In this document: piece after piece, positions 1 through 64,000 of the stretch
How the letters are laid out: each line of letters opens with the position of its first letter
Position numbering within the stretch: the stretch's first letter is position 1
Origin: Spirochaetales bacterium
GTDB taxonomy: Bacteria; Spirochaetota; Spirochaetia; JABEVK01
Direction: 5' to 3'
Assembly (NCBI GenBank): GCA_947478845.1
Contig: CANJXC010000010.1
Coordinates: forward strand, 62,001-126,000
Length of the DNA: 64,000 bases
Translations under genes and position numbers: made by a program
Notes under the pieces: model-generated
What the model was told of the DNA's origin: nothing
The model's input: only the letters and a program-made list of their open reading frames with translations
The model's database searches: none

Positions 1-698
1 GAGAAGCGCACCTCATAACGGTTACCACCCTGCAGACTGCGGGCAATTTCCTCGGCCCTACCTTCCGCCACAATCTTGCCTTGGTTCATAATGAGCACCC
101 TTTCGCAGAGGGCCTCGACCTCCTGCATGATGTGGGTGGAGAGAATGACCGTCTTTTCTTGGCCGATTTTGAGGATAAGTTGGCGAAACTCGAGAATCTG
201 GTGCGGGTCGAGGCCGCTGGTGGGCTCGTCGAGAATCAGGATTTCGGGGTTATGGAGGATGGCCTGAGCAAGGCCAACCCTCTGCCTTTGGCCCTTGGAG
301 AGGTGACTGGCCACCTTGTTGCGAAACGCCAGTGCGTCGGTTTGGGTCAGAGCTTTGTCGATAGCCTCGGCTTGAAGCGCCTTGTCAATGCCGCGCACAC
401 CGGCCACAAACTCCAGGTACTCGCCAACGGTGAGCTCTGGATACACCGGGGAGTTTTCGGGCAAATAACCGATAAGGGCCTGCGCCTTCTGAGGTTGCTG
501 GACAATGTCGATGCCCCCGATGCGGATGTCGCCGGACTGGGGAAAGTGGTAGCCGGTGAGCATCTTCAACAGTGTCGTTTTTCCGGCCCCGTTAGGGCCC
601 AATAACCCTACAATCTGGCCCTTTCCTACCCCGAAACTCACATCGTTGACCGCTTTGAACTTTCCGTAAGACCGTACGAGATGGTCGACCTGTATCAT
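1..698 (-). CDS. ABC transporter ATP-binding protein, 3' end outside window
   Basis: ATPase subunit of an ABC exporter of the GldA/CcmA (ABC-2) type; it would power a membrane partner encoded further left, beyond the window. The start is the ATG at 696-698 (product begins MIQVDHLVRSYG). Walker A GPNGAGKTT lies at about residues 34-42, followed by the Q-loop region (IGYLPENSPVYPELTV), signature SHLSKGQRQRVGLAQA, Walker B ILILDEPTSGLD and the H-loop (STHIMQEVEAL). Only about 232 residues are inside the window; the frame is open to base 1, so the C-terminus is missing here. It is transcribed leftward, and its start is 25 bp from the stop of the upstream RNase Z gene, so they may be co-transcribed. 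The substrate cannot be told from the sequence. Confidence 0.93.
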   Translation of the reverse strand, partial: MIQVDHLVRSYGKFKAVNDVSFGVGKGQIVGLLGPNGAGKTTLLKMLTGYHFPQSGDIRIGGIDIVQQPQKAQALIGYLPENSPVYPELTVGEYLEFVAGVRGIDKALQAEAIDKALTQTDALAFRNKVASHLSKGQRQRVGLAQAILHNPEILILDEPTSGLDPHQILEFRQLILKIGQEKTVILSTHIMQEVEALCERVLIMNQGKIVAEGRAEEIARSLQGGNRYEVRF

Positions 699-723
699 GT
701 TTACCCTCACAACCCGCCGGAGT

Positions 724-1659
724 TTACTCCCGGTTGGGAATTTCGATGGTTTGGCCGTCGCGGGACAGAAAAGTAGCCGGAAAAACTTCCCGCGCTTCCG
801 CCAGCAGACGTTTCAGGTCTTTCTCGTTGCAGCGGGGAGAATAGTGGACCAAGCCCACTTCCTTCACCCCCGCCGCTTTGGCAATTTCCGCGGCCTGGGT
901 GCTCGTCAGGTGCCGTTTTTCCCGGGCACTGGCCTCCAAGTCGCGGGTGAACATGCCTTCGCAAAGCAGCAAGTCAGATCCTGCCACCTGACCGACAATC
1001 CCCGGGTGGGGAGCCGTGTCGGTGACATAGCTGAACTTGCACCCTTCGCGCGCCCCGCCAAGCACCTCGTCGCTGTTGACTGTGGTGCCCTGGGGGGTCA
1101 CCACACTCTCACCGGCTTGAAGCTTCGACCACAGCGGACCCATGGGAACCCCGAGTTTCCGAGCCTTGTCGGGGTAAAAAATCCCCGGACGCACGTCTTC
1201 CTCGAGCGCGTAACCCACGCAGACCCGGCTGTGGTTAAGCGGGAACGATTTAACCTTGTACCCGTCGCCGGTATAAACCACCTGAGGGTCCTCAGGGTTA
1301 CGAATTTCTTGCACAATGATCTCGTAATTGAGAAACATTTCGAGCGTACGCCGACTGGCGTCAAAAAACTCTTTCACTCGGGCCGGACCTATCAGGTAAA
1401 GGGGTTCGGTGCGGTCGACCTGGCTGGAGAGCATAAGCATTCCCGGCAGCCCGGTGATGTGGTCGGCATGGGTATGGCTGATGAAAATGGCGTTGATTTT
1501 TTTCCAGCGGAGGTTCATGCGCTTGAGAGAGACCTGTGTGCCCTCGCCGCAGTCGAACAGGAAGAGGTCTCCATCGCGCCGAACCAGGGCCGAGGTGAGG
1601 TGCCGGTGGGGCAGAGGCATGGTACCACCGGTACCCAGGACGAAGACTTCGAGGCTCAT
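724..1659 (-). CDS. rnz: Ribonuclease Z (tRNA 3'-processing endonuclease)
   Basis: Metallo-beta-lactamase-fold endonuclease that removes the 3' trailer of tRNA precursors in the cytoplasm. The product of 311 residues is a normal short-form RNase Z length. The zinc motif HTHADH is at residues 62-67 after the usual MSLEVFVLGTGG strand, and later His/Asp ligand regions are present (LNHSRVCVGY, YVTDTAPH, HYSPR), as is the HLTSTQAAEIA stretch typical of the family. The frame is open 31 codons further upstream, but that part is unlike the family and runs into a large palindrome, so the ATG at 1659 is preferred. The gene is preceded by a sugar oxidoreductase on the same strand but separated from it by 128 bp containing a strong palindrome. 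Confidence 0.93.
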   Translation of the reverse strand: MSLEVFVLGTGGTMPLPHRHLTSALVRRDGDLFLFDCGEGTQVSLKRMNLRWKKINAIFISHTHADHITGLPGMLMLSSQVDRTEPLYLIGPARVKEFFDASRRTLEMFLNYEIIVQEIRNPEDPQVVYTGDGYKVKSFPLNHSRVCVGYALEEDVRPGIFYPDKARKLGVPMGPLWSKLQAGESVVTPQGTTVNSDEVLGGAREGCKFSYVTDTAPHPGIVGQVAGSDLLLCEGMFTRDLEASAREKRHLTSTQAAEIAKAAGVKEVGLVHYSPRCNEKDLKRLLAEAREVFPATFLSRDGQTIEIPNRE

Positions 1660-1720
1660 AGGGGCATTAAAATAGCAGAAACACGGACCGATGAACAGGG
1701 CGTGCCTTCGCCGGACGAGC

Positions 1721-1748
1721 CGAAGAGCAGGCACGTGCCTGCTCTTCG
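1721..1748. terminator. 28-bp perfect palindrome downstream of the Gfo/Idh/MocA gene
   Basis: The bases 1721-1734 (CGAAGAGCAGGCAC) are followed immediately by their exact reverse complement at 1735-1748. It lies 40 bp past the stop of the leftward sugar operon and before the RNase Z start, the right place for a transcription terminator or processing hairpin. There is no clear U-tract on either side, so factor-independent termination is only possible, not shown. Confidence 0.55.
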
Positions 1749-1787
1749 ACAAAATCCAGACGAAGGCGTTCCCGCCCGTCGCACCCC

Positions 1788-2873
1788 TTACATGGTGACG
1801 GCTTTGCCGCTCTTTGCCGACTGGTAAATGGCCTCGAGGATCTGCGTTGTCACCAAGGCTTGGCGGGGTTCCACAAGCACGGGTTTGTCACGCATTAGGC
1901 TTTCGAGCCAGCCACGGGCCTCGAGGTCGGCAGGTTTTTGCTCGGCGCCACCAAAATACGCAGGTCCGCTTCCCCCGGAAATGGTCTCTTCGAGCAAAGC
2001 GCCATGCTCGGCGCGGTTCAACACCAGCGAGTTGTCGGCCAGGATTTCCGCACCGCCTTTGGTACCGCAAAGGGTGGTTGCCGCCTCGCGGGGGTTAATC
2101 ATATTGAGAATCCAAGAGGCTTCGAGGTAGATGGTGGCTCCATTTTCCATCTGGATGAAACCGAACGCCGAATCTTCCACCTCGTAGGTTTTGGGGTCCC
2201 AGGCTCCCCACAGGTTGCCATCGGTCTGGTCGGTGAGTTTGGCGTACACCGAACCGGTCACCTGGCGGGGCTTCCAATTGTCCATCATCCACAGGGTAAG
2301 GTCGAGGGCATGGGTGCCAATGTCGATCAGGGGGCCGCCACCTTGCTGAGCTTTGTCTTGGAACACTCCCCAGGTGGGGACGGCCTTACGGCGGAAGGCA
2401 TGCGCCTTGGCGAAATAGATTTCTCCGAGTTGGCCGGCTTGGCAGGCCAATTTTAGGGTCTGGATTTCGCTTCGAAGCCGGTTTTGGTAGCCCACAGTGA
2501 ACTTCTTGCCCGAGGCTTCGGCCGCTTTAACCATGGCCAAGGCGTCGGCTCCGGTGGCCGCCATGGGTTTTTCAACCAGCACGTGCTTGCCGGCGGCGAA
2601 GGCGGCGATCGAAATGGGGGCGTGAGTGTTGTTGGGCGTGAGCACGTGCACCGCATCGAGGCTACCGTCGGCCAACAGCTTGGTGTAGTCGGTGTACACC
2701 TTGGCGCCCGGCACGCCAAACTCCTTGGCGGCGTGGGCAGCCTTTTCTTCGCGGATGTCGCTGAAGGCCACGAGTTCACAATGGTCGGTAAGCTTGGCCA
2801 GGGCAGGCAGGTGCTTCTGCAGGGCAATTCCGCCACAACCGATGATGCCTATTTGTTGTTTGCGGTTTTTCAT
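1788..2873 (-). CDS. Gfo/Idh/MocA family NAD(P)-dependent oxidoreductase
   Basis: Cytoplasmic sugar or polyol dehydrogenase of 361 residues. The N-terminal Rossmann fold is clear (GIIGCGGIALQKHLPAL, about residues 9-25), with the family's EKP motif (VLVEKPMAATG) that carries the catalytic/nicotinamide-site lysine. The C-terminal alpha/beta domain includes GGGPLIDIGTHALDLTLWMM, the expected GxxxDxGxHxxD signature. The start overlaps the stop of the ThuA-like gene as ATGA, so the two are translationally coupled. ThuA-like and Gfo/Idh/MocA proteins together with TIM-barrel isomerases commonly occur in operons for modified sugars; the exact substrate is not determinable. Confidence 0.9.
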   Translation of the reverse strand: MKNRKQQIGIIGCGGIALQKHLPALAKLTDHCELVAFSDIREEKAAHAAKEFGVPGAKVYTDYTKLLADGSLDAVHVLTPNNTHAPISIAAFAAGKHVLVEKPMAATGADALAMVKAAEASGKKFTVGYQNRLRSEIQTLKLACQAGQLGEIYFAKAHAFRRKAVPTWGVFQDKAQQGGGPLIDIGTHALDLTLWMMDNWKPRQVTGSVYAKLTDQTDGNLWGAWDPKTYEVEDSAFGFIQMENGATIYLEASWILNMINPREAATTLCGTKGGAEILADNSLVLNRAEHGALLEETISGGSGPAYFGGAEQKPADLEARGWLESLMRDKPVLVEPRQALVTTQILEAIYQSAKSGKAVTM

Positions 2874-3664
2874 AGGTTTTTTCCTCCGTGCTGCACCACG
2901 CCAGCTTTGGCGATGTGCGCGTGTTTGGGAGCAATGGGACTCAAGGGAACGACGATGTTGGGGCTATTTTCGACTCCGGTGATGGTCACCCTCGGGGCGG
3001 CCCAATGCACGGCGTTGTGGATAACCTTTTGCACGTTTTTGTCGTGGTAGGTGGGGTAGGTTTCATGTCCCGGTCGGAAGTAGAAAATGCGCCCGTGGCC
3101 GCGCGTCCAGCAACAACCGGAGCGGAACACCTCGCCACCCTCAAACCAACTCAGGAAAACCAGCTCATCGGGAGTGGGAACATCAAAGCGTTCGCCGTAC
3201 ATTTCTTCGTGAGGAAGTTCAAAGTGCTCTCCCAATCCGGCGGCGATGGGGTGGGAAGGTTCTACCACCCAGATTCGCTCGAGCTCCTCGGCCTCGCGCC
3301 ATTTGAGCGAACAAGTAGTGCCCATCATGCGTCGGAAGATCTTGGAATAATGCCCGGAGTGGAGAACGATGAGACCCATTCCCTCGAGGATGCGCAACTG
3401 AACGCGGTCGACCACCGAATCGGCCACCTTGTCGTGGGCCATGTGCCCCCACCACAACAAAACATCGGTGTGTGCCAGTCTCTCGGCCGTCAAACCGTGC
3501 TCGCTTTGGTCGAGGGTGGCGCTTTCAATGTGCAACTGGGCATCGGTACCCAAGAAAGCGGCGATAGCTTCGTGGATTCCCTTGGGATACACAGCCCGTA
3601 CAGCCTCGTGCTCGCGCTCGTGCACAAACTCATTCCAGATCAGAACGCTTATTTTGTCTTTCAT
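2870..3664 (-). CDS. ThuA-like domain protein (trehalose-utilization type)
   Basis: A 264-residue protein of the ThuA-like, glutamine-amidotransferase-fold family that accompanies sugar dehydrogenases. Recognisable stretches are ISVLIWNEFVHER near the N-terminus, the TDVLLWWGHMAHD strand-helix, GLIVLHSGHYSKIFRRMMG, and RSGCCWTRGHGRIFYFRPGHETYPTYHD near the C-terminus. The ATG at 3664 (MKDKISV) is preferred over one six codons upstream because AGGAG lies 7 nt before it. The 3' end overlaps the next gene by 4 bp. The family's biochemical activity is poorly known; a role in disaccharide or keto-sugar use is inferred from context. Confidence 0.85.
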   Translation of the reverse strand: MKDKISVLIWNEFVHEREHEAVRAVYPKGIHEAIAAFLGTDAQLHIESATLDQSEHGLTAERLAHTDVLLWWGHMAHDKVADSVVDRVQLRILEGMGLIVLHSGHYSKIFRRMMGTTCSLKWREAEELERIWVVEPSHPIAAGLGEHFELPHEEMYGERFDVPTPDELVFLSWFEGGEVFRSGCCWTRGHGRIFYFRPGHETYPTYHDKNVQKVIHNAVHWAAPRVTITGVENSPNIVVPLSPIAPKHAHIAKAGVVQHGGKNL

Positions 3665-3741
3665 GGGTGGCTCCTGTTTCAATTTTGCCCCTAAATGAAC
3701 TTCAACGGCAAGTCGGATTCTCGTTGCGTCTGCTTCGTATT

Positions 3742-4041
3742 TCAGGATTCAAAGTCAATTTCGAGAAACCGAGAGACTTCAGGAACCCAGCGGCCCTGAA
3801 CGAAGGCCGTGTGATCCGGGTGGGCATCGTAGGCACGATAGTCACCTCGGTGGGCGAACTCCATGATGAACCCAAAATCGTAGTCGTTCTTGGGGCTTAC
3901 CTGCTTGAGCACCTGAAAGTTCCTTACACCGGGGATTGTTGTCAGAATCCGCTGGGCATCGGTGAGAAAAGCCTCGACGGCAGGTCCGGAGGTTCCTGCT
4001 TTGAGGCAGAAAATCACTTGATGATGGTAGGGCGTGTTCAT
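3742..4041 (-). CDS. Dabb (stress-responsive alpha/beta barrel) domain protein
   Basis: Small 99-residue protein of the ferredoxin-like Dabb family. It begins with the family strand HHQVIFCLKAG, then VEAFLTDAQRILTTIPGVRNFQVLKQVSPKNDYDFGFIMEF and ends AYDAHPDHTAFVQGRWVPEVSRFLEIDF, matching the usual H…F…G…Y…HP.H pattern and length. Such proteins are dimeric and sit in many sugar and aromatic-acid operons with an unknown or minor enzymatic role. It is upstream of and co-directional with the ThuA-like gene (77 bp apart) and downstream of a TIM-barrel isomerase gene. Confidence 0.85.
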   Translation of the reverse strand: MNTPYHHQVIFCLKAGTSGPAVEAFLTDAQRILTTIPGVRNFQVLKQVSPKNDYDFGFIMEFAHRGDYRAYDAHPDHTAFVQGRWVPEVSRFLEIDFES

Positions 4042-4157
4042 GGTTGGAGTATAACCTAAAAGATCCCACGAAAGCCGCTAACACAGGGACCATTGTTTCA
4101 GAACTTTTTGGGTAGAAAACTCGAGTCTTGATCCTTCGGGCACTGGCATTCCGAGAC

Positions 4158-4931
4158 TCAGCGCAAGGCCTTGCTGAGGGTTTCCAGCGAAAGTTCCATA
4201 GACTCGAACATATCGCGACCGGAAACCTCGTCGTCCTGCTCCACCACCCAGATGGGCACTTCGGTATCGATCAAGGCTTGAAAAATGCCGTCAAAATCGA
4301 GGTTGCCGAACCCAAGTTCGCAGAACTGGGGTTTACCCGACTCCCAGGTGTAGTCCTTCAGGTGGATCACGGGAACTCGGCCGGCCAAGCGGCGAATCCA
4401 GGCTTCCGGGTTGCCACCACCGACCTGAATCCAGGCTACATCGGGTTCGGCGAACAGCAGGTCGGCCGGGGTGGTGTCGAAAAGCCACGATAGCATGGAA
4501 GTGCCTCGGAACCCCTGGAACTCCTGTGCGTGATTGTGATAGCCCAGTTGCAGGCCTTCACCGGCGAGTACCTTGGCCGCAGCTACCAGCGAATCGCGAA
4601 GAGGCTCCACCCGGTCGTGGGCAAAGTTCTCCACTCCAGGATGGCCAAGCGCCGTGAACCGGCACCCGAGCGTCCCCAGCTTGGCGACAACCTCGGCAGT
4701 ACGGGAGGTTAGGGCTTCCAAGCTGTCGTGGGCGGCACAAGCGGTCAGTTCGTGGCGTTCCAGAGCGGCCCGGATTTCGGCAGGAGTCAGACTCGCCGGC
4801 AGGCCCGACACCTGAACAGCGGAGTAACCGAGGGCCTGAATGCGAGAAAGGGTGTCGTCCAAGCCTTCTGAGGTTTGGCAGTAGTCGCGGAAAGAATACA
4901 GATTGGTGCCTAGCAGCGGGGTGAAGCTCAT
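4158..4931 (-). CDS. Sugar phosphate isomerase/epimerase (xylose isomerase-like TIM barrel)
   Basis: A 257-residue AP-endonuclease-2/IolE-type TIM barrel, the family that includes inosose dehydratase, tagatose and hydroxypyruvate isomerases. It opens with GTNLYSFRDYCQTSEGLDDTLSRIQALGYSAVQVSG, and has the central metal-site strands LQLGYHNHAQEF, DLLFAEPDVAWIQVGGGNP and VPVIHLKDYT, then ends with WVVEQDDEVSGRDMFESMELSLETL. These supply the Glu/Asp/His ligands expected for a divalent metal. It is first in a leftward set with Dabb, ThuA-like and Gfo/Idh/MocA genes, pointing to a keto-sugar isomerisation or dehydration step. Confidence 0.88.
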   Translation of the reverse strand: MSFTPLLGTNLYSFRDYCQTSEGLDDTLSRIQALGYSAVQVSGLPASLTPAEIRAALERHELTACAAHDSLEALTSRTAEVVAKLGTLGCRFTALGHPGVENFAHDRVEPLRDSLVAAAKVLAGEGLQLGYHNHAQEFQGFRGTSMLSWLFDTTPADLLFAEPDVAWIQVGGGNPEAWIRRLAGRVPVIHLKDYTWESGKPQFCELGFGNLDFDGIFQALIDTEVPIWVVEQDDEVSGRDMFESMELSLETLSKALR

Positions 4932-5023
4932 AACTGAGGATGACCTAAGGTGCGCCAGAGAGCAAGGGCTGGACGGGGCGACCGGGGGGAAGAAAGTACA
5001 CTCGTACCCGGTGAATTATCGAG

Positions 5024-5052
5024 TTTACAGAGGTTTTCGGTGGGCCTAACAT
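5024..5052 (+). promoter_or_regulatory. Probable sigma-70-type promoter for the GH127-like gene
   Basis: TTTACA (5024-5029), 17-bp spacer, TAACAT (5047-5052). The expected start of transcription falls at about 5059-5060, only 2-3 bases before the ATG at 5062, so the message would be nearly leaderless. Support is by pattern only. Confidence 0.4.
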
Positions 5053-5061
5053 AGCCTTACT

Positions 5062-6798
5062 ATGAACAGTTCCCGTAAGGTCCATCCTTTTGACCTCCAG
5101 GCCAGGGCAGAGCTCGCTGCCCGGTCGCTGGCCTCCCTTCTCGACCAAGAGCGAGAGGGTTTGATGTATTTTGTCGCCAACTGGCGCGCCAAGCCTCCCC
5201 GCGCCAGCCACTGCCTCTGGGACTGTGGCGACGGAACTGGCCGCCACCTCGATGCGCTGTCGCTGCTACGATCGATCTTGCCGCCCGGGTCGCCGGAAGC
5301 CAATCCGAGTTCGGGTGAAAAGCAGCTCGAGGCTCTGATGCTGAAGTTTCTCGGTGCCGACGGGCTGACCTGGCTTCTCGACGAGCCTTTCAGCCAGCCT
5401 TGGGGCGCAGAGATGTTCTTGAAGCTCTACACCCCCGGCGAGCGTTACGCCGAAATCAGCTGGTCGCAGCGCGGGACCTTGCTGGGCCTCACCAGCCGTT
5501 TTTTGCTCACCGGAGAAACCCGTTTTGCGATAGCGGGAGAGAATCTCGTGACCGGTTTGCTTCAGGTGGCTCAAAAACACCCCGATGGGCTGTACTTTCC
5601 TGAAGGTTACTACCGAACTTCCGGTTGGAAGTTTAACGGTTCCGATTTATACCCTGGAATCGAGGAGTACAACGCCGCGGTGGTGGTGCCCAGCATCCGC
5701 TTTTACCGGGCGACGGGCTTCGCGCCTGCTCTCGAGTTGGCGCAGGGACTGATTCGCTTTGCCCTCAAGCATTCGGTAGGCTACCTCAAGGACGGTAGCT
5801 TGTTTCCCGGAGAAGGCCCTACAAAAGGCCAGGGAACCCTCGACCACTTTCACACCCGCACCAATTTCTTGCTCGGTGTGCTGGAAACAGGCATTCTCAC
5901 CGGCAACCGGGAGTTGATCAGTTGGGCCCGCCAAAGCTACGACCACGCCAAATTGTGGGGAACCGACTTTGGATTTTTCCCCGAAGGTATGGGTCGCCGC
6001 CATGGAGAAACCTGCTGCATAACCGATATGATCGAAGCGGCAATCCTACTCGGGCGCCACGTCAAACGCTCATATTACGCCGACGCGGAGCGCTTTGGCC
6101 GCAATCACCTGCTCGAGACGCAATTCACCGACCACGAACAACTCGAAACCGCAGTAGGACTCCTGCCGCCCGAAGAGGGCGACCTGAAACCCGACGAAAC
6201 CTTTTCGACATCAAAAGGAGTCACCCAAAGTCAGGTGGGTGCCTTTGCCGCCCGGGCGACCCTGAACGACGCGTTTCATCTCGATGCACCGAATATGATG
6301 CAGTGTTGCAACGCCGCCGGGGCCCGCGCCCTGTACGCGCTGTGGCGTTATGCCATCGACGATCACAGCGTACATTTACGCTTCAGTTGTGAAACCAAGC
6401 AACTGAAGGTGGTAAGCCACGAGCCTGCCGAGGGCCGCCTCGACCTGCTCTCGCGGGGAGATTCGGTGGTGGAAGTGAGGCTTCCCGAAGGCGTGAGCCA
6501 TGCTGTGGTATCCCGAGGTTCAAAAATCAGCAGCGTGGTCGCCCAGGAGGGTTATGCGTCGTTTTCCGCTAAGTCGGGCGAGACAATTTCTCTCCACTAT
6601 GAGCTTCCCTTGCGCACGGAAAGCTACCGGGTCGGGATTCCAGAGAAGGATATTTCGTGTACCGGCCACTGGAAGGGTGAGACTCTCATGACAGTGGAGC
6701 CCCAGGGTGAGTTTCTTCCGCTGTATCAAAGAAAAAGCGACCTCGCCCCGGTGAATCCCATACTTCCCCTTGCGCAGGCGCTCACCTCGCTGGCCTAG
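5062..6798 (+). CDS. GH127-like (DUF1680-related) glycoside hydrolase candidate, copy 1
   Basis: A 578-residue cytoplasmic protein with no signal peptide, alpha-helical throughout its first ~430 residues as in (alpha/alpha)6 glycosidases, then a beta-rich tail. Although distant in overall sequence, it keeps the four residues that bind zinc and supply the cysteine nucleophile in beta-L-arabinofuranosidase HypBA1 (GH127: Glu338, Cys340, Cys417, Cys418). The pattern here is E316-T-C318 and C415-C416. The aromatic-rich motifs HCLWDCGDGTGRHLDAL and RASHCLWD near the N-terminus recur in the next gene. The two genes are tandem paralogues 13 bp apart. Function as a retaining furanosidase or related exo-glycosidase is inference; the linkage is unknown. 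Confidence 0.6.
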   Translation: MNSSRKVHPFDLQARAELAARSLASLLDQEREGLMYFVANWRAKPPRASHCLWDCGDGTGRHLDALSLLRSILPPGSPEANPSSGEKQLEALMLKFLGADGLTWLLDEPFSQPWGAEMFLKLYTPGERYAEISWSQRGTLLGLTSRFLLTGETRFAIAGENLVTGLLQVAQKHPDGLYFPEGYYRTSGWKFNGSDLYPGIEEYNAAVVVPSIRFYRATGFAPALELAQGLIRFALKHSVGYLKDGSLFPGEGPTKGQGTLDHFHTRTNFLLGVLETGILTGNRELISWARQSYDHAKLWGTDFGFFPEGMGRRHGETCCITDMIEAAILLGRHVKRSYYADAERFGRNHLLETQFTDHEQLETAVGLLPPEEGDLKPDETFSTSKGVTQSQVGAFAARATLNDAFHLDAPNMMQCCNAAGARALYALWRYAIDDHSVHLRFSCETKQLKVVSHEPAEGRLDLLSRGDSVVEVRLPEGVSHAVVSRGSKISSVVAQEGYASFSAKSGETISLHYELPLRTESYRVGIPEKDISCTGHWKGETLMTVEPQGEFLPLYQRKSDLAPVNPILPLAQALTSLA

Positions 6799-6811
6799 GG
6801 AGATTGCGCAA

Positions 6812-8482
6812 ATGAAGAGCATTAATTGGCTCGAAGACTCTGCCTCGCATGCCATGGACTGCCTTTTGGCCCGCTTGGACAGCACCCGGGAGTTTAGGCC
6901 TTATTTCTGGGTAGACTTCAAGGCCTCGCCGCCTGAAGCTCGGCATTCCTACTGGGACACCTGCGACATCGCGGGACGTTTTGTCGATGGCCTAGCCTTG
7001 GCGCGCCTTATGACGGGCCGCAAGGATGGGAAGCGGGAGGAAGAGGCCCTCAAAAAGTATTTTCTGGCACAGCAGGATGACAAAGATGGCCTGTTTTATA
7101 ACCCTGACGACGAGCAGGATACCAACACGGAAATGAGCAAGTATCTGCCCGAGGCCGGCGTACTTACCACCAACCGACACGTAGACCTTTTCTGCCAGCG
7201 TTCACCTCTTTTGGCTCTCACAACCCTCCTGCAAATGGGGGACCAGTCGATGCTCCCGCGCCTCGAGAAGTTCGTCCGCGGTTTGGCTGCCATAGCCGTG
7301 AAAGACGGCGAGGAATACTCGTTTCCTGCTTACCGTTGGGCCGTGGAAATGAAGGCCGAATGGTATCATCCGGTGAACCTGCCCGAAAAATGGCTTGGTT
7401 ACCGCTACGCTCTACTCACCCCCTTGGCCCGCTACGCCGAAATTTCGGGAGACGTTTTAGCCCGCGACCTGGCTCTCGGGTTGTCCCGCCATTACCTCAA
7501 ACACGGCGATGTACCCCCCGACGGCCGTTACCGGGCCAACACTCACTCTGGGGGAGTGCTACCGGTCACGGCGGGTATTGGCAGGTTGGGTTTGGTCTTT
7601 GACAAGCCCGAACTGGTGGAATGGGCCCGCAAAGTATTTGATTGGACCTGCCAGAATACCAGCGAGTTTGGCTTTCTCCCCGATGGCTTGGGAATGGAGG
7701 GCTTTTGGTCGGGCACCTGTGAAACCTGCGCGCTTGCGGATTTTGTGCATCTTGCCTTGGTACTCAACCAAACCGGGGAAACCAAGTATTGGGATGCCAT
7801 TGAGCGCTTGGCTCGAAACCAGTTGATGGAGAACCAATACAAGGACGCCGAGGCGGTAAAACGGACTTTTCCGGGAATTGCTCCCGAGGTGCTGGCGATG
7901 CTTCTCGGAGGGTTTGAGTGCGCGGCCTTTCCCAACGACCTGTTCAATTACGTCGGCGCCGAGGCCTGTTGCATAGGCGGGGGGCTGAGGGCTCTGTACC
8001 TCACCTGGAGGTCAGTATTGGAGACCGACAAAACCTCGGCCCGAGTCAACATGGCGGCCACCCGCTCTGACTCTCGCGTTTCGGTCACCGCCTTCGAACC
8101 TTGGGAAGGCCTCGTGGAGGTGCGTGTGGCCCAGGCCCTCGACGTGCAGATCCGCTTGCCGGGTTTTGTCCGGGAAGATCAAGTGACGATGACCGTAGAC
8201 GGGGTTCCCATTGAGGTGAAGCTCATAGACCGAAACGCGTGCTTTGGAAAGGTTAAACCGGGCCAGAAAGCGGCCCTCCACTACCCCCTGGCCGAGTCGG
8301 AACGCGATTCCACCATAGCAGGCAACACCTACCGCACCCGCTGGGTGGGCAATACGGTGGTGTCGATTGAACCTGTTGGAATCCGGCATCCCATCTACCA
8401 GCGCAGGCAATTGTTGGGTCAAAGGCAAGTCCCGAGGGTAATGGATGCGACGCGAAGTTATCCCTCCAGGATTTACTGGTAA
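6812..8482 (+). CDS. GH127-like (DUF1680-related) glycoside hydrolase candidate, copy 2
   Basis: A 556-residue paralogue of the preceding protein; the shared signatures are ARHSYWDTCDIAGRFVDGLAL, LPEKWLGYRYALLTPLARYAEISGD and the C-terminal beta-sandwich segment (PLAESERDSTIAGNTYRTRWVG). The putative zinc/cysteine site is kept as E304-T-C306 and C386-C387. The start ATG at 6812 has AGGGAG upstream; 14 more codons are open upstream but overlap the previous gene. It has no signal peptide, so it would act on small oligosaccharides after import. It precedes an SDR gene with 16 bp between, so all five rightward genes (5062-10841) form one likely operon. Confidence 0.6.
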   Translation: MKSINWLEDSASHAMDCLLARLDSTREFRPYFWVDFKASPPEARHSYWDTCDIAGRFVDGLALARLMTGRKDGKREEEALKKYFLAQQDDKDGLFYNPDDEQDTNTEMSKYLPEAGVLTTNRHVDLFCQRSPLLALTTLLQMGDQSMLPRLEKFVRGLAAIAVKDGEEYSFPAYRWAVEMKAEWYHPVNLPEKWLGYRYALLTPLARYAEISGDVLARDLALGLSRHYLKHGDVPPDGRYRANTHSGGVLPVTAGIGRLGLVFDKPELVEWARKVFDWTCQNTSEFGFLPDGLGMEGFWSGTCETCALADFVHLALVLNQTGETKYWDAIERLARNQLMENQYKDAEAVKRTFPGIAPEVLAMLLGGFECAAFPNDLFNYVGAEACCIGGGLRALYLTWRSVLETDKTSARVNMAATRSDSRVSVTAFEPWEGLVEVRVAQALDVQIRLPGFVREDQVTMTVDGVPIEVKLIDRNACFGKVKPGQKAALHYPLAESERDSTIAGNTYRTRWVGNTVVSIEPVGIRHPIYQRRQLLGQRQVPRVMDATRSYPSRIYW

Positions 8483-8498
8483 AAAAAGGAGCACGAAC

Positions 8499-9230
8499 AT
8501 GCGGCTGGAAGGAAAACACGCCCTAGTTACCGCTGCGGGACAAGGCATCGGGCGGGCTTCCGCTCTGGCTCTGGCGTCCAACGGCGCCACCGTTTTGGCC
8601 ACCGACGTCAACCCGCAGTTGCTGCAGTCGCTTGTGGGGATACCTCGCCTCCGGACGGCCGTCTTGAATGTTCTCGACAAGCGAGCGGTTGACGACGCTG
8701 TGGCGAGCTTTCCTTTGCTGAATGTGCTGTTCAACTGCACGGGAATGGTACACGAGGGCAGTATTTTGGACGCCCGTGACGAGGAATGGGAAGCGGCCTT
8801 TGCGCTGAATGTGCGGTCTTTTTACTGGCTAATTCAGGCTTCGCTTCCTCACTTGCTGAACAACGGCAAGGGGAGCATCATCAACATGTCGAGTATCGTG
8901 GGCGTGAAGGGTCTGCCAAACAGATTCATTTACAGCGCCACGAAGGCAGCCGTGCTGGGCCTCACCAAGAGCGTGGCGGCCGATTTCGTGTCGCGGGGAC
9001 TGCGTTGCAACGCGATTTGTCCTGGTACCGTCGACACCCCGTCGCTGGCACAGAGAATTGCGAAAGCTCCAGACCCCGAGAAAGCGCGAAAGGCTTTTGT
9101 GGAGCGTCAACCTTTGGGACGCCTGGTGACACCCGAGGAAGTGGCCTCCACCGTAGTGTTTCTTGCCAGCGAGGAGTCGGCGAGTTATACAGGAGAGATC
9201 TTTCACATCAATGGGGGCATGACACTATGA
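8499..9230 (+). CDS. SDR dehydrogenase, 2-keto-3-deoxy-L-fuconate dehydrogenase-like
   Basis: A 243-residue short-chain dehydrogenase. It has the TAAGQGIGRASALALA cofactor loop, NCTG, the catalytic Ser in NMSSIVG and Tyr-Lys in YSATKAAV, and the CPGTVDTPSL…RQPLGRLVTPEEVA tail. That tail is characteristic of the DHRS6/2-keto-3-deoxy-L-fuconate dehydrogenase subgroup, which oxidises the C4 hydroxyl of a 2-keto-3-deoxy sugar acid to a 2,4-diketo acid. The start was chosen at 8499 because AAAGGAG lies 8 nt upstream. The stop overlaps the start of a second SDR as ATGA. A FAH-family hydrolase two genes on would split the diketo acid, which supports this assignment. Confidence 0.8.
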   Translation: MRLEGKHALVTAAGQGIGRASALALASNGATVLATDVNPQLLQSLVGIPRLRTAVLNVLDKRAVDDAVASFPLLNVLFNCTGMVHEGSILDARDEEWEAAFALNVRSFYWLIQASLPHLLNNGKGSIINMSSIVGVKGLPNRFIYSATKAAVLGLTKSVAADFVSRGLRCNAICPGTVDTPSLAQRIAKAPDPEKARKAFVERQPLGRLVTPEEVASTVVFLASEESASYTGEIFHINGGMTL

Positions 9231-9979
9231 ACACTTACGACCTAGGGGGCCGGCACGCGGTGATCACGGGGGGTGCGGCAGGAATCGGTTTGGCCATCGC
9301 CCGCAGGATGCTCGCCAGTGGTGCTCTGGTTTCGCTTTGGGACCGTGACCCAGCTGCGCTCGAGCGTGCGAAAGCCGAGCTAGGTCCTAGGGTTTCTACC
9401 GTGCTGGTCGACCTGACTAAACACGAACAAGTGGTAGAAGCCACCGCCAAGTCACTCAAGCAGTCGGCGAGTGGCGCGGTGGATATTCTTATTAACAGCG
9501 CGGGTATCACCGGACCCAACGGACCGGTGGAAACCTACCCCCTTGAGTCGTGGGATCAAGTGATTGAAATCAACTTGCGAGGCACGTTTTTTTGTTGCCG
9601 CGAACTGGTAGGGCCTATGAAAGCCTCGGGCTACGGCAGAATTGTCAATCTGGCCTCCATCGCAGGCAAGGAAGGAAACCCCAACGCTAGCGCCTACAGC
9701 GCTTCTAAGGCCGGCGTTATCGCATTGACCAAATCGTTGGGCAAAGAGTTGGCACAGACGGGAATAAGGGTCAACTGCATCGCTCCGGCCACCATACGCA
9801 CCGGCTTGCTCGACCAAATGAAACCGGAGTTTATTGACTATATGCTGAGCAAGATTCCGATGGCGCGCTTCGGCGAAGTGGAGGAAGTGGCGGCTCTCGC
9901 CACCTGGCTTTCCAGCGAAGACTGTTCTTTCAGCACCGGGGCCACCTTCGATCTTTCCGGCGGAAGAGCCACTTACTAA
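9227..9979 (+). CDS. SDR family NAD(P)-dependent oxidoreductase
   Basis: A 250-residue classical SDR with TGGAAGIGLAIARRM, NSAGITGPNGPV, catalytic Ser in NLASIAGKEG and YSASKAGV, and a normal SGG end. It resembles FabG-like sugar dehydrogenases and 2-keto-3-deoxy-L-rhamnonate/L-fucose dehydrogenases, but the sequence alone does not fix the substrate. It is coupled by 4-bp overlap to the previous SDR and followed after 10 bp, including AAGGAG, by the FAH-family gene. It may carry out the first oxidation of the sugar (aldose to lactone) or a second route into the same diketo acid. Confidence 0.85.
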   Translation: MNTYDLGGRHAVITGGAAGIGLAIARRMLASGALVSLWDRDPAALERAKAELGPRVSTVLVDLTKHEQVVEATAKSLKQSASGAVDILINSAGITGPNGPVETYPLESWDQVIEINLRGTFFCCRELVGPMKASGYGRIVNLASIAGKEGNPNASAYSASKAGVIALTKSLGKELAQTGIRVNCIAPATIRTGLLDQMKPEFIDYMLSKIPMARFGEVEEVAALATWLSSEDCSFSTGATFDLSGGRATY

Positions 9980-9989
9980 GGAGAAAACC

Positions 9990-10841
9990 ATGAAACTTGT
10001 TCGTTTTGGCGCTGTGGGCCACGAAAAACCGGGAATCATCGATGGGCACGGCCACCTGAGAAGCCTCGAGAAGGAAGTTGACGACTGGGGTGGAGCTTCG
10101 TTATCGCCGGCTACTCTGGCCCGCCTTGGGGCGCTGAACCCCGAAACCTTGCCTTTGGTGGGAGGAAAGCCCCGGCTTGGTTGCCCGGTAACGGGGGTGG
10201 GAAAGTTCATCGCCATAGGCCTGAACTACTCCGACCATGCCGCTGAATCCAACATGACCCCTCCCACGGAACCCATCGTGTTTATGAAAGCCACCAGCTG
10301 CCTCGTGGGGGCCCACGATGAGGTGATTTTGCCCCGCGGTTCCCATAAATCGGATTGGGAGGTGGAACTCGGCGTGGTGATCGGTTCACGGTTGAGCTAC
10401 GGTTCGCTGGAGGAGGCCTGGGAGGCTATTGCAGGGTTTTCCGTGGTCAACGACCTCAGCGAGCGAGAGTTTCAGCTGGAGCGGGGACCTCAGTGGGACA
10501 AAGGAAAAGGTTGTGACACCTTTGGTCCGGTGGGCCCTTGGCTGGTCACCAAGGATGAGGTTAGCGACGTGCACCAATTGTCGATGTGGCTCGATGTCAA
10601 CGGCCATCGCCGGCAGACCGGCTCCACGTCAAAGATGATTTTCAACGTGCCCACTTTGGTGAGTTATGTGAGCCAATTCATGACTCTGCTACCCGGCGAT
10701 ATCATCACCACAGGCACGCCACCCGGTGTGGGCATGGGCTTGAAGCCGCCCCAGTACCTAGCGCCGGGCGACGTCATCACTCTCGGGATAGAGGGCTTGG
10801 GCGAACAGCGGCAAGAGGTATCGGCCTACCGGCGGACCTAG
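9990..10841 (+). CDS. FAH-family 2,4-diketo-3-deoxy sugar acid hydrolase-like
   Basis: A 283-residue fumarylacetoacetase-family C-C hydrolase. Visible are KFIAIGLNYSDHAAES, EPIVFMKATSCLVG, the metal-site region DWEVELGVVIG, FSVVNDLSEREFQLERG, WDKGKGCDTFGPVGPW and TTGTPPGVGMG, all standard landmarks including the acidic magnesium ligands. Members next to KDF-dehydrogenase-like SDRs cleave 2,4-diketo-3-deoxy-L-fuconate or -rhamnonate to pyruvate and lactate, or pentonate analogues to pyruvate and glycolate. That is the most economical reading here. It is last in the rightward operon and faces the alpha-mannosidase gene with only 4 bp between stops. Confidence 0.82.
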   Translation: MKLVRFGAVGHEKPGIIDGHGHLRSLEKEVDDWGGASLSPATLARLGALNPETLPLVGGKPRLGCPVTGVGKFIAIGLNYSDHAAESNMTPPTEPIVFMKATSCLVGAHDEVILPRGSHKSDWEVELGVVIGSRLSYGSLEEAWEAIAGFSVVNDLSEREFQLERGPQWDKGKGCDTFGPVGPWLVTKDEVSDVHQLSMWLDVNGHRRQTGSTSKMIFNVPTLVSYVSQFMTLLPGDIITTGTPPGVGMGLKPPQYLAPGDVITLGIEGLGEQRQEVSAYRRT

Positions 10842-10845
10842 CTTC

Positions 10846-13671
10846 CTAAGCGAACCAAACGATCAAGGTTACCACCGAAAACGGCTTGTAGGAAAACTTC
10901 ACCCGCAGGCCCTCTACCTTCGCCTGACCGGAGATTCCATGCTCGAGCAAGTTCGCCAACTGGGCTTTGGTGGGCGGTTTTGCAAAGCTCAGGGAAGCCT
11001 CGCCAGAGTGGCCTTCGGCTTCGTAGAACCTCATCACCAAGCCGCCTTGCTCGCCTTTTTTGATCCCCGACAACACTAACCTGACGCCCGAGAGGTCTAA
11101 AAGGTTTCCGTGAGCCTTCAGGGTGCCCGGGTGGGCTTTTGACGAAGTAACCACGGCAGGACGGCAAAAGCGTTGCGCCAGCGCCAGATTCTCCACCGGG
11201 CCACCTTCGGCAAGCGCAAGACCAATCTGAATGCGATGCTCACCGATTTCGGGCCAAGGGTCGGGGTCAACCGACGAACGGATGAGAGTCAAAGCCAGGG
11301 TTTCGCCGGTTGCTCGAAAACCGTACTTCGAGTCGCAAACCAACAACAGCGAAGCACCCGCGGGATTCACCGGCATACCAAACGACTGGGCCGGCACATC
11401 ATGGTTGAGAGGGCTCCTCTCCAGGGTTCCCATGGGGATGTCGTAGCTTATCTTCTGGAAAGCGTACTGGGGGGCCACAAGGAAATTGAGCTGGGGAAAA
11501 AACTTCTTGGCGTCGCCAATTTCTTGCCAGCGGACGGTGGTGTCAAAACGCAGCAGTTTCTCTCCTTGGTATAAAGACACGGTGACCGACAGGAGCGAAC
11601 CGTTGCCGAAATCTAGGCTATAGGCGACAGACTGGCGGGCCACGCCTGACTGTACGGGCGGATTCTTGTAGCGCACGGCGTGGTTGAGCGAGGTCACCTC
11701 GAGGTAGCGGCCGACGGTCCAAGCCGACATACCACGAATAGGATCTTCCTTCACGAGGCGAAAAACTCCCGAGGGAGTGTCCTGACTCACGAGTTCTCGG
11801 CCCGTGTGCTTGTCGCGAAGCGAAATCAGGCCTCCGTGATGCAGGTCAAACTCCGCCCGAAGGTGCTCGTTTTCCAGCACGATTTCTAGGGGTTTGTCCA
11901 GCCGGGGTCCTATTTCCTCGAGCCGGAAATCTTGTGGTTCGGCTTCGTCTAGGACCAAGGTGTTGTACCCCAACCCCGAAAGCTTCACCTTCACCATAAC
12001 CTCCTGATGGAGGTGCCCCCAGTAGGCGTTGCTTTCGCTGGACAATACGTGGTGGGCAAGGTTGTTTCCCTGGGCATCCCGCCAACGCATGCGCGAAGTA
12101 ACCCCGGGCCAGTCCCATACCGACACCTGCACGAAGTCTTCACGCTCGTTTTGGAGTGGATTGAACACGGTGAACAAACGGGTCGGGCCGCTGTGAAAGC
12201 TGGTTTGGGCCACACGCCCCTCGGTGAGTCCGAAGCCGACTCCAGCGCCCTCACTTCGGCCCGCCGCCCCCACCCCTTCCACAGGTGCCAACTTCGAAGT
12301 ATCGAGCTGACGTTCCAAGGAACGCAGGGAAGCGGTGCGGGCCGTGTTTGCCACCGTGAGGGCTTCCTGATACTGCCCCATGGCATACTCGCGGGTTTCC
12401 ACGGTGCCCGAACCAGGCAGAATATCGTGGAACTGGTTAAACAACACCTTCTTCCAGCCCGCCGCAAAACCACCAGAATTGTAAGGATGGCCCCAGAGAA
12501 GGTTTGCCAGTGCGGTGGCACCCTCGGCCTCCGAAAGAAGCGCCTCCCCTAGGCGGTTGCCTTTTTTCTGGCGAGACTGGGTGGTATAGCACCCATCGAA
12601 CACGAAGTTCAATTCTCCTTTAACCAGAGGAATGTCTTTGGTTGCCTTATCGGCGAGAGCGAAGAACTGGGCATAGGTTCCAAACTCAAAGCGGGGAAAG
12701 ATGGGCCAGGTATCCATATCGAGAATGCGCTCAAGGTCGCGCCGGGTGGGACCGCCACCGTGATCGCCCACCCCGTACACCCGGAGCATGGTGTCTAGGC
12801 CGTAGGTTTCACAGAACTCGGGAACCACCTGCGCGCTGCGTCCGTCGAGGGTCCAGTTGTACCAGGTCGGTTCACGGAACATGAGGATCGATCTGCCCGA
12901 GGGCGCTTGCCAGCGGTAGAGTACATGCCCCTCGTAGCCACGGCAATGGTAGTAGTACTTAATTTCTGCATCTGCCAGCACTTCGGGCACATGGAGATGG
13001 TGTCCAAAAGTGTCGGGTTCGAAGTCGAGATTCAGACGGTCTGGGTCAATACCCAACAACTGAGAAAGGTACTGACGGGTATAGAGAAACTGACGGGCCG
13101 TGCTTTCCAGATTGGGAAGATTGCGGTCGGCTTCCACCCAAGTGGAGGCGGTGACTTCCCACCGGCCCTCGGCGACTCTTTGCCGGATTTTTTCCAGCAT
13201 TTCGGGAGCATGCTCCTCCACGATGCGGTACACAGCCGCCTGACTCTGACCGAAGGTAAACCCAGGATACTCATCCATCAGATCGAGCATGGTTTGAAAG
13301 GTGTCGAGCGCAATGCTGGTGGTTTCGCCGTAACCCCACATCCAGTTCATGTCGATGTGGGCGTGCCCAACGCATAAAAGCCGATAGGCCTTGGCTTTGG
13401 CCGCGAGCGGAGCCAAGAGGGCCTCTACCTCCATTGCTGCGCCTTTAAGCAGGGCGCCTTGTTCCTGATGGGCTTTCCAAGCTAAGTCCACCCCAGACTC
13501 AACCAATTTTAGGAGAGAAGGATCCGCGTTGCGGACGAGCTTATAGGCGTACTGGAGCTCGAGGACGCACCTGCAGGCCCAATAGTTGGGATAATCGGCG
13601 TGCATCACAAGGTCAAACTTTTCCAAGTAGGCCTTTTCGAGGTTTTCCAACTTGCGTAGCATTGCCATCAT
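10846..13671 (-). CDS. Alpha-mannosidase, glycoside hydrolase family 38
   Basis: A 941-residue retaining alpha-mannosidase without signal peptide, so probably cytoplasmic. The catalytic GH38 domain has the zinc motif HAHID (His105, Asp107 as ligands) and the nucleophile Asp220 in FEPDTFGHHLHVP. It also has FNQFHDILPGSGTVETREYA, the later histidine zinc ligand region, and a long C-terminal beta-sandwich set (from about residue 500). The ATG at 13671 with AGGAG 4 nt upstream, or the one at 13668, is preferred; the open frame extends further but into the upstream gene. It is co-directional with and 13 bp from the GH36-like gene, and so likely part of the transporter operon. It would remove alpha-mannosyl residues from imported oligosaccharides. 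Confidence 0.92.
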   Translation of the reverse strand: MMAMLRKLENLEKAYLEKFDLVMHADYPNYWACRCVLELQYAYKLVRNADPSLLKLVESGVDLAWKAHQEQGALLKGAAMEVEALLAPLAAKAKAYRLLCVGHAHIDMNWMWGYGETTSIALDTFQTMLDLMDEYPGFTFGQSQAAVYRIVEEHAPEMLEKIRQRVAEGRWEVTASTWVEADRNLPNLESTARQFLYTRQYLSQLLGIDPDRLNLDFEPDTFGHHLHVPEVLADAEIKYYYHCRGYEGHVLYRWQAPSGRSILMFREPTWYNWTLDGRSAQVVPEFCETYGLDTMLRVYGVGDHGGGPTRRDLERILDMDTWPIFPRFEFGTYAQFFALADKATKDIPLVKGELNFVFDGCYTTQSRQKKGNRLGEALLSEAEGATALANLLWGHPYNSGGFAAGWKKVLFNQFHDILPGSGTVETREYAMGQYQEALTVANTARTASLRSLERQLDTSKLAPVEGVGAAGRSEGAGVGFGLTEGRVAQTSFHSGPTRLFTVFNPLQNEREDFVQVSVWDWPGVTSRMRWRDAQGNNLAHHVLSSESNAYWGHLHQEVMVKVKLSGLGYNTLVLDEAEPQDFRLEEIGPRLDKPLEIVLENEHLRAEFDLHHGGLISLRDKHTGRELVSQDTPSGVFRLVKEDPIRGMSAWTVGRYLEVTSLNHAVRYKNPPVQSGVARQSVAYSLDFGNGSLLSVTVSLYQGEKLLRFDTTVRWQEIGDAKKFFPQLNFLVAPQYAFQKISYDIPMGTLERSPLNHDVPAQSFGMPVNPAGASLLLVCDSKYGFRATGETLALTLIRSSVDPDPWPEIGEHRIQIGLALAEGGPVENLALAQRFCRPAVVTSSKAHPGTLKAHGNLLDLSGVRLVLSGIKKGEQGGLVMRFYEAEGHSGEASLSFAKPPTKAQLANLLEHGISGQAKVEGLRVKFSYKPFSVVTLIVWFA

Positions 13672-13684
13672 TGAGCTCCTTTTT

Positions 13685-15631
13685 TTACAAACTCTTGCGC
13701 CGCAGTCGAGCGCTGCAGCCTTCGCCAATCCCAACCGTAACGAGCGTCAACCCTTCGCCGAGCCTTAGCTGTGCCTCCGAAACCGGCAAATAGGCCAAAT
13801 CGAGGCACTCAAGCGTCCAGTCTGCTGATAACGCCAAGGAAAGTGGTAGAGTCTCGATAGGTTGAGATTTCAAGTTAAAAACGAATATTTCCTTGGTTTC
13901 TGAGGCTACCGCAATGGGGTCCAAGGTGACGGGGCCTACCCAAAGGAACAGTTTGGCACCACCGTCGATGCGCACGTGAAGAGGGGTGGTAGAAAGGGGC
14001 CCACCCAAGGTGTGCTCAAACCCAAATGGCTCATAAGCGCCAAACAGGAGCTCCTGACGGTGTTCGCTGTAAAACGCATTGGCGGCCCTCACCAGAATCT
14101 TGTGGCTATCGGTGAGATCAAGCAGGTCTACCTGAAGTTCGGGAACATGCCCCATCATGAACACAGCCAACTGACGTGCCACGTGCTTGTCTTGTTCCTC
14201 GCGGTGCCAACTGCCTTCCATGAGCTGCGATACGATGCCTCGGCTGAAGGTTTTCACCAACACGCTCATGCGCCAGTTTTCGTCCGGCTGGCAATAGACT
14301 TCGTTGGGAGAGCACGAATAGTTGGAAAACTGCTTGAGCGAGGTGTTGTTGAACCACACCATGCAGTCTGGCTTCACGGCCTTCATGCTCTGTGCAACTT
14401 CCTTAGCCCACAGGTAGGTGCCTTCTCCCGTGGTGGCCACGTCGTGCTCGTGGTCGGCTACGCATTGCCCTTCGATCTCGTCGGCCAGGTAGGCCGCCGC
14501 GTTTTCCCAGCAATCAAACTTCAAACCATCGAACCCGTACTTGGACAGAATATGGGCCGTAAACTGGCGGGCATGCAGCCGCGCGTCGGGGTTGCGGGTG
14601 CACAGAAACTGCGAAACCTTTCCGTCGGCGGTAAGGATTCGTGTGTCCAAGAGCCTTTTGTCCACAGCCAGCGGCCCGTCCTCCACGGCGCGGAAAGCCC
14701 AGCGCGGCGTGGCCCAGGCCCACACGAAGAGTCCCAATTCGTCGTGGATTCGGTCTACCAGACCACGCAAATCAGGAAACTTCCGTTGGTCGGCATCGAT
14801 GCGGCCAAAACCGAAGGTGCGGTTGGTGAGCGGAGAGTCGAAGAAGGCACCCTCGCTCTCTGGGCAATACCAGCCAGCATCGATATCAACGGTGCGAATC
14901 CCGAGGTCCTTGGCGGCCACCGCGCTCTCCCAGATCTTCTTCTGGTCAATATCGGTAAGGTAAAGCCAAGAACACCAGACCGGCCCCTTAGCGCTCTCAG
15001 GAGTGGGCTCGGGAACATAGCCCCTTTCGGCATCAACCCAATCCCAGTAGGATCGAGAAACGTGGAACCAACTCTTGGCTTCGGTACTCAGAAAAACACT
15101 TTCAGAAAACTCCTTCAGGGTCTGCGGCACTCCGTCGTAGGGGCGCGTGAAGCGGATGGCATTGGAGTCGTAGTACATATGTCCGCCGCTTCCCCCCCTG
15201 TAAATGCGGGTTCCGGCAATGAGGTCTTTCAGGCCCAGTGCGATTCGGTTTTCTCCGCTTCGCGAACCAAATACCACGTAGGGAGGGTCCTTAGTGGTGG
15301 CAGTAGATACCAAGGTCTCGGGGTTGTGGCTCTTGATGTGGGCATAACCGGTGAACCTAGGCGCAGGGGTTATCATGTCGAGGCTGGGAAACTGGCAGAA
15401 CACCTCAAAACGGAGAAGCACAAACTCGCCCGCCGGCTCTCGGGAGAGCTGAAAGTCCAGAACTTGGGCTCCTTCCCACCGACGACGCTGAGTCTTCAGG
15501 CAATAGTCTGCGTTAGTCCAAACCAAAGGATCCGAGGTGGGCACCCAGGGGCCACTCAAGGGGGGTGAGAGCTCAAAACCGAGTTCCACTTGTCTCTCTT
15601 CGTCGAGAAGGAAGGCGTCTTTTAGGTGCAT
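13685..15631 (-). CDS. Alpha-galactosidase-like protein, clan GH-D (GH36-type)
   Basis: A 648-residue protein with an N-terminal beta-sandwich (to about residue 210), a TIM barrel (about 215-500) and a small C-terminal beta domain. Barrel landmarks are PVWCSWLY, RTVDIDAGWY, GLFVWAWATPRW, the nucleophile-type motif GLKFDCWE (Asp373), and a possible acid/base Asp450 in CQPDENWRMS. That layout fits clan GH-D alpha-galactosidases, but the usual KWDMN form is altered, so another alpha-hexosidase activity is possible. A TTG at 15640 overlaps the permease stop; the ATG at 15631, 9 nt after AAAGG, seems better. It shares the operon with the ABC transporter and GH38. Confidence 0.75.
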   Translation of the reverse strand: MHLKDAFLLDEERQVELGFELSPPLSGPWVPTSDPLVWTNADYCLKTQRRRWEGAQVLDFQLSREPAGEFVLLRFEVFCQFPSLDMITPAPRFTGYAHIKSHNPETLVSTATTKDPPYVVFGSRSGENRIALGLKDLIAGTRIYRGGSGGHMYYDSNAIRFTRPYDGVPQTLKEFSESVFLSTEAKSWFHVSRSYWDWVDAERGYVPEPTPESAKGPVWCSWLYLTDIDQKKIWESAVAAKDLGIRTVDIDAGWYCPESEGAFFDSPLTNRTFGFGRIDADQRKFPDLRGLVDRIHDELGLFVWAWATPRWAFRAVEDGPLAVDKRLLDTRILTADGKVSQFLCTRNPDARLHARQFTAHILSKYGFDGLKFDCWENAAAYLADEIEGQCVADHEHDVATTGEGTYLWAKEVAQSMKAVKPDCMVWFNNTSLKQFSNYSCSPNEVYCQPDENWRMSVLVKTFSRGIVSQLMEGSWHREEQDKHVARQLAVFMMGHVPELQVDLLDLTDSHKILVRAANAFYSEHRQELLFGAYEPFGFEHTLGGPLSTTPLHVRIDGGAKLFLWVGPVTLDPIAVASETKEIFVFNLKSQPIETLPLSLALSADWTLECLDLAYLPVSEAQLRLGEGLTLVTVGIGEGCSARLRRKSL

Positions 15632-15636
15632 TGCCG

Positions 15637-16527
15637 TCAACCTTTCAGGGAGCCGATCATGACTCCCTTCACAAAATACCGCTGCAGGAACGGATAAATG
15701 ACCAGCACCGGAGCGGTGGTGGTGATCAGCATCGCCATTTTTAACGATTCCGGGGTTACAACGTGCTTGCGCGCCAACCCTGCGCCCATGAACATTTTAG
15801 GATTTACGTAGTTCGCGATCTCGCTCGAACGCAGGATGTTGAGTAGCAGCGTCGAAGCCGGCCAAAGCGTTTTTTCAAACACAAACACCATTCCGGTGTA
15901 CCAGTCGTTCCAGTGCATCACGGCCGTAAACAGGGCGATGGTGGCCAGAACGGGGCCCGAAAGGGGAAACGCGATGCGACGAAACAGCTGAAACTCGCTC
16001 GCTCCGTCTAGCCTTGCCGACTCGAACAGCGACTCGGGGAGGCTTTTCATAAAAGTCCGCATGAGAATGATGTTGAAAGACGACATCAACAAGGGAACCA
16101 CGTAGACCAGAAGGTTGTTGGTGAGGCCGAGGTTGTTGAGGACGATGTAGTAGGGAATCAGTCCGCCTGAAAAATACATGGGTATGAAAATTATCCAGTT
16201 GAAGGTACGCCGGAAGGGCAAGGTATCGCGCGAGAGGGCGAAGCTGGTTACTGCGGTAAGCCCAAGGGAAACAACAGTACCCACAACTACACGGTAGATT
16301 GTTATCCAGTAGGAGTTCACGAGGTCTGGGTTTTTAAAAATTGTCACGTAGTTTTCGAGGCTGAATACGCGGGGATAGAAAAAAATCCCGCCACGCTGTG
16401 CATCGAGCCCTTCATTGAACGAAAGGGCGAGCACATAGACAAACGGATATACGCACAGAAACGAGAACAGAATGAGAAAAAGACCGTTCAACAGGGGAAA
16501 CCAGCCCGCTGGCTTTACCTTGCGCAT
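15637..16527 (-). CDS. Sugar ABC transporter permease, YtcP/AraQ type
   Basis: Inner-membrane permease of 296 residues with six predicted helices and the ATPase-docking EAA loop (ESARLDGASEFQLFRRIAFPLSGP). The ending YFVKGVMIGSLKG is standard for the YtcP/LplC branch of the carbohydrate uptake-1 family. It pairs with the LplB-type permease upstream (start and stop overlap as TGATG) and the large solute-binding protein. No ATPase gene is in this operon; such systems usually share a general MsmX/UgpC-like ATPase encoded elsewhere. Confidence 0.93.
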   Translation of the reverse strand: MRKVKPAGWFPLLNGLFLILFSFLCVYPFVYVLALSFNEGLDAQRGGIFFYPRVFSLENYVTIFKNPDLVNSYWITIYRVVVGTVVSLGLTAVTSFALSRDTLPFRRTFNWIIFIPMYFSGGLIPYYIVLNNLGLTNNLLVYVVPLLMSSFNIILMRTFMKSLPESLFESARLDGASEFQLFRRIAFPLSGPVLATIALFTAVMHWNDWYTGMVFVFEKTLWPASTLLLNILRSSEIANYVNPKMFMGAGLARKHVVTPESLKMAMLITTTAPVLVIYPFLQRYFVKGVMIGSLKG

Positions 16528-17441
16528 CAGATGACCCCCTTCTCCTGGGTTCGATTGAGAAGGTAGTTGGCCACTAGGAACAGGACGAAACCAATGGTGT
16601 TTTTGAAAAAGCTCATAGCCGCACCGTAGGAGTAATCGCGGATGGTTCCGCCCTGTAGCATTTTGAGCACCAAAGTATCGAGGATTTCGCCAACTTTCCG
16701 CACCGAGGGATTGCCCATCGTGTAAAGCTGGTCGAAATCGGCGCTCAGCACGCTGGTCAGGGTGAGCACGAAAAGCAAGATGATCACATTCTTGATGGAA
16801 GGCAGGGAGATGTGCAGCATTTGGCGCAGGCGGCCCGCGCCATCAACCCTTGCCGCTTCGTAGAGTTCCGGGTCGACTCCTGCCAAGGCAGCTAGGTAGA
16901 TGATGGAGTTCCACCCGATGTTTTTCCAAATATCTGTGAAGATTAGGATGGGGTAAAAAAGGCCCTCGTCGCTGAGAAAAAGAATGGGCTTGTCGACCAG
17001 GTGCATCGACACTAACACTTCGTTCAACGGACCTTCCAGCGAAAGAAGTTTGTAGAACAAGCCAGAGACAATGAGCCACGAGACAAAATAGGGCAAATAC
17101 GAAATCGTCTGTACAGATTTTTTGAATAGCGGCCGCGTCACTTCGTTGAGGAGCAAAGCGAAGACGATGGCAGCCGGGAAACTAATCAGAATCTTGAGGG
17201 AACTGATGACTAGGGTGTTTCTGAGTGCCATCAGAAAGTTGGGCATCTCGAAAATATGTTGAAAGTTCTCCAGGCCTACCCAAGGGCTTTTCTCAAACCC
17301 AAGGGCAGGACTGAAGTTCTGAAAGGCCATGACCATTCCATAAATGGGCCAGTAGGCAAAAAGCGCAAAAAACACCGTAGCGGGAAGCATGAAGAGTAAG
17401 AGGACTACTTGTTTCCTGTTTCTCTTCACCGGGATAGCCAT
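16527..17441 (-). CDS. Sugar ABC transporter permease, LplB type
   Basis: Inner-membrane permease of 304 residues. It has a first helix LLFMLPATVFFALFAYWPIYGMVMAFQNFSP, a typical LplB opening, five further helices and the EAA motif YEAARVDGAGRLRQMLHISLPSIKN. It forms the heterodimeric channel with the downstream YtcP-type protein. LplB/YtcP systems usually import complex oligosaccharides or uronides and are controlled by YesMN-type two-component pairs, exactly the pair found upstream here. It is separated from the binding-protein gene by 77 bp containing a strong hairpin. Confidence 0.93.
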   Translation of the reverse strand: MAIPVKRNRKQVVLLLFMLPATVFFALFAYWPIYGMVMAFQNFSPALGFEKSPWVGLENFQHIFEMPNFLMALRNTLVISSLKILISFPAAIVFALLLNEVTRPLFKKSVQTISYLPYFVSWLIVSGLFYKLLSLEGPLNEVLVSMHLVDKPILFLSDEGLFYPILIFTDIWKNIGWNSIIYLAALAGVDPELYEAARVDGAGRLRQMLHISLPSIKNVIILLFVLTLTSVLSADFDQLYTMGNPSVRKVGEILDTLVLKMLQGGTIRDYSYGAAMSFFKNTIGFVLFLVANYLLNRTQEKGVI

Positions 17442-17478
17442 TGCAAAACTCCTGAATCAGAAAGAAAGTTCGGGCCTT

Positions 17479-17510
17479 GGGGCCGGGGGCTGCGGAGCCC
17501 CGCGCCCCCC
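17479..17510 (-). other. Intergenic mRNA hairpin between binding protein and permease genes
   Basis: Reading leftward, GGGGCT pairs with AGCCCC across a CCGC loop, and after a 2x2 internal loop five further G-C pairs extend the stem. It sits in the 77-bp gap after the solute-binding protein stop. There is no U-tract in the leftward direction. Such hairpins protect the upstream message and give more binding protein than permease; that role is inferred by position. Confidence 0.6.
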
Positions 17511-17518
17511 TTTTGTCT

Positions 17519-19126
17519 TTACTTGCCCTTCTTCATCAGTTCGTTCTTTTCCTTGACGATTTCATCGCCACCCAGTTTACTCCACATGGCGGGCCACGTC
17601 TTGACCAGCGACCGGCATTCTGCCTCGCTCTTGGCCAGAATGGCGCTGAACTGCAAATCGTTCCAGGCGCTAGTAATTGCCGAAGATTTGGCCGATTCCA
17701 CAGGGCCGGGAGGAACCAAATCCTGGGGTTCAAACGCAGTGAAGATAGTCCCAAGGAGGTTCTTGCGCGATTGGATCATGTCGGGGCGCAAGTCGGTTGC
17801 GGTAAGGGCTTTCTGAGAATTGATCAGTGACTGGTTGATGCCGATCGAATAGTAACCGACGCCAATCTGAGCTCCAGCGTTCCAGTCGCCCTTGGTGCGG
17901 TCCATGAAGTCTTTGGTGTAGGCAAGTTTCTTATCCTTATCGTATTCCCAATGTTTGCCCTGCACGCCGTAGAGGGCCAAGGTGAGGCCCTCCACCGAAG
18001 ACATGTAGGAAAGGACCTTGATGGCCGCCTCCACTTTTTCGCGGGGAATCTTTTTGGAGAACACAAACGCTCCCGACGCACCGGGGGCCACCCACTGCTG
18101 AACCGGCTTGCTCACGCCTTCTCCCTTGGGAATCGGAAAGTAGACGTAGAGTGCTTTCGGGTCGAGACTCTGCACGGCATCATTGTAGCTGTTCATGTTC
18201 CACCACGGAGTTCCCGTAGAACCGACGCGGCCTGAGGTCATTTTTTCTTGGTACTGGGCATCCTTGATGGTTCCCACTTCCGGATCGAGCAGCCCCTCGC
18301 GGTACAGCCGGTTCATGAACACCACATAGCGTTCGAGTTTGTCTATTTGGGGAGCATTGGTGTAGCTACCATCGCTGGCCTTGCGGAAGCGACCATCGCG
18401 GTCGGCTTGGTCGAAGAACCAAGCACGCAGGTATTTGGCGCCGCCAAGGTTCTCGTTCATCACCAACGGAATCACAGGCTTCCCATTGACCGTCTTGATG
18501 TTGTCACGGAACGACTTGAGGGCCGCATAGTACTCATCGGGAGTCTTGGGATAGCCGAGACCATTCTTGTCGAGCCAATCCTTGCGGATCAGGGTGGCTT
18601 CCTGAGCGCTTTCTACTTCTTGAGTCCACTTGGGGTCCCAGTAACCGCCAGAAAGAATGTACGATTTGCCAGTCGCTTGGGACGAGTAAAACTTATTGTT
18701 TAGTTTCTCAATGGCCTCAGTAGAGCTGTCAAGCTTCAACTGATCGACGAAACTTCCGATTTCCCAGAGTTTCCCGGCATCACCGGTCTGGTTCATCAGG
18801 TCTATGGTGTAAGGGTCCGAAGGGACAAAGGTCCATTCCGGCATCGAATCGGTCGAGGTCCACAGGGCGAGTTGGCGTTTGCGGTCCTCTTCGCTGGTGA
18901 CGATCCAGCGCTTGAGCGTGACGTCGACGCCGGTCCGCTTATTGACTTCCGGCAGAACCTCGTCCTTGCCTGCAATCGGACCTTCCCAGCCTTCTTCCCA
19001 ACTGGTATAGGTGACTGCAACGGGACCCGAAGCTTTTGCGGCGGTTTCTTTTTGACCCACTGCAAAGGCCATCGGACTGAGAATACAGAGTACTAGGGCC
19101 ACAAGGACCCACCGAACTGACAGCAT
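17519..19126 (-). CDS. Extracellular solute-binding protein of LplA type
   Basis: A 535-residue periplasmic or membrane-anchored substrate-binding protein for the LplB/YtcP permeases. It has an N-terminal signal (SVRWVLVALVLCILSPMAFA) followed by VGQKETAAK, a style common in spirochaetal binding proteins. There is no lipobox cysteine directly at the cleavage site, so it may be free or anchored by an uncleaved helix. The mature part contains the family strands WEGPIAGKDEVLPEVNKRTG, LDKNGLGYPKTPDEYYAALKSF and the C-terminal DLVPPGPVESAKSSAITSAW. ATG 19126 is chosen for its GGAGGAA Shine-Dalgarno; 13 open codons upstream lack one. It follows the AraC-type regulator gene by 68 bp. Confidence 0.92.
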   Translation of the reverse strand: MLSVRWVLVALVLCILSPMAFAVGQKETAAKASGPVAVTYTSWEEGWEGPIAGKDEVLPEVNKRTGVDVTLKRWIVTSEEDRKRQLALWTSTDSMPEWTFVPSDPYTIDLMNQTGDAGKLWEIGSFVDQLKLDSSTEAIEKLNNKFYSSQATGKSYILSGGYWDPKWTQEVESAQEATLIRKDWLDKNGLGYPKTPDEYYAALKSFRDNIKTVNGKPVIPLVMNENLGGAKYLRAWFFDQADRDGRFRKASDGSYTNAPQIDKLERYVVFMNRLYREGLLDPEVGTIKDAQYQEKMTSGRVGSTGTPWWNMNSYNDAVQSLDPKALYVYFPIPKGEGVSKPVQQWVAPGASGAFVFSKKIPREKVEAAIKVLSYMSSVEGLTLALYGVQGKHWEYDKDKKLAYTKDFMDRTKGDWNAGAQIGVGYYSIGINQSLINSQKALTATDLRPDMIQSRKNLLGTIFTAFEPQDLVPPGPVESAKSSAITSAWNDLQFSAILAKSEAECRSLVKTWPAMWSKLGGDEIVKEKNELMKKGK

Positions 19127-19194
19127 ATTCTTCCTCCTTCTGGAATGAAACAAGTACAGCTTCATTTAGAAGCCGGATTGGAAAGCTGTATACT

Positions 19195-20760
19195 CTACTT
19201 ATTTCTGCCAGTATCTGTACTTTCTTCGGAAGAGCCGCGCAGCTTCCGATAGGCGTTTGGAGTATGACCTTCGCGGGCCTTGAACACCTTGTAGAAGTAT
19301 TCCACCGACCTGTAGCCCACCAGCGTCGAGATATCCTTTATGCTCAATTTGGTGTGGATCAAAAGTCGTTTCGCTTCTTGGGTTCTAACCCGCCCTAGGT
19401 ATTCCACAAAATTGACCCCCAGAACTTCCTTGAACAGTTCAGAAAGGTAATTCGGGGCCAGTCCGATGCTCTGGGCCACAGCTGTAAGCGAAAGGTCCTT
19501 GCGGAAGCCAGTATCCAAGATTCGCTGCGCCTCAAATGCGAGGTGCCGCCCGTCGACGGGAAGCGGTACCAAGGTGGAAAAAACGGTTCGCAGGCGGACC
19601 TGGAAGTAATCGCAAATGGCTTGCAGACTCTCGAACTGATCGAGGGTAACCCGAGAAAGCGGTGGGGGTACTTTTGCTGAGTGCGGAAGGTCGTCGATGG
19701 CCGATTGGATTCTTCGAAACAACTGACGCGTGGCTTCCCAACTCAAAGACGCCACTAAATCCCGGTTGAACAAGCCCTCGAGTAACCCGGTGAGAGTAGC
19801 AAGGCTGGAGCTTGGATGAAGTTCAAACACCTGAAGCTGTGCCCTAATGGTTTCCAGCGAAGTTTCCACGATGAGCCGCACCTTGAGGTCGTCCACCGGA
19901 AGCTCGCCGGTAGAACGATAAATGCGTCCCGGTTGATCAACAAGTCGCCCTTTGGAGGCCTCGCAGGCCTGGGCAACCGCACCGCGAATGGGGCTACCGG
20001 CAGCCTGAATAGCGGAAACCCCTATCGTCACTAACCGAGAGGTCGCTTGGAGGGACTCCTGAGTTTTTGTGGCAACACACTCCAACTCTGGAGGGTCACC
20101 GAGGGCAAACAGAACTCGGTCGCCAGACCATTGGTGAGTTTGGGCCCAAAACCTCGCCTTCAGCTCTGAGGTGGCTTGAGCAACCTTCTGCTCGTCGGCT
20201 TCGGTGAATGGCTCTCCAAGGTGGACCAGCAAGACCACGAAATGGCTGGACCCGAAATCCTTCAGGTAGTCCAATCCCTCAGCTTCTGCCCGGGCCTCTT
20301 CGGTTGACAGTATGCCCTCGAACCAGTTCGGGGAACGCAATCCTGAGGGGCTCGCGATGCGGGCCAGCAATACCTGAGCCGCAAGGTCGTGAAAGAGCTT
20401 GCCCATCACTTCCGGGTCTAGGGGCTTAAGCAGATAATTTACCGCACCAAACCGCAGTGCTTCCACCGCATATTCAAACTCAGAATAGCCGCTGAGCACC
20501 ACCACCTTCGACGCAGAGCCTCGAGACTTGAGGGCCTGCATCACCTTGCGACCATCGAGGACAGGCATGGAAATATCGAGTAAGACGATGTCGGGCGCGA
20601 GTGTTTCCACGAGGGCCAGCGCTTGCTCGCCGTTTTCGGCCTGCCCGCAGACATCAACCCTCATCTCCAGCTCACCGAGTAGGTGGACGATATTCTGGCG
20701 GATCAACTCCTCGTCGTCCACCACGAGCACGCGAAGGGGCAAATTGGTGGCAGCTTTCAC
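19195..20760 (-). CDS. Two-component response regulator, AraC-type (YesN-like)
   Basis: A 521-residue regulator. The receiver domain is at residues 9-130 (VLVVDDEELIR, phosphoacceptor Asp62 in IVLLDISMP, Lys in LLKPLDPE). A long middle region of unknown fold follows, then a C-terminal double helix-turn-helix of AraC type (LSLTAVAQSIGLAPNYLSELFKE … KDISTLVGYRSVEYFYKVFKAREGHTPNAYRK). It is translationally coupled to the histidine kinase upstream (4-bp overlap) and directly precedes the binding-protein gene. It therefore most likely activates the transporter/glycosidase operon, probably from the 68-bp gap at 19127-19194. Confidence 0.92.
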   Translation of the reverse strand: MKAATNLPLRVLVVDDEELIRQNIVHLLGELEMRVDVCGQAENGEQALALVETLAPDIVLLDISMPVLDGRKVMQALKSRGSASKVVVLSGYSEFEYAVEALRFGAVNYLLKPLDPEVMGKLFHDLAAQVLLARIASPSGLRSPNWFEGILSTEEARAEAEGLDYLKDFGSSHFVVLLVHLGEPFTEADEQKVAQATSELKARFWAQTHQWSGDRVLFALGDPPELECVATKTQESLQATSRLVTIGVSAIQAAGSPIRGAVAQACEASKGRLVDQPGRIYRSTGELPVDDLKVRLIVETSLETIRAQLQVFELHPSSSLATLTGLLEGLFNRDLVASLSWEATRQLFRRIQSAIDDLPHSAKVPPPLSRVTLDQFESLQAICDYFQVRLRTVFSTLVPLPVDGRHLAFEAQRILDTGFRKDLSLTAVAQSIGLAPNYLSELFKEVLGVNFVEYLGRVRTQEAKRLLIHTKLSIKDISTLVGYRSVEYFYKVFKAREGHTPNAYRKLRGSSEESTDTGRNK

Positions 20761-22559
20761 GGGCTCATCTCCTGGCGAGGGAAGGTGAGGGTTACTGTGG
20801 TTCCTTTGCCAGCGCTACTGGAAACGACCAAACCATAATCTTGCCTGTACTGAAGTTGAAGCCGGGCGTGGACGTTTCTCAGTCCGATGTGCCCGACGTT
20901 GCCCAGGGGATCGGATTCCACGCTGGCTAAGGTATGTTCCAGTTGCGCCAAAACCTCGGCCTCGATGCCCTTGCCGTTATCGGTCACCGTTAGCTCCACG
21001 TTTCCTTCTTTCAAACCCCCCTTCAAACTCAGCTTGGCCCCGGTATTCATCAGGGCGAAACCATGGCGCAAGGAGTTCTCCACCAGAGGCTGAAGGATGA
21101 ACTTGACGGCGGCTAGTTCAAGAATTGCTGGGTCAATTTCATAAGAAACCTCAATACGGTCTCCGAAGCGGGTCAACTGGATATCCAGGTAGTCCTTTAC
21201 GTACCGGAGTTCTTCCGAGAGCCTGACCACGAGTTTTCGGCCTCCGTGGATGCAGTAGCGGAATATGCCGGCCATCTTGCGAACGATGGCCAGAACTTCG
21301 TCGCGGCGCCCTTGGTTGGTGAGCGAGTTGATGGTCTCGAGGGTGTTGTACAGAAAATGGGGATTAATCTGCTGCTGCAAAGCGTAGAGTTCGGCCTCGT
21401 GGGTCAGAATCTTGCTTTGCATCAGCTCGTTCACCAAAAAGTCCATCCGGGTGATCATGGCGTTAAACGAGCGGTTCAAGTTACCCAGCTCATCGTTTCC
21501 ACCCGGTTGGGCACGCACCGTAAGATCGTCTCCCTCGACCCGCCGCATCAGCGACATCAACCGCGTGATAGGCCGGGTTATCTGGCCGGAAATGACAAAG
21601 GCGGCCAAAGCACTCAGTGCCAGCGCCAGCGCCAGCAAGGCAAGGCCTCCAAACACCACGCGGTCGCGCCCTAGGCGTATGCGGTCGCTAGAACTCAGGA
21701 AGTACAAGTTCCATCCTGTGCTTCTGGAGAGGGCCGGCTGAACAAAATACTCGTGGTTGCTTAAGGTGATGCGGTTGCTCCCGAGCTTGGGAAACGCGTT
21801 GAGGGTTTTTCCCAAATCGGATGGCTTAGCCTCTGCGGAAGCGAGGGCCGAGTTGTAGACGATTCCTCCATCGGGCTTCACGATCACCAGTAAATCGACC
21901 ACCTTGTCGGCCACGTTTCGCACGAGGTTGTCGAAGAAATCGACCGTCGAGGTGATGACGATGAAGGCATTGTCGGGTTTGGCACCGATGACGACGGCCC
22001 GGGAGTCAAGAGCTACCGCGAAGCCATAGCTTCGGCTGGGGTGGTGGCCAAGTTCCGGCGCATCGACAACTTTGACCATCGACCCGGAGGACTTCATGTT
22101 GGCGAAGAAGCTGCTGCGGACAAACTCCTTGTCGTCGAGGTAGGTTGTGCTCCCTTGGCTGTCGCTGGAAAGAATATAGTTGCGGTCGCGGATGATGAGA
22201 AATAGATCATTGTACGAACGGTTGGCAACCAGAGACAGCATTAAGTTGTTGAGGCTGTTGAAGTTGGCATGACGCTGGGAATCGTCGACATAGCTTTCCT
22301 GCAGGAACTGGCTATATTGCTTTTCCAAGACCACCGTCATCATCGTGTTCTTCATCTCGTCCACATAGAAATCGAGATGGTTGACCAACTGGTTGGAGAT
22401 TTTCCCCAGGTAGTATTCCGACTCGAGGGTCATGGAAGAATCGATTTGCCGCGTGTAAAAAAAACCTACCCCCACGATGAGCAGGGTGAGCAGGACCATG
22501 TAGGAGAGAAACAGCTTGAAACGGATACCATAACCTAATTTCAGTCCTCGAAGCTGCAT
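20757..22559 (-). CDS. Sensor histidine kinase, YesM-like (HPK8 type)
   Basis: A 600-residue membrane sensor. One TM helix lies at about residues 15-35 (LFLSYMVLLTLLIVGVGFF). A large extracytoplasmic sensor of about 260 residues follows, then a second TM helix (VFGGLALLALALALSALAAFVISG), a HAMP linker (ITRPITRLMSLMRRVEGDDLTVR), the His_kinase domain with ALQQQINPHFLYNTLETINSL (phospho-accepting His) and the HATPase domain (LQPLVENSLRHGF, TVTDNGKGI, GHIGLRNVHARLQLQY). It pairs with the downstream response regulator. It probably senses a sugar, or the loaded binding protein, outside the membrane. Confidence 0.93.
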   Translation of the reverse strand: MQLRGLKLGYGIRFKLFLSYMVLLTLLIVGVGFFYTRQIDSSMTLESEYYLGKISNQLVNHLDFYVDEMKNTMMTVVLEKQYSQFLQESYVDDSQRHANFNSLNNLMLSLVANRSYNDLFLIIRDRNYILSSDSQGSTTYLDDKEFVRSSFFANMKSSGSMVKVVDAPELGHHPSRSYGFAVALDSRAVVIGAKPDNAFIVITSTVDFFDNLVRNVADKVVDLLVIVKPDGGIVYNSALASAEAKPSDLGKTLNAFPKLGSNRITLSNHEYFVQPALSRSTGWNLYFLSSSDRIRLGRDRVVFGGLALLALALALSALAAFVISGQITRPITRLMSLMRRVEGDDLTVRAQPGGNDELGNLNRSFNAMITRMDFLVNELMQSKILTHEAELYALQQQINPHFLYNTLETINSLTNQGRRDEVLAIVRKMAGIFRYCIHGGRKLVVRLSEELRYVKDYLDIQLTRFGDRIEVSYEIDPAILELAAVKFILQPLVENSLRHGFALMNTGAKLSLKGGLKEGNVELTVTDNGKGIEAEVLAQLEHTLASVESDPLGNVGHIGLRNVHARLQLQYRQDYGLVVSSSAGKGTTVTLTFPRQEMSP

Positions 22560-22572
22560 GAGTTTCAGGCGC

Positions 22573-23754
22573 TCAGTCTAGCGAAGCCGTTTGATGGATC
22601 AGCTTACCCGAGAGGCGGATCTCAACCGTGCGAAGGTACTTCAACAGCGTTTCCTTCCGAAGCGTCATGCCAAGGCCGGGTAAATCGGAAATCTGGACCA
22701 TGCCGTCATCGTCCGGAACCGGGCTATGGGTGGTGAGGTTTCGGGCCATAGCGCTCGCCTCGGTGGGGTATTCGCAGTACACCGAGTTCTCGAGGCCGGC
22801 ATAGGGTTGCAACGAGGCGCTCAGGGCCAGTGGTGTAGTGAAGGTGTGGTTGACGTAGCGGATGTCGTGAGCCTGAGCGTAGCGGGCTATCGAGTAGGCG
22901 CTCTCTAGCCCTCCGATTCGCCCGGCGTCGATCTGCACAAAGCCGAGACCACCAAAATCCATCAGATTTCGGGCCACAAAAGGGTCGTGGGCGCCCTCCC
23001 CTCCGGCGGTCCGCAGTTTTCCTGTTAGGCCCTTACCCAGTTCGCGGTAGGCTTTGAGAGCTCCCGAAACAAAAGGTTCCTCGAGCCAGGTCACCCTACA
23101 CTCTTCCAGAACTGGCACCCGTAGACGAGCCTGAGCCACATCTTCGCCCCAGATAGTCCCCGCATCCACCATCAGCTCAATGTGGGGGCCCAAGCCCTCG
23201 CGGGCCGCCCTCACCTGAGCCTCATCGGCAGCCAGGTTGATCCCAAACGGTCCCCAGCCGAACTTGGCGGCCCGGAAGCCCTTGGAACGCACTCCAACTG
23301 CCTTCTGATAGGTCTGCTCGGGCGTGTCACCAAACAACTGCGAGGCGTAGGCGACTTTAGGAAAACTTCGGTCCCAGCCCAGAAGCTTCCAGGCCGGCTG
23401 CTCCAAATGGCGTCCCAACAGGTCCCATAGGGCGATTTCCACCCCAGAAAAGGTGTGATCGGCTTGCAGGAGGTCGAAACTGTTGCGGCGCACTTCACTG
23501 GTTAGCCTTCGGATATCGGAAGGCTCGTCGACTGGCTTGCCGAGCACCGAGTGGCTCACGGGTTTGCAGGCGCTGTGAGACATCGGAGTGCACCAGCCGG
23601 CGATGGAAGTCAATGGTGAGGACTCGCACTCACCCCAGCCCTCGGCTCCCGTGTTGGTACGCACCCTCACCAGAAGCGCGTCTTGGCTGCCGTCGCCGAT
23701 ATCGAGCACCTCGGGCATCGAAAGGTAGAAAAAATCCACAGACTCGATTTTCAT
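22573..23754 (-). CDS. Mandelate racemase/enolase-superfamily sugar acid dehydratase
   Basis: A 393-residue enolase-superfamily enzyme. It has an N-terminal capping domain (MKIESVDFFYLSMPEV, VRVRTNTGAEGWGECESS) and a barrel with FRAAKFGWGPFG (lysine end of strand 2). The metal ligands lie in LMVDAGTIWG, WLEEPF and GGEGAHD, the QIDAGRIGGL acid/base strand follows, and His is in YVNHTFTTPLALSAS. This fits the MR subgroup of acid-sugar dehydratases (L-fuconate, L-rhamnonate, galactonate types), which make a 2-keto-3-deoxy acid. It would feed the SDR and FAH enzymes of the rightward operon. It lies 13 bp upstream of the histidine kinase gene and reads the same way, so metabolic and regulatory genes may share a transcript. 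Confidence 0.85.
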   Translation of the reverse strand: MKIESVDFFYLSMPEVLDIGDGSQDALLVRVRTNTGAEGWGECESSPLTSIAGWCTPMSHSACKPVSHSVLGKPVDEPSDIRRLTSEVRRNSFDLLQADHTFSGVEIALWDLLGRHLEQPAWKLLGWDRSFPKVAYASQLFGDTPEQTYQKAVGVRSKGFRAAKFGWGPFGINLAADEAQVRAAREGLGPHIELMVDAGTIWGEDVAQARLRVPVLEECRVTWLEEPFVSGALKAYRELGKGLTGKLRTAGGEGAHDPFVARNLMDFGGLGFVQIDAGRIGGLESAYSIARYAQAHDIRYVNHTFTTPLALSASLQPYAGLENSVYCEYPTEASAMARNLTTHSPVPDDDGMVQISDLPGLGMTLRKETLLKYLRTVEIRLSGKLIHQTASLD

Positions 23755-23782
23755 GATTGGTCTCTCCTTGTTTTCTTTTGCC

Positions 23783-24532
23783 CTAAAAGGTGATTGAAAG
23801 GCCGCCGTCGACGGTGATCACCTGACCGGTCAGGTAGCTGGCATCCGGACCGGCCAGAAACCACGCCACGGAAGCGATCTCCTCGGGCCTACCGGCGCGC
23901 CGAAGGGGCAGGTGATGCCCTTCCACATAATTGTTCTGAAACCAAGGGCTGTTTAACTCATCAATGCCGTTGACAACGCTCATGGGGGTGGCCACAAAAC
24001 CCGGGGCAATCGCGTTGACCAGCAGGCCTTTGCCGGCCAAATCGACGGCCAGCGAGCGGCAGTACTGGTTGAGCGCGGCTTTGCTCACCGCGTAGGCGCT
24101 GCCACCGCGCTCCGCCCTTTCGCCGTGGATGGAGGTGATGTGAATGATCCGGCCACCGGCCGGCATCCGAGGCACACACACCCTTGTCATAGCAAAGGCA
24201 CCGTCCAAATGGAGGTCTAGCGGCCGACGCCACGTCTCCAGCGGAGTCGAGACCGGGTCACCGGTTTCAAACTTTCCGGCGCAGTTGACCAGCGCGTCTA
24301 TTCCTGGCCACCGGGTAGCGAGCAGGCGTTCCAGAGATTCTGCGGTGGAGGGTTGGGAATAATCCCCGACGAGCGTGAGGTGCTCACCTGGCGTCCATTC
24401 CCGGGCTAGCGAACCGAGTCCCACTTCATTGACATCTAGGGCGCACACGAGCCAGCCCTCGGAGGCAAAACGGAGCGCCACGGCCTTGCCAATGCCAGAA
24501 GCAGCTCCCGTCACGACAACTTTCTTGCTCAC
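23783..24532 (-). CDS. SDR family dehydrogenase (third in the locus)
   Basis: A 249-residue short-chain dehydrogenase: VVVTGAASGIGKAVALRFA, LVNCAGKFETGDPV, Ser in HITSIHGERAERG, YAVSKAALNQ, NAIAPGFVATP and SYLTGQVITVDGGLSITF. The GTG start at 24532 is chosen because it overlaps the stop of the mutarotase-like gene (GTGA), has a purine-rich GGAAGGTGG before it, and gives the normal family N-terminus. A longer frame upstream is read-through of the neighbour. It is a candidate aldose 1-dehydrogenase for the first pathway step, since it is coupled to an epimerase-like gene and sits beside two dehydratases. Confidence 0.85.
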   Translation of the reverse strand: MSKKVVVTGAASGIGKAVALRFASEGWLVCALDVNEVGLGSLAREWTPGEHLTLVGDYSQPSTAESLERLLATRWPGIDALVNCAGKFETGDPVSTPLETWRRPLDLHLDGAFAMTRVCVPRMPAGGRIIHITSIHGERAERGGSAYAVSKAALNQYCRSLAVDLAGKGLLVNAIAPGFVATPMSVVNGIDELNSPWFQNNYVEGHHLPLRRAGRPEEIASVAWFLAGPDASYLTGQVITVDGGLSITF

Positions 24533-25425
24533 TTCCACCTTCCCACAATCCACCTTACTTCCGTAACCAGGCTCTCGCCGGGTTCGAGGGTAGCGACTTT
24601 TTGGTCCGAAATGGATTGGTTGACGCTCACCGAAGTCGTTGTGCAGGGTTCGAGGACGGCCGTGTAAGCCCCACCCATAGCCCCATGAGAGGCAAAGTAC
24701 CAACAGTAGGGAAATACCTCAAGATCGAAGCGGCTCTCCAGCCGTGCCCCATCGCCTGCCTCAAACGCCATGGAGCCTTCCTTGAGGCCACTGAGGTAGA
24801 GAAACTCGGTGGTGCCATCGGGTTTGGGTACCACCGACATATCCAGGCCATTGGCATCAGGCCACGAGAAGGCCCCAAGGTTGCCCGCCCTCGACCACTG
24901 GGGGTCGGCTGCTAGGGCGGTTTGAGCCGAGGAAACAATACGATCTAAGGGTTGCACCTGCACAGCCGCGTGAAGTTTCCAGAGGAAATGCCGCGTCGCA
25001 CGGGTGGGGTTACTGAGCTTGTAGCGGCACACCAACTGTGAACCTTCCAGCCTCATTTGCCGCTCGTAGTGAAGGCCAAAACGTGGAAGCGTGCCGGCCA
25101 AGAGGATTTCCTGTTCACCGAGTGTTGCCTCCAGCGCAAGGGTCCAGAGCTCTCCGTGGTCGGGGCAATCCACACCGTCGATGGTTTCTGGTAGGTCGCA
25201 GGGAAGCAGTTCGTCGATACCGCCGTAGAAGCGGGAATCGTAGTCTGCGCCCGCCGGGGCGGTGGTGAGTTTTAGCTGCGGGTTGCGCCACAAAAGCTCG
25301 CGCTGCGAAGGCAGGTGTTTCAGGCTAACCACGCGCCCACCGATGCTGGGGGCCACGAGCACCTCCAGAACCTGGTTGCGTAGCCCCAACACCAGTACCC
25401 CGTCGACTTTAGCTTCGAACAACAT
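24529..25425 (-). CDS. Aldose 1-epimerase (mutarotase)-fold protein
   Basis: A 298-residue beta-sandwich protein of the galactose mutarotase-like superfamily. Typical stretches are LEVLVAPSIGGRVVSLKHLPSQRELLWRN near the N-terminus, FYGGIDELLPCDLPETIDGVDCPDHGELW (catalytic His region), LCRYKLSNPT-like middle strands and LEVFPYCWYFASHGAMGGAYTAVLEPCTT (acidic base region). It probably interconverts anomers of the sugar that the coupled SDR oxidises. AGGAG lies just before the ATG at 25425. There is no signal peptide. Confidence 0.78.
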   Translation of the reverse strand: MLFEAKVDGVLVLGLRNQVLEVLVAPSIGGRVVSLKHLPSQRELLWRNPQLKLTTAPAGADYDSRFYGGIDELLPCDLPETIDGVDCPDHGELWTLALEATLGEQEILLAGTLPRFGLHYERQMRLEGSQLVCRYKLSNPTRATRHFLWKLHAAVQVQPLDRIVSSAQTALAADPQWSRAGNLGAFSWPDANGLDMSVVPKPDGTTEFLYLSGLKEGSMAFEAGDGARLESRFDLEVFPYCWYFASHGAMGGAYTAVLEPCTTTSVSVNQSISDQKVATLEPGESLVTEVRWIVGRWK

Positions 25426-25451
25426 GAACTCCTCCTGGTGCGGAGGCCCGC

Positions 25452-26624
25452 TTAGGGCCGGAGTATTTCGCCATCTCGGCGTCGATCCTCTGCAATGAAG
25501 TAAGATCGTTTGGCGAGTTGTGGGTCCAGAAGGCCTCTGGCCGCTTTTTCATCCAAGTGCATCCCCAGGCCGGGAGCTTCATTGGCATAAAGATAGCCCC
25601 CTTCCAACCGCGCGACCCCCTCAAAAACTGCCAATTCTGCTTCTTCAAAATGGTTTTCTTCCTGAACGCCAAAGCTGGAGGAAGCCAGATCCAAGTGCAC
25701 CGAAGCCATCTGGTTCACCGGATCGTTGTCTGCCCCCTCTTGCCAGGCGGTGCGCACCCCAAACCATTCGCACAGGTTAGCAACCTTGCGGCAGTTCGTG
25801 ATTCCTCCGGCCTTGGAAACTCTGAGCCTCACAAAGTCGATGAGGCGCTCGCTGATGAGCGGCACGAACTCGTTCGGGTTGGTAAAAAGTTCTCCCACGG
25901 CCTGAGGGGTGGTGCACTGCTGCCGGATTTGCCGATACCAGGGAAGTTGTTCTGGGGGCAAAACATCCTCCAAAAAATACAGCCGGTAGGGCTCGAGCAG
26001 TTTCGATAGGCGTACGGCATTCTGCGGCATCAAGTGCTCGTGGACGTCGTGGGTCAGTTTGGGTCCCAAGCCGAAACGGTTTCTTAGGTACTCAAACATC
26101 TGCGGAATCTTTTCTAGGTAAGTATCGTCGTCGAAGGCTCCTTCCAGGAAACCGCCTCCCCCGTAGGCCCCGAGTTGGCAGCGCACCACGTGGTAGCCTT
26201 CCTCCAGGTAGCGCGCGACGTCGTCTCCCAGTTGCGCCAGCGAGTCGCCCGAGGCATGGGCGTAGGCTTGCACCGCAGTTCGGCATTTGCCGCCAAGCAG
26301 TTGGTAAATCGGCAAGCCGGCCTCTTTTCCCTTGAGGTCCCAAAGCGCCTGGTCGATCCCTGACTGCGCGGTTGAGAACACCGAGTCGTTGCGCCAATAA
26401 CAGCAGGTGTACACCGACTGCCAGATATCCTCGATGCGGGAGGCGTCGCGACCGATCAACAGCGGCGCCACTGTCTTCACTGCTTCCTCGATAACCGAAC
26501 ACCGGAAGGGGTCACTAGCCGACCCGAGGCCAAACAAGCCCGGCTGGTTGGTATGGATCTTCACAAACAGCCAACTGCCGTCCGCCCGGGATCGGATGGT
26601 TTCGACGCGAGTGATGGTGGTCAA
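25452..26624 (-). CDS. Enolase-superfamily dehydratase-like protein, ManD/RspA branch
   Basis: A protein of about 390 residues from a TTG at 26624, which matches the family start TTITRVETI; a GTG at 26723 in the same frame would add 33 residues. It has the capping-domain elements FVKIHTNQPGLFGLGSASDPFR and DIWQSVYTCCYWRNDSVFSTAQSGIDQALWDLKGKEAGLP. The metal-ligand strands are THDVHEHLMP, YFLEDVLPPEQ and VGELFTNPNEF. The ManD hallmark TAWHGPGD is changed to TAWQEGAD and the HxS of the IGG loop reads RVSKAGG, so a key His is replaced. It may be a different acid-sugar dehydratase or a low-activity homologue. It neighbours the mutarotase gene (26 bp). Confidence 0.78.
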   Translation of the reverse strand: MTTITRVETIRSRADGSWLFVKIHTNQPGLFGLGSASDPFRCSVIEEAVKTVAPLLIGRDASRIEDIWQSVYTCCYWRNDSVFSTAQSGIDQALWDLKGKEAGLPIYQLLGGKCRTAVQAYAHASGDSLAQLGDDVARYLEEGYHVVRCQLGAYGGGGFLEGAFDDDTYLEKIPQMFEYLRNRFGLGPKLTHDVHEHLMPQNAVRLSKLLEPYRLYFLEDVLPPEQLPWYRQIRQQCTTPQAVGELFTNPNEFVPLISERLIDFVRLRVSKAGGITNCRKVANLCEWFGVRTAWQEGADNDPVNQMASVHLDLASSSFGVQEENHFEEAELAVFEGVARLEGGYLYANEAPGLGMHLDEKAARGLLDPQLAKRSYFIAEDRRRDGEILRP

Positions 26625-26736
26625 GCGCCAACCGGCTTTTCGCGGAGTTTTGAGGACATCCAGTAGCCTCCTCGTTTTTTCTGCTACCCCTTGGGTGAGG
26701 TAAACACCGTGATGGTAGACCACCCTTGGTAGGGGG

Positions 26737-28173
26737 TCAAGAGAGAATCGGTGCCTCAGCGTCGAGGAACATCTTCCCCGGATTCAAGATTCCACGGGGG
26801 TCGAGCGCCTGTTTGACGGTGCGCATCAGCCTCAGCGCCACCGGATTCAACACCTGCGCCATAAACTGACGCTGAACCAGACCCACACCGTGTTCCCCGG
26901 TAACCGAGCCGCCCAAGGTGGTGCACACTCCGTGAAAAAGTTCTTTCAAATAGGGTGCTGCCACCGCCTCAAACTCGCCCCGGCTAAGGCTTCCTTGCAG
27001 CACGCAGACGTGCAGGTTACCATCGCCGGCATGGCCCCAGGCTACAAACTCCAGCAGGTACTTGCGGCGCAGCTCCCCTAGGAGCACCAAAACCTCGGGT
27101 AGACGGGAACGAGGAACCACGAGGTCCTCTTCCTTACAGTGCGAGCGCGCCTTGGCCGCCACCAGCACCGAGCGCCTCAGGCGCCAGATTGTGTCCTCTT
27201 CGGCTTGGCCCTTAGCGCTGAGTAGGTATTCAAGAGAAACAAAGCGCTCGGTGAGGAGCTGGCCTGTGCGCAGAGCTTGTGCCGCCACTTCCTCGGCCTC
27301 CATGCCGTCAAACTCCACAATGAGGTGGGCCTGGGTATCGGGGCCCACTTGGGGAAAACTGAGGCCGGTATAAGCCTGTGCCGCCAGCAAGGCGTTGCGC
27401 TCCATAAACTCGAGGGCCGAGGGCACGATGCCCTCACCTAGAATCACATTGACGGCCCTCGAGCAGTCTTCCAGGTTGGAAAACGAAGCGATGAGCAGCT
27501 TTTGGTGCCGGGGTTTAGGAATGAGCCTCAGCACGGCTTTAGTAATCACTCCCAAGGTCCCTTCGCTTCCCACAAACAGCTGGGTGAGGTTGTACCCCAT
27601 CACATTTTTTAGCACATTTACGCCGGTCCACAGGATTTCCCCGCTGGAGAGCACCACCTCGAGGTTGAGTACGTAGTCCTTGGTGGTGCCGTATTTAACG
27701 CATTTGGGGCCACCCGAACCTTCGGCAAGATTGCCTCCTATCGAGCAGATCTTCAGGCTGGCCGGGTCGGGCGGGTAAAACAAACCCTTGGCCTCAACCG
27801 CTTTTCGGAGGTCGTTGTTGAGCACATAGGGCTCCACCGTTACCTGATAGTTGTCCTCGTCGAGCTCTAGGATGCGGTTGAAGTGCTCCAGCGAAAGGGC
27901 CACCCCCCCGCACACCGGGAGGGCCCCACCGCTCAGGCAGGTGCGCCGACCCTGGGGCGTGACCGCGATGCCCCTCTGGTTGCAGTGACGCAGGACCTCG
28001 GCCACTTCGCCGGTGTTGCGCGGCCGCAACACAAGCTCGGGCAAGTAGGTCAGGTCCTCGGTCATGTCCCGGGAGTATTTTTCGCGTTCGGCCGCCGAGG
28101 AGAGCACGTTTTCGGCTCCGACGATGGCCTCAAAACTTTGTCGGTCGCTGTTCTCGCAGGGTTGAAAGCTCAT
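26737..28173 (-). CDS. FAD-linked 2-hydroxy-acid oxidase, GlcD/D-lactate dehydrogenase type
   Basis: A 478-residue flavoprotein of the vanillyl-alcohol-oxidase fold. The FAD-binding PP-loop is seen in ELVLRPRNTGEVAEVLRHCNQRGIAVTPQGRRTCLSGGALP and ICSIGGNLAEGSGGPKCVKYGTTKDYVLNLEVVL. The C-terminal cap domain carries AWGHAGDGNLHVCVL and GGSVTGEHGVGLVQRQFM, the metal and substrate residues of the GlcD/DLD family. It would oxidise D-lactate or glycolate to the keto acid and pass electrons to quinone or a partner. As first gene of the second leftward run it is well placed to recycle the C2/C3 hydroxy acid made by the FAH-type hydrolase. Confidence 0.9.
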   Translation of the reverse strand: MSFQPCENSDRQSFEAIVGAENVLSSAAEREKYSRDMTEDLTYLPELVLRPRNTGEVAEVLRHCNQRGIAVTPQGRRTCLSGGALPVCGGVALSLEHFNRILELDEDNYQVTVEPYVLNNDLRKAVEAKGLFYPPDPASLKICSIGGNLAEGSGGPKCVKYGTTKDYVLNLEVVLSSGEILWTGVNVLKNVMGYNLTQLFVGSEGTLGVITKAVLRLIPKPRHQKLLIASFSNLEDCSRAVNVILGEGIVPSALEFMERNALLAAQAYTGLSFPQVGPDTQAHLIVEFDGMEAEEVAAQALRTGQLLTERFVSLEYLLSAKGQAEEDTIWRLRRSVLVAAKARSHCKEEDLVVPRSRLPEVLVLLGELRRKYLLEFVAWGHAGDGNLHVCVLQGSLSRGEFEAVAAPYLKELFHGVCTTLGGSVTGEHGVGLVQRQFMAQVLNPVALRLMRTVKQALDPRGILNPGKMFLDAEAPILS

Positions 28174-28276
28174 AGGGTCAGTTTAAGGGCATTTCCTGCA
28201 TCCTTGACAGTCCTTTTCAGAAAGCCGATACGTTTGGAATGAAACAACTTCGGAGAACTTCTCTTGGCTAATCGTC

Positions 28277-28999
28277 TTGACTGATTTGGCCTGGTTTGTC
28301 AGCGGGGCCGCCTTGTTCGATAGCGTTTCGACCACGCAGCAAATTATCATCCTCATACTACTTTTTTCCACCAACAGGCCGCTGCCTGCCTCGCTGGGCT
28401 TTTTGGTAGGGCTTTCGGGGGCCTACTTGCTTTGCGGGGCCCTCGGTTTGGCCTTCGTGGCTCCCATGATGGCCTTGGTGGCGGTTTTTGTTCCTAACCT
28501 AAACGCTCTTCCCGACGCCGCTTACTATCAGGCCCAAGGGCTAACAGGCGCCGTGCTTTTGGCGGCAGGCCCTCTGTGGTGGTGGTGGCAATCCCGCTCG
28601 CGCAAGCCTTCCTTGGAGAACCAGCTGATTTCTCGGCTCAAGGGCATCAATTTTGGGGGCACGCTGGCTTTAGGTGCTTTTCTCTCGGTGACCAGTTTCC
28701 CGTTTGCCCTTCCCTACGTGGCCTCCATCGGGAAGATCGCGGCCGCCTCATTGGGTGCCACGGGTGGGGCGGGATTTTTGCTATTGTACAATTTGGTCTA
28801 TGCGCTTCCCATGCTGGTGCTTTTCGGCGTGTTCGTCGCCTTGCGCGATGCCGTTTTACCGCGTCTTCACCTGCACGTGCAGCGCCTCAACCTCCTGATT
28901 ACCGTGCTTCTGCTCTCGGGAATGGGCGCTTTTCTGCTGATGGATTGCTGGTTTTTCTCCTTTACCGGGAAGGCTCTGCTCACCAGCAGGTTCCTTTAG
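28277..28999 (+). CDS. GAP/LysE-like polytopic membrane protein
   Basis: A 240-residue inner-membrane protein with six hydrophobic segments, starting from a TTG. The pattern fits the GAP (Sap) and LysE-like exporter superfamily: a short periplasmic N-terminus, AALFDSVSTTQQIIILILLFSTN, a cytoplasmic linker (SRSRKPSLENQLISRLKG) between helices 3 and 4, and SVTSFPFALPYVASIGKIAAASLG in the second half. The substrate is unknown. It diverges from the FAD oxidase gene; TTGACA at 28204-28209 may be part of a promoter but no good -10 follows. Confidence 0.65.
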   Translation: MTDLAWFVSGAALFDSVSTTQQIIILILLFSTNRPLPASLGFLVGLSGAYLLCGALGLAFVAPMMALVAVFVPNLNALPDAAYYQAQGLTGAVLLAAGPLWWWWQSRSRKPSLENQLISRLKGINFGGTLALGAFLSVTSFPFALPYVASIGKIAAASLGATGGAGFLLLYNLVYALPMLVLFGVFVALRDAVLPRLHLHVQRLNLLITVLLLSGMGAFLLMDCWFFSFTGKALLTSRFL

Positions 29000-29051
29000 G
29001 CCCCCTAGAACCCTTTGACAAGCCTTCGTGCCATGGGCAAGGATGGTGTCA

Positions 29052-31412
29052 ATGAAGAAACTTCATCCGTTCTGGCGCGTTTTCGCTTGGTTTTCAGGCA
29101 TCAGCTTCGGGCTAATCGTCGTGGTTGTGGTGGCCTTTTTGGTCTGGATCTCCGGCCCTCTTCCCCAAACCAAGGGCGAGGTGAAGATCCCCGGCCTTAC
29201 GGCCCTGGTCGAGGTTTCCCGCGACCTCGAGGGTGTTCCCCACATCAAAGCCTCCAACGACCACGACCTGTACCTCGCCCAAGGCTTCGTCACCGCCCAG
29301 GACCGCCTGTTCCAGATGGACCTTAGCCGACGCCAGGCTTCGGGCATGCTCAGCGAGGTGGTAGGCGAGAAGGCCCTCGAACGCGATAAGTTCTTCCGCA
29401 CCTTCGGCTTGCGACGCGCTGCCGAGGCCTCCTGGGCAGCCTACAGCGAACCGGCCAAGGCCGTTTTGCAGTCCTACGCAGCGGGTGTCAACGCCTTTCG
29501 GGCCCAAGCCATCGCCAAAGGCACCCTTTCCATCGAGTTTACCCTGTTAGGATACCAACCCCGCGAATGGACGCCGGTGGATTCGCTGGCCATAGGCAAG
29601 TACATGGCCTACGACCTAGGCGGACACTGGGCCGGTCAGGCCTTCCGGTCGTGGCTTATGAGCAACGTCAGCCAGCAAAAGGCTTTTGACCTGTTTCCAA
29701 GCTACCCAGAAACGGCGCCAACCATCCTTCCCCCGGGGGAACTCGACTTGGCGGTAGCACTTGCGGGCGCCGTGGTTCCATCACCCTTCAACGGCAGCAA
29801 CAACTGGGTTGTCGCAGGGAGCAAGACCTCCAGCGGCAAGCCCCTTTTAGCCGATGACCCGCACCTGGGTCTGGCCAGCCCTTCGGTTTGGTACCAAACC
29901 GTGCTCGAGGGCCCCGGTCAATTGGTCAGCGGCGTCATTTTTGCGGGCATCCCAGGCATCATTTTGGGCCACAATGAAAAAGTGGCGTGGGGAGTGACCA
30001 ACACCGGGCCGGACGTGCAAGACCTCTACATCGAGAAGCGCAACCCCGCCAACCCGGCGCAGTTTGAGCACAATGGCGCCTGGGAAGACGCCCAGGTGTT
30101 CGAGGAATCGATCGCCGTGAAGGGGAAACCAAATGTAGCGCTCAAGGTGTTCGTCACCCGCCACGGCCCGATCATCACCGACCTCGCCAAGGTGACCAAG
30201 AATACCGAGCTTGCCCTCCAATGGACGGCACTGGCTCCCACCCGAGAGCTAGAGGCCATCCTTCAGCTCGACCGCTCGTCCTCGTGGGCCGAGTTCGAAA
30301 AAGGTCTCGAGCTGTTTGAGGCTCCTGCGCAGAACTTCGTGTTCGCCTCGGTGGACGGCACCATAGCCTTCAAAGCCAACGGCAAGATTCCCCTGCGCAA
30401 AAAGGGCAACCAGCAGGTTCCTGTGCCCGGCTGGAACGACGACAACGAGTGGACGGGCTTCATCCCGTGGGATAAATTACCGCGGTTGGTGAATCCAAAG
30501 GAAGGTTTCATCGCCACCGCCAACAACAAGGTGGTCGAAGACAGCTACCCGTATCACCTCAGCGACACCTGGGCTCAGCCCTACCGCGAGGCCCGCATCA
30601 AGGCGGTGCTCGCTTCCAACGACAAACTGACTGCCGCCAACCTCCAGGCCCTTCAGATGGAAAAATTGGACCTCCAGGCTCAGGAGTTCAACCCACTTTA
30701 CGTCAGCCTCCTTTCTGGGCAGACGCTCAACAAACAAGAGACTCAAGCTCTGGGTCTGTTAAAGGGCTGGGACTTCGTCGAAACGGCCGACGGTGCCGCG
30801 CCTTTCCTGTACCAGAAGCTCACCGAAAAGCTCAGTACCGTGCTCTTTCAGGACGCATTTCCTAAAGCGGTGTACGACCTATTTGAAAACCGCCCCCAAG
30901 CCGTCGACCAGCTCGTGCGACGTGCGGCGGCAGGCCAGGTGAGCCCGTGGATTGCCGAAAAGGGGGGCTTGGCGGTGGTGGTGAAGAAAGCCCTTGAGCT
31001 GGCGCTGGAAGAAGGCCGCAAAAAGCAGGGAGTGCAGATGGACAACTGGCAGTGGGGCACCGCGCACGGCCTTCGGTTCCTCCATCCGCTCTCGAGTGTC
31101 AAGCCACTGAACTACCTGTTTAACCTCAAAAAAGCCGTGCCCGTTGGCGGAAGCTCCACCACCGTTCAGGCGGCGCGTGCCGACATCGACACGGGCTACG
31201 TAAACCACGGGGCTTCCTGGCGTTATGTGGTGGATCTGGCCGACACCAGCCGGGCCAGCCACATCCTCGGCCCGGGACAGTCGGGCCTCTTCAACAGTCC
31301 ATGGTACGACAACCAAGTGGAAGACTGGGCGAGCGGAAGCTACCATGTCACGTTCCTGCATGACCAAAGTGAGGCAGGGCAAGTGCTGAAACTGTTGCCG
31401 GCGGCACGGTAA
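29052..31412 (+). CDS. Penicillin acylase family amidohydrolase
   Basis: A 786-residue N-terminal-nucleophile hydrolase precursor. It has an N-terminal TM/signal segment (residues 12-38), an alpha-chain region (LVEVSRDLEGVPHIKASNDHDLYLAQGFVTAQDRLFQMDLSRRQASGMLSE) and the autocleavage site FNG|SNNWVVAGSKTSSGKPLLADDPHLG. Ser249 there becomes the beta-chain nucleophile. The beta chain contains ILGHNEKVAWGVTNTGPDVQDLYIEK, NFVFASVDGTIAFKANGKIP and PVGGSSTTVQAA. It acts outside the cytoplasmic membrane on an amide (acyl-homoserine lactone, N-acyl amino acid or beta-lactam side chain). The ATG at 29052 follows AAGGA by 8 nt. Confidence 0.92.
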   Translation: MKKLHPFWRVFAWFSGISFGLIVVVVVAFLVWISGPLPQTKGEVKIPGLTALVEVSRDLEGVPHIKASNDHDLYLAQGFVTAQDRLFQMDLSRRQASGMLSEVVGEKALERDKFFRTFGLRRAAEASWAAYSEPAKAVLQSYAAGVNAFRAQAIAKGTLSIEFTLLGYQPREWTPVDSLAIGKYMAYDLGGHWAGQAFRSWLMSNVSQQKAFDLFPSYPETAPTILPPGELDLAVALAGAVVPSPFNGSNNWVVAGSKTSSGKPLLADDPHLGLASPSVWYQTVLEGPGQLVSGVIFAGIPGIILGHNEKVAWGVTNTGPDVQDLYIEKRNPANPAQFEHNGAWEDAQVFEESIAVKGKPNVALKVFVTRHGPIITDLAKVTKNTELALQWTALAPTRELEAILQLDRSSSWAEFEKGLELFEAPAQNFVFASVDGTIAFKANGKIPLRKKGNQQVPVPGWNDDNEWTGFIPWDKLPRLVNPKEGFIATANNKVVEDSYPYHLSDTWAQPYREARIKAVLASNDKLTAANLQALQMEKLDLQAQEFNPLYVSLLSGQTLNKQETQALGLLKGWDFVETADGAAPFLYQKLTEKLSTVLFQDAFPKAVYDLFENRPQAVDQLVRRAAAGQVSPWIAEKGGLAVVVKKALELALEEGRKKQGVQMDNWQWGTAHGLRFLHPLSSVKPLNYLFNLKKAVPVGGSSTTVQAARADIDTGYVNHGASWRYVVDLADTSRASHILGPGQSGLFNSPWYDNQVEDWASGSYHVTFLHDQSEAGQVLKLLPAAR

Positions 31413-31425
31413 CCCTAGCCTCCGC

Positions 31426-31455
31426 TTGTCACTGCAGCCAACAATCCGTCATAAT
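31426..31455 (+). promoter_or_regulatory. Probable promoter of the KUP transporter gene
   Basis: TTGTCA (31426-31431), 18-bp spacer, CATAAT (31450-31455, 5 of 6 to consensus). The expected transcription start is at or within a base or two of the ATG at 31462, and no Shine-Dalgarno precedes that ATG, suggesting a leaderless message. By pattern only. Confidence 0.45.
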
Positions 31456-31461
31456 GTTCGC

Positions 31462-33354
31462 ATGTCTTCTTCTGTTGCCGGTCAGCATTCCACGACCGGC
31501 GTGAAATTGACGGTGGGTGCCATCGGAGTTGTGTTCGGTGACATCGGAACGTCCCCCCTTTACGCCTTGCGGGAGTGTCTTGCCCCCGGACGCGGCGTGG
31601 CCCTTACTCCCCAAAACATCATCGGCATCGATTCCCTGCTTCTTTGGACGTTGACCCTCGTGGTATGCGTGAAATACCTGAGCTTTGTCCTGCGCGCTGA
31701 CAACAAGGGAGAGGGCGGCATCCTGGCGCTGATTAGCCTTGCCGGGGCCCAAGTTGTGAGCAAGAAGCCCGGCAAGACTGTATTTTTGGCCCTTTTGGGC
31801 ATAGTAGGCGCCTCCTTGCTGTATAGCGATGGCATCCTCACCCCCGCTGTGACGGTACTTTCGGCCATCGAGGGCCTCAAGTTCATCAGCCCAGCGTTCA
31901 CGCCGTGGGTCATCCCGATCGCTCTGGCCGTCCTGCTCACCCTCTTCGCCTTTCAGTCCAAGGGCACGGCACGGGTGGCCTCGCTGTTCGGTCCCATTCT
32001 CATTGCTTGGTTTGTCGTCATGGGAGCGCTGGGCCTGCTGTCCATCATCCATGCTCCCGGAATTCTGGCCGCCCTCAACCCTTGGGAGGCGCTTCGTTTC
32101 ATAGGAAGCAATTTAGGCCTAACCTTCGTGATTCTGGGTTCAGTTTTCCTGGCCATGACCGGTGCGGAAGTTCTCTATGCCGACATGGGCCACTTTGGGA
32201 AGCGGGCCATCCGTTCTGGTTGGTTTTTTTTGGTCTACCCGGCCTTGATGCTGAATTACTTGGGGCAAGGGGCGTTGTTGTTGGTTGATCCCACGAAAGT
32301 CACCGACCTCTTCTTTCAGTTGGCTCCGGTCTGGTTTCAGTATCCGCTGGTCATTTTGGCTACGATGGCGTCGGTAATTGCCAGCCAGGCCATCATATCT
32401 GGAGCATTCTCTCTGGCGCGCCAAAGCGTTCAGCTTGGTTACTGGCCACGGATGGAGGTACGCCACACCAGCGACGAAACGATAGGCCAGGTGTATGTGC
32501 CGTTTATCAACTGGTTCCTGATGGTGGGCACCATTGGTCTGGTGCTGCTGTTCCAAGAGTCAGGACACCTCACCAACGCCTACGGTATTGCCGTTTCGGC
32601 CGACATGCTGATCACCTGTTGTTTAATGATCTACCTGGCCCGCAAGAAGTGGGACCTCAACTGGTTCGCCCTGATTCCCTTAGCAGCGCTGTTCCTCGTG
32701 ATCGACCTTGCTTTCTTTGCTTCCAACATCACAAAAATCCTCTCCGGGGGTTGGCTGGTGGTTCTCATCGCCCTGGTGATTTTTGTGGCCATGACCACTT
32801 GGCGCGAAGGCCGGACGGCCCTTTGGGCCGTTGTGGAGAAAAGCATTTTGAAAATGCCCGATTTTCTTTCCGGAATTTCTCGAACGCCCCCCTACCGTGT
32901 GAAGCGCACGGCTGTTTTTTTGGCCGGCAACCCAAACGGAATACCAACCGCACTATTGCACAACCTGAAGCACAACCGTGTGCTTCATGAACTCACCATC
33001 CTCGTTTCGGTGCAAACCCTGGAACAGCCGCGGGTGCCACCCGAACAGCGCGCCGAAGTTACCGACCATAGCCTAGGGATGTGGCAGGTTATCTTGCGCT
33101 TCGGCTTCAGCGAACTTCCCGATATTCCGAAAGCGTTGAAGGGATTACAGATTCCCGAACTCTTTTTCGACCCCGATCAGACCACCTATTTTTTGGGTCG
33201 TGAGTCGTTGGTGCTGTTGCCCCAACGCAAAAACATGGCGCCTTGGCGCAAGAAACTTTTTTGGTTTATGTCTCATAACGCCCTTCCAGCGACCAGTTTC
33301 TTTCGTCTGCCCGTCAATCAGGTGGTCGAAATCAGCGCCCAGACCGAATTATGA
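31462..33354 (+). CDS. kup: KUP-family low-affinity potassium uptake transporter
   Basis: A 630-residue K+/H+ symporter of the KUP/HAK/KT family with about 12 membrane helices and a cytoplasmic C-terminal tail of about 150 residues. The family start VGAIGVVFGDIGTSPLYALRE is at residues 16-36, followed by LRADNKGEGGILALISL, SLLYSDGILTPAVTVLSAIEG (conserved DG and TP), AEVLYADMGHFG and the C-terminal QVVEISAQTEL. An open TTG 12 codons upstream lies inside the probable promoter, so the ATG at 31462 is taken. It is the first gene of a rightward set with fabH. Confidence 0.95.
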   Translation: MSSSVAGQHSTTGVKLTVGAIGVVFGDIGTSPLYALRECLAPGRGVALTPQNIIGIDSLLLWTLTLVVCVKYLSFVLRADNKGEGGILALISLAGAQVVSKKPGKTVFLALLGIVGASLLYSDGILTPAVTVLSAIEGLKFISPAFTPWVIPIALAVLLTLFAFQSKGTARVASLFGPILIAWFVVMGALGLLSIIHAPGILAALNPWEALRFIGSNLGLTFVILGSVFLAMTGAEVLYADMGHFGKRAIRSGWFFLVYPALMLNYLGQGALLLVDPTKVTDLFFQLAPVWFQYPLVILATMASVIASQAIISGAFSLARQSVQLGYWPRMEVRHTSDETIGQVYVPFINWFLMVGTIGLVLLFQESGHLTNAYGIAVSADMLITCCLMIYLARKKWDLNWFALIPLAALFLVIDLAFFASNITKILSGGWLVVLIALVIFVAMTTWREGRTALWAVVEKSILKMPDFLSGISRTPPYRVKRTAVFLAGNPNGIPTALLHNLKHNRVLHELTILVSVQTLEQPRVPPEQRAEVTDHSLGMWQVILRFGFSELPDIPKALKGLQIPELFFDPDQTTYFLGRESLVLLPQRKNMAPWRKKLFWFMSHNALPATSFFRLPVNQVVEISAQTEL

Positions 33355-33421
33355 GTAATTTCCTCAAGTTGGACTTCCCCATTGAAGCTTCTCGGGTTAG
33401 TTTTGATCCAAGGGGTCGTTC

Positions 33422-34474
33422 ATGGGAGTAGGAATTATTGGAACCGGGTACTATGTGCCTTCCCGGATCCTTTCCAACAAAGAGCTTGAATCCATGGTCG
33501 ACACCACTGACGAATGGATTTTCAGCAAGGTTGGCGTACGAGAGAGGCGCATCGCAGAACCGCACGAGGCCACCAGTGATTTGGCGATTCTGGCTGCCCA
33601 AGATGCTTTGCGCAATGCTGGGGTTACTCCGGAAGAAATTGACCTTATTATTCTGGCCACCTCGAGCCCTGACATGATTCAGCCCGCGACGGCCGCCATT
33701 GTGCAGGGCAAACTGGGGGCTCTCAATTCGGCTGCTTTTGACGTTTCGGCCGTCTGCGCGGGCTTTGTTTACGCGCTTACGGTGGCTCAAGCCATGATGA
33801 AAGCCAATACGCAATACCGCCGTAGCCTCGTGATCGGCGCCGAGACGTATTCCCGGATTCTCGATTGGAGCGACCGCTCCACCTGCGTCTACTTTGGCGA
33901 TGGCGCCGGCGCCGTGGTGCTCGGGAGGCAACCGGGCACCTTGGGTATTCACACCACCTACCTGAAAAACGACGGCCGAGGTGCCACCGCTATACGCTAC
34001 CAAGGTGGTGGGAGCCGCCACCCGGCTTCGGCCGAAACTCTGGCGAAGAACCTCCACCGTTTTGAGATGAATGGCAAGGCCGTTTGGGACTTCGCCAGCA
34101 AGGCCTGCCCCATGAGCATCCGTAAGGTAATCGCCGACGCCGGACTCAAGTTGTCCGACATCGACATGGTGATCACCCATCAGGCCAACATCAACATCAT
34201 CCGCTCGAGCCTCGAAGAACTGGGAATCCCGATGGAGAAGACCTACACCACCATAGAGAAATACGCCAACACCGCAGGTGCTTCCATCCCCATCACCCTT
34301 GCAGAGGCACATCAGAAAGGTCTGCTCAAAAAAGGGGACAAGGTAGTTCTCGTAGGTTTCGGTGGTGGTCTTTCTTTGGGAGCGGTCTACTTGGAGTGGG
34401 GTTTGGACCACCCCGGGTCCAAGCGGCTTCTCAAGCGCCAGCGCGCTAAGCTTGATAACCACTCCCTCAACTAA
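33422..34474 (+). CDS. fabH: 3-oxoacyl-[acyl-carrier-protein] synthase III (FabH)
   Basis: Condenses acetyl-CoA (or a branched acyl-CoA) with malonyl-ACP to start fatty-acid synthesis. The 350 residues carry the complete triad: Cys112 in DVSAVCAGF, His253 in ITHQANINII and Asn283 in EKYANTAGASIP. FGDGAGAVVL and GVRERRIA are also typical. The protein is about 30 residues longer than E. coli FabH (317), with roughly nine extra residues before the active His and a basic C-terminal tail (SKRLLKRQRAKLDNHS). AAGGGG lies upstream of the ATG. It is isolated from other fab genes here, so it may be a housekeeping copy or one for a special acyl primer. Confidence 0.93.
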   Translation: MGVGIIGTGYYVPSRILSNKELESMVDTTDEWIFSKVGVRERRIAEPHEATSDLAILAAQDALRNAGVTPEEIDLIILATSSPDMIQPATAAIVQGKLGALNSAAFDVSAVCAGFVYALTVAQAMMKANTQYRRSLVIGAETYSRILDWSDRSTCVYFGDGAGAVVLGRQPGTLGIHTTYLKNDGRGATAIRYQGGGSRHPASAETLAKNLHRFEMNGKAVWDFASKACPMSIRKVIADAGLKLSDIDMVITHQANINIIRSSLEELGIPMEKTYTTIEKYANTAGASIPITLAEAHQKGLLKKGDKVVLVGFGGGLSLGAVYLEWGLDHPGSKRLLKRQRAKLDNHSLN

Positions 34475-34476
34475 AC

Positions 34477-34505
34477 TTGGTTTTTCTGTCCTTGGCTGGT
34501 ATATT
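34477..34505 (+). promoter_or_regulatory. Possible promoter of the Ig-repeat/OmpA gene
   Basis: TTGGTT (34477-34482), 17-bp spacer, TATATT (34500-34505). The predicted start is about 34512, one base before the ATG at 34513; a GGAGT that would serve as ribosome site lies upstream of that point. The -35 element is weak. Confidence 0.3.
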
Positions 34506-34512
34506 GGAGTCC

Positions 34513-37500
34513 ATGAAACGACTCCTTTCGTCGCTGGTTTTGCTGGGCTTCTTCGCTGCCAGCTTGTCGGCTCAGATGGTGATCTCGTCTCTCTCTTCCC
34601 CAGTTTTTGCTTCCGGGGAAGGCGGCACCGCCAGTCAGGAGTCCCCTTTTTCAGACCGTTTCAACCCCGCTTCGTCTGCCTTCAAACAACGCCCTACGGT
34701 TGATTTCTCTTACTTTGCCCTACCGAGCGCAAGCGGCTTCGGCAACGCTGTAAACCTCGGGTTCACGTTTCCTCAGAATTGGGCTGTTCTTTCTACTACC
34801 GCTAGTTTCTGGGGCGTCGATGTTTCCGGGCTCGACCTCGGCAATCAGGGCCAATTCACGGCCGGAATCTCTAAGGATCTTTTTGGTGATCTGTACATCG
34901 GTGCCCAAATGGGAACCGCGTTCGGTACCGGAGGTTGGGGTGCCGGCCTGAGTCTGGGTTTCCAGCACTTTCCCGGGACGGTTTTACCCTGGGTGCAGGA
35001 CCTTCGTTGGGGCATAGCCCTTCGCGACATGGGAAGCGCCTACACCACCCTGACATCGAAGAATGCCATTCCCCCCGTATTCACTCCCGCTGTGGGTGCC
35101 AATTTCTTCCTGCTGAAAACTTCCGACTTGTCCATCGAGCTGAGGCCCGAGCTCAGCCTTCCCTCCTTTCAGGACCTCAAGTTCAGTCTCGGGTCCACGC
35201 TAGCCTTCGCAGACAATCTGCAGCTCAACTTGGCTCTAGGCTTCGATGTACGCGACCTTCTGGCAGGTACCGCGCCTGTGGTTCCATTGTCGGCCGGAGT
35301 CGTGTTCAAGTTCCAGACCGATATCCAAGACAATATCGACGTGCTGGACTTTTCCAAGCAAGGCTGGAACAAAAGTGAGATTCGCCTTGCGACGGCCGTC
35401 ATGCCACTCCCCGGAGGAGTATGGGCCATCGGAGCAGGAATTAATGTACCCCTGGGTCCCGGTGACACCAATCCCCCAGTGCTGAAGGCCGAAACCTCTG
35501 TGAAGCAATTCATTTCGCCCAACAACGACGGTGTTCAGGATGTTTGGACTCTCCCTGTGAGCATGACGGACGAGCGCTTCATCACCAGTTATCGGGTGGC
35601 CGTTTTTGATCTGGGCAAGTCCCTCGTACGCTCCATACAGGGTTCGCTCGCTCTGCCCCAAGCCGAGGAGTTCGACAATATCCTCAACCGCCTCGTGTAT
35701 GTTAAACATGGAGTCAACATCCCGCCGCAACTCGAGTGGAACGGGTATTCCGATAACGGTACTGTGGTACCAGACGGAACCTACTCCATCGTGGTGTCGG
35801 TTCGCGACGATAACGGTAACCAAAAGGACTGGCCCGCTGGGCAAGTTGTGGTCAAAAACACCCCCCCACTGGCCTACGTCAGCCTTCCTATCAACGAGTT
35901 TAATCCCGTAGGGCAGCGCAACCGCCTGGCGGTAGTGCAACGGGGTACGGCCGAAGATCTGTGGACAGGTGTTATTCGAAACTCCCGCGATGAAGCGGTC
36001 CGGACGGTTATCTGGAACCAGACTATGCCGGTCAACTTCGAGTGGGATGGAAAAAACGACCAGGGCAAACTGGTGCCCGACGGAGTCTACAGTTACGAAC
36101 TAAGCACGAACGACCAGGCTGGAAACAAGGCCGATGCCAAGGTTGGCAACATCCTCGTGAACTCACTTCCGACACCCCTAGACCTGAATCTGAACCGGGT
36201 CGCCTTATCGCCGGAAGGCAATGGCGCGAAGACTGTGGTCTTTCAGCCAAAGCCCGGGGTCACCACGGGAATGACCAGCTGGAAGCTGGAAATTCGCGAT
36301 TCAAAAGGGAACCTCTACAAGACCAGCACCGGCAACGGAGTCATTCCCTCAGAGCTGGCTTACGACGGCCACAATGAAGCCAACCAGTCGTTGCCTGAAG
36401 GCGACTACCGTGCCAAGCTCATGTTGGTGTACTCCAACGGAAACACTCCCGAAGTCGTGTCGCCCCCCTTCTCGGTCAAAAACAATCCGCCTCAGGCCAT
36501 GGTCTCTACCAGCTATACTGTTTTCAGCCCGGGGTCTCTCGATGGCCACGGAGCTTTGAGTTTCCAGCAGACAACGAGCGCTGAGGACCAATGGACCGGC
36601 AAACTCACCTCCTCCACCGGATCCCTTGTGCGTGCCCTCCGCTGGGTGGGGAGGGCCGATGCGACCTTCCTTTGGGACGGACTGGGCAGCGATGGGAAAC
36701 TCCTTCCCGACGGCGACTATACCTATACCCTTGAAGCGGCTGACAAGGCGGGCAACCGCGGTCAAAGCCAACCTTTGACGGTGACCATTGACACCCGCGA
36801 ACGGCCCGTTTTTCTCACCGCCGACCGCAACGCTCTGACTCCCGGTTCGGGTGCCGCCAACGCGACAGTCAACTTCGTGCCACAAATCAAGGACAGCACA
36901 GGGCTACAAAGCGTCAACGTGCTCGTGCGCAACGCCTTCGGGATGGTGGTGCGTTCTTGGCCCGAACAGAGTGGCCTCGGTCTGGTCGAGTGGGACGGCA
37001 AACTCGACAATGGCACCTTTGCCCCCGACGGTGTTTATGCCGCCGAACTCAAGGCAATTTATGCCAACGGGAAGGCGCCTGCGGCACGTTCCGGCCAAGT
37101 GCTTGTCAAAAATGGCCTTCCCACGCTCAACCTCAGTTCCGATACAACGATCTTTTCTCCTACACCGGGGAGCAAAAAGCCGGTTTTGACCATTGTGCAG
37201 GACTCCAGCAGTGAAAAACTATGGACAGCCAGCCTCAGCCGCGGAAGTGAGGTGGTCAAGTCGTTCTCTTGGAAGGGAAAGGTTTCCAATATTGTGTGGG
37301 ACGCCACCGACGACAATGGCAACCACGTTGCCGACGGCACCTACCGCTACGAAGTCAAAACTACCGATGACGCTGGCAACAGCCTCGTGAAGTCGCTAGC
37401 CAACCTCACCGTCGATTCCCGCCCCACCCCGCTCTTTCTGACCACCAGCGCCGATGGTTTTTCTCCGAACTCAGACGGCACGCTTGACACCCTCACCCTG

Positions 37501-38481
37501 ACCCCAAAACTCGCAGTAACCGACGGCATCGAACGCTGGAAGGTAAGCATTGAAAATGACGCTCTCGGCCTGAGAAAAACCTTCTCGGGTGCCGGAACGC
37601 CCCCTGGGCAACTCGTGTGGGATGGGATTGGCGACGACAAACGAACTTCTGAGGACGGTCGCTACACAGCAAAGTTTGAGGTGGTATATTTCAAGGGCAA
37701 CCTTCCCGAAACCAGAAGTTCCGGATTCTTCCTGGTTGCCCTTCCGCCTCTGGTTGCTCTCGAGGTTTCACCCCAACCTTTCTCTCCCGACAACGATGGT
37801 ACGAACGACGAGCTGCTAGTTTCTCTGGCCGTGAAAAGCGTCATCCCCGTTGCAGAATGGTCCTTGGAAATCACCGACCCCGAGGGCCACAGGTTCATCC
37901 GATTTGCCGGTAAGGGAGTTCCTGCCTCGCAGTTCAAGTGGGATGGGCGCTCCGACACAGGTGAGCTGGTTCAGTCGGCCAGTGACTATGCGTTGCGTTT
38001 CCAAGTCAAGGACTCGATGGGCAACGTCGGTTCGGTGGCCAAACCTCTGGCTGTTGATGTTCTGGTCATAAGGGATGGCGAACGATTGCGGATCATCATT
38101 CCGAGCATTACCTTTGCCGCGAACTCACCGGACTTCTTGAAAGGTGTGGAGACCGACAAAAAGAGCAAGAATGTGACCGTGCTAAAACGCCTTGCCGAGA
38201 TCTTCACCAAATACTCGCGCTACAGGATCGGGATCGAAGGCCACGCAGTGATGCTCAATTGGGACAATAAAACACGGGGCGACAAGGAGCAGGAATCGGA
38301 ACTTCTTCCGCTGTCCAAGAAGCGAGCTGAGGCCGTGAAAGACTACCTCACAACGCTGGGAATCGCAGCCTCGCGCATCAGCACCGAGGGAATCGGAGGG
38401 GCCCGGCCCGTGGTGCCTTTCAGCGATGTCGATAACCGTTGGAAGAACCGCCGGGTTGAGTTCTGGCTCGACAAACCCTAG
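34513..38481 (+). CDS. Secreted outer-membrane protein with eight FlgD-type Ig-like repeats and C-terminal OmpA domain
   Basis: A 1322-residue envelope protein. It has a signal peptide (MKRLLSSLVLLGFFAASLSA, cleavage before QMV). A region to about residue 310 looks like a beta-barrel or sandwich, with alternating hydrophobic strands (GNAVNLGFTFPQNWAVLSTTASFWG…). Then come eight Ig-like repeats of about 100 residues with the FlgD-like core W(D/N)G..(D)NG...PDGTY.Y.....D.AGN. The C-terminal OmpA domain is the peptidoglycan anchor (RLAEIFTKYSRYRIGIEGHA, LSKKRAEAVKDYLTTLGIAASRISTEGIGGARPV…NRRVEFWLD). The repeats alternate between two subtypes. TGGAG precedes the ATG. Inferred role: a long periplasmic or surface spacer tying the cell wall to the outer layer. 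It is unlike a motor FlgD. Confidence 0.85.
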   Translation: MKRLLSSLVLLGFFAASLSAQMVISSLSSPVFASGEGGTASQESPFSDRFNPASSAFKQRPTVDFSYFALPSASGFGNAVNLGFTFPQNWAVLSTTASFWGVDVSGLDLGNQGQFTAGISKDLFGDLYIGAQMGTAFGTGGWGAGLSLGFQHFPGTVLPWVQDLRWGIALRDMGSAYTTLTSKNAIPPVFTPAVGANFFLLKTSDLSIELRPELSLPSFQDLKFSLGSTLAFADNLQLNLALGFDVRDLLAGTAPVVPLSAGVVFKFQTDIQDNIDVLDFSKQGWNKSEIRLATAVMPLPGGVWAIGAGINVPLGPGDTNPPVLKAETSVKQFISPNNDGVQDVWTLPVSMTDERFITSYRVAVFDLGKSLVRSIQGSLALPQAEEFDNILNRLVYVKHGVNIPPQLEWNGYSDNGTVVPDGTYSIVVSVRDDNGNQKDWPAGQVVVKNTPPLAYVSLPINEFNPVGQRNRLAVVQRGTAEDLWTGVIRNSRDEAVRTVIWNQTMPVNFEWDGKNDQGKLVPDGVYSYELSTNDQAGNKADAKVGNILVNSLPTPLDLNLNRVALSPEGNGAKTVVFQPKPGVTTGMTSWKLEIRDSKGNLYKTSTGNGVIPSELAYDGHNEANQSLPEGDYRAKLMLVYSNGNTPEVVSPPFSVKNNPPQAMVSTSYTVFSPGSLDGHGALSFQQTTSAEDQWTGKLTSSTGSLVRALRWVGRADATFLWDGLGSDGKLLPDGDYTYTLEAADKAGNRGQSQPLTVTIDTRERPVFLTADRNALTPGSGAANATVNFVPQIKDSTGLQSVNVLVRNAFGMVVRSWPEQSGLGLVEWDGKLDNGTFAPDGVYAAELKAIYANGKAPAARSGQVLVKNGLPTLNLSSDTTIFSPTPGSKKPVLTIVQDSSSEKLWTASLSRGSEVVKSFSWKGKVSNIVWDATDDNGNHVADGTYRYEVKTTDDAGNSLVKSLANLTVDSRPTPLFLTTSADGFSPNSDGTLDTLTLTPKLAVTDGIERWKVSIENDALGLRKTFSGAGTPPGQLVWDGIGDDKRTSEDGRYTAKFEVVYFKGNLPETRSSGFFLVALPPLVALEVSPQPFSPDNDGTNDELLVSLAVKSVIPVAEWSLEITDPEGHRFIRFAGKGVPASQFKWDGRSDTGELVQSASDYALRFQVKDSMGNVGSVAKPLAVDVLVIRDGERLRIIIPSITFAANSPDFLKGVETDKKSKNVTVLKRLAEIFTKYSRYRIGIEGHAVMLNWDNKTRGDKEQESELLPLSKKRAEAVKDYLTTLGIAASRISTEGIGGARPVVPFSDVDNRWKNRRVEFWLDKP

Positions 38482-38496
38482 AGTGAAGACCGGTTG

Positions 38497-39123
38497 CTAC
38501 GGGGCTGTTTTTTTGCTGGTGTCGCGGGTCAGAATCTCGAAGGTCTTCCAAAAGGCCTCCACTGTGGTCACTAGGGAAGGTTGATCACCCTCGGAAGTAG
38601 GATCGAGCAACGTCTTCCAGGTTGAGACCATCAGTCTCATGCTGCCCATAAGTAGAAGCACCAAATGCTGAGCCGGTAAGTCGGCCCGGATGCTTCCTTC
38701 CAACTGGCCCTCGAGAACCATTTGCTCTAGCTGATAGGCTCGGGCTACCTGGGTGATTCTGTTCAAGTTTAACGCCTCACCGTCGCTGCGGAAAAGTTCC
38801 TCAGAAAACAACATACTGGTCATCCGTCGATTGCCTTCAAACTCCATCGCCCTTCCCTTTAAGAAAAGTTGGAGTCTCTGCAAGGCATTGACCCCAGGAG
38901 TTAAGCGGATCTTCTCCAGATTTTCGAGCGTGATCATCTGAAAATGGCTCGCGAGGGCTTGAAGAATAGCTCCCTTGTCAGGAAAATGCCGGTAGAGGGC
39001 GGCGTCGGTGAAACCGATCCGTTGGGCAATGTTGCGCATTGTGAATCCTCTGAGACCATCCTGCTCTATCACCTGCATGCTGGCATCAAGGATCTGCTGC
39101 TGGCGTCCCGTTAGAACCATCAT
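38497..39123 (-). CDS. TetR/AcrR family transcriptional regulator
   Basis: A 208-residue repressor. Its N-terminal helix-turn-helix is standard (GRQQQILDASMQVIEQDGLRGFTMRNIAQRIGFTDAALYRHFPDKGAILQALASH, about residues 6-60) and the ligand-binding domain is variable. It is convergent with the Ig-repeat gene (15 bp between) and divergent from the HD-GYP regulator across 125 bp. In that gap it could control itself and possibly its neighbour. The effector is unknown. Confidence 0.92.
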   Translation of the reverse strand: MMVLTGRQQQILDASMQVIEQDGLRGFTMRNIAQRIGFTDAALYRHFPDKGAILQALASHFQMITLENLEKIRLTPGVNALQRLQLFLKGRAMEFEGNRRMTSMLFSEELFRSDGEALNLNRITQVARAYQLEQMVLEGQLEGSIRADLPAQHLVLLLMGSMRLMVSTWKTLLDPTSEGDQPSLVTTVEAFWKTFEILTRDTSKKTAP

Positions 39124-39213
39124 GAATCCATATTAACATGCTTCGCCGGAATTGCCTAACACTTTCTCGACTGCGGTTGAGTCTCGACGCCTTCGTACTA
39201 GAAACTGCATGGA

Positions 39214-39242
39214 TTGACAGCCCACGACACGAGCCCTAAATT
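39214..39242 (+). promoter_or_regulatory. Probable promoter of the HD-GYP regulator gene
   Basis: TTGACA (39214-39219, perfect -35), 17-bp spacer, TAAATT (39237-39242). The expected transcription start coincides with the ATG at 39249. A GAGG sits only 2 nt from the ATG, too close for a normal ribosome site, so a leaderless message is likely. By pattern only. Confidence 0.5.
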
Positions 39243-39248
39243 GAGGTT

Positions 39249-40313
39249 ATGAGCTTACCGGTGATTCTCTGTGTGGACGACGAGCCAATCATCATACAGA
39301 GTCTGCGCATTGAGTTGCGCAATGCCCTTCGGGGCCAGTGCACCATAGAGACCGCACGTAGCGGCCCGGAAGCTTTGGAGATCTTTGCCGATATCCGCAG
39401 GGACGGCCGGGAACTTGCGCTGTTGATTTCTGACCAGAATATGCCTGAAATGAAGGGTCATGAGGTTCTCTCGAGCATTAAATCGATCTCCCCAGCAACG
39501 TTCACTATCCTCCTCACAGGGTTCTCTGACCTCGAAGGAGTCAAACAGGCTGTCAATAACGCCGATCTGCACCGGTACATCACCAAGCCTTGGAAAAAAG
39601 AGGAGTTCATTTTTAGCATCCGGGAAGCTCTTCGGGCTTTTGAGCAGGAAAGCTTGATCCAGCGGCAAGATCAGAAGATCGAGAAACTGACCCTTAGCAT
39701 GATCAACGCTCTCGAAGCTGCCAACCTCAGCTACGACGAGGATACGAGTTTCCATATCCTGCGTGTGTCGGAGTATTCGGCTTTTCTGGCCCGAGAAATC
39801 GGCAGCGATGCGGACTTCGTCGAAAGGATCCGTACCTACTCAAAGCTTCACGACATAGGAAAAGTCGGTGTGGCGTGCCAACTCCTGAATAAACCGGGGC
39901 AGTATACCCCTGAAGAGTTCGAGATTATGAAACAACATGTTTGGTACGGCAGCCAGATCCTCGACGTGGAGGGCATCGATGAAATGGGCCGCAACATCGC
40001 CTACTGCCACCACGAGCGATGGGACGGAAGCGGCTATCTGAGAGGGCTAGCGGGTCTGGCGATCCCGCTCGAAGCACGAATCACCGCGGTAGCGGATGTG
40101 TTCGACGCCCTCCTCAGCCGGCGAGTCTACAAGCCGCCGATGCCTTTTGAAAAAGCCTTCGGCATCGTTAGCGAAGGCTCAGGAACCCACTTTGATCCGG
40201 CCATCATAGACGTGTTTCGCTCCAGCCACGACAGCCTTTTTGCCATCCGAGAGCGCGTCAACGCGATGGAAGACCAGTCAGGTCAGGGGAAGCCAGCGGA
40301 AGCTCCACGGTAA
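39249..40313 (+). CDS. Response regulator with HD-GYP-type output domain
   Basis: A 354-residue two-component protein. The receiver domain (residues 5-125) has acidic pair DDE at 10-12, phosphoacceptor Asp62 (LLISDQNMP) and Lys in ITKPWKKEEF (RpfG/VieA style). A coiled linker leads to an HD-GYP-like domain (about 150-340) with HD at 201-202 (KLHDIGKVGV), HH at 254-255, DGSGY and ARITAVADVFDAL. HD-GYP proteins degrade cyclic di-GMP, but the name-giving GYP is GYL here (262-264). It is convergent with a large histidine kinase whose coding end overlaps it by 56 bp; the two may be a pair despite opposite orientation. Confidence 0.92.
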   Translation: MSLPVILCVDDEPIIIQSLRIELRNALRGQCTIETARSGPEALEIFADIRRDGRELALLISDQNMPEMKGHEVLSSIKSISPATFTILLTGFSDLEGVKQAVNNADLHRYITKPWKKEEFIFSIREALRAFEQESLIQRQDQKIEKLTLSMINALEAANLSYDEDTSFHILRVSEYSAFLAREIGSDADFVERIRTYSKLHDIGKVGVACQLLNKPGQYTPEEFEIMKQHVWYGSQILDVEGIDEMGRNIAYCHHERWDGSGYLRGLAGLAIPLEARITAVADVFDALLSRRVYKPPMPFEKAFGIVSEGSGTHFDPAIIDVFRSSHDSLFAIRERVNAMEDQSGQGKPAEAPR

Positions 40314-42726
40314 ACTGCGTTCGGCCCGGCGTGGATTCTACTAAGATTCGGCCGTGGTGCTCCTCCACAAACCTCTGACAAAGGTCTAGGCCCAGCCCGC
40401 TCCCCTCACCGGCAGATTTGGTCGTAAAAAAGGGTTCAAAAATACGATCGCGGATGTTGTCGGGAATGCCGGGCCCCGAATCGCGAATCACCACCAGAAC
40501 CATGTCGTGCTTTTCTAATGTCTCCATTTCCAGCAAGCCCTTGTAGTCCATGGCCTGAAGAGCGTTGGCGACCAGGTTGGTCCACACCTGTGCCAGACGG
40601 TCTGCGTAGCCCCAGACGAACACGGTGCCAAAGTTCTTCCTTAACTCCACACCGTGGCGCAGCCGGCTCTGAAACAGGGTAAGCACGCTTTCAAGGTTTT
40701 CCCGCAGGTCGACCTGACGAAACTCCTTGTGTTGCTCTTCATGAGTGAACGTGCGCAGGGCCCCAATCACTTTTGCCGCTTTGTCGCTGGCCTGATCGAT
40801 GACTAGGCAGGATTTCTCGAGGCTGATCATCTCGTAGACCATCCGAACCGCCTCACGACCAACCGGCTCAACCAACAAACTGAGGTAACTCTCCAGGTGG
40901 GTGGTAAGGTCTAGCTCCGCAAGGAAGTCAATGACTTCCTCGTCGGAAGCAACCCCGGCCGCGTCAAGGAAAGTGGCAGCCTGCTTTCGTTTTTGCCGGA
41001 GCTGAGAGGAGGGAATGACCTCAACCCCGCGGTAGGAATGCTCGTACATCTGGAAAAAACTTGCCTTCTGTTCGTCACCGAGCAGTTGAAGCAACCGAGG
41101 AAGACCTTCCAGCACTTTCTTCAGCAGGCTACCAATATTGTTGTTCGAGGCGCTGATGGCTCCCAAAGGAGTATTGATCTCATGAGCAATACCGGCGATG
41201 AGTTGTCCAAGGGCGGCCAGTTTTTCGGAGCGCACCAATTGCGCTTGTGCCAACTTGAGGTTCTCGAGCGTCTGCTCCAGGTGACGGGTCCGGTCGGCCA
41301 CCTTGCGCTCTAAGTCGATATTGATCTCGAGGATGGCTTTCTCGGCCCTCTTGATCTCAGTGACATCCTCGATAAAGGACTCGAGGATAAACTCATTGCG
41401 ATGTGTGTCGAAAACCCTGCCGAGATGGTTGTTGACGATGAGGATCTTTTTGTGACGCGTGAAGAACTCGGTGGTGATCTGGCTTCGTCCCTGGGCGGTG
41501 CCGATGAGCATCTGGAGAATAGCTTCGTATTCCTCTGGACGCACGTACAATTCTGTAGTTACGTTTTTGATGTGCTCGAGAGCCTCCTGCGGAGTGCTGT
41601 AGCCCAGCATCCGGGCCAGCGCTAGGTTGAGATCCAGCGGTTGTCCGGTGAACGTGGTGTGAAGAATCCCAATGGCAGCCTCTTCGAACATCCGACGAAA
41701 ACGGTACTCAGAGTCCTTGAGGTCTTGCTGACGCAACCATACACTTTCCCGCATGCTTTCAAAATCCTGCAAGATCTCATTCAGGTCTTGGTAGCTGGTC
41801 CGGGTCAGCTTCTCGCTGTAGTCTCCCAAGGTGATGCGGCGGGTCTCGTTTTTGAGGGACTGCAGAGCCCGGAAAAGCTGGCGGTTGAGCCCGCCGAGGT
41901 AGGCCAGAACGAAGCCCATCACAACCAGTAATACCGGAACAACGACAAGATAAATCAGCAACGCGGAGTCAATATCGGCGAGGGGACGGCTGAGAAGCAC
42001 CGTCCAGGCATGGTTCCCCAATTTCCACACCGAAACCTGCGACCAGGTTTCGGTGACCATGTCGCTGTAAACCCAGGTCTGTTCGGGGTGGCGTGCATTT
42101 TGCTGGATAAAGTTCTGGGGGATTCTGCCACTGAGGAGGGTACCTTTTCCGTCCAAAAGGCCCAAGGACAGTTCAGAGCCTGTCACTAAGGTTTCTATGT
42201 CGGTGATCATGCGGGCGTTGTTGAGGAAACCCACCAGTCGGACGCGGTTTTGTTCGACCCCCCAGCCCGTGTGAGACCCAGCCTCCGAGCGGGGCATTCC
42301 TGACCAAACCGGTGCCCTCTCATTTGCCAACCTTTCCAGCAGTGTTACGGCTGCTGATGGAACTTTGGCCTTTGGCCCACCTGGCCAGGAATCAACGAGC
42401 CGATCCTCAAGGTCAAACCAGTAGACGGAGTCGAACTCCTGTGCCAGCTTCGCTTCGAGTTTGAGAGTCGAGCCCATGCCTTCGGCCAGGATGGCCAGCT
42501 GCCGCAATTGGCTCTCGCGCCCATTCCACAAGGACTGAGCCTGGCGTCCGATCGACTGGGCCAACTTCGCATTGAGTTCCTCGAGGGAACTACCAGCGCG
42601 CCAAACCGTCAAAAAGGCACCGAGGACGATGACAACGATGAAAACCAGGGAAGGCAACAGAACTACGCGGGCGAGCGCATCACGAAACTTTGGCAGGGCA
42701 AGGGAGTGGAGTTCGGCTACCTTCAT
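40258..42726 (-). CDS. Membrane-bound PAS sensor histidine kinase
   Basis: An 822-residue kinase. One TM helix (VVLLPSLVFIVVIVLGAFLTVW, about residues 20-42) is followed by an extracytoplasmic sensor domain of about 210 residues, a second TM helix (LLIYLVVVPVLLVVMGFVLAYLGGLN) and a HAMP-like linker. A PAS domain (RRMFEEAAIGILHTTFTGQPLDLNLALARMLGYSTPQEAL) and a coiled coil precede the HisKA helix with phospho-His515 (AALGQLIAGIAHEINTPLGA). An unusually long segment separates this from the HATPase domain (NLVANALQAM, VVIRDSGPGIPD, GEGSGLGLDLCQRFVEEHHG). It probably signals to the convergent HD-GYP regulator, linking an external cue to cyclic di-GMP turnover. Confidence 0.92.
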   Translation of the reverse strand: MKVAELHSLALPKFRDALARVVLLPSLVFIVVIVLGAFLTVWRAGSSLEELNAKLAQSIGRQAQSLWNGRESQLRQLAILAEGMGSTLKLEAKLAQEFDSVYWFDLEDRLVDSWPGGPKAKVPSAAVTLLERLANERAPVWSGMPRSEAGSHTGWGVEQNRVRLVGFLNNARMITDIETLVTGSELSLGLLDGKGTLLSGRIPQNFIQQNARHPEQTWVYSDMVTETWSQVSVWKLGNHAWTVLLSRPLADIDSALLIYLVVVPVLLVVMGFVLAYLGGLNRQLFRALQSLKNETRRITLGDYSEKLTRTSYQDLNEILQDFESMRESVWLRQQDLKDSEYRFRRMFEEAAIGILHTTFTGQPLDLNLALARMLGYSTPQEALEHIKNVTTELYVRPEEYEAILQMLIGTAQGRSQITTEFFTRHKKILIVNNHLGRVFDTHRNEFILESFIEDVTEIKRAEKAILEINIDLERKVADRTRHLEQTLENLKLAQAQLVRSEKLAALGQLIAGIAHEINTPLGAISASNNNIGSLLKKVLEGLPRLLQLLGDEQKASFFQMYEHSYRGVEVIPSSQLRQKRKQAATFLDAAGVASDEEVIDFLAELDLTTHLESYLSLLVEPVGREAVRMVYEMISLEKSCLVIDQASDKAAKVIGALRTFTHEEQHKEFRQVDLRENLESVLTLFQSRLRHGVELRKNFGTVFVWGYADRLAQVWTNLVANALQAMDYKGLLEMETLEKHDMVLVVIRDSGPGIPDNIRDRIFEPFFTTKSAGEGSGLGLDLCQRFVEEHHGRILVESTPGRTQFTVELPLASPDLTGLPSR

Positions 42727-42786
42727 GGCTTCAGTCTAGGCCTGTGAAGTCGCACTAGCAAGCTCACACTTCCTTTCGTTCACCGG

Positions 42787-43971
42787 ATGGAGTATTTTCT
42801 CACAATGCTTGTTGCCAAAGTCTTTCCCCGCATGGCCGACATACCGCAAACCGAATGGCAAAACCTCAGTCTTGACCATCCTACACCCATTTTGGAGTGG
42901 TGCTGGCTTCAGTGGCTGGAGGAGTCCCGAAGCATAGACCGGGCCCACGGTTGGACTCCGCAGCACCTGACCCTTTGGAGGGGAAACCAACTGGTTGCCG
43001 GAGCTCCGCTGTACCTACGCGACCACAGTTGGGGCGACTTCGTCTACGACTTCGCCTTCGCCCAGGCGGCTGATTCTCACGGCCTCCCCTGGTACCCGAA
43101 ACTGGTGGGAATGAGTCCCGCAACTCCGTCGGTCGGCTGGAAGATCCTCGTGGCACCTGGTGAGGATTCGCAGGAACTGTCGGAGCGCTGGCTTGAAGAA
43201 GCCATAGTCCTAGCCAAGAAACTGGGAGCGGTATCGTTACAGTTCAACTTCACGGATCCCTTGTGGTCGGACCCGCTGGCGGGCCTGGACAAACATTGGA
43301 GCCGCTGGAGCCATCAGAATTTTTTGTGGACGAACGATCAGTTTCAGACCTTTGACGACTATCTCGGTGCTTTTGACAAGAACCAAAGGCGCAATATCAA
43401 GCGTGAAAGGGCTAGCATGGTGACTCAGGGACTTTCGTTGAAGATGGTCTCGGGTGACGAGATCCCCTCGCATTGGTTCGGCCTGATGGGCGAGCTCTAC
43501 GATAGAACGAACAGCCAGTTCGGGCCCTATGCCGCCCGATTTCTGGAGCCGGAGTTCTTTCTCGGTCTCGAAGCGATACGTCCGCTCTTGACCCTGGCGG
43601 CGACCTTCGACGGAGAAGACCCGAATCCCCTCGCACTTGGTTTTCTGTTGCGCAAAGGACCCACCCTCGTCGGCCGCTACTGGGGTGAGAGCCGGCACAT
43701 AGACGACCTCTACTTCAACATCTGCTATTATAAGCCTATCGAGTGGGCCATCGAAAACGGCATTCAGAGCTTCGACCCCGGAGCAGGTTCGGAACTCAAG
43801 GTACGCAGAGGCTTTCGTTCCTTCCGAAATGTCAGTCTCCACCGGTTTTTCGATCCAGCTGCGGGCAAGCTGTTTTCGTCGAACATCGAACGGTTCAACC
43901 GGAGAGAAGAACAGACCATCGAGGCCTTGAACCAAGCAGTGCCCTTCAAACAGCGGCCCGAGCCTCATTGA
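42787..43971 (+). CDS. GNAT-fold protein of the DUF482 (FemAB-like) family
   Basis: A 394-residue protein resembling the DUF482 family of predicted N-acyltransferases with two GNAT-like halves. Signatures are the early PILEWCWLQWLEESRS, LTLWRGNQLVAGAPLYLRDHSWGDFVYDF, FDKNQRRNIKRERASM, the middle LGFLLRKGPTLVGRYWG, and HIDDLYFNICYYKPIEWAIENGIQSFDPGAGSELKVRRGF near the end. The last stretch is the most conserved part of that family. The natural substrate is not established (amino-acyl transfer to a wall precursor has been suggested for relatives). Start ATG 42787 or the one at 42805 are both possible. It precedes bioY by 45 bp. Confidence 0.8.
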   Translation: MEYFLTMLVAKVFPRMADIPQTEWQNLSLDHPTPILEWCWLQWLEESRSIDRAHGWTPQHLTLWRGNQLVAGAPLYLRDHSWGDFVYDFAFAQAADSHGLPWYPKLVGMSPATPSVGWKILVAPGEDSQELSERWLEEAIVLAKKLGAVSLQFNFTDPLWSDPLAGLDKHWSRWSHQNFLWTNDQFQTFDDYLGAFDKNQRRNIKRERASMVTQGLSLKMVSGDEIPSHWFGLMGELYDRTNSQFGPYAARFLEPEFFLGLEAIRPLLTLAATFDGEDPNPLALGFLLRKGPTLVGRYWGESRHIDDLYFNICYYKPIEWAIENGIQSFDPGAGSELKVRRGFRSFRNVSLHRFFDPAAGKLFSSNIERFNRREEQTIEALNQAVPFKQRPEPH

Positions 43972-43997
43972 CACACAACCGCCTTCGCAGGTAAGGC
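43968..43997 (+). promoter_or_regulatory. Possible promoter before bioY
   Basis: A perfect TTGACA (43968-43973) overlaps the stop of the DUF482 gene and is followed, 18 bp on, by the weak -10 TAAGGC (43992-43997). A proper ribosome site AGGAGA lies at 44007-44012. No biotin-repressor operator was recognised. Confidence 0.3.
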
Positions 43998-44016
43998 TGG
44001 TTTTTCAGGAGAACTT

Positions 44017-44610
44017 ATGAAACCTACGCCCTTGGTCACCTTGGTCCTTTCGGCCCTTTTCGCAGGCCTGATGGCCGCTTCGGCTTTCTTCACGATACCG
44101 TTTCCTCAGGTTCCCATGGTCCTGGCCAATGCGTTCAGCTGGCTGGCCGGTCTTGTCCTCGGTCCTGTGTGGGGCGGTGTCTCGGTGGGCCTTTACCTGC
44201 TGCTCGGAGCCTTCGGCCTTCCCGTGTTTGCCGGTGGCCACGCCGGTGTGGGCACGCTTTTGGGCACCACGGGAGGCTTTCTGTTCGGTTACCTGCTGGC
44301 CGCCGTGGTGACAGGCCTTCTGCGTGATCCGTCCGGTCGAAGCGTATTGCGCACAGCTATGGCCACCCTGACGGGCGTTGCCTCGGTGTACCTCCTAGGA
44401 ACACCATGGCTTGCCTTTGTAGCCTTCCATGGCGCAGCAGGGTTCGAGGGAGCCAGTTTTGTGCAAGCTATCTGGTGGTCTATTGGTCAGACGGTTCCCG
44501 GACTTTTCGTTTTCGGCGATCTGATCAAGGCCGTTGGCGTCGTGGTAGTAACCCTAACCCTTGCTCGCCTCCCAGGACTTTCACGGCTATGGTTGAAATC
44601 CGAAACCTGA
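44017..44610 (+). CDS. bioY: Biotin transporter S-component BioY
   Basis: A 197-residue substrate-binding membrane component of an ECF vitamin transporter, with six helices. BioY features are clear: the first helices carry LVLSALFAGLMAASAFFTIPFPQVPMVLANAFSWLAGLVLGPVWGGVSVGLYLLLGAFGLPVFAGG (VPMxL and the GLPVFxGG motif) followed by GTTGGFLFGYLLAA. The last helix ends VPGLFVFGDLIKAVGVVVV with the acidic residue typical of the family. The gene is first in an operon in which every gene overlaps the next. The next two genes supply the ATPase and T-component, making a complete BioMNY-type importer. Confidence 0.93.
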   Translation: MKPTPLVTLVLSALFAGLMAASAFFTIPFPQVPMVLANAFSWLAGLVLGPVWGGVSVGLYLLLGAFGLPVFAGGHAGVGTLLGTTGGFLFGYLLAAVVTGLLRDPSGRSVLRTAMATLTGVASVYLLGTPWLAFVAFHGAAGFEGASFVQAIWWSIGQTVPGLFVFGDLIKAVGVVVVTLTLARLPGLSRLWLKSET

Positions 44611-45332
44611 GCCACCGTTTCGACGACGGCGCGTTGGGTCTCAACAACGTCAACCTGGCCCTAGGAGCCGGGGAGTTCGTTGTTCTCGCCGGGGAAAATG
44701 GCGCGGGAAAGTCGTTGCTCATGAGGCATTTGGTCGGTCTGGTGGCTCCCACTTCGGGCTCTATTCTGTATCGGGGGCGCGAAATCGGCCCGCAGTTGAA
44801 GCAAGTGCGCCAAGCCATCGGTCTCGTGTTTCAAGACAGTGGCGCCCAAATCGTCAGCCTCACCGTGGAAGAAGACGTGGGCTTTGGCCCGCGCAACCGG
44901 GGGTGGTCCCCTGCCGAGGTGGATCTGGCCATCACCAGTTCGCTTGAAGCGGTAGGCCTGCTAGGCCATCGCAAACAACCCTGCTCCCAGCTCTCAGGAG
45001 GGGAATTGCGCCGCGCCGCCATTGCCGGCGTTTTGGCCCTCAGGCCAGAGATTGTCGTGCTCGACGAGCCTTTTACGGGGCTGGACTTTCCTTCGGTGCA
45101 GGCTGTGCTGGGAACCTTGGTACGGCTGCATCAAACGGGAATCACGATTATTCTCTTGACTCATGAACTCGACAAGTGTCTGGCTCTGGCGACGCGTTTG
45201 GTCCTCATGAGTTCGGGAACAGTGATCGCTGATGGAGCTCCCACCGACCTGTGGGAACTCATCACCACTACGAACGTGCATCGGCCTCCCGGAGGCCCAG
45301 AAAAATTGGCAGAGATGACATGGCTCGCCTAG
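44589..45332 (+). CDS. bioM: ECF transporter ATPase (EcfA/BioM-type)
   Basis: A 247-residue ABC ATPase. It has Walker A AGENGAGKS, Q-loop GLVFQDSGAQIVSLTVEEDVGFGPRN (the FQD…V.EDV.FG.. pattern is diagnostic of ECF ATPases), signature QLSGGELRRAAIAGVLA, Walker B IVVLDEPFTGLD and H-loop LLTHELDKCLALATR. The start at 44589 overlaps bioY by 22 bp; the frame extends upstream but only as antiframe read inside bioY. It energises biotin uptake together with BioY and the T-component. One ATPase gene is present, so a homodimer is likely. Confidence 0.92.
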   Translation: MVEIRNLSHRFDDGALGLNNVNLALGAGEFVVLAGENGAGKSLLMRHLVGLVAPTSGSILYRGREIGPQLKQVRQAIGLVFQDSGAQIVSLTVEEDVGFGPRNRGWSPAEVDLAITSSLEAVGLLGHRKQPCSQLSGGELRRAAIAGVLALRPEIVVLDEPFTGLDFPSVQAVLGTLVRLHQTGITIILLTHELDKCLALATRLVLMSSGTVIADGAPTDLWELITTTNVHRPPGGPEKLAEMTWLA

Positions 45333-46033
45333 CACTTGCCTACCGGGGTACCAACCCGGCCGCTGCTTGGGATATCCGGTGGAGGCTGGTTTCGCTCACA
45401 GTGTACGCCGTGGCAGTGTTGTCGGTGGAATCCCTGAGGCTCGTGCCCCTCACGTTGGTGGTCGTCGTGCTGCTTCCTTGGGCAGGGCAGAAGTGGCGCG
45501 ACATCGGTGTTTTGTTGCGGGGTTTACTGGCGCTTTTTGGGTTCTTTTTGGGCGTTGGGCTTTTCCTCACGCCCACGTGGGCTCACGCCCAGCTGCTTCT
45601 GGTTCAAAGTGTTCGCCTTTTGCTTTTGTTTCTCGCCAGCCATTTTCTGATGGTGACAGCCACCCCCGATACGGTGGTGCGGGGCCTCCAGTGGTTTTTG
45701 TCGCCCTTGGGAGCCCGAAGGGCTTATTTGGGGGCCTCCATGGCGTCGTGGGCGCTAGCCTCGGTGCCCAAGATTCTCGCTCATGCCCAGGGTTTGCGGG
45801 AGGCGGCAGTGCTACGGGGACTTACCGGAAAGCAACCGCTGGTCTGGATGCGGCTTCTGTCGATTGGATTGCTGATCCGCGTCATCGAGACCTCGGCTGT
45901 CGTTGCTGAGGCGCTTGAAATGAGGGGTTTTGGGTCGCAAACTCCTCCCCATGGTCTGCTGGCCTCTACCAAGGACGCTGTGTTGGGCTTGATGCTGCTC
46001 GGGTGGTGTGCCCTTTGGATGATCTTGCCGTGA
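45320..46033 (+). CDS. bioN: ECF transporter T-component (EcfT/BioN-type)
   Basis: A 237-residue membrane coupling protein. Five hydrophobic segments and the two cytoplasmic coupling-helix motifs of EcfT are present (EAAVLRGLTG and ALEMRGFGS, variants of the Ala-Arg-Gly signatures that dock in the ATPases). ATG 45320 overlaps the ATPase gene by 13 bp. It bridges BioY and the ATPase in the cytoplasmic membrane. The stop overlaps the GTG start of the next gene. Confidence 0.88.
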   Translation: MARLALAYRGTNPAAAWDIRWRLVSLTVYAVAVLSVESLRLVPLTLVVVVLLPWAGQKWRDIGVLLRGLLALFGFFLGVGLFLTPTWAHAQLLLVQSVRLLLLFLASHFLMVTATPDTVVRGLQWFLSPLGARRAYLGASMASWALASVPKILAHAQGLREAAVLRGLTGKQPLVWMRLLSIGLLIRVIETSAVVAEALEMRGFGSQTPPHGLLASTKDAVLGLMLLGWCALWMILP

Positions 46034-46950
46034 AAAAAATACCTTGGGGCAGTGTTTCGCTCGTTGCGGCCTTTGTGGGATGGCTCGTGGCAAACCTCCT
46101 CGATTGGCCACCGGGTGTACCAACCGAACTCTTGCGGGCCTTCTTCGATGGGTCTCTTGCCGGAGCCCTCGCGGACTGGTTTGCCGTCACGGCGCTGTTC
46201 CGCAAGCCGGCGGGGCTTCCCCTGCCGCACACCGATTTATTGGTGCGACGCAAGGAAGACTTGGCACGGGCCATCCCTGAGTTTCTGGGTCAGTTTCTGG
46301 AAACCTCCTCCCTGGCGCCTTTAGTTCAGAAATTGGACTTTGCCGCGTCGCTGGAGTCCCACTTCGACCTAGCACAGCTTTCGGATTTGTTTGCCAAGCC
46401 TGAGGCCGCACAGTGGTCACAGCAGGCTCTAACGGCGGCCTCAAAAATTCTCCTTGAAGACCTGCGAAGACGCAGGCCAGAACTTGTGGATCCACTCACC
46501 GCCATGGTAAAACGCCGTGCAGGCTGGAAAGGACTTTTTGTGGGAACTGATACCGTGGACGAGATGTTGCAGGGGCTCTTGGATGAGCTAGAGGCCTTCC
46601 ACGCCGACCTCTCTCATCCTCTGCGACCCCTGTTGATCCGTGCCGCGGCAGAGGCGCTCAGCCGCTGGGGTGAAGAAAAACCCTGGGGACGCACCGATGC
46701 CTCGAGGGCCGCCTTTAACCACCAGGCCGCGAACATGGTGTTGCAATTTTGGGAAGTGACTCGAGTTCCCGAGCGGCTTTCGGCCTCACTCACTTATGTT
46801 TTAATGCATACCGATGCACGCCAACTCTCCGAGCGCATCCGCAGTGCTGTGGGCCAAGACCTGCAAGCTATCCGGGTCAACGGTGCTTTGGTAGGCGGAA
46901 TCGCAGGGGTCTTGCTCAGCCAGTGCGCACACCTTATTCTAGGGCGATGA
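46030..46950 (+). CDS. DUF445 family membrane-associated protein
   Basis: A 306-residue protein of the DUF445 family: an N-terminal hydrophobic segment (WGSVSLVAAFVGWLVANLLDWP), then the family hallmark FDGSLAGALADWFAVTALFRKPAGLPLPHTDLLVRRKEDLARAIPEFL, a long helical middle and a C-terminal membrane segment NGALVGGIAGVLLSQCAHLILGR. The GTG start at 46030 overlaps the bioN stop (GTGA), which is preferred over an upstream in-frame GTG. The function of the family is not known; its presence in the biotin transport operon could be chance or point to membrane maintenance. Confidence 0.88.
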   Translation: MKKIPWGSVSLVAAFVGWLVANLLDWPPGVPTELLRAFFDGSLAGALADWFAVTALFRKPAGLPLPHTDLLVRRKEDLARAIPEFLGQFLETSSLAPLVQKLDFAASLESHFDLAQLSDLFAKPEAAQWSQQALTAASKILLEDLRRRRPELVDPLTAMVKRRAGWKGLFVGTDTVDEMLQGLLDELEAFHADLSHPLRPLLIRAAAEALSRWGEEKPWGRTDASRAAFNHQAANMVLQFWEVTRVPERLSASLTYVLMHTDARQLSERIRSAVGQDLQAIRVNGALVGGIAGVLLSQCAHLILGR

Positions 46951-48065
46951 AAGTCACCCAGGAACGTCGCAGGTTTCGCGAAAATTGGCAGGCAGAAAGC
47001 GAAGCGGTCTTCCTCTACCGACGCTTGAAAGACAACGAAGAGAATCCAAAGCTCAAAGATGTGTACGAAAAACTGGCCCTCAATGAAGAAAAACATGTGG
47101 CCATCTGGGCTTCAAAACTCCGCGAACTTGGTGCTGATCCGACCCACTTTCGTCCCCGCCTGAAATCCCGCGTTCTGGCACTTCTGGTGCGTACTATGGG
47201 AGCCGGTTCGGTTATTCCGCTGATCGCCTCCATTGAGCGCAATGCCGCTGATGAATATGCAGGACAGACCGAAAGCGAGATTCCTTCGCTGGTTCGCGAT
47301 GAATCCAGCCACGCCCGGGTTTTCGCGCATCTCGCCCGCTCCGGATCCGGACTAGAAGGCAGCGCACTGGCCAGATTTGAAGGACGCCATCATACCGGGG
47401 GCAACGCACTGCGGGCCGGGGTCCTCGGGGCCAATGACGGCTTGGTGAGCGTGTTTTGCATCGTCATGGGTGTAGCCGGTGCCGGAGTGTCTAGTTCGGT
47501 TATTTTGGTAACCGGGGTTGCTGGCCTGCTGGCTTGTGCGCTTTCCATGGCGCTGGGCGAGTGGCTCAGTGTGCAAAACGCCCGCGAGCTCTACCAGAAT
47601 CAACTTCGCATTGAGGAACAGGAACTCGAAGAAGCTCCCGAGGAAGAAAAAGAAGAGCTCACGCTCATTTATCAAGCCAAGGGCATCGAAAGAGCGCAAG
47701 CCGAATTGATGGTGGCGCAGATTTTCCAAGACAAAGCCACGGCCATCGACACCTTGGTACGTGAGGAACTGGCTATCGACCCGAAGGAATTGGGTGGTTC
47801 CGCTTGGGAGGCGGCGCTGACCAGCTTCGTGCTTTGTCTGGTGGGGGGAATCCTACCCGTGTTCCCCTATTTTCTGCTTTCGGGGACCGCAGCCCTCGAA
47901 GGAAGCGCCTTGGCCTCCGTTGTGGGCCTGTTCATACTTGGTTTGATCAGCTCTCTGATCACCGGGCTCAACTGGGTGTGGGGAAGTGCACGCCAAATCT
48001 TGTTCGGTGTTGCCGCCGCCGCCGTAACCTTTGGTATCGGTATGCTGATTAGTCGCTTTTCGTGA
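46947..48065 (+). CDS. Ferritin-like/VIT1 fusion membrane protein (MbfA-like)
   Basis: A 372-residue protein joining an N-terminal ferritin-like four-helix domain with a C-terminal VIT1/CCC1 transporter domain. The ferritin part (about 1-145) has diiron-type Glu/His residues: ENWQAESEAVFLYRRL, LNEEKHVAIW and VRDESSHARVF. The transporter part (about 155-372) has GNALRAGVLGANDGLVSVFCIVMGVAGA and ALGEWLSVQNARELYQNQL. MbfA-type fusions are Fe/Mn exporters that protect against metal and peroxide stress. The ATG overlaps the DUF445 stop as ATGA; it is last in the five-gene operon. A longer frame upstream is unlike the family and lies in DUF445. Confidence 0.9.
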   Translation: MKVTQERRRFRENWQAESEAVFLYRRLKDNEENPKLKDVYEKLALNEEKHVAIWASKLRELGADPTHFRPRLKSRVLALLVRTMGAGSVIPLIASIERNAADEYAGQTESEIPSLVRDESSHARVFAHLARSGSGLEGSALARFEGRHHTGGNALRAGVLGANDGLVSVFCIVMGVAGAGVSSSVILVTGVAGLLACALSMALGEWLSVQNARELYQNQLRIEEQELEEAPEEEKEELTLIYQAKGIERAQAELMVAQIFQDKATAIDTLVREELAIDPKELGGSAWEAALTSFVLCLVGGILPVFPYFLLSGTAALEGSALASVVGLFILGLISSLITGLNWVWGSARQILFGVAAAAVTFGIGMLISRFS

Positions 48066-48096
48066 TCTCGCTGTGAGCCTCAGGGAAGGCGGTTGC

Positions 48097-48633
48097 TCAG
48101 TTGAGCCGGTTGCGGATCACCAAGGCCTCGGCCGTGACGGACCTGACCCACAACTCCCCGTCTTGAATCGTAGCCGACAGGTCCATCGATTTACTGGCAA
48201 GGGTGGCTAGATGAGCAACTTGCTCAGGACCAACATGGTATACAGCGAGGTTCCGGGCTTTGGCGACTCGATTGGCGACGGTGTCCCACCAAAGAGCGGG
48301 GTTCCCGCGGCTGTGGTAGAGAACAACTTGTCTCGAGCGCCCACAAGCCCTCAGGATCGTTTTTTCGTCAGGCTGACCCACATCGATCCAAGTTTCTACC
48401 TCGCCGGCGAGGGATTTTTCCCAGAGTTCGGGTTCATTGGGGTCGATCATGCCCTTGGCGAAGGCCAAGCGGTCGCTCGCATGCCAACAATAAGCCGCCA
48501 ACCGCAACATGAGTCGTTCCTCGTTTTCACTTGGGTGCATAGCCATGGTGAGTTCGATGTCGGAGTAATAGCTGCGGTCCATATCGGAAAGGTTGAGTCG
48601 TACCCGGAAGACTGTGGACCGCGGTGCCATCAC
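48097..48633 (-). CDS. yaeQ: YaeQ family protein
   Basis: A 178-residue YaeQ-family protein (PD-(D/E)XK-like fold). Matches to the family run throughout: VFRVRLNLSDMDRSYYSDIELTMAMHPSENEERLMLRLAAYC, LWEKSLAGEVETWIDVGQPDEKTILRACGRSRQVVLYHSRG and WWDTVANRVAKARNLAVYHV. The acidic E-x-W-I-D-x-GQPDEK cluster corresponds to the nuclease-like site. The biological role is unclear. The start overlaps the tyrS stop by 4 bp. Confidence 0.92.
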   Translation of the reverse strand: MMAPRSTVFRVRLNLSDMDRSYYSDIELTMAMHPSENEERLMLRLAAYCWHASDRLAFAKGMIDPNEPELWEKSLAGEVETWIDVGQPDEKTILRACGRSRQVVLYHSRGNPALWWDTVANRVAKARNLAVYHVGPEQVAHLATLASKSMDLSATIQDGELWVRSVTAEALVIRNRLN

Positions 48634-49868
48634 CCGGCCACCACAAAGCGGAACAACCGTTTTTTTCCGGCGCGCAGAAAAAGGGCGCCGTCCACCACAG
48701 ACTTTGAAGTGGCCAAGGCCTCCACCGAGTCGATTTTTGTTTCGTTGACCGTAGCCCCACCCTGCTGAATCAGCTGCCGGGCTTCGCGCTTGGAAGGCAC
48801 AAGGCCCGATTCGACCAGCAAATCGACAAAGGGAACTCCAGCCTCAAGCCGGCTACCGGAGAGTTCGGCAGACGGAATCGCGCTGACGTCGGCACCTATT
48901 CCGGGGGCGCCAAAGGCGCTTTGGGCGGCACCACGGGCTTGATCGGCCTGCTCTTTTCCATGAACCAGAGCCGTCATTTCCCAGGCAAGACGCTCCTTGG
49001 CCAGATTGATGCGCTGGTCTCGGTGCTCGGTGAGCTGCTCGATTTCTTGCAATTCGAGAAACGTGAAAATCTTAAAGAACTTGGCCACATCGTCGTCGTG
49101 GACGTTGCGCCAGTATTGGTAGAACTCAAACACCGGGGTTTTGTCCGGGTCGAGATAAATCGCGCCTTTTTCGGTTTTGCCCATTTTTTTGCCGTCGCTT
49201 GTCGTGAGCAAAGGGAAGGTGAGAACAAACACTTCGTCGCCACCCATGCGCCGGGTGAGGTCGATGCCGGAAACCATGTTTCCCCACTGGTCATCGCCCC
49301 CTACCTGCAACCGCACTCCGTGGAGTTGGTTGAGTTTCATGAAGTCGTAGCTCTGCAGAAGGATGTAGTTGAACTCGATGAAACTGAGACCCGTTTCCAG
49401 GCGCATCTTGTAGGTTTCAAACGCCAGCATGCGGTTGACACTGAAATGCACCCCCACTTCCCGGAGCATCTGGATGTAGTTGAGCTGGAGCAACCACTGC
49501 GCATTGTCGGCCATGATGGCCTTACCGGGAGAAAAATCCAGAAACTTCTCCAGTTGGCCACGGAAACCCAGTGAGTTTTCGGCAATCGTTTTATCATCGA
49601 GCAACCTGCGCATTTCGGATTTTCCGGTGGGGTCGCCAATGCGGCAAGTACCACCCCCTACGAGGGCTACAGGCCTGTGTCCTGATCGCTGCAGGTGAGC
49701 CATGGCCATGACGGGAACTAAATGGCCGACGGTTAGGCTCGGCCCTGTCGGATCAAACCCGCAATACAGGCTCACGGGCCCGGCAGCCATAAGTTTCGCC
49801 AAGCCCGTTTCATCGGAACACTGCTGGAACAGGCCCCTCTGTTTCATCACTGTTAACGCATCCGTCAT
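48630..49868 (-). CDS. tyrS: Tyrosyl-tRNA synthetase
   Basis: A 412-residue class I aminoacyl-tRNA synthetase. The Rossmann domain has the HIGH-like GFDPTGPSLTVGHLVPVM (about residues 38-55), the tyrosine-pocket strands NYIQMLREVGVHFSVNRML and QSYDFMKLNQLHGVRLQVGGDDQWGNMVSGIDL, and the KMSKS-loop variant GKKMGKTEKGAIYLD. A C-terminal S4 RNA-binding domain (VDLLVESGLVPSKREARQLIQQGGATVNETKI) ends the protein. It attaches tyrosine to tRNA-Tyr in the cytoplasm. A good promoter lies just upstream; no T-box was seen in the short leader. Confidence 0.95.
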   Translation of the reverse strand: MTDALTVMKQRGLFQQCSDETGLAKLMAAGPVSLYCGFDPTGPSLTVGHLVPVMAMAHLQRSGHRPVALVGGGTCRIGDPTGKSEMRRLLDDKTIAENSLGFRGQLEKFLDFSPGKAIMADNAQWLLQLNYIQMLREVGVHFSVNRMLAFETYKMRLETGLSFIEFNYILLQSYDFMKLNQLHGVRLQVGGDDQWGNMVSGIDLTRRMGGDEVFVLTFPLLTTSDGKKMGKTEKGAIYLDPDKTPVFEFYQYWRNVHDDDVAKFFKIFTFLELQEIEQLTEHRDQRINLAKERLAWEMTALVHGKEQADQARGAAQSAFGAPGIGADVSAIPSAELSGSRLEAGVPFVDLLVESGLVPSKREARQLIQQGGATVNETKIDSVEALATSKSVVDGALFLRAGKKRLFRFVVAG

Positions 49869-49897
49869 CGTACCTACTCCCGGGAAAAACCCCCACG

Positions 49898-49926
49898 AAT
49901 GTAGCCTTTGCCGATAGGTGTTTCAA
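49898..49926 (-). promoter_or_regulatory. Promoter of tyrS-yaeQ
   Basis: Reading leftward: TTGAAA (49926-49921), 17-bp spacer, TACATT (49903-49898). The predicted transcript starts near 49891, leaving a leader of about 22 nt that contains GGGAGTAGG before the ATG at 49868. The -35 box overlaps the stop codon of the upstream TVP38-like gene. Confidence 0.6.
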
Positions 49927-50645
49927 GGGCCAGAAGGCGGCTCGCCGGGGGCCAAAGTCTCGAGCCACGACATGAGCGGTTTTCGGAACACGAGCCCCAG
50001 CAAAAGGCAAGCCACGGCCAGGCCTCCTATCGCAAACACGATAGTCCAGTTTTCGTGCGCGGCTGCTTCCCCAATGAGCATGGCGCCGATGAGTGCGGGG
50101 GTGTGCCCCACCAGTGAAACCGCCAAAAAAACCCAAAGGTTGAGTTTAGTGAGGCCTCCAAGGTAGGAAAGAATATGCTTGGGAAGTCCCGGAATCAGAA
50201 ACAGAAAAAAGAAGACTACCAGAGCTCGCGGGCCCGATACCAGAGCTTCAAACTCTGCCACCTGTTTCTCGCCAAAAATCCGCTGCACAAAGGACAAACC
50301 AAGCCGCCGCGCCAGCAACACACAGAAGACCGTGGCCATGCCCGTCCCTAACGTGGCCCAAATTGTTCCCCACACGGCTCCAAAAAGAAAACCCCCAGCA
50401 ATCATGGGGATTTCGCCAGGAAGAATCACCGTGACACCCAGAAAAAAATTGAGCGCCACATAAACCGCGGGAGCCCAGGCACCGAAAGGTGCCATCCAGG
50501 CTTTGATCTTTTCAGGGTCGGTGGCCAGTCCCCAAACAAGGTCCCAGTGAACCACCATTGCCACCACCAAAGAAAGCAGGACGATGACCAATAAAAAAGG
50601 TCCGACCCAGTCGGAAGCGGTTTTCGGTTTCAGCGGGTGTTTCAT
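49923..50645 (-). CDS. TVP38/TMEM64 family (DedA-like) membrane protein
   Basis: A 240-residue inner-membrane protein with about five helices. The SNARE-associated/VTT domain is evident: FGAWAPAVYVALNFFLGVTVILPGEIPMIAGGFLFGAVWGTIWATLGTGMATVFCVLLARRLG, followed by RALVVFFFLFLIPGLPKHILSYLGGLTKLNLWVFLAVSLVGHTPALIGAMLIG. The GExPxxxGGxLFG motif sits in a re-entrant loop. Relatives are implicated in phospholipid scrambling and proton-motive-force homeostasis. Cotranscription with tyrS is possible but tyrS has its own promoter. Confidence 0.9.
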   Translation of the reverse strand: MKHPLKPKTASDWVGPFLLVIVLLSLVVAMVVHWDLVWGLATDPEKIKAWMAPFGAWAPAVYVALNFFLGVTVILPGEIPMIAGGFLFGAVWGTIWATLGTGMATVFCVLLARRLGLSFVQRIFGEKQVAEFEALVSGPRALVVFFFLFLIPGLPKHILSYLGGLTKLNLWVFLAVSLVGHTPALIGAMLIGEAAAHENWTIVFAIGGLAVACLLLGLVFRKPLMSWLETLAPGEPPSGP

Positions 50646-50775
50646 TTACTTCAAGCTAACCAATGGTATCCTGTTAGGGAAGCAGCAGTCAGGGCGACCA
50701 ACCATTCTCAACTTGCCTCGAGGCCTGAGAACGCAGGCAAAGTGCTTGTTTCCTAGCTCCCGCCTCAACGGGCTC

Positions 50776-51393
50776 CTAAAGGATAAGCGTGAAGGCCAAA
50801 GTGATGACCGTCACACCGATGAGCAGGTCGAGAACTCGCCACGTGATTGGCCTACGGAACACCGGGGCCAGAAGCGCGGCGCCATAAGCTAGGCCGAAAA
50901 ACCACACCGTCGATACACTTGCGGTGCCCAGCACAAACCAAGGCTGTTCCGACAAAATGTGCCGTCCTCCCAAAGTTCCCAGCAAAATCATGTCTAGCCA
51001 AACGTGGGGATTGAGCAGGGTGAAGCCAAGCAGCAGGATCACAGTCCGGCCCAAACTCTGAGGTTCTCCACCCGGGTTTCCCTCCAGTATACTGGGCTTC
51101 CAGGCTTTCCAAAGGCTGTTTGCGCCAAACCAGAGCAGGTAAGCTGCTCCCAACCAGGTGACACTAGCCAAAAGGAAGGGAAACTGCAGAAAAAGCGCCC
51201 CTAACCCCAAAACCCCCGCCGTACAAAGGCTCAAGTCGAAGAGGCTACACAGTAAGGCCGTAACGAACACGTGCTCGCGCTTGAGGCCTTGCTTGAGCAC
51301 AAAGGCATTCTGTGCGCCTATGGCTACGATAAGGCCTATGCAGACGACCACGCCTTCAGCAAGTGCTGCGGCCATTCCTGGGGTCCAATTCAT
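50776..51393 (-). CDS. LysE/ArgO family amino-acid exporter
   Basis: A 205-residue membrane exporter with six helices. The family start GVVVCIGLIVAIGAQNAFVLKQGLKREHVFVTALLCSLFDLSLCTAGVLG is nearly canonical for ArgO/LysE (GAQNAFVLKQG), and GFTLLNPHVWLDMILLGTLGG supplies the NPH motif of helix 4. It exports arginine/lysine-type basic amino acids in relatives. ATG 51393 (MNWTP) is preferred to an open start 16 codons upstream. It diverges from a small unknown gene across 46 bp; no LysG/ArgP-type regulator adjoins. Confidence 0.93.
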   Translation of the reverse strand: MNWTPGMAAALAEGVVVCIGLIVAIGAQNAFVLKQGLKREHVFVTALLCSLFDLSLCTAGVLGLGALFLQFPFLLASVTWLGAAYLLWFGANSLWKAWKPSILEGNPGGEPQSLGRTVILLLGFTLLNPHVWLDMILLGTLGGRHILSEQPWFVLGTASVSTVWFFGLAYGAALLAPVFRRPITWRVLDLLIGVTVITLAFTLIL

Positions 51394-51439
51394 GCAACAG
51401 AGGCTATCACAACCTCGACAGCTTGCGTATCCTGTTCCC

Positions 51440-51988
51440 ATGTCACCTGATTTGAACTCTCTTTGTCAGGCTCTTGAGGCCGCCTTCTTTGTCTCTGACG
51501 ACCCTCGACTGGTTGAAAGCTGGCGCGAGCTGCATTCTCTGGACCTCACCTCGGGACTCTCGGCTGAGGTGTCGGGTATTCGCAATACCCGGATTCTTGC
51601 CCTTTGGGAAGCTTGGGGCCTACCCACGGCCTCCGTCGCGGCTCTAGTGCTTGCTCCTTTGGCCTTGGCCATCTGGGCCGACCGAAAAGTGGATTCGCAC
51701 GAAAGACGGGTGATGTTGTCGGCTCTGCAAGACACCATTTTTTTCGGCACCATCGTGCAAGACATCGTGAACGCTTGGCTCGAACGCACCCCGGGGGATG
51801 ACCTTTTGGCGGCCTGGGAAAACCTGATAGGGGCTCTGCATCAGCTTACCCCACCAGTGGACCGCAAGCTTCTTGCCGAAGAGATTCTGAAAATGCCCAA
51901 AACCCTTTCCCACCGAGGATCCAAGGAGAAAGCTGTGTTGGAACGCCTCACCCAAGCCTTTGGCCTTTCGCTGACGGGTACTCCATGA
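51440..51988 (+). CDS. Uncharacterised 182-residue protein, TerB-like segment
   Basis: Not a family I can name with confidence. It is all-helical by appearance. A hydrophobic helix (SVAALVLAPLALAIWA) runs into DRKVDSHERRVMLSALQ, which resembles the acidic ADGxVdxxErrxl loop of TerB-like domains, followed by NAWLERTPGDDLLAAWENLIGALHQ. The start was placed at the ATG 51440 because the open frame upstream lies opposite the exporter gene. Its last bases overlap the next gene's start (ATGA), so it is coupled to the FMN oxidase gene. Confidence 0.7.
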   Translation: MSPDLNSLCQALEAAFFVSDDPRLVESWRELHSLDLTSGLSAEVSGIRNTRILALWEAWGLPTASVAALVLAPLALAIWADRKVDSHERRVMLSALQDTIFFGTIVQDIVNAWLERTPGDDLLAAWENLIGALHQLTPPVDRKLLAEEILKMPKTLSHRGSKEKAVLERLTQAFGLSLTGTP

Positions 51989-53022
51989 CGAGCCTGGAGG
52001 ATGTGCGGACCGCTGCCCGGGAAAAACTCAAGGGCATTTGCGCTGTCTACCCCGTGTGCGATGGAGCGGCAGAACGCATTTGCCAGCGGGAGAATTACGG
52101 AAAGGCAATTGGATTGGGCGGTGCGGGCCTAGGAGGAAGCTTCCGTGCCAACGTGGAGGCTCTCGCCAATCTCAAGCTGCATACCCGCGTGGTAGGTGAC
52201 CCTTTCGATCCAAACCTTAGTTTTGACTTTTTCGGGTTGCAGTTGTCGATGCCTATTCTGGGAGCCTCGACCAGCGGCATGAGTTCTTATAACAACGCGA
52301 TCACGGAGCTGGATTTCTGCAGGGCCACTTTGGCCGGTTGCCGGCAAGCGGGGACCCTCAGTTTTCGGGGAGACACCTGGTTCTACGAAGAAGAGGACCA
52401 TTTTGCACTCACTTCGATCGCCGAGGAAGCTGGGCGCGGAGTTGCCATCTTCAAGCCCCGGGACCAGCAGACCCTTTTCAGGCTTATCGCCAGGGCCGAG
52501 GAACTTGGGTGTCCGGCCGTCGGTGTCGATCTCGACGGTCATGGGAGCACGAACTTCGCTCGGGCAGGAAAACAGGTTTACCGCAAAAGCGCATCAGACA
52601 TTGCCGAGCTTGTTCACTCAACAAAACTTCCGTTCATCGCCAAGGGACTGATGCATCCCGGTGACGCGGTTGTCTGTGCCGATGCCGGGGTTGCGGCGGT
52701 GGTGGTGTCCAACCATGGGGGCAGGGTGCTCGATTCAACTCCAGGTACTGCAGAAGTTCTGCCGGGTATCGTGGAAGCCGTGGGCCAGCGAGTCCTCGTG
52801 CTGGCCGATGGGGGTATCCGCAACGGTTACGACGTGCTCAAAATGCTGGCTCTGGGAGCCAAAGCGGTTCTGGTGGGTCGCGACCTCATACGTGCTGGTA
52901 TAGGTGGGGGAGCACTGGGCGTGCAACTTCAAATGGAGCATTACCGAACCACCTTGCGTCAGGCCCTACTGATGACCGGTTGCTCCGACTTGGCGTCGGT
53001 GGGGAGGCACGTGTTAGCCTGA
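51985..53022 (+). CDS. FMN-dependent alpha-hydroxy-acid oxidase/dehydrogenase family protein
   Basis: A 345-residue TIM-barrel flavoprotein of the lactate/glycolate oxidase family. The C-terminal half is canonical: catalytic Lys in FIAKGLMHPGDA, active-site His and Arg in VVVSNHGGRVLDSTPGTAEVL, phosphate site LADGGIRNGYDVLKMLALGAKAVLVGRDLIR. The N-terminal half is shorter and divergent but keeps a PILGASTSGMSSY-like FMN strand. Relatives oxidise L-lactate or other 2-hydroxy acids; lactate-oxidising ability would suit the sugar pathway in the window, but the two are 24 kb apart. It is translationally coupled to the small gene before it. Confidence 0.82.
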   Translation: MTSLEDVRTAAREKLKGICAVYPVCDGAAERICQRENYGKAIGLGGAGLGGSFRANVEALANLKLHTRVVGDPFDPNLSFDFFGLQLSMPILGASTSGMSSYNNAITELDFCRATLAGCRQAGTLSFRGDTWFYEEEDHFALTSIAEEAGRGVAIFKPRDQQTLFRLIARAEELGCPAVGVDLDGHGSTNFARAGKQVYRKSASDIAELVHSTKLPFIAKGLMHPGDAVVCADAGVAAVVVSNHGGRVLDSTPGTAEVLPGIVEAVGQRVLVLADGGIRNGYDVLKMLALGAKAVLVGRDLIRAGIGGGALGVQLQMEHYRTTLRQALLMTGCSDLASVGRHVLA

Positions 53023-53040
53023 AAAGCGCTGGGGATAAGG

Positions 53041-53067
53041 CCGGGCCCCACCGATGTGGGAACCCGG
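53041..53067. terminator. Hairpin between convergent genes
   Basis: CCGGG and CCCAC pair with GTGGG and CCCGG around a CGAT loop, with small bulges, in the 54-bp gap between the FMN oxidase gene and the oppositely oriented cyclic-nucleotide-binding gene. It could stop transcription from both sides, but no U-tract follows in either direction. Confidence 0.4.
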
Positions 53068-53076
53068 AACTGTGGT

Positions 53077-53547
53077 TTAGGAATAGCGCTTCCTGATTTC
53101 TCTGGCCTTGGTGATGTCGTTGGTCAGGGCCCGGAAGCGCCTGACCAGGTAGAAACCAAGTTCCTTGAAGAACTTGAGCTCCATGCTGGGGCTCTGCGCT
53201 AGAACCGTGCGAAGATCCGCGTAAGTGATTTCAAGCACCATCGAGGTTTCGACGGCCTCAATGTTGGCCGAACGACGCTCGCCGTCCAAGAACGGCAGTT
53301 CGCCGAAATGCTCGCCGGCGCCTATGGTGGTCAGTTTCACGTCGTCGCCAGTCTGTGAATTGGTGGTAACCTTTAGGCTGCCCGACATCACAACGTACAT
53401 CGAGGTTGCTTCGCTTCCCTCGGAATACAGGCTGTGGCCCATGGGGACTTCCACGGGGTGGGCGCTGGCGGCAATCTTTTCGAGCTCGCCGGGCTCAAAG
53501 GCGGAGAAAAGGTAAATGTGCTTCAGAAATTCTTCAAGCTTGTTCAT
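53077..53547 (-). CDS. Cyclic nucleotide-binding domain protein
   Basis: A 156-residue protein consisting of one cNMP-binding domain (about 5-125) and a short basic C-terminal helix. Domain landmarks are LEEFLKHIYLFSAFEPGELEKIAASAHPVEVPMGHSLYSEGSEATSMYVVMSGSLKV, then GAGEHFGELPFLDGERRSANIEAVETSMVLEI, with the phosphate-binding GELPFLDGERRSA cassette close to the CRP consensus. No DNA-binding helix-turn-helix is present, so it is a stand-alone sensor or regulatory subunit rather than a transcription factor. It is co-directional with pepF upstream of Dus. Confidence 0.9.
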   Translation of the reverse strand: MNKLEEFLKHIYLFSAFEPGELEKIAASAHPVEVPMGHSLYSEGSEATSMYVVMSGSLKVTTNSQTGDDVKLTTIGAGEHFGELPFLDGERRSANIEAVETSMVLEITYADLRTVLAQSPSMELKFFKELGFYLVRRFRALTNDITKAREIRKRYS

Positions 53548-53589
53548 GGTATCCTCTCAAGTTCAGTTTCAGGAACGGAAGGCCCTCAG

Positions 53590-55398
53590 TCAACCCCGGG
53601 CCGCGATAAGAGTCTCGAGGCGGTCGACGAGGCCCGAGAGCACTTCAAAACCCTTTTCCATCGCCGCAGGTGTGGTCATGTCGATTCCGGCCCGTTTCAG
53701 GGCCTCAACCGGGTAAACGGAAGCTCCGCAATTGAGGAGCTCCAGGTAGCGCTCGGCCGCTTCGGGGTCTCCAGCGAGGATTGGCCCCGCCAAAGCGTGG
53801 GCGGCGCTGATACCAGTTGCGTATTGGAACACGTAAAAGCTGGCGTACAAATGGTTGAATTGAGCCCAGGTTGAGCCCTCGCGCTGGGGTTCCACCTCCA
53901 CCTCGGTCCCGTAGCCCTGAGCAAACAAATCGGCCATCAACACCGTCAAATCTGAGGAGGTCACGCCCTCGCCTCGGCCCACACGCGCGTGCACTTCCCG
54001 CTCAAAGCGGGCCAAAATAGGCATAATGAAGAAATAGCGATGGAAGTTTTCCATGGCCTCTTCGATGAGGGCAATTTGGAACTCCCGGTCGGTTTCCTGC
54101 TCAAACAAGGAGGCTCTGGTGAGGGCCTGATGAAAGTTTGAGGCCACTTCGGCCACAAAAATACTGTAGTTGCTGTACACATTGGGCTGGTGTTTCCAAG
54201 CGTGCCAACTGTGCATCGAGTGCCCTAGCTCATGGGTCAAGGTACTCATGCTCGAGAGGTCGTTGCTGTAGCTCATCATGATGAACGGTGAGGTCAGCCG
54301 GCTGCCGGTACTGAACGCGCCCGAGCCTTTTCCCTCGGTGGGGTACACGTCAACCCAACGTTCTTCCAAACACCCGCGAAGAAGGGTGTCGGTGTAGGGC
54401 TTGCCCAACGGAGCCATGGCGCGTGCAATCCAACCTACCGCCGTTTCGTAAGGTACCACGGGATTATTTTGCGTCAAAGGGGCCCAGAGGTCCCAATGCT
54501 GCAAACTTTCAACGTTCAAGGCTTTTTTACGGACACGAAAATAGCGGTGCCAAACCCCGAGGTTTTTCTCAAAGGTTGCCAGGGTGTTTTCATAGGCAGC
54601 CAAGGGAATGTTGTCGCCAAAGAGCGCCGCTTCGAGCGAAGACCCAAAGCCACGCACCTTCGCCTCAAAGGCATCCTTCTTCACCGACGTGATCAGGGTG
54701 GCGGCCATCGATGGGGCATAGGCCAGGTGGGCATCGCAGAAGCTGTACCAGGCGTTCTGCCTCAGCGTTCTGTCGGGGTTCGAAAGGTAGGTTTCTACTG
54801 TACTCTGAGCCACCGGATGCGGCTTGCCGGTACTATCGAGGGCATCGGCGAACTTGAGGTCTGAGTCAACTTGTAGGGTGTGGATGGTGTACAGGCTCGA
54901 AAAAATGTCCCCAGCGGCGCCGAGAACCTCTTCGACTTCCGCCGACCGCACGTGCCTTTGCCTGCGGAACAAATCGTCAAAGTAGTGGGCGTAGGTGGCC
55001 AGTTCCGCTTGGGAGTGGGTCCACTGGTCCAGCACAGGCTTACCGACGGCCAATAATTCCGGCTGAGCGAAGGCTGTGGCGGCAAAATAGCGGCCGGCGA
55101 GCGAGCCAGCCTGGCTGTTTTGCGCCTGAGCCTCCTGGTTATTCGTATCAACGGTAGCCCCCATGGAGGCCCAGAACAAGAGCCGGTCGACCCGGCTGTC
55201 GAGCTCGTCTTTCAGGCGAAAGAATTTAACGAGCACCTGCGGCCCCTGCGAAAGGGTGCCCGAGAAGGCCCCAAGCTGCGGCAGCTGCGCGTCGATGGCG
55301 CGGAGTTCTGCGTTCCAGGAAGAGGCATCGGCAAAGACGGCCTCCTGGTTCCAAAGGTATTTCTTTTCGACGGAAGTGCGGGCGGGAAGTGAATCCAT
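53590..55398 (-). CDS. pepF: Oligoendopeptidase F (M3B metallopeptidase)
   Basis: A 602-residue cytoplasmic zinc peptidase cutting short peptides. The catalytic motif is H389-E-L-G-H393 (LTHELGHSMHSW) with a third ligand Glu further on in the NYSIFVAEVASNFHQALT region. The M3-type lead-in (TGSRLTSPFIMMSYSNDLSSMSTL) and ending (YATGISAAHALAGPILAGDPEAAERYLELLNCGASVYPVEALKRAGIDM) are typical of PepF. The ATG at 55398 begins MDSLPARTSVEKKYLWNQEAVF, the usual PepF N-terminus; an upstream in-frame start adds 13 residues without support. It sits 42 bp ahead of the cyclic-nucleotide-binding gene on the same strand. Confidence 0.94.
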   Translation of the reverse strand: MDSLPARTSVEKKYLWNQEAVFADASSWNAELRAIDAQLPQLGAFSGTLSQGPQVLVKFFRLKDELDSRVDRLLFWASMGATVDTNNQEAQAQNSQAGSLAGRYFAATAFAQPELLAVGKPVLDQWTHSQAELATYAHYFDDLFRRQRHVRSAEVEEVLGAAGDIFSSLYTIHTLQVDSDLKFADALDSTGKPHPVAQSTVETYLSNPDRTLRQNAWYSFCDAHLAYAPSMAATLITSVKKDAFEAKVRGFGSSLEAALFGDNIPLAAYENTLATFEKNLGVWHRYFRVRKKALNVESLQHWDLWAPLTQNNPVVPYETAVGWIARAMAPLGKPYTDTLLRGCLEERWVDVYPTEGKGSGAFSTGSRLTSPFIMMSYSNDLSSMSTLTHELGHSMHSWHAWKHQPNVYSNYSIFVAEVASNFHQALTRASLFEQETDREFQIALIEEAMENFHRYFFIMPILARFEREVHARVGRGEGVTSSDLTVLMADLFAQGYGTEVEVEPQREGSTWAQFNHLYASFYVFQYATGISAAHALAGPILAGDPEAAERYLELLNCGASVYPVEALKRAGIDMTTPAAMEKGFEVLSGLVDRLETLIAARG

Positions 55399-55456
55399 AG
55401 TGACTCGTATTTTAGGCGTTGAGCACCGGTGGCGCAAGCCTAGCGGTCGCTAGGGG

Positions 55457-56446
55457 TCAAAGCAGCCATTGTTCGAGAATCTCGGTGGCCTCAGTGTACG
55501 ATCTAGTCTGGTAAAGCCTATCGCGGAGCTCTTCCCCGCCTTCCCAACCGCGCGTGTAGATTTTGTAGAAACTTTTCACCAGGTCGTAGCCTTTATGCCC
55601 CTCCCACACCCTTTGCTGCTCCCGGAGGTGGAGCGTCATCATCTTCACTTTTTCGGCTGGAGGAAGTTCCTCGAAGCGGCGTCCGTCGGTGCGGAACAAC
55701 AACGGGTCGTAAAAAATGCCCCGCCCGACCATCAAACCGTCGACCCCCGATTGTTTTTGGCGTCGCGCGAGATCTTCCCGAGAGCGGAGGTCGCCGTTTC
55801 CAATGATCCGCGTGGTAGAACCTAGCTCATCTCGAAGGCGCACCACCGAGGCAATTTCGTCCCAGTCCGCTTCCCCTTCCGACATTTGCGCGGCTATGCG
55901 TCCGTGAATAGTTAGGGCGGCCAGATTCCTGCTCAAGAGGAAACCTGCCCACTCATGGGTCTTTTTCTCTTTGACGCCAAGTCTGGTTTTCACGCTCACC
56001 GGGGCTACTGCGCAGGCTTCCTGCGCCGCTTGGATAAGCTCACCCGCCTGCGCGGGATGATCGATGAGCCCCGCGCAACTGCCTCGCCGGACAACCTTGA
56101 CTGCCGGGCAACCCATGTTGATGTCGATACCCACGAACCCGGCTTCCAGCAACCGGGGAATCGCCTGGCGGTAGTCCTCAGGCTCATTGCCCCAAATCTG
56201 CGCCACCAAGGGGCGCTGAAGGTCGGCCAATTCCTTGGAATCTAGATAAGCGTGCTGCTTGGCAAAACGACGCTTGGAATGCACGAGCTCGGTAGAGTTG
56301 ATGAACTCGCTCATGAAAACATCGGGGGCGCCCCACAGGCCGATCAACCTGCGGAACACGGTATCGGTAACATCCTCCATCGGCGCAAGAACCGTAAATC
56401 CAACAGGAAGGGTGTTCCAAAAGTTCACGAGGGGGGAGCGAGGCAT
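55457..56446 (-). CDS. dus: tRNA-dihydrouridine synthase
   Basis: A 329-residue FMN enzyme that reduces uridines in tRNA. It has the TIM-barrel start VLAPMEDVTDTVFRRLIGLWGAPDVFMSEFI, the catalytic loop INMGCPAVKVVRRGSCAGLI with active Cys, the substrate strand VSVKTRLGVKEK, LTIHGRIAAQMSEGEADW, and the FMN phosphate site IGNGDLRSREDLARRQKQSGVDGLMVGRGIF, followed by the helical RNA-binding domain. ATG 56446 gives the family-like MPRSPLVNFWNTLPVGFTVLAPMEDV; 57 further open codons upstream overlap the divergent RidA-like gene and look unrelated. Dus subtype is not assignable. Confidence 0.92.
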   Translation of the reverse strand: MPRSPLVNFWNTLPVGFTVLAPMEDVTDTVFRRLIGLWGAPDVFMSEFINSTELVHSKRRFAKQHAYLDSKELADLQRPLVAQIWGNEPEDYRQAIPRLLEAGFVGIDINMGCPAVKVVRRGSCAGLIDHPAQAGELIQAAQEACAVAPVSVKTRLGVKEKKTHEWAGFLLSRNLAALTIHGRIAAQMSEGEADWDEIASVVRLRDELGSTTRIIGNGDLRSREDLARRQKQSGVDGLMVGRGIFYDPLLFRTDGRRFEELPPAEKVKMMTLHLREQQRVWEGHKGYDLVKSFYKIYTRGWEGGEELRDRLYQTRSYTEATEILEQWLL

Positions 56447-56465
56447 TCCCACATCGTGGTCAAGG

Positions 56466-56771
56466 TTGGGCTGGCTGTCTAGAGACTTAACCGGGAATCT
56501 AGGGGCAACAAGCCTCCTCGCCGGCATCGAGGACCAAGCTCGCGAGGTCTTGGCGCAATTGGAGGCCACCCTGCTTCGCGCGGGTTCGGCCAAGAGTCGC
56601 CTTCTGATGTGCACCATCTACCTTGCCGATATGGCCGACAGGGCGGCCTTCAACCAATTGTGGGACCCCTGGCTAGAGTCGGGGACCGCCCCAGTGAGGG
56701 CTTGTGTACAGGTCGGGCTGGCAGAACCGGACTACAAACTGGAAATCCATGCGGTGGCGGCAACAGCTTGA
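56466..56771 (+). CDS. RidA-family protein, shortened or decayed at the 5' end
   Basis: The last ~80 residues match the RidA/YjgF subfamily with the ending LADMADRAAFNQLWDPWLESGTAPVRACVQVGLAEPDYKLEIHAVAATA (enamine/imine deaminase fold; the arginine in APVRACVQ corresponds to the active Arg). The normal first ~40 residues, including the [VL]YLAGQ strand, are mostly missing: upstream in frame is GWLSRDLTGNLGATSLLAG and then the divergent dus start only 20 bp away. A TTG at 56466 is the only nearby in-frame start and AAGG directly abuts it, so initiation is doubtful. Either an unusually short protein or a gene remnant. Confidence 0.5.
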   Translation: MGWLSRDLTGNLGATSLLAGIEDQAREVLAQLEATLLRAGSAKSRLLMCTIYLADMADRAAFNQLWDPWLESGTAPVRACVQVGLAEPDYKLEIHAVAATA

Positions 56772-56782
56772 AGGTATTCTTC

Positions 56783-57142
56783 TCAATCGATCGATTGTCC
56801 AAAGGTCAATAAGTTATGGTCCGGATCAAGGAGAGAGAACTCCTTTTGCCCCCAAGGTTTCCTTTCTAAGGGTCCGTTAGGGTGAATTGCGACTTTGCGG
56901 GCCAGGAGTTCTTGGTAGAACTGCTCGAGGTTGCTGCATCGGATGTAGATCTGCCCGTAGTTCTTACGAGGGTAAAGGTTTTTGAACTCAAAGAAGTGGA
57001 TTTGAATCCTGTCTTTTTGCAGCATGAGGTAGCCTGCGTGATCGAGACTCCCGAACGGAAGAAACCCGAGATGATCCACATAGAAACCCATGGTTGCCTT
57101 TTTATTGCGCATGGGCAATTTGGGATGGATGTCGGTCAGCAT
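56783..57142 (-). CDS. VOC (glyoxalase/bleomycin-resistance) superfamily protein
   Basis: A 119-residue beta-alpha-beta-beta-beta protein. It begins HPKLPMRNKKATMGFYVDHLGF, then YLMLQKDRIQIHFFEF, YIRCSNLEQFYQELLARKVAIHPNGPLERKPWGQKEFSLLDPDHNLLTFGQ, the standard two-module bleomycin-resistance layout including WGQKEFSLLDPDHNLL. A strong ribosome site AAGGAGG precedes the ATG. It is likely cytoplasmic and dimeric, binding a drug or small metabolite. The frame of a 48-codon ORF ends inside its start codon. Confidence 0.85.
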   Translation of the reverse strand: MLTDIHPKLPMRNKKATMGFYVDHLGFLPFGSLDHAGYLMLQKDRIQIHFFEFKNLYPRKNYGQIYIRCSNLEQFYQELLARKVAIHPNGPLERKPWGQKEFSLLDPDHNLLTFGQSID

Positions 57143-57282
57143 GTTGCCTCCTTTTTTTCAACTTTGAGCCGGCTATGCCGGCCAAAGGGATCTAAAGTTC
57201 CTCGCCGGTATGAATCGTACCGGATTTCGAGGGAAGTGATTTTCTCTTTGTACAACTGCAACTCACAAATCACCCTTTGCAT
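57136..57282 (-). pseudogene. 48-codon ORF, possible gene remnant
   Basis: A small open frame (MQRVICELQLYKEKITSLEI… ending KKEATC) whose stop overlaps the start of the VOC gene. It has a coding-like composition but no ribosome site. Immediately upstream on the same strand another frame reads RTQISRVEKSLTLWERAVQTWGISELVYQEVLQAVPASQRR before a stop, so the two pieces may be parts of one frameshifted, decayed gene. No family recognised. Confidence 0.3.
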
Positions 57283-57500
57283 ACTGGTGAAATCAGCGTC
57301 GTTGTGAAGCAGGAACAGCCTGCAACACTTCTTGGTAGACTAACTCGCTGATTCCCCAGGTTTGAACCGCCCGCTCCCAAAGTGTCAGCGACTTTTCAAC
57401 TCGTGAGATTTGCGTCCTCAAGCGCGGTATGCCTCGAGCCTCCCGGGATGGCAGACCCGATTCGCATGTGGGATTGATAGTGGTTCTGCCATTGAGTCAC
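57283..57500. other. Non-coding or decayed stretch
   Basis: Between the VOC and SRPBCC genes there are about 218 bp (358 bp if the small ORF is not counted) without a convincing gene. Short leftward coding-like fragments in different frames suggest decay. No tRNA, terminator or repeat recognised. Confidence 0.4.
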
Positions 57501-57974
57501 TCAATTAACCTTATGCGAAGTAGGAATGGCAGTCCTGAGTTTCTCAAAAGTGGAAGCCCAACCGGCGCGGTAATCATGACTAGTCGCAGGATCAATATCC
57601 TTGTGGGTGAGTTTCATCCTAGTTTGATGCCCAATTTCAAAAAATCCAAGGGAAACAACCTCGATATTCTGTTCTCTTGTTTTCCACGCCCATGTGAAAG
57701 TCAGTTCAGCAAAGGGTTCGACAACTAAATACTTGCCGCAACAGGTGTGTTCGGTCCCGTTGGAGTTTACGAAGGTCACGGAAAAGCTCCCATGGACTTG
57801 CGGTTGTGAAGACGCGGACAACACAGTTCCCTTGGGATCCGACCCAAACCAAAGCCGCATGAGCTCAGGATGAGTCCAAAACTTCCACAACCTCTCAGCT
57901 GTGCAACTAAAGGTTGTGTCTAATACGACGGTTGATTGTGAATCGATGCCTTTCACTGCTTGCGCCCCGTTCAA
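57501..57974 (-). CDS. SRPBCC domain protein (AHSA1-like)
   Basis: A 157-residue START-like protein of the AHSA1/YndB type. Family landmarks are VVLDTTFSCTAERLWKFWTHPELMRLWFGSD, GSFSVTFVNSNGTEHTCCGKYLVVEPFAELTFTWAWK, TRMKLTHKDI and the C-terminal HDYRAGWASTFEKLRTAI. Such proteins bind hydrophobic ligands; the precise role is unknown. Codon use and A+T content (for example the region 57500-57760) are looser than in the housekeeping genes, which together with the decayed neighbour hints at an acquired segment. Confidence 0.82.
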   Translation of the reverse strand: MNGAQAVKGIDSQSTVVLDTTFSCTAERLWKFWTHPELMRLWFGSDPKGTVLSASSQPQVHGSFSVTFVNSNGTEHTCCGKYLVVEPFAELTFTWAWKTREQNIEVVSLGFFEIGHQTRMKLTHKDIDPATSHDYRAGWASTFEKLRTAIPTSHKVN

Positions 57975-58038
57975 ACTACCTGTTCGCAGACGTTCTCCGT
58001 CTGTAGCTTTGAATTATGGCATACACCTGTGAACGCGC

Positions 58039-60147
58039 TCAAGGTCGCCTATCCAACCAGGCGCAAAGCTCGTCCAAGCTCGCCTGTCGGTCTAGCATGC
58101 TCTGAAACACAACATCCTTGCTTGCCTTCGCCAGTGCTGCCAGCGTCTTCAGGTGCGACTGCACGCTCGCGGCCACCAAAAAGAACACGGCCTTGACGGG
58201 TTCGCCATCGGCCGCACCCCAGTCGAGTGCAGGTTTCAGATACGAAAGCGCCACAAATTCCTGGTCATGGTGGGCAACGACGGGGTTGCGAGGATGAGGA
58301 AACGCCAGCCCACGCCCCATGGCAGTGCCTGCCATCTCTTCGCGCTCGAGCATCGATTGCAAGAGGTGCTTGGACACGTTGGGAGAAAGCGGAAACCGAG
58401 CCGCCGCGTGCCGCAGCACCTCAAACGGATCAGTGGCGTTGAGCTGAAGGTCAACACCACCCCGCCGCAGCCGGTCGCCCAAGGTAGGCTCGGCGTGGCC
58501 GAGGAGAGCCCGCGCCCTTTCGAGCGCCGTGAGAATATCGGCAAGCATGTTTTCCTCACCAAGCGCCTGGGTGAAACCAATCTTGTCGAGAGTCTTGCGG
58601 ACATCGGGAACTACCGTCGCGAAGAGCAGGTGAGTGCCCTTTGCCTTGGCATTCTTGAGCAGATCCTTGAGCACCATGACGCCGCTGGCGTCGATGCTCG
58701 GCACGTGGCGCAGTCGCAAGATTCGCACCTTCGGAGCCGCCTCGATCATCAACATCGCTTCCTTGAACCGTTCCGCAGCCCCGAAAAAAAACGGGCCCTC
58801 CACTTCAAAGACTTCGACGCCCTGGGGCAATGTCATTTTGGTCAGACCGAAGGGGTCGAGGTCTTCCGGGGTGTCGCGCAGTTCGTCTCGATGCACGGTG
58901 ACCTGACTTGCCTGACTCATCTTTCGCAAAAAAAACAGCAGAGCAAACAAAATTCCCACGGGGATGGCGACGGTCAGGTCAACCAATACCGTCAACAAAA
59001 ACGTGGCGACGAGCACAAACACGTCGCCAGGGGGACCTTTGAACAAAAGGGCCACTGTGCGATGCTCACTCATGTTGTAGCTCACCGTCGCCAAGATGCC
59101 AGCCAGCACGGCCAAAGGTATAGCGCCCGCTAGGGGTGAAAGGTACAACAGCACGAACAACAGAAACACCGAGTGAACGATCCCCGCGACGGGTGTCTGG
59201 CCCCCACTCTTGATGTTGGTGGCGGTGCGAGCAATCGCACCGGTGGCTGGAATACCCCCAAAAAGCGCGCTGGCGAGGTTTGCAAACCCTTGGCCGATCA
59301 GCTCTTGGTTGGAATTGTGCTTTTTGCCAATAAGACCGTCCGCTACCACCGCAGACAACAAACTCTCAATGCCCGACAACAGGGCGATGCTGAAGGCAGG
59401 CAGCAACAACTCGCGCAAGTGCGCCACGCTAACTTGCGGAAGCTTTGGAAAAGGCAGCGTTCCCGAGATCGCGCCAAAGCGACTCCCTATAGTCTCGACC
59501 GGCCACCCGAGGGCAGCGACCAGGCCCGTGCCGAACAAGAGCGCGACCAGTGCCGCCGGAACCCGGCGATCAAGTCGGTTCAACACCGCGATGACCCCGA
59601 CGGTTCCCAATGCCAGACCGACCGCCAATCCGTTTATCCCCGAAAGGTTAGACAGGAATAACCCCCACTTTTCGAGAAAATCGGCGGGCACGGAGGCTAA
59701 ACCCAAGCCGAGAAAGTCGTTGACCTGGCTTGAAAAGATGATCACGGCGATGCCCGAGGTGAACCCAACGATAACGGGGTAGGGAATGAACTGGATCACG
59801 GTTCCTAAGCGGGCGTAGCCGAGAATGAGCAGGAACACACCAGCCATCATCGTGGCCAAGATGAGCCCATCGGGACCAAACTTGCTGACGATGCCATAAA
59901 CGATGACTATAAAGGCGCCGGTTGGCCCGCCTATCTGTACGTTGGAACCGCCGAGTGCCGAGACGAAGTAACCGCCTATGACCGCGGTCAGCAGGCCCTT
60001 GTCGGGGGTAACGCCACTGGCAATGGCAAAAGCGACAGCCAAGGGTATCGCGACGACGCCCACGATCAGTCCAGCCCCCAAGTCGGCTCCGAAGGTCTTG
60101 AGGCTGTACCCCTCGCGCAAGACTTCCCACAAACGGGGACGGTCCAT
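58039..60147 (-). CDS. SulP anion transporter fused to STAS and PTS EIIA domains
   Basis: A 702-residue fusion. Residues ~1-410 form a SulP/SLC26 transporter (LKTFGADLGAGLIVGVVAIPLAVAFAIASGVTPDKGLLTAVIGG, GGSNVQIGGPTGAFIVIVYGIV, LLPAFSIALLSGIESLLSAVVADG). Residues ~430-545 form a STAS domain (GVEVFEVEGPFFFGAAERFKEAM, LRHVPSIDASGVMVLKDLL). Residues ~560-702 are a PTS EIIA of the fructose/nitrogen class with the phosphorylatable His618 in MGRGLAFPHPRNPV. ATG 60147 follows GAGGAG; 33 open codons upstream lack support. It imports sulfate, bicarbonate or another anion, and the EIIA part suggests control by PTS phosphorylation. Confidence 0.9.
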   Translation of the reverse strand: MDRPRLWEVLREGYSLKTFGADLGAGLIVGVVAIPLAVAFAIASGVTPDKGLLTAVIGGYFVSALGGSNVQIGGPTGAFIVIVYGIVSKFGPDGLILATMMAGVFLLILGYARLGTVIQFIPYPVIVGFTSGIAVIIFSSQVNDFLGLGLASVPADFLEKWGLFLSNLSGINGLAVGLALGTVGVIAVLNRLDRRVPAALVALLFGTGLVAALGWPVETIGSRFGAISGTLPFPKLPQVSVAHLRELLLPAFSIALLSGIESLLSAVVADGLIGKKHNSNQELIGQGFANLASALFGGIPATGAIARTATNIKSGGQTPVAGIVHSVFLLFVLLYLSPLAGAIPLAVLAGILATVSYNMSEHRTVALLFKGPPGDVFVLVATFLLTVLVDLTVAIPVGILFALLFFLRKMSQASQVTVHRDELRDTPEDLDPFGLTKMTLPQGVEVFEVEGPFFFGAAERFKEAMLMIEAAPKVRILRLRHVPSIDASGVMVLKDLLKNAKAKGTHLLFATVVPDVRKTLDKIGFTQALGEENMLADILTALERARALLGHAEPTLGDRLRRGGVDLQLNATDPFEVLRHAAARFPLSPNVSKHLLQSMLEREEMAGTAMGRGLAFPHPRNPVVAHHDQEFVALSYLKPALDWGAADGEPVKAVFFLVAASVQSHLKTLAALAKASKDVVFQSMLDRQASLDELCAWLDRRP

Positions 60148-60177
60148 GCACACTCCTCGAACAGCACTCAGGCCTGC

Positions 60178-60200
60178 ATACTTCTTATAGGCATAAGTAT
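60178..60200. promoter_or_regulatory. Inverted repeat upstream of the SulP fusion gene
   Basis: Arms ATACTT/AAGTAT enclose a second pair CTTAT/ATAAG in a 23-bp A+T-rich element 31 bp before the gene start. A TTGCCA at 60218-60213 and TATGCC at 60195-60190 (17-bp spacing, leftward) overlap it, so it could be an operator over a weak promoter. By pattern only. Confidence 0.35.
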
Positions 60201-60295
60201 TTTGGACACCCTTGGCAAGGGGGTTGCGCTTTCCCACGGGCGTCACCGGGACTAGAATAGTGGCAGGGGTTCTCCTTAAGTTGTTTGGGCCGGTC

Positions 60296-61918
60296 TTATT
60301 CGCTGTCTTCGGCTGTGTACTCGGTGTCGATTTCGCCCGAACCGGTCGAATCGATGCCTACGCTCAGGCCCTTGCTGTTTCCCTTCCAGTCGGCAAAGTT
60401 GATGTACATGGCCCCGCCCTTGGGCAGGTCGAGGTCGATGGCAGAGAAGTCGTCTTCGTCCTTTGTGGTGACGCGCTCTAAGTAGAGGTCGAACTTGCCG
60501 TCGCCAGCAAGTTTTTTGGCATCGACGACCAAGTCGCCTTTTTTGGCATCGACCTTGATCGAAATTGAGCCACCTTTCTTCATGCTGGTTCCCTTGAGGT
60601 CGAACGTGTAGTCGGCGCCAGCAAGGTTGTCTAGCCCCACCGTCAGGTTGGGGGACTCCGTGCCAAGGGTGGTATAGGTCAAGGTGTCGTCGGAGGGATC
60701 AAACTCGACGACATCTTTCTGCTTCGGATCAAGTTCGATTCCTTCCACGCCATACACATAGCCGGGGCCGATGATGACCAGATCGGAGGGCGACGACTTC
60801 TTCAGATCAGAACCGTCGAGGACGATTTTCACCTTCACGCCGTCGGGGATCTTGTAGGACGGTTCTGGACTCTCGAGCGAGGTTGCGTTCTTGAAGAACC
60901 TCCACTCTGCCCCCGGGATCTCGTGAACGAACTTGCCATTGACCCAGCCCAAACGGCGCTTGGCGTCGTCGGTAATGAGCACGTGGCCTTGGCCCTCGAG
61001 GAAGATTTCGTTGAAAGCCTTCCTCGGATTCTTTGCCTGACTCTTCTTGGAGGCCAGTGCTCCGCTGGGGTTCGTAGCGTCGGTCGGCTCCCCATCGGGG
61101 GCAAGGAACGGGGCCGTCATCACTCCGAAGCGGGCGCTTGTCGGCGTGAGTACCAAGGTCAGCGTGTCGGCGTCGCCATCGTAGGTTTCGGGTTCCACTT
61201 CCGGATTGATGCTGGCCTCGTAGCTCCAGGTGTTCTTCTTGGTGTCGATGAGCAGATCGCGCTCGTCGCCGGGGTAGTTGTTATCGTAAACCTTGATGGA
61301 ATATTGCCCACGGCCCCTGTCCTCGATGGCATAGGGGGTGATGGCATGCCCGCCCGTCAGGTCGCGCTTCCACAATCCGATGGAAAAGCTCTCGCCCGAC
61401 TTGGAGGCCTTTTTGAGGACGTTGAGCAACTGGGCCGGGGTGTCGCTGATGGTCTTTTCGGGAATGGCATCCACGCACTGCGTGGCCCACCAGTAGGCGA
61501 TTTCATGCTGAAGGTTAGCATTGGCCAACTTGAGGTCCGTCGTCTTGGTTCCTCCGAACGACTTAGGCGCGAGTTTCCCCTGGTAGAACAAAAGGCTCAG
61601 TACGGCCATGCCTTCGCAGTGTCCGGCGCTCATTTCCGCATTGGTTTGTTCCATCCACTGCTTGGCGGGAGGACTCAGGATGATCTTGTTGCCCTTCTTC
61701 TGGCTAATCACGGCATCGCCAAACATTCTGACCATTTCTACCGGAGTAAGGTTCTGCACGCCAGCTTCATCGCCATAGTTGGCGAAACCAAAGCCATTGT
61801 TTTGCGGCCGAAAGCCCAAATCGAACACAAGCTTGCCTTCGGACCAAAGACTGTTACTACCGAACCCCAGCACCAGTACCAAAAGCGGCAGGATCGTTTT
61901 TAAGCAAAAGTTAGACAT
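60296..61918 (-). CDS. Secreted protein with papain-like Cys/His/Asn signature
   Basis: A 540-residue exported protein with a signal peptide (LKTILPLLVLVLGFGSNSLWS). I cannot name the family. In the N-terminal half, three motifs occur in papain/C39-like order and spacing: Cys101 in MSAGHCEGMAVLSLLFY, His191 in LTGGHAITPYAIEDRG and an Asp-Asn-Asn at 212-214 in IKVYDNNYPGDERDLLIDT. This suggests a cysteine peptidase or transpeptidase domain. The C-terminal ~230 residues are beta-rich and acidic (repeated strands rich in Asp/Lys/Gly). It stands alone, leftward, 148 bp upstream of the SulP gene. Confidence 0.75.
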   Translation of the reverse strand: MSNFCLKTILPLLVLVLGFGSNSLWSEGKLVFDLGFRPQNNGFGFANYGDEAGVQNLTPVEMVRMFGDAVISQKKGNKIILSPPAKQWMEQTNAEMSAGHCEGMAVLSLLFYQGKLAPKSFGGTKTTDLKLANANLQHEIAYWWATQCVDAIPEKTISDTPAQLLNVLKKASKSGESFSIGLWKRDLTGGHAITPYAIEDRGRGQYSIKVYDNNYPGDERDLLIDTKKNTWSYEASINPEVEPETYDGDADTLTLVLTPTSARFGVMTAPFLAPDGEPTDATNPSGALASKKSQAKNPRKAFNEIFLEGQGHVLITDDAKRRLGWVNGKFVHEIPGAEWRFFKNATSLESPEPSYKIPDGVKVKIVLDGSDLKKSSPSDLVIIGPGYVYGVEGIELDPKQKDVVEFDPSDDTLTYTTLGTESPNLTVGLDNLAGADYTFDLKGTSMKKGGSISIKVDAKKGDLVVDAKKLAGDGKFDLYLERVTTKDEDDFSAIDLDLPKGGAMYINFADWKGNSKGLSVGIDSTGSGEIDTEYTAEDSE

Positions 61919-62056
61919 GATTCACCCTCTTCTTTGTTCCAATTATCAAGGACACATCCAAACAAGTTCAAGACCACATTCCTAGGTCGGTGCCCCAACC
62001 CTACGCCGCACGGACTCAGCAGAAGATGACAATTTGGCTCGAGAAGGAAACGCTTT

Positions 62057-62455
62057 CTAGTTCGCCCAGTTCTCCAAGTGGAGGCCCTCAATCCTTGAGA
62101 GCTCTCTGACATTGTTGGTCACCAAGACTCCATTGTAGAACTTCGTTGTGGCCGCGATAAGGAGATCGTTTGGCCCAACAACTCTTCCCGAGGACTCGGC
62201 GAGGCATCTGAGGTCCGCGTAGACATAAGAAACCTGGTCATCAAATGACTTGATCTCAAATGTTTGTAAAAACGCCTCTACCTTTTCGAGATTGCTCTCG
62301 CGTTGGTTGCTTTTGTAGGCTCCGAGCAGGAGTTCTGCCTTTACAACGGACGGGATCTTGATTTCATCGGGCGATAAGGCCAAAAGTTTGGCCTTGATTT
62401 TCGGAAACTTGCCCTTCAGATAGCAAATGCATGTGTTGGCATCGAGGAAGTACAT
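62057..62455 (-). CDS. vapC: PIN-domain toxin (VapC type), module 1
   Basis: A 132-residue ribonuclease toxin. PIN acidic residues are visible: Asp5 (MYFLDANTCICYLKG), Glu in SVVKAELLLGAYKS, Asp in GPNDLLIAATTKFYNGVLVTNN. The FLDAN…I.YLKG start and the VTNNVRELSRIEGLHLENW end are close to chromosomal VapC toxins of the FitB/VapC clade that cut initiator tRNA or other RNAs. The gene is coupled to its antitoxin (TGATG). Confidence 0.92.
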   Translation of the reverse strand: MYFLDANTCICYLKGKFPKIKAKLLALSPDEIKIPSVVKAELLLGAYKSNQRESNLEKVEAFLQTFEIKSFDDQVSYVYADLRCLAESSGRVVGPNDLLIAATTKFYNGVLVTNNVRELSRIEGLHLENWAN

Positions 62456-62685
62456 CAGAACTCCTCTCGTCTAGAGTCGGTATCCGACTGGAGGTCAACA
62501 GGTCGATAGAACGACTCATCGGAAACAGAACCGAAAAGCGCCTCGAAGTTCTTTGGAAAGACGGGCTCGACTTTCGCGCGAATCTGCTCTGCAACCCACT
62601 TGGAGATCGAAACATTTTGTCGTGCTGCGGCGCTCTCAACCTTGCGAAGTGTAGATTCATCAATGTACAGGGAAATCTGTGGCAA
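62455..62685 (-). CDS. Antitoxin of module 1 (ribbon-helix-helix)
   Basis: A 76-residue antitoxin starting at a TTG with GGAGAAAGGA upstream. Residues 1-45 (PQISLYIDESTLRKVESAAARQNVSISKWVAEQIRAKV) form a ribbon-helix-helix DNA-binding domain; the acidic tail (ALFGSVSDESFYRPVDLQSDTDSRREEF) would fill the toxin's active site. It presumably binds the palindrome at 62730-62751 and represses its own operon. Confidence 0.88.
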   Translation of the reverse strand: MPQISLYIDESTLRKVESAAARQNVSISKWVAEQIRAKVEPVFPKNFEALFGSVSDESFYRPVDLQSDTDSRREEF

Positions 62686-62729
62686 TCCTTTCTCCTCGAC
62701 TCAGTGTAGGTTGACCTGGCGACCTTGGC

Positions 62730-62751
62730 AAGTATATGTCCACGTATACTT
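62730..62751. promoter_or_regulatory. Palindromic operator/promoter of toxin-antitoxin module 1
   Basis: A 22-bp inverted repeat: half-site AAGTATATGT, two central bases, then ACGTATACTT (9 of 10 positions symmetric). It is 45 bp upstream of the antitoxin start and contains a TATACT that can serve as the leftward -10 box. This is the usual arrangement for autoregulation by an RHH antitoxin. Confidence 0.7.
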
Positions 62752-62784
62752 ACCATCTCTCCCTCACCTCCGCCCGAAGGGTCC

Positions 62785-62884
62785 GCCTAACGCTGTTTTA
62801 ACCTGCGTTTTGGGTGGCGCGGTTGTTGCCGAAGGCAAGAACCGTGACGCACAAATAAGTCAGGTTGAACTGAATGTTATGTGC
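62785..62884 (-). repeat. attC-like recombination site
   Basis: Leftward strand: the site starts GCACATAAC (R''-like), has AACCTG / CAGGTT as matching L''/L' boxes, a central stem GGTTCTTGCC / GGCAACAACC around a TTC loop, and ends GCGTTAGGC. The final GTTAGGC (62791-62785) fits the R' core consensus GTTRRRY exactly. The two outer arms pair except for a one-base length difference (8 versus 9 bases between TAAC and AACCTG), the extrahelical asymmetry expected in attC. Length 100 bp is within the attC range. It lies 19 bp past the 3' end of toxin module 2, as in a gene cassette. Confidence 0.7.
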
Positions 62885-62903
62885 AAATTTCTGTGACCAC
62901 TCA

Positions 62904-63287
62904 CTAAACTGATTTTCCTTTTTCGAAATATCGCACCCCACTCAGCGACCTGAAATGGGCATCCTGGGTCCAGAGCGTGCAACCAAGCCTCTGTGCGGTC
63001 GCATAGATGGTACTGTCAGCCATGGCTAAGCCCAGGTCGCGACCCAGTTTTGCAGCATAGATCGCCATATCTCCATCGAGCGACACCACTTGCCCCTGTT
63101 TCATATGTGCAACGGCAAGCAACGCCCTGTCTTCATCCAGTTCAATAAGAAGCTTCTTGAACACCTCATACAGCGTGATCGCTGGGACGACAAGATCCGA
63201 AGTCGCTTGGACCACCGATGCAACCTGCTCCCCAACATTGCTGCCGGCGAAATACTCCAGCCAGCAAGAAGAATCAACAATGTTCAT
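62904..63287 (-). CDS. PIN-domain toxin, module 2
   Basis: A 127-residue PIN protein with Asp5 (MNIVDSSCWLEYF), Glu in ITLYEVFKKLL, Asp in LAMADSTIYATAQRLG and Asp in LWTQDAHF, the four acidic metal-binding residues of active PIN ribonucleases. Its start overlaps the antitoxin stop by 4 bp. The attC-like site follows its stop. Confidence 0.92.
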   Translation of the reverse strand: MNIVDSSCWLEYFAGSNVGEQVASVVQATSDLVVPAITLYEVFKKLLIELDEDRALLAVAHMKQGQVVSLDGDMAIYAAKLGRDLGLAMADSTIYATAQRLGCTLWTQDAHFRSLSGVRYFEKGKSV

Positions 63288-63490
63288 AGTCGGTCACGGT
63301 CCCTCTCAATGGTTGTATCGATCCCCAGAAATATGCCTTTCATGGCGGCCATGGGACGAATTGGGACAAGTTCAATTCGACTGCCAAAGGAAATGACCTC
63401 AACGGCAGTACCAGCAAGAAGTCCCGATCGTTCCCTTACTTCTTTTGGGATAACAACTTGAAACTTGCTGGACACAACGACTGTATTCAT
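63284..63490 (-). CDS. AbrB/SpoVT-type antitoxin, module 2
   Basis: A 68-residue swapped-hairpin DNA-binding antitoxin: VVVSSKFQVVIPKEVRERSGLLAGTAVEVISFGSRIELVPI is a textbook AbrB/MazE domain, followed by a short toxin-binding tail. GAGGTG lies upstream of the ATG. It is translationally coupled to the PIN toxin and expected to repress the pair. Confidence 0.92.
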   Translation of the reverse strand: MNTVVVSSKFQVVIPKEVRERSGLLAGTAVEVISFGSRIELVPIRPMAAMKGIFLGIDTTIERDRDRL

Positions 63491-63572
63491 CGACTCACCT
63501 CTTGTTCAACGATACATCAATCGATCAGCAATTTCAACGGTTGATTGGTCTGCCCCAAAAATGCTCCTCTGC

Positions 63573-63806
63573 CTACGTGCTTTCCTCTTCCGTTTTCAGA
63601 TCTGGCACTTTCTCTAAAATCTCGGAGAATCTCGACTTACTCCCTCTAGCAGCCCTTGCCTTGATGTAGGTTTCGGTTTCCAAAGCTGTGACCTTTTCGG
63701 CGACAGCCGCAGCAACAAATTGATTGATAGAAATGCTGTCTTCTCTCGACACACGCTTCAGTGACTCATGAAGCGAGTCCGGAATTCTGATACTTAATGT
63801 GCTCAT
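63573..63806 (-). CDS. Ribbon-helix-helix antitoxin-like protein, module 3
   Basis: A 77-residue protein beginning STLSIRIPDSLHESLKRVSREDSISINQFVAAAVAEKVTALE, an RHH domain of the HicB/Arc type, with a charged tail (SRFSEILEKVPDLKTEEEST). Its ATG overlaps the stop of the PIN gene upstream (ATGA), so here the toxin comes first and the antitoxin second, the reverse of modules 1 and 2. Confidence 0.85.
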   Translation of the reverse strand: MSTLSIRIPDSLHESLKRVSREDSISINQFVAAAVAEKVTALETETYIKARAARGSKSRFSEILEKVPDLKTEEEST

Positions 63807-64000
63807 GTGTTTCCCCCTAGTGTTTTCAGAAACTCGAATGGACTAACAATTTCTATTCCAAAGGACTTTGCGGCTCTAAAGTCTTTCTTGTTGTAAGAAA
63901 CAATGTACGGACTTTCCGATGCTACCGCCACTTCCAGAACATGGTCATCAAAAGGGTCTTTTAGGATTGGCCGCCACAAGTAGTAAATCTCTGTCGGACG
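63803..64000 (-). CDS. PIN-family toxin (COG1569 type), 5' part outside window
   Basis: The last 65 codons of a leftward gene reading …YYLWRPILKDPFDDHVLEVAVASESPYIVSYNKKDFRAAKSFGIEIVSPFEFLKTLGG. The DPFDDHVLEVAVAS and YIVSYNKKDF stretches match the C-terminal half of the putative toxin component, PIN family; the Asp pair in PFDDH supplies metal ligands. The N-terminus with the first Asp lies beyond base 64000. It is coupled to the RHH gene that follows. Confidence 0.82.
   Translation of the reverse strand, partial: RPTEIYYLWRPILKDPFDDHVLEVAVASESPYIVSYNKKDFRAAKSFGIEIVSPFEFLKTLGGNT

Follow-up and report, generated by a model that had tools for sequence, protein, structure and literature searches.

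A spirochaetal SulP-STAS transporter gene carries a C-terminal PTS EIIA domain with a conserved predicted phosphorylation site

The window, by which we mean the whole stretch of 64,000 nucleotides analysed from contig CANJXC010000010.1 of a Spirochaetales assembly (GCA_947478845.1), holds on its minus strand a gene of 702 codons at 58039–60147, with an ATG at 60147 and a stop codon at 58041–58039. A GTG at 60246 is a longer alternative start for this open reading frame; the ATG was favoured because the relative G001, a genome of the same genus, has the same opening residues. Pfam searches placed three domains in the product: a Sulfate_transp membrane domain at residues 20–382 (59002–60090, minus strand; PF00916, 261 bits against a cut-off of 23.2, E = 1.6e-77), a STAS domain at residues 442–527 (58567–58824, minus strand; PF01740, 56.7 bits against 22.6, E = 2.3e-15), and a PTS_EIIA_2 domain at residues 565–698 (58054–58455, minus strand; PF00359, 72.2 bits against 27, E = 5.7e-20), the last also matched to PtsN structures by phmmer. 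All three lie above the curated cut-offs, which excludes chance matches. The initial annotation had described SulP, STAS, and EIIA as parts of one protein, and this three-domain order in a single gene is confirmed. An assembly or frameshift artefact was considered and ruled out, because three other spirochaete genomes have the identical domain order in a single open frame with no stops. An AlphaFold2 model built from a 7-row alignment was of poor quality, at a mean pLDDT of 56.9, with values mostly of 70–85 in the STAS domain and mostly of 30–50 in the EIIA domain. A promoter and terminator scan of positions 57900–60600 returned two promoter-like sites (0.7 expected), neither of them upstream of the SulP-STAS-EIIA gene on its own strand. 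Elsewhere in the window, two small minus-strand open reading frames (62057–62455 and 62904–63287) resemble PIN-domain (VapC-like) toxins by eye.

From its Sulfate_transp and STAS domains, the protein is a predicted anion transporter of the SulP (SLC26-type) group. Its score against the TIGR00815 sulP subfamily model was 356.9 bits, compared to a cut-off of 380.45, placing it in the superfamily and narrowly outside the subfamily model. The best NCBIfam match was DauA (457.7 bits over residues 9–546), short of the equivalog cut-off of 614, and the BicA equivalog scored 278.4 bits, far below its cut-off of 880. Among solved structures, the membrane domain best matched 6ki1_A (E = 9.5e-52), which is labelled 'Low affinity sulfate transporter' and which we take to be BicA, the cyanobacterial bicarbonate SulP. 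Glu261 (59365–59367, minus strand), which is conserved in all four known fusions, aligns with an Asp of this chain, and Arg307 in the motif GAIARTA (59227–59229, minus strand), which has Arg counterparts in prestin (GSFSRSA) and E. coli DauA (AAIARSA), aligns with a Gly; in 6ki1, this Asp and Gly presumably bind sodium. Because Glu261 and Arg307 are as in DauA, as opposed to the Asp and Gly of 6ki1, BicA-like sodium coupling is less likely. The predicted anion site is thus closer to DauA and SLC26 proteins than to BicA, and the substrate is therefore likely to be a proton-coupled or exchange-type anion, with C4-dicarboxylate, sulfate, and bicarbonate as the likely candidates. Neighbouring genes give conflicting hints: by eye, rhodanese-like and CoA-disulfide-reductase-like genes lie near the fusion gene of G001, whereas an unfused SulP gene of Pontiellaceae bacterium B12219 has near it a gene on the opposite strand that is carbonic-anhydrase-like by eye and a CitMHS/ArsB-type transporter. 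A second SulP gene in the window's own genome (L094:6558-8762, contig C15) encodes a SulP-STAS-cNMP_binding protein, with the cNMP domain after STAS according to Pfam; thus, both SulPs found in this genome have extra, different domains.

His618 (58294–58296, minus strand), in the motif LAFPHPR, aligns to the PH motif in PtsN proteins of known structure and is the EIIA active-site histidine as predicted by this alignment. The claim in the initial annotation that the domain keeps its phosphorylatable histidine therefore stands, as a predicted site, and the residue is accompanied by Arg602 (58342–58344, minus strand), 16 positions before it and assigned by spacing and alignment, and by Arg620 (58288–58290, minus strand), two positions after it. 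These correspond to R51 and R69 of Neisseria IIA-Ntr, whose active site is described in the available text of PMC1201152 as H67 with R51 and R69. All three residues are identical in the four known fusions. A second EIIA histidine, His665 (58153–58155, minus strand), corresponds to H120 of E. coli IIA-Ntr and H111 of IIA-Mtl; it is kept in three of the four fusions and is Tyr in that of genome G068, a change we counted against a regulatory role for the domain. The second histidine of IIA-Ntr proteins is thought to be inactive in phosphate transfer (PMC1201152, same portion). Across 63 distinct EIIA domains compared, a set without the fusion of genome G402, the first histidine was present in all and the second in 55. 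The domain scored 34.4 bits against the PtsN equivalog model TIGR01419, below its cut-off of 138.7.

To establish how widely the fusion occurs, we searched 394 genomes of the class with the STAS-EIIA part as query and obtained one match covering both domains in at least three: the window's own genome (G000), G001, and G068, with identities of 64% for G001 and 41% for G068. In 392 genomes of the phylum, a profile search found the fusion in at least three, namely G000, G068, and G402, the last from another class; G001 was absent from the 38 genomes matched in this search. Both counts are lower bounds: no more than six candidates were scored per genome, the class search counts only the matches listed, and fusions of very divergent sequence could be ranked low. 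Within the window's own family, at least two of seven genomes in the class search (G000 and G001) had the fusion, a patchy occurrence that we counted against a regulatory reading, as we did the genes around the fusion, which differ among carrier genomes by eye. In G001, an ArsR-family regulator gene (L050:4383-4724) stops a few bases before the start of the SulP-EIIA gene and the two are therefore probably co-transcribed there; in the window, the list of open reading frames contains no ArsR-family gene preceding the SulP-EIIA gene. Beyond the phylum, a contig scan with two short STAS-half patterns, a weak test in which 7 of 45 stretches were confirmed, returned L050 as its sole fusion, which was taken as G001's own record. 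A plasmid search matched 12 of 72,556 records, none with a place covering 80% of the STAS-EIIA part. In Pontiellaceae bacterium B12219 (Kiritimatiellota), a zinc-ribbon-EIIA gene comes 17 bases after the unfused SulP-STAS gene, and an EIIA-CBS gene lies upstream, an arrangement that is a two-gene counterpart of the SulP/EIIA pairing in another phylum; both of these EIIAs fall on long, unplaced branches of the EIIA tree.

Compared to the window protein, the membrane domain was 78% identical in G001, 66% in G068, and 54% in G402; the corresponding values were 66%, 40%, and 45% for STAS and 59%, 41%, and 23% for EIIA. Phylogenetic trees joined the fusions of G000, G001, and G068 in one clade, both for SulP (support 100/99, and 100/98 in a reduced row set) and for the fused EIIA domains (68 rows; 98/85), and the rows nearest to the fused EIIA clade were free-standing EIIAs of family f36. 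The SulP tree comprised 27 rows from 37 matches, with identical copies and matches of fewer than 430 query positions dropped; the reduced tree omitted four more rows, these being the own paralogue, DauA, and two near-identical Porphyromonas sequences. The G402 fusion fell outside this clade in both the SulP and EIIA trees, which contain long branches and rows flagged for odd composition, G402 included; holding all four fusions together was not rejected for either SulP (p-AU 0.091) or EIIA (p-AU 0.363).

EIIA is the most variable domain of the fusion, which we counted against a regulatory reading. The same pattern bears on the alternative that EIIA serves only in structure or assembly, with its fold kept and perhaps phosphorylatable and with transport unaffected. 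This alternative gains from the faster divergence of EIIA relative to the membrane domain and from the many SulP-STAS proteins of the class that have no EIIA, given a fusion count as low as the one above. Arg602, His618, and Arg620 are nonetheless retained in all four fusions despite EIIA identities of 41% and 23% in two of them; because a domain with a structural role alone could do without these residues, their retention disfavours this explanation, which we judge unlikely.

The initial annotation also noted that no other PTS gene lies in the window, which holds for the families searched, and proposed that the absence of any phosphodonor from the genome would argue for a purely structural role. 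We searched the genome (2.99 Mb in 22 contigs, 99.75% complete) and found one EI on contig C2, one HPr with an adjoining HPr kinase (HprK) on contig C17, and two further EIIA-2 domains on contigs C4 and C9, the window being on C10; a phosphodonor is therefore present, and this check did not refute the initial interpretation. His15 and Ser46 of HPr are present. In EI, the motif GGTTNHTAILAR (GGTTNHTAI) has Asn where the search pattern expected Ser, so that the pattern was unmatched, and its His is present; we counted this against the regulatory reading. EI was also found in all eight further genomes tested, among them G001, G068, and G402. The three EIIA-2 domains found in the genome are the SulP fusion, an HTH_17-EIIA protein assigned by Pfam, and an EIIA frame that begins directly past the atpC stop codon as the last gene of the F1Fo cluster (L093:1208-8163, contig C9), in which alpha is unfused (513 aa) and the free EIIA has an intact His. 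No EIIC (PF02378), EIIB (PF02302), or mannose EIIA (PF03610), the three families tested, was found in the genome; the same searches were positive in control genomes for PTS_EIIC (7 of 14), PTS_IIB (6 of 14), and EIIA-man (5 of 14). With genes for EI, HPr, and HPr kinase but none found for the tested permease families, this PTS looks regulatory; it seems to carry no sugar and probably serves in signalling only. The same searches bear on the idea that the fusion belongs to a phosphorylating, group-translocating PTS permease that modifies its substrate. EIIA of classic PTS permeases does hand its phosphate to EIIB, as is established (PMC1201152, available text), but neither EIIB (PF02302) nor EIIC (PF02378) was found, and the membrane part here is SulP rather than EIIC by Pfam. 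We regard group translocation as highly improbable.

Our preferred reading, to which we give moderate confidence, is that the protein is a SulP transporter whose cytosolic EIIA domain would be functional as the last phosphate acceptor in a regulatory PTS; the lack of the tested permease families makes such a regulatory role more likely. Phosphate would pass from PEP through EI and His15 of HPr to His618, a route suggested by the intact sites, and the phosphorylation state of His618 would track the PEP:pyruvate ratio and also how much free HPr is available, a quantity that HPr kinase could lower by way of Ser46. In E. coli, unphosphorylated PtsN binds and inhibits the transporter YcgO (PMC11808508, available portion). 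By analogy, and less certainly than the phosphate route, dephospho-EIIA may dock on STAS or on the membrane domain, thereby restraining transport, and phosphorylation would free it, such that the transporter would be open at high PEP relative to pyruvate. This sign of control, with restraint by dephospho-EIIA and release by phospho-EIIA, is a guess by analogy that could about equally well be wrong. Carbon status could in this manner set anion transport directly. The initial annotation had stated that the EIIA domain ties anion uptake to phosphotransferase signalling; with a donor present, such a tie is the best reading, but it reaches beyond what sequence alone can establish, and 'uptake' was an assumption.

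Signalling might also run in the opposite direction, with the transporter as sensor and EIIA as output, so that anion flux would alter the conformation of EIIA or its acceptance of phosphate from HPr and thereby inform the PTS. With a single HPr serving only three EIIA-2 acceptors found in this genome, any one of them could affect the rest, and another EIIA of this genome is joined to an HTH domain; we found no sequence features, however, that distinguish this direction, and we think it quite improbable.

EIIA domains are attached to many other proteins in this lineage. EIIA_2 was present in all 31 genomes compared (the window's own and 30 relatives), in many cases in long open frames. Among the matches listed, and with SulP frames set aside, we took 36 long EIIA frames and scanned 20 with Pfam, which identified nine Na_H_Exchanger-EIIA, three amino-acid-permease-EIIA, and four ATP synthase alpha-EIIA proteins, together with one each of CNNM-CBS-EIIA, glycosyltransferase-EIIA, PRD-regulator-EIIA, and EIIA-diadenylate cyclase. 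Thus, EIIA plug-ins are already widespread in the class, and what is new is SulP as the partner.

F1 alpha subunits with a C-terminal EIIA_2 were seen at L087:429-2606, L082:521-2707, L071:408-2603, and L078:420-2606, and genomes carrying this fusion include G041, G047, G163, G228, and G174. The test stretch of 287 aa, which joins the end of alpha to EIIA, was matched over its whole length in 15 of 297 class genomes, and three further class genomes have matches that are probably cut by contig ends. Both EIIA histidines are kept in all four alpha-EIIA fusions examined, and this fusion may be even more unexpected than that with SulP. In G018 (L073:7-2816), a V-type ATPase subunit I gene and a gene that is subunit-K-like by eye are followed by an EIIA gene, whose product groups in the EIIA tree with the EIIA of the F1Fo cluster in the window's own genome (99/82). 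In G020 (L072:474-1655), EIIA is joined to DacZ_P and a DAC diadenylate cyclase domain, a possible link from the PTS to c-di-AMP. CorC and CNNM proteins are kin. A CNNM-CBS-EIIA frame occurs in G002, of the same genus as the window genome (L084:133-1251), and the PtsN-binding region of E. coli YcgO has been proposed to be a CorC domain (PMC11808508, available portion). By eye, free EIIAs akin to the fused one lie directly before a transketolase-like gene at L034, L042, and L044, and HTH-EIIA genes at L037, L039, L040, and L102 are followed by a large membrane protein similar to subunits of proton-pumping NADH dehydrogenase or of hydrogenase.

These arrangements invite the tentative proposal, to which we give rather less than an even chance, that a permease-free PTS may act as a signalling bus for the ion and energy economy of this spirochaete lineage. 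PEP status would be relayed by EI and HPr to three EIIAs, reaching transcription through HTH-EIIA, the F1Fo ATP synthase, and anion transport, with the SulP fusion as the anion branch; across the class, the same module is also found on Na+/H+ exchangers, amino-acid permeases, a CNNM protein, diadenylate cyclase, and ATP synthase alpha. The fusion suggests a purpose for PTS systems without sugar permeases in spirochaetes, and the placement of EIIA on F1 alpha and in gene clusters of two kinds of rotary ATPase would make PEP control of the proton economy a general, testable idea. Targets of PtsN-type EIIAs, which act in trans on transporters, are hard to find, and a covalent fusion names its target; as a one-polypeptide system, it would allow transport to be related to a known phosphate at a known histidine. 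Among the open-access papers listed, judged by titles and the starts of abstracts, we recognised no description of a SulP-EIIA or ATP-synthase-alpha-EIIA fusion; because this coverage was mostly open-access, the negative result is weak evidence of novelty.

Several known systems share parts of this design. DauA (YchM), the E. coli SulP-STAS C4-dicarboxylate transporter, has in common with the window protein the IAR[ST]A motif and the Glu of an ESLL motif, but its gene encodes only 559 aa and leaves no room for an EIIA domain. BicA differs in having the Asp and Gly of 6ki1 at the positions of Glu261 and Arg307, and the BicA model likewise has no EIIA. With PtsN (EIIA-Ntr), the fused domain shares its family and its active-site residues. 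In the PtsN–YcgO system, as described in the available portion of PMC11808508, the phosphorylation state of an EIIA controls an ion transporter, as we propose here; there, however, a free-standing PtsN acts in trans on a cation antiporter, whereas here the EIIA and an anion transporter form one covalent chain. Brucella melitensis lacks PTS permeases but has EI, HPr/NPr, HPr kinase, and EIIA, a set taken as regulatory in the accessible text of PMC2937029; a permease-less PTS in Treponema denticola comes to us through a reference title and a mention in that source. The Brucella EIIAs are free proteins according to the same text, whereas in the window's genome one is fused to a transporter and another is encoded directly behind the ATP synthase genes. 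Further parallels are the Na_H_Exchanger-, AA_permease-, and F1 alpha-EIIA fusions of other spirochaetes, which likewise have, on a membrane or energy protein, a C-terminal EIIA_2 with the active His and differ in the partner; SulP-EIIA (at least 3 of 394 class genomes) is rarer than alpha-EIIA (15 of 297).

Follow-up and report, generated by a model that had tools for sequence, protein, structure and literature searches.

The segment 62785..62883 of the minus strand (R'' to R') is a genuine attC site of a chromosomal integron, and it very probably marks the distal end of a sedentary integron that is now breaking down. The window, i.e. the whole 64,000-nucleotide stretch that was analysed, is G000:C10:62001-126000, part of a 2.99 Mb draft genome in 22 contigs that is 99.75% complete by marker genes. 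On the best reading, the host and the Treponema-like genomes considered below belong to different spirochaete families, and the integron is a known kind of system found outside Treponema. The assignment of the site draws on its sequence, on two covariance models (R1 and R2, both of which include it as a training sequence) and on homologous sites elsewhere in the genome.

On the minus strand, the site is laid out as R'', a 6-base spacer, L'', an arm, a central stem, a second arm, L', another 6-base spacer and R'. The R'' box ACATAAC (62877..62883) has an intact AAC triplet and a single mismatch to RYYYAAC, outside AAC, and the R' box GTTAGGC (62785..62791) is an exact GTTRRRY, within which the crossover point presumably lies between G and TT. 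Sites C10b and C8b have the exact R'/R'' consensus on both sides. The L'' box TTCAACCTG (62861..62869) pairs with the L' box CAGGTTAA (62798..62805), leaving one extrahelical base in L'': an additional C on the top strand, which reads G on the bottom strand and accounts for the one-base asymmetry. The same extra base is found in C10b, C8b and the sites of relatives, across which the L helix is 97-98% paired. The pairs of the central imperfect stem, CGGTTcTTGC-CTTCG-GCAAcAACCG (62820..62844), vary with compensation among relatives. All the attC-like features listed in a preliminary description of the element, namely: the exact R', the near-match R'', the paired L boxes, the central stem and the one-base asymmetry, are present.

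The bottom strand of the site, which is the + strand of the window, folds better than its shuffled versions (z = -3.7, 0 of 200 shuffles as good), compared to z = -2.0 for the minus strand of the element. When the R and L boxes are forced to pair, the bottom strand lies below the top strand by 6 to 10 kcal/mol in 4 of 4 full sites of this genome (bottom/top: -18.1/-11.8, -19.4/-9.3, -12.7/-5.8 and -13.4/-6.1 kcal/mol). It should be noted that the window site, when folded without constraints, takes a minimum-energy structure other than the full attC hairpin. Because the AAC/GTT triplets, the L boxes and the extra base are all kept, the site could probably still recombine, given IntI in trans. 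The window contains a single copy of the 20-mer that spans R' and the flank to its right, and shuffles contain none. An Rfam search of the window returned no match, and a plasmid search for similar DNA found none.

The cassettes flanking the site are toxin-antitoxin pairs of the VapBC type, three of which lie in this stretch, all on the minus strand. As had been described, the site follows the 3' end of such a pair in the right orientation and on the same strand: the gene whose 3' end points toward it encodes a PIN-domain (VapC-type) toxin (62904..63287; Pfam PF01850, E 3e-16), partnered by a MazE/AbrB-like antitoxin gene (63284..63490; PF04014, E 5e-10). Homologues of this PIN toxin occur in 7 genomes, including its own, among 198 genomes of the class. 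The third pair consists of a HicB/RHH-like antitoxin (63573..63806; PF05534) and a PIN_3 toxin (63803..64000; PF13470) that runs past the window edge, the whole gene being L007:5803-6228. Downstream of the attC lies the last pair, in which an antitoxin-like gene (62455..62685), with a weak, below-cutoff match to Pfam DUF6364, precedes a PIN-domain (VapC-type) toxin gene (62057..62455; PF01850, E 7e-13). No attC follows this last toxin, and the covariance models give no further significant match in the window, the match at 22076 (E 0.14) being due to chance. Model and intI searches thus confirm that the window holds neither a second site nor an intI gene. Around the nearest named homologue of the SulP gene (72%), in Spirochaetes bacterium bin_199, the flanks lack an attC as well as matches to the neighbouring 540-aa gene and to the toxin-antitoxin genes.

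Toxin-antitoxin pairs are also array cargo in the Vibrio-type superintegrons, where they are thought to stabilise the arrays, and, given what is established about integrons (PMC8618304), the pairs described here may help to keep the array in place. The Vibrio set of pairs is a different one from the VapBC/AbrB-PIN pairs of this genome, and the sites here are few.

Beyond the right edge of the window, a second full attC lies at G000:C10:127287-127384, 2.5 kb from the window site, and the contig stops 165 bp past it. Starting from that end, the minus strand of C10 carries a partial ORF, an attC, a NERD-domain gene, a short ORF with a degenerate R', the RHH/PIN_3 pair, the MazE-like/PIN pair, the window attC and the last PIN pair, with the cassettes consecutive and in one orientation. 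Of the two possibilities first raised for the element, the end of an array therefore holds, since beyond it the C10 array has one more cassette-like VapBC pair but no attC, and the lone site does not, since the second site is so close.

A DNA search of the same genome gives copies at C10:127283, C8:141904, C8:146043 and C11:500, near contig ends (C10 ends at 127549 and C8 at 146266). In total, there are four full attC sites, two on C10 and two on C8, in addition to a partial site on C11. Half or damaged sites are found on C8, C9, C10, C11, C16 and C18, and most of these sit where a contig ends. R1, which was built from the four full sites of this genome only, matches them at E ~1e-30 to 1e-29, the partial C11 site at 3e-13 and a short site on C16 at 5e-6, and gives a weak match on C21. 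Searching with a pattern composed of R' and the flank to its right yields further half sites (C8:140990, C11:1833, C18:1003 and C10:126370); the reversed control pattern matches once. The C9 half site reads GTTAGGTGGACGCCTTCGGC, and on C18 a Phd/PIN pair comes after the R' half site and heads toward the contig end.

The C21 match (C21:9382) was rejected as a site, as it falls in the uncut copy of a gene whose C16 version matches it only as far as the crossover point. The C16 gene (L083:4063-4450) and the C21 copy (L084:4061-4443) are 84% identical up to GCGTTA, after which C16 continues with the cassette start TGTGGACCCTTCGGG. Judged by its sequence, the junction looks like a cassette insertion at a secondary site, the gene's own sequence being attC-like.

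The models also find arrays in other genomes of the class. R1 gives 21 and 16 matches in two Treponema-like genomes, G049 and G029, respectively, and most of these form arrays downstream of an intact intI and on its strand (intI at 1456381 and 929716; R1 arrays at 1458505-1482062 and 933773-988552). The arrays start within about 4 kb of intI by R1, and 1.2 kb from it by R2, an extended model of 27 sites that gives 36 and 45 matches in G049 and G029, respectively. R2 matches 16 of 60 genomes of the class, including 6 of the 7 in the host's own family, and in a resistance integron on a Klebsiella plasmid it recovers the attC that separates blaGES-7 from aac(6')-Ib. In the R2 alignment, which was fitted to the structure and so favours pairing, 93% of the cells are paired and 14 of 28 pairs show changes on both sides; sliding the strands by 1-3 columns as a control leaves at most 48% of the cells paired and at most 7 pairs with changes on both sides.

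What became of the integrase is indicated by fragments at two places, each on the same strand as the cassettes. Those on C8 are three colinear pieces ahead of the first cassette, flanked by glyS and an R' site, namely: RYADALITRHYSPRTQRSY, GQEGRHHLDPSIL and NRGPGGVRSPLDGL, which correspond to N-terminal, central and C-terminal regions of IntI (63% over 19, 62% over 13 and 65% over 17 residues). Their individual E-values are weak (best 0.006), and they are identified as an intI remnant because of their order, strand and place. The remnant is followed by GTTAGGCGGACGCTTCGGGC and then by an APH-family kinase gene that is part of the C8 cargo. On C9, positions 1-405 encode NLDRAKRPIRLPNVLTRDEVKLLLNFLEPNLQLTGL, which matches the IntI of five genomes of the class (35-43% identity over 38-47 residues, best E 6e-5); this remnant follows typA and is itself followed by a half site and then a cassette start. 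By sequence, both GACGTTAGGCGGAC after the C8 pseudo-intI and GAGTTAGGTGGAC on C9 could be attI or half attC. The two separate intI remnants point to two array starts, more than a single simple integron accounts for. A search for full intI returned the C9 fragment and weak tyrosine-recombinase matches on C13 and C18; the latter were discarded, since 14 control genomes match likewise at that threshold. The genome does contain further attC sites and traces of the integrase, as the preliminary description would have led one to look for, and no intact intI was found in its draft assembly.

The other six genomes of the family (G001-G006) were also surveyed. Their only intI match at E <= 1e-30 is a broken gene in G006, which is followed by ccdAB and then by an attC. 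Among these fragmented assemblies, attC matches occur in 5 of 6 and an intact intI was found in 0 of 6, and it is possible that the integrase was lost family-wide.

In the reading that we favour, which draws on what is established about integrons (PMC8618304), an IntI integrase would have captured the cassettes and built an array whose cargo includes toxin-antitoxin pairs, the NERD-domain gene and, on C8, the APH-family kinase. The integrase gene would since have eroded to the fragments after glyS on C8 and after typA on C9, with transposase genes settling among the sites and the array becoming fixed, so that the integron is probably immobile at present. With attC sites in the majority of the genomes sampled from a second family of the class, and integrases found there only as remnants, the history of gain and loss becomes testable.

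The same remnants bear on two other explanations. Because contigs break inside arrays, an intact intI could sit in unassembled sequence; the integron would then be functional and the C8 and C9 remnants old duplicates. Several contigs do end in or beside arrays, the sites are well preserved and there are two array starts, yet we regard this as unlikely: the genome is nearly complete and yields no intact intI, the C8 pseudo-intI sits exactly at the platform position, and the rest of the family, most of it with attC matches, offers only the broken G006 gene. Quite improbable, in our view, is that the sites constitute a CALIN (a cluster of attC sites lacking an integron integrase) that arose when an integrase working in trans inserted cassettes off target, with no resident platform. 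Such insertion would disperse half sites as observed, and the C16 gene, cut at G|TTA and continued by a cassette start where the C21 copy runs on, has the footprint expected of a secondary site; however, the two pseudo-intI platforms of the genome offer a simpler origin for the arrays, and the C10 cassettes run consecutively in one orientation. Finally, although the copies are nearly identical in their central stems, it is scarcely credible that they represent an ordinary palindromic repeat of the REP or MITE type, interspersed in the genome and similar to attC by chance, as the R and L boxes stand in attC order, the copies follow cassette-type genes with a pseudo-intI before the first C8 cassette, and a model derived from the copies recovers known arrays beside intI as well as a resistance-cassette attC.

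The degraded chromosomal integron proposed here can be compared to those already described. As of 2013, Treponema was the sole spirochaete clade described as having integrons, with intI and the cassettes on the same strand and with attC sites lacking intI also in T. phagedenis (PMC3607928). The present system shares with the Treponema chromosomal integrons (T. denticola type; PMC3607928) the R and L boxes with a protruding base, the TTCAACCTGAC...GCAGGTTAA core and an intI on the cassette strand. It differs in that its sites are about 98 nt, whereas those of Treponema are mostly 63-68 nt (PMC3607928), and in its occurrence in another family, its integrase fragments at two places and its toxin-antitoxin cassettes. 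Cassettes rank toxin-antitoxin genes among their most frequent cargo by function (PMC8618304). The two C10 sites 2.5 kb apart, with no intact intI seen, resemble a CALIN (PMC8618304), but there are intI remnants elsewhere in this genome, and contig ends limit a strict assignment to that class. It has also been proposed, in later work, that Spirochaetes are a source of some resistance-cassette attC sites (PMC8352920).

A further feature is found at the start of the cassettes. Right after R' of the window site, the minus strand carries a mini-hairpin, CCC-TTC-GGG (62773..62781), followed by GGAGG, as seen by comparison of cassette starts. Cassettes of this genome begin with GGACCCTTCGGGC or similar directly after R', and in relatives the letters differ while GAC and a small hairpin stay (GCC-TTAC-GGC, CTGCCC-TTC-GGGCAG, CGCCCC-ACT-GGGGCG and CGGC-TAAA-GCCG). 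The hairpin is seen in the first 24 bases after R' at L007, L008, L018 and L083 and at the Treponema-like loci, often just upstream of the ribosome-binding site, and is missing at most sites of G031, G011, G050, G055 and G030. In a set of 53 distinct cassette starts, these 24 bases fold with a mean energy of -5.61 kcal/mol vs. -3.58 kcal/mol for dinucleotide shuffles (sd of means 0.23). Windows further downstream give -0.7 to -1.6, in part because of their lower G+C. By a loose rule that sometimes takes a non-obvious stem, a hairpin is present in 42 of these 53 starts, a set of related cassettes mostly from two Treponema-like genomes, compared to a mean of 29 and a maximum of 36 in shuffled sequences; the starts contain 30 distinct stems.

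That GAC and a hairpin usually open a cassette, with a variable stem whose pairing is kept, is possibly a new detail; among the titles and abstracts retrieved on cassette expression or on Treponema cassettes, none describes such a hairpin. Our suggestion, made tentatively, is that the cassettes of this lineage carry a so far unnamed element after R' that may insulate translation or shape the integrase site. By guess, the hairpin might keep the folded attC upstream from interfering with translation of the cassette gene or, alternatively, shape the single-stranded site on which the integrase acts. If it does have a role in expression or recombination, it would be a new cassette part.

Two kinds of mobile or repeated sequence were also observed around the sites. 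From translations examined by eye, IS3-type transposase genes lie between the two C8 attC sites (L008:14819-15935) and at the start of C11 (C11:272 onwards). A short interspersed sequence, AACTGATAGGAACTGTGATC, has 8 copies at <=3 mismatches (reversed control 0), namely: C4:130, C8:143910, C11:1794, C14:59489, C16:9404, 11725 and 11908, and C17:55994; one copy is 20 bases from the C11 half site.
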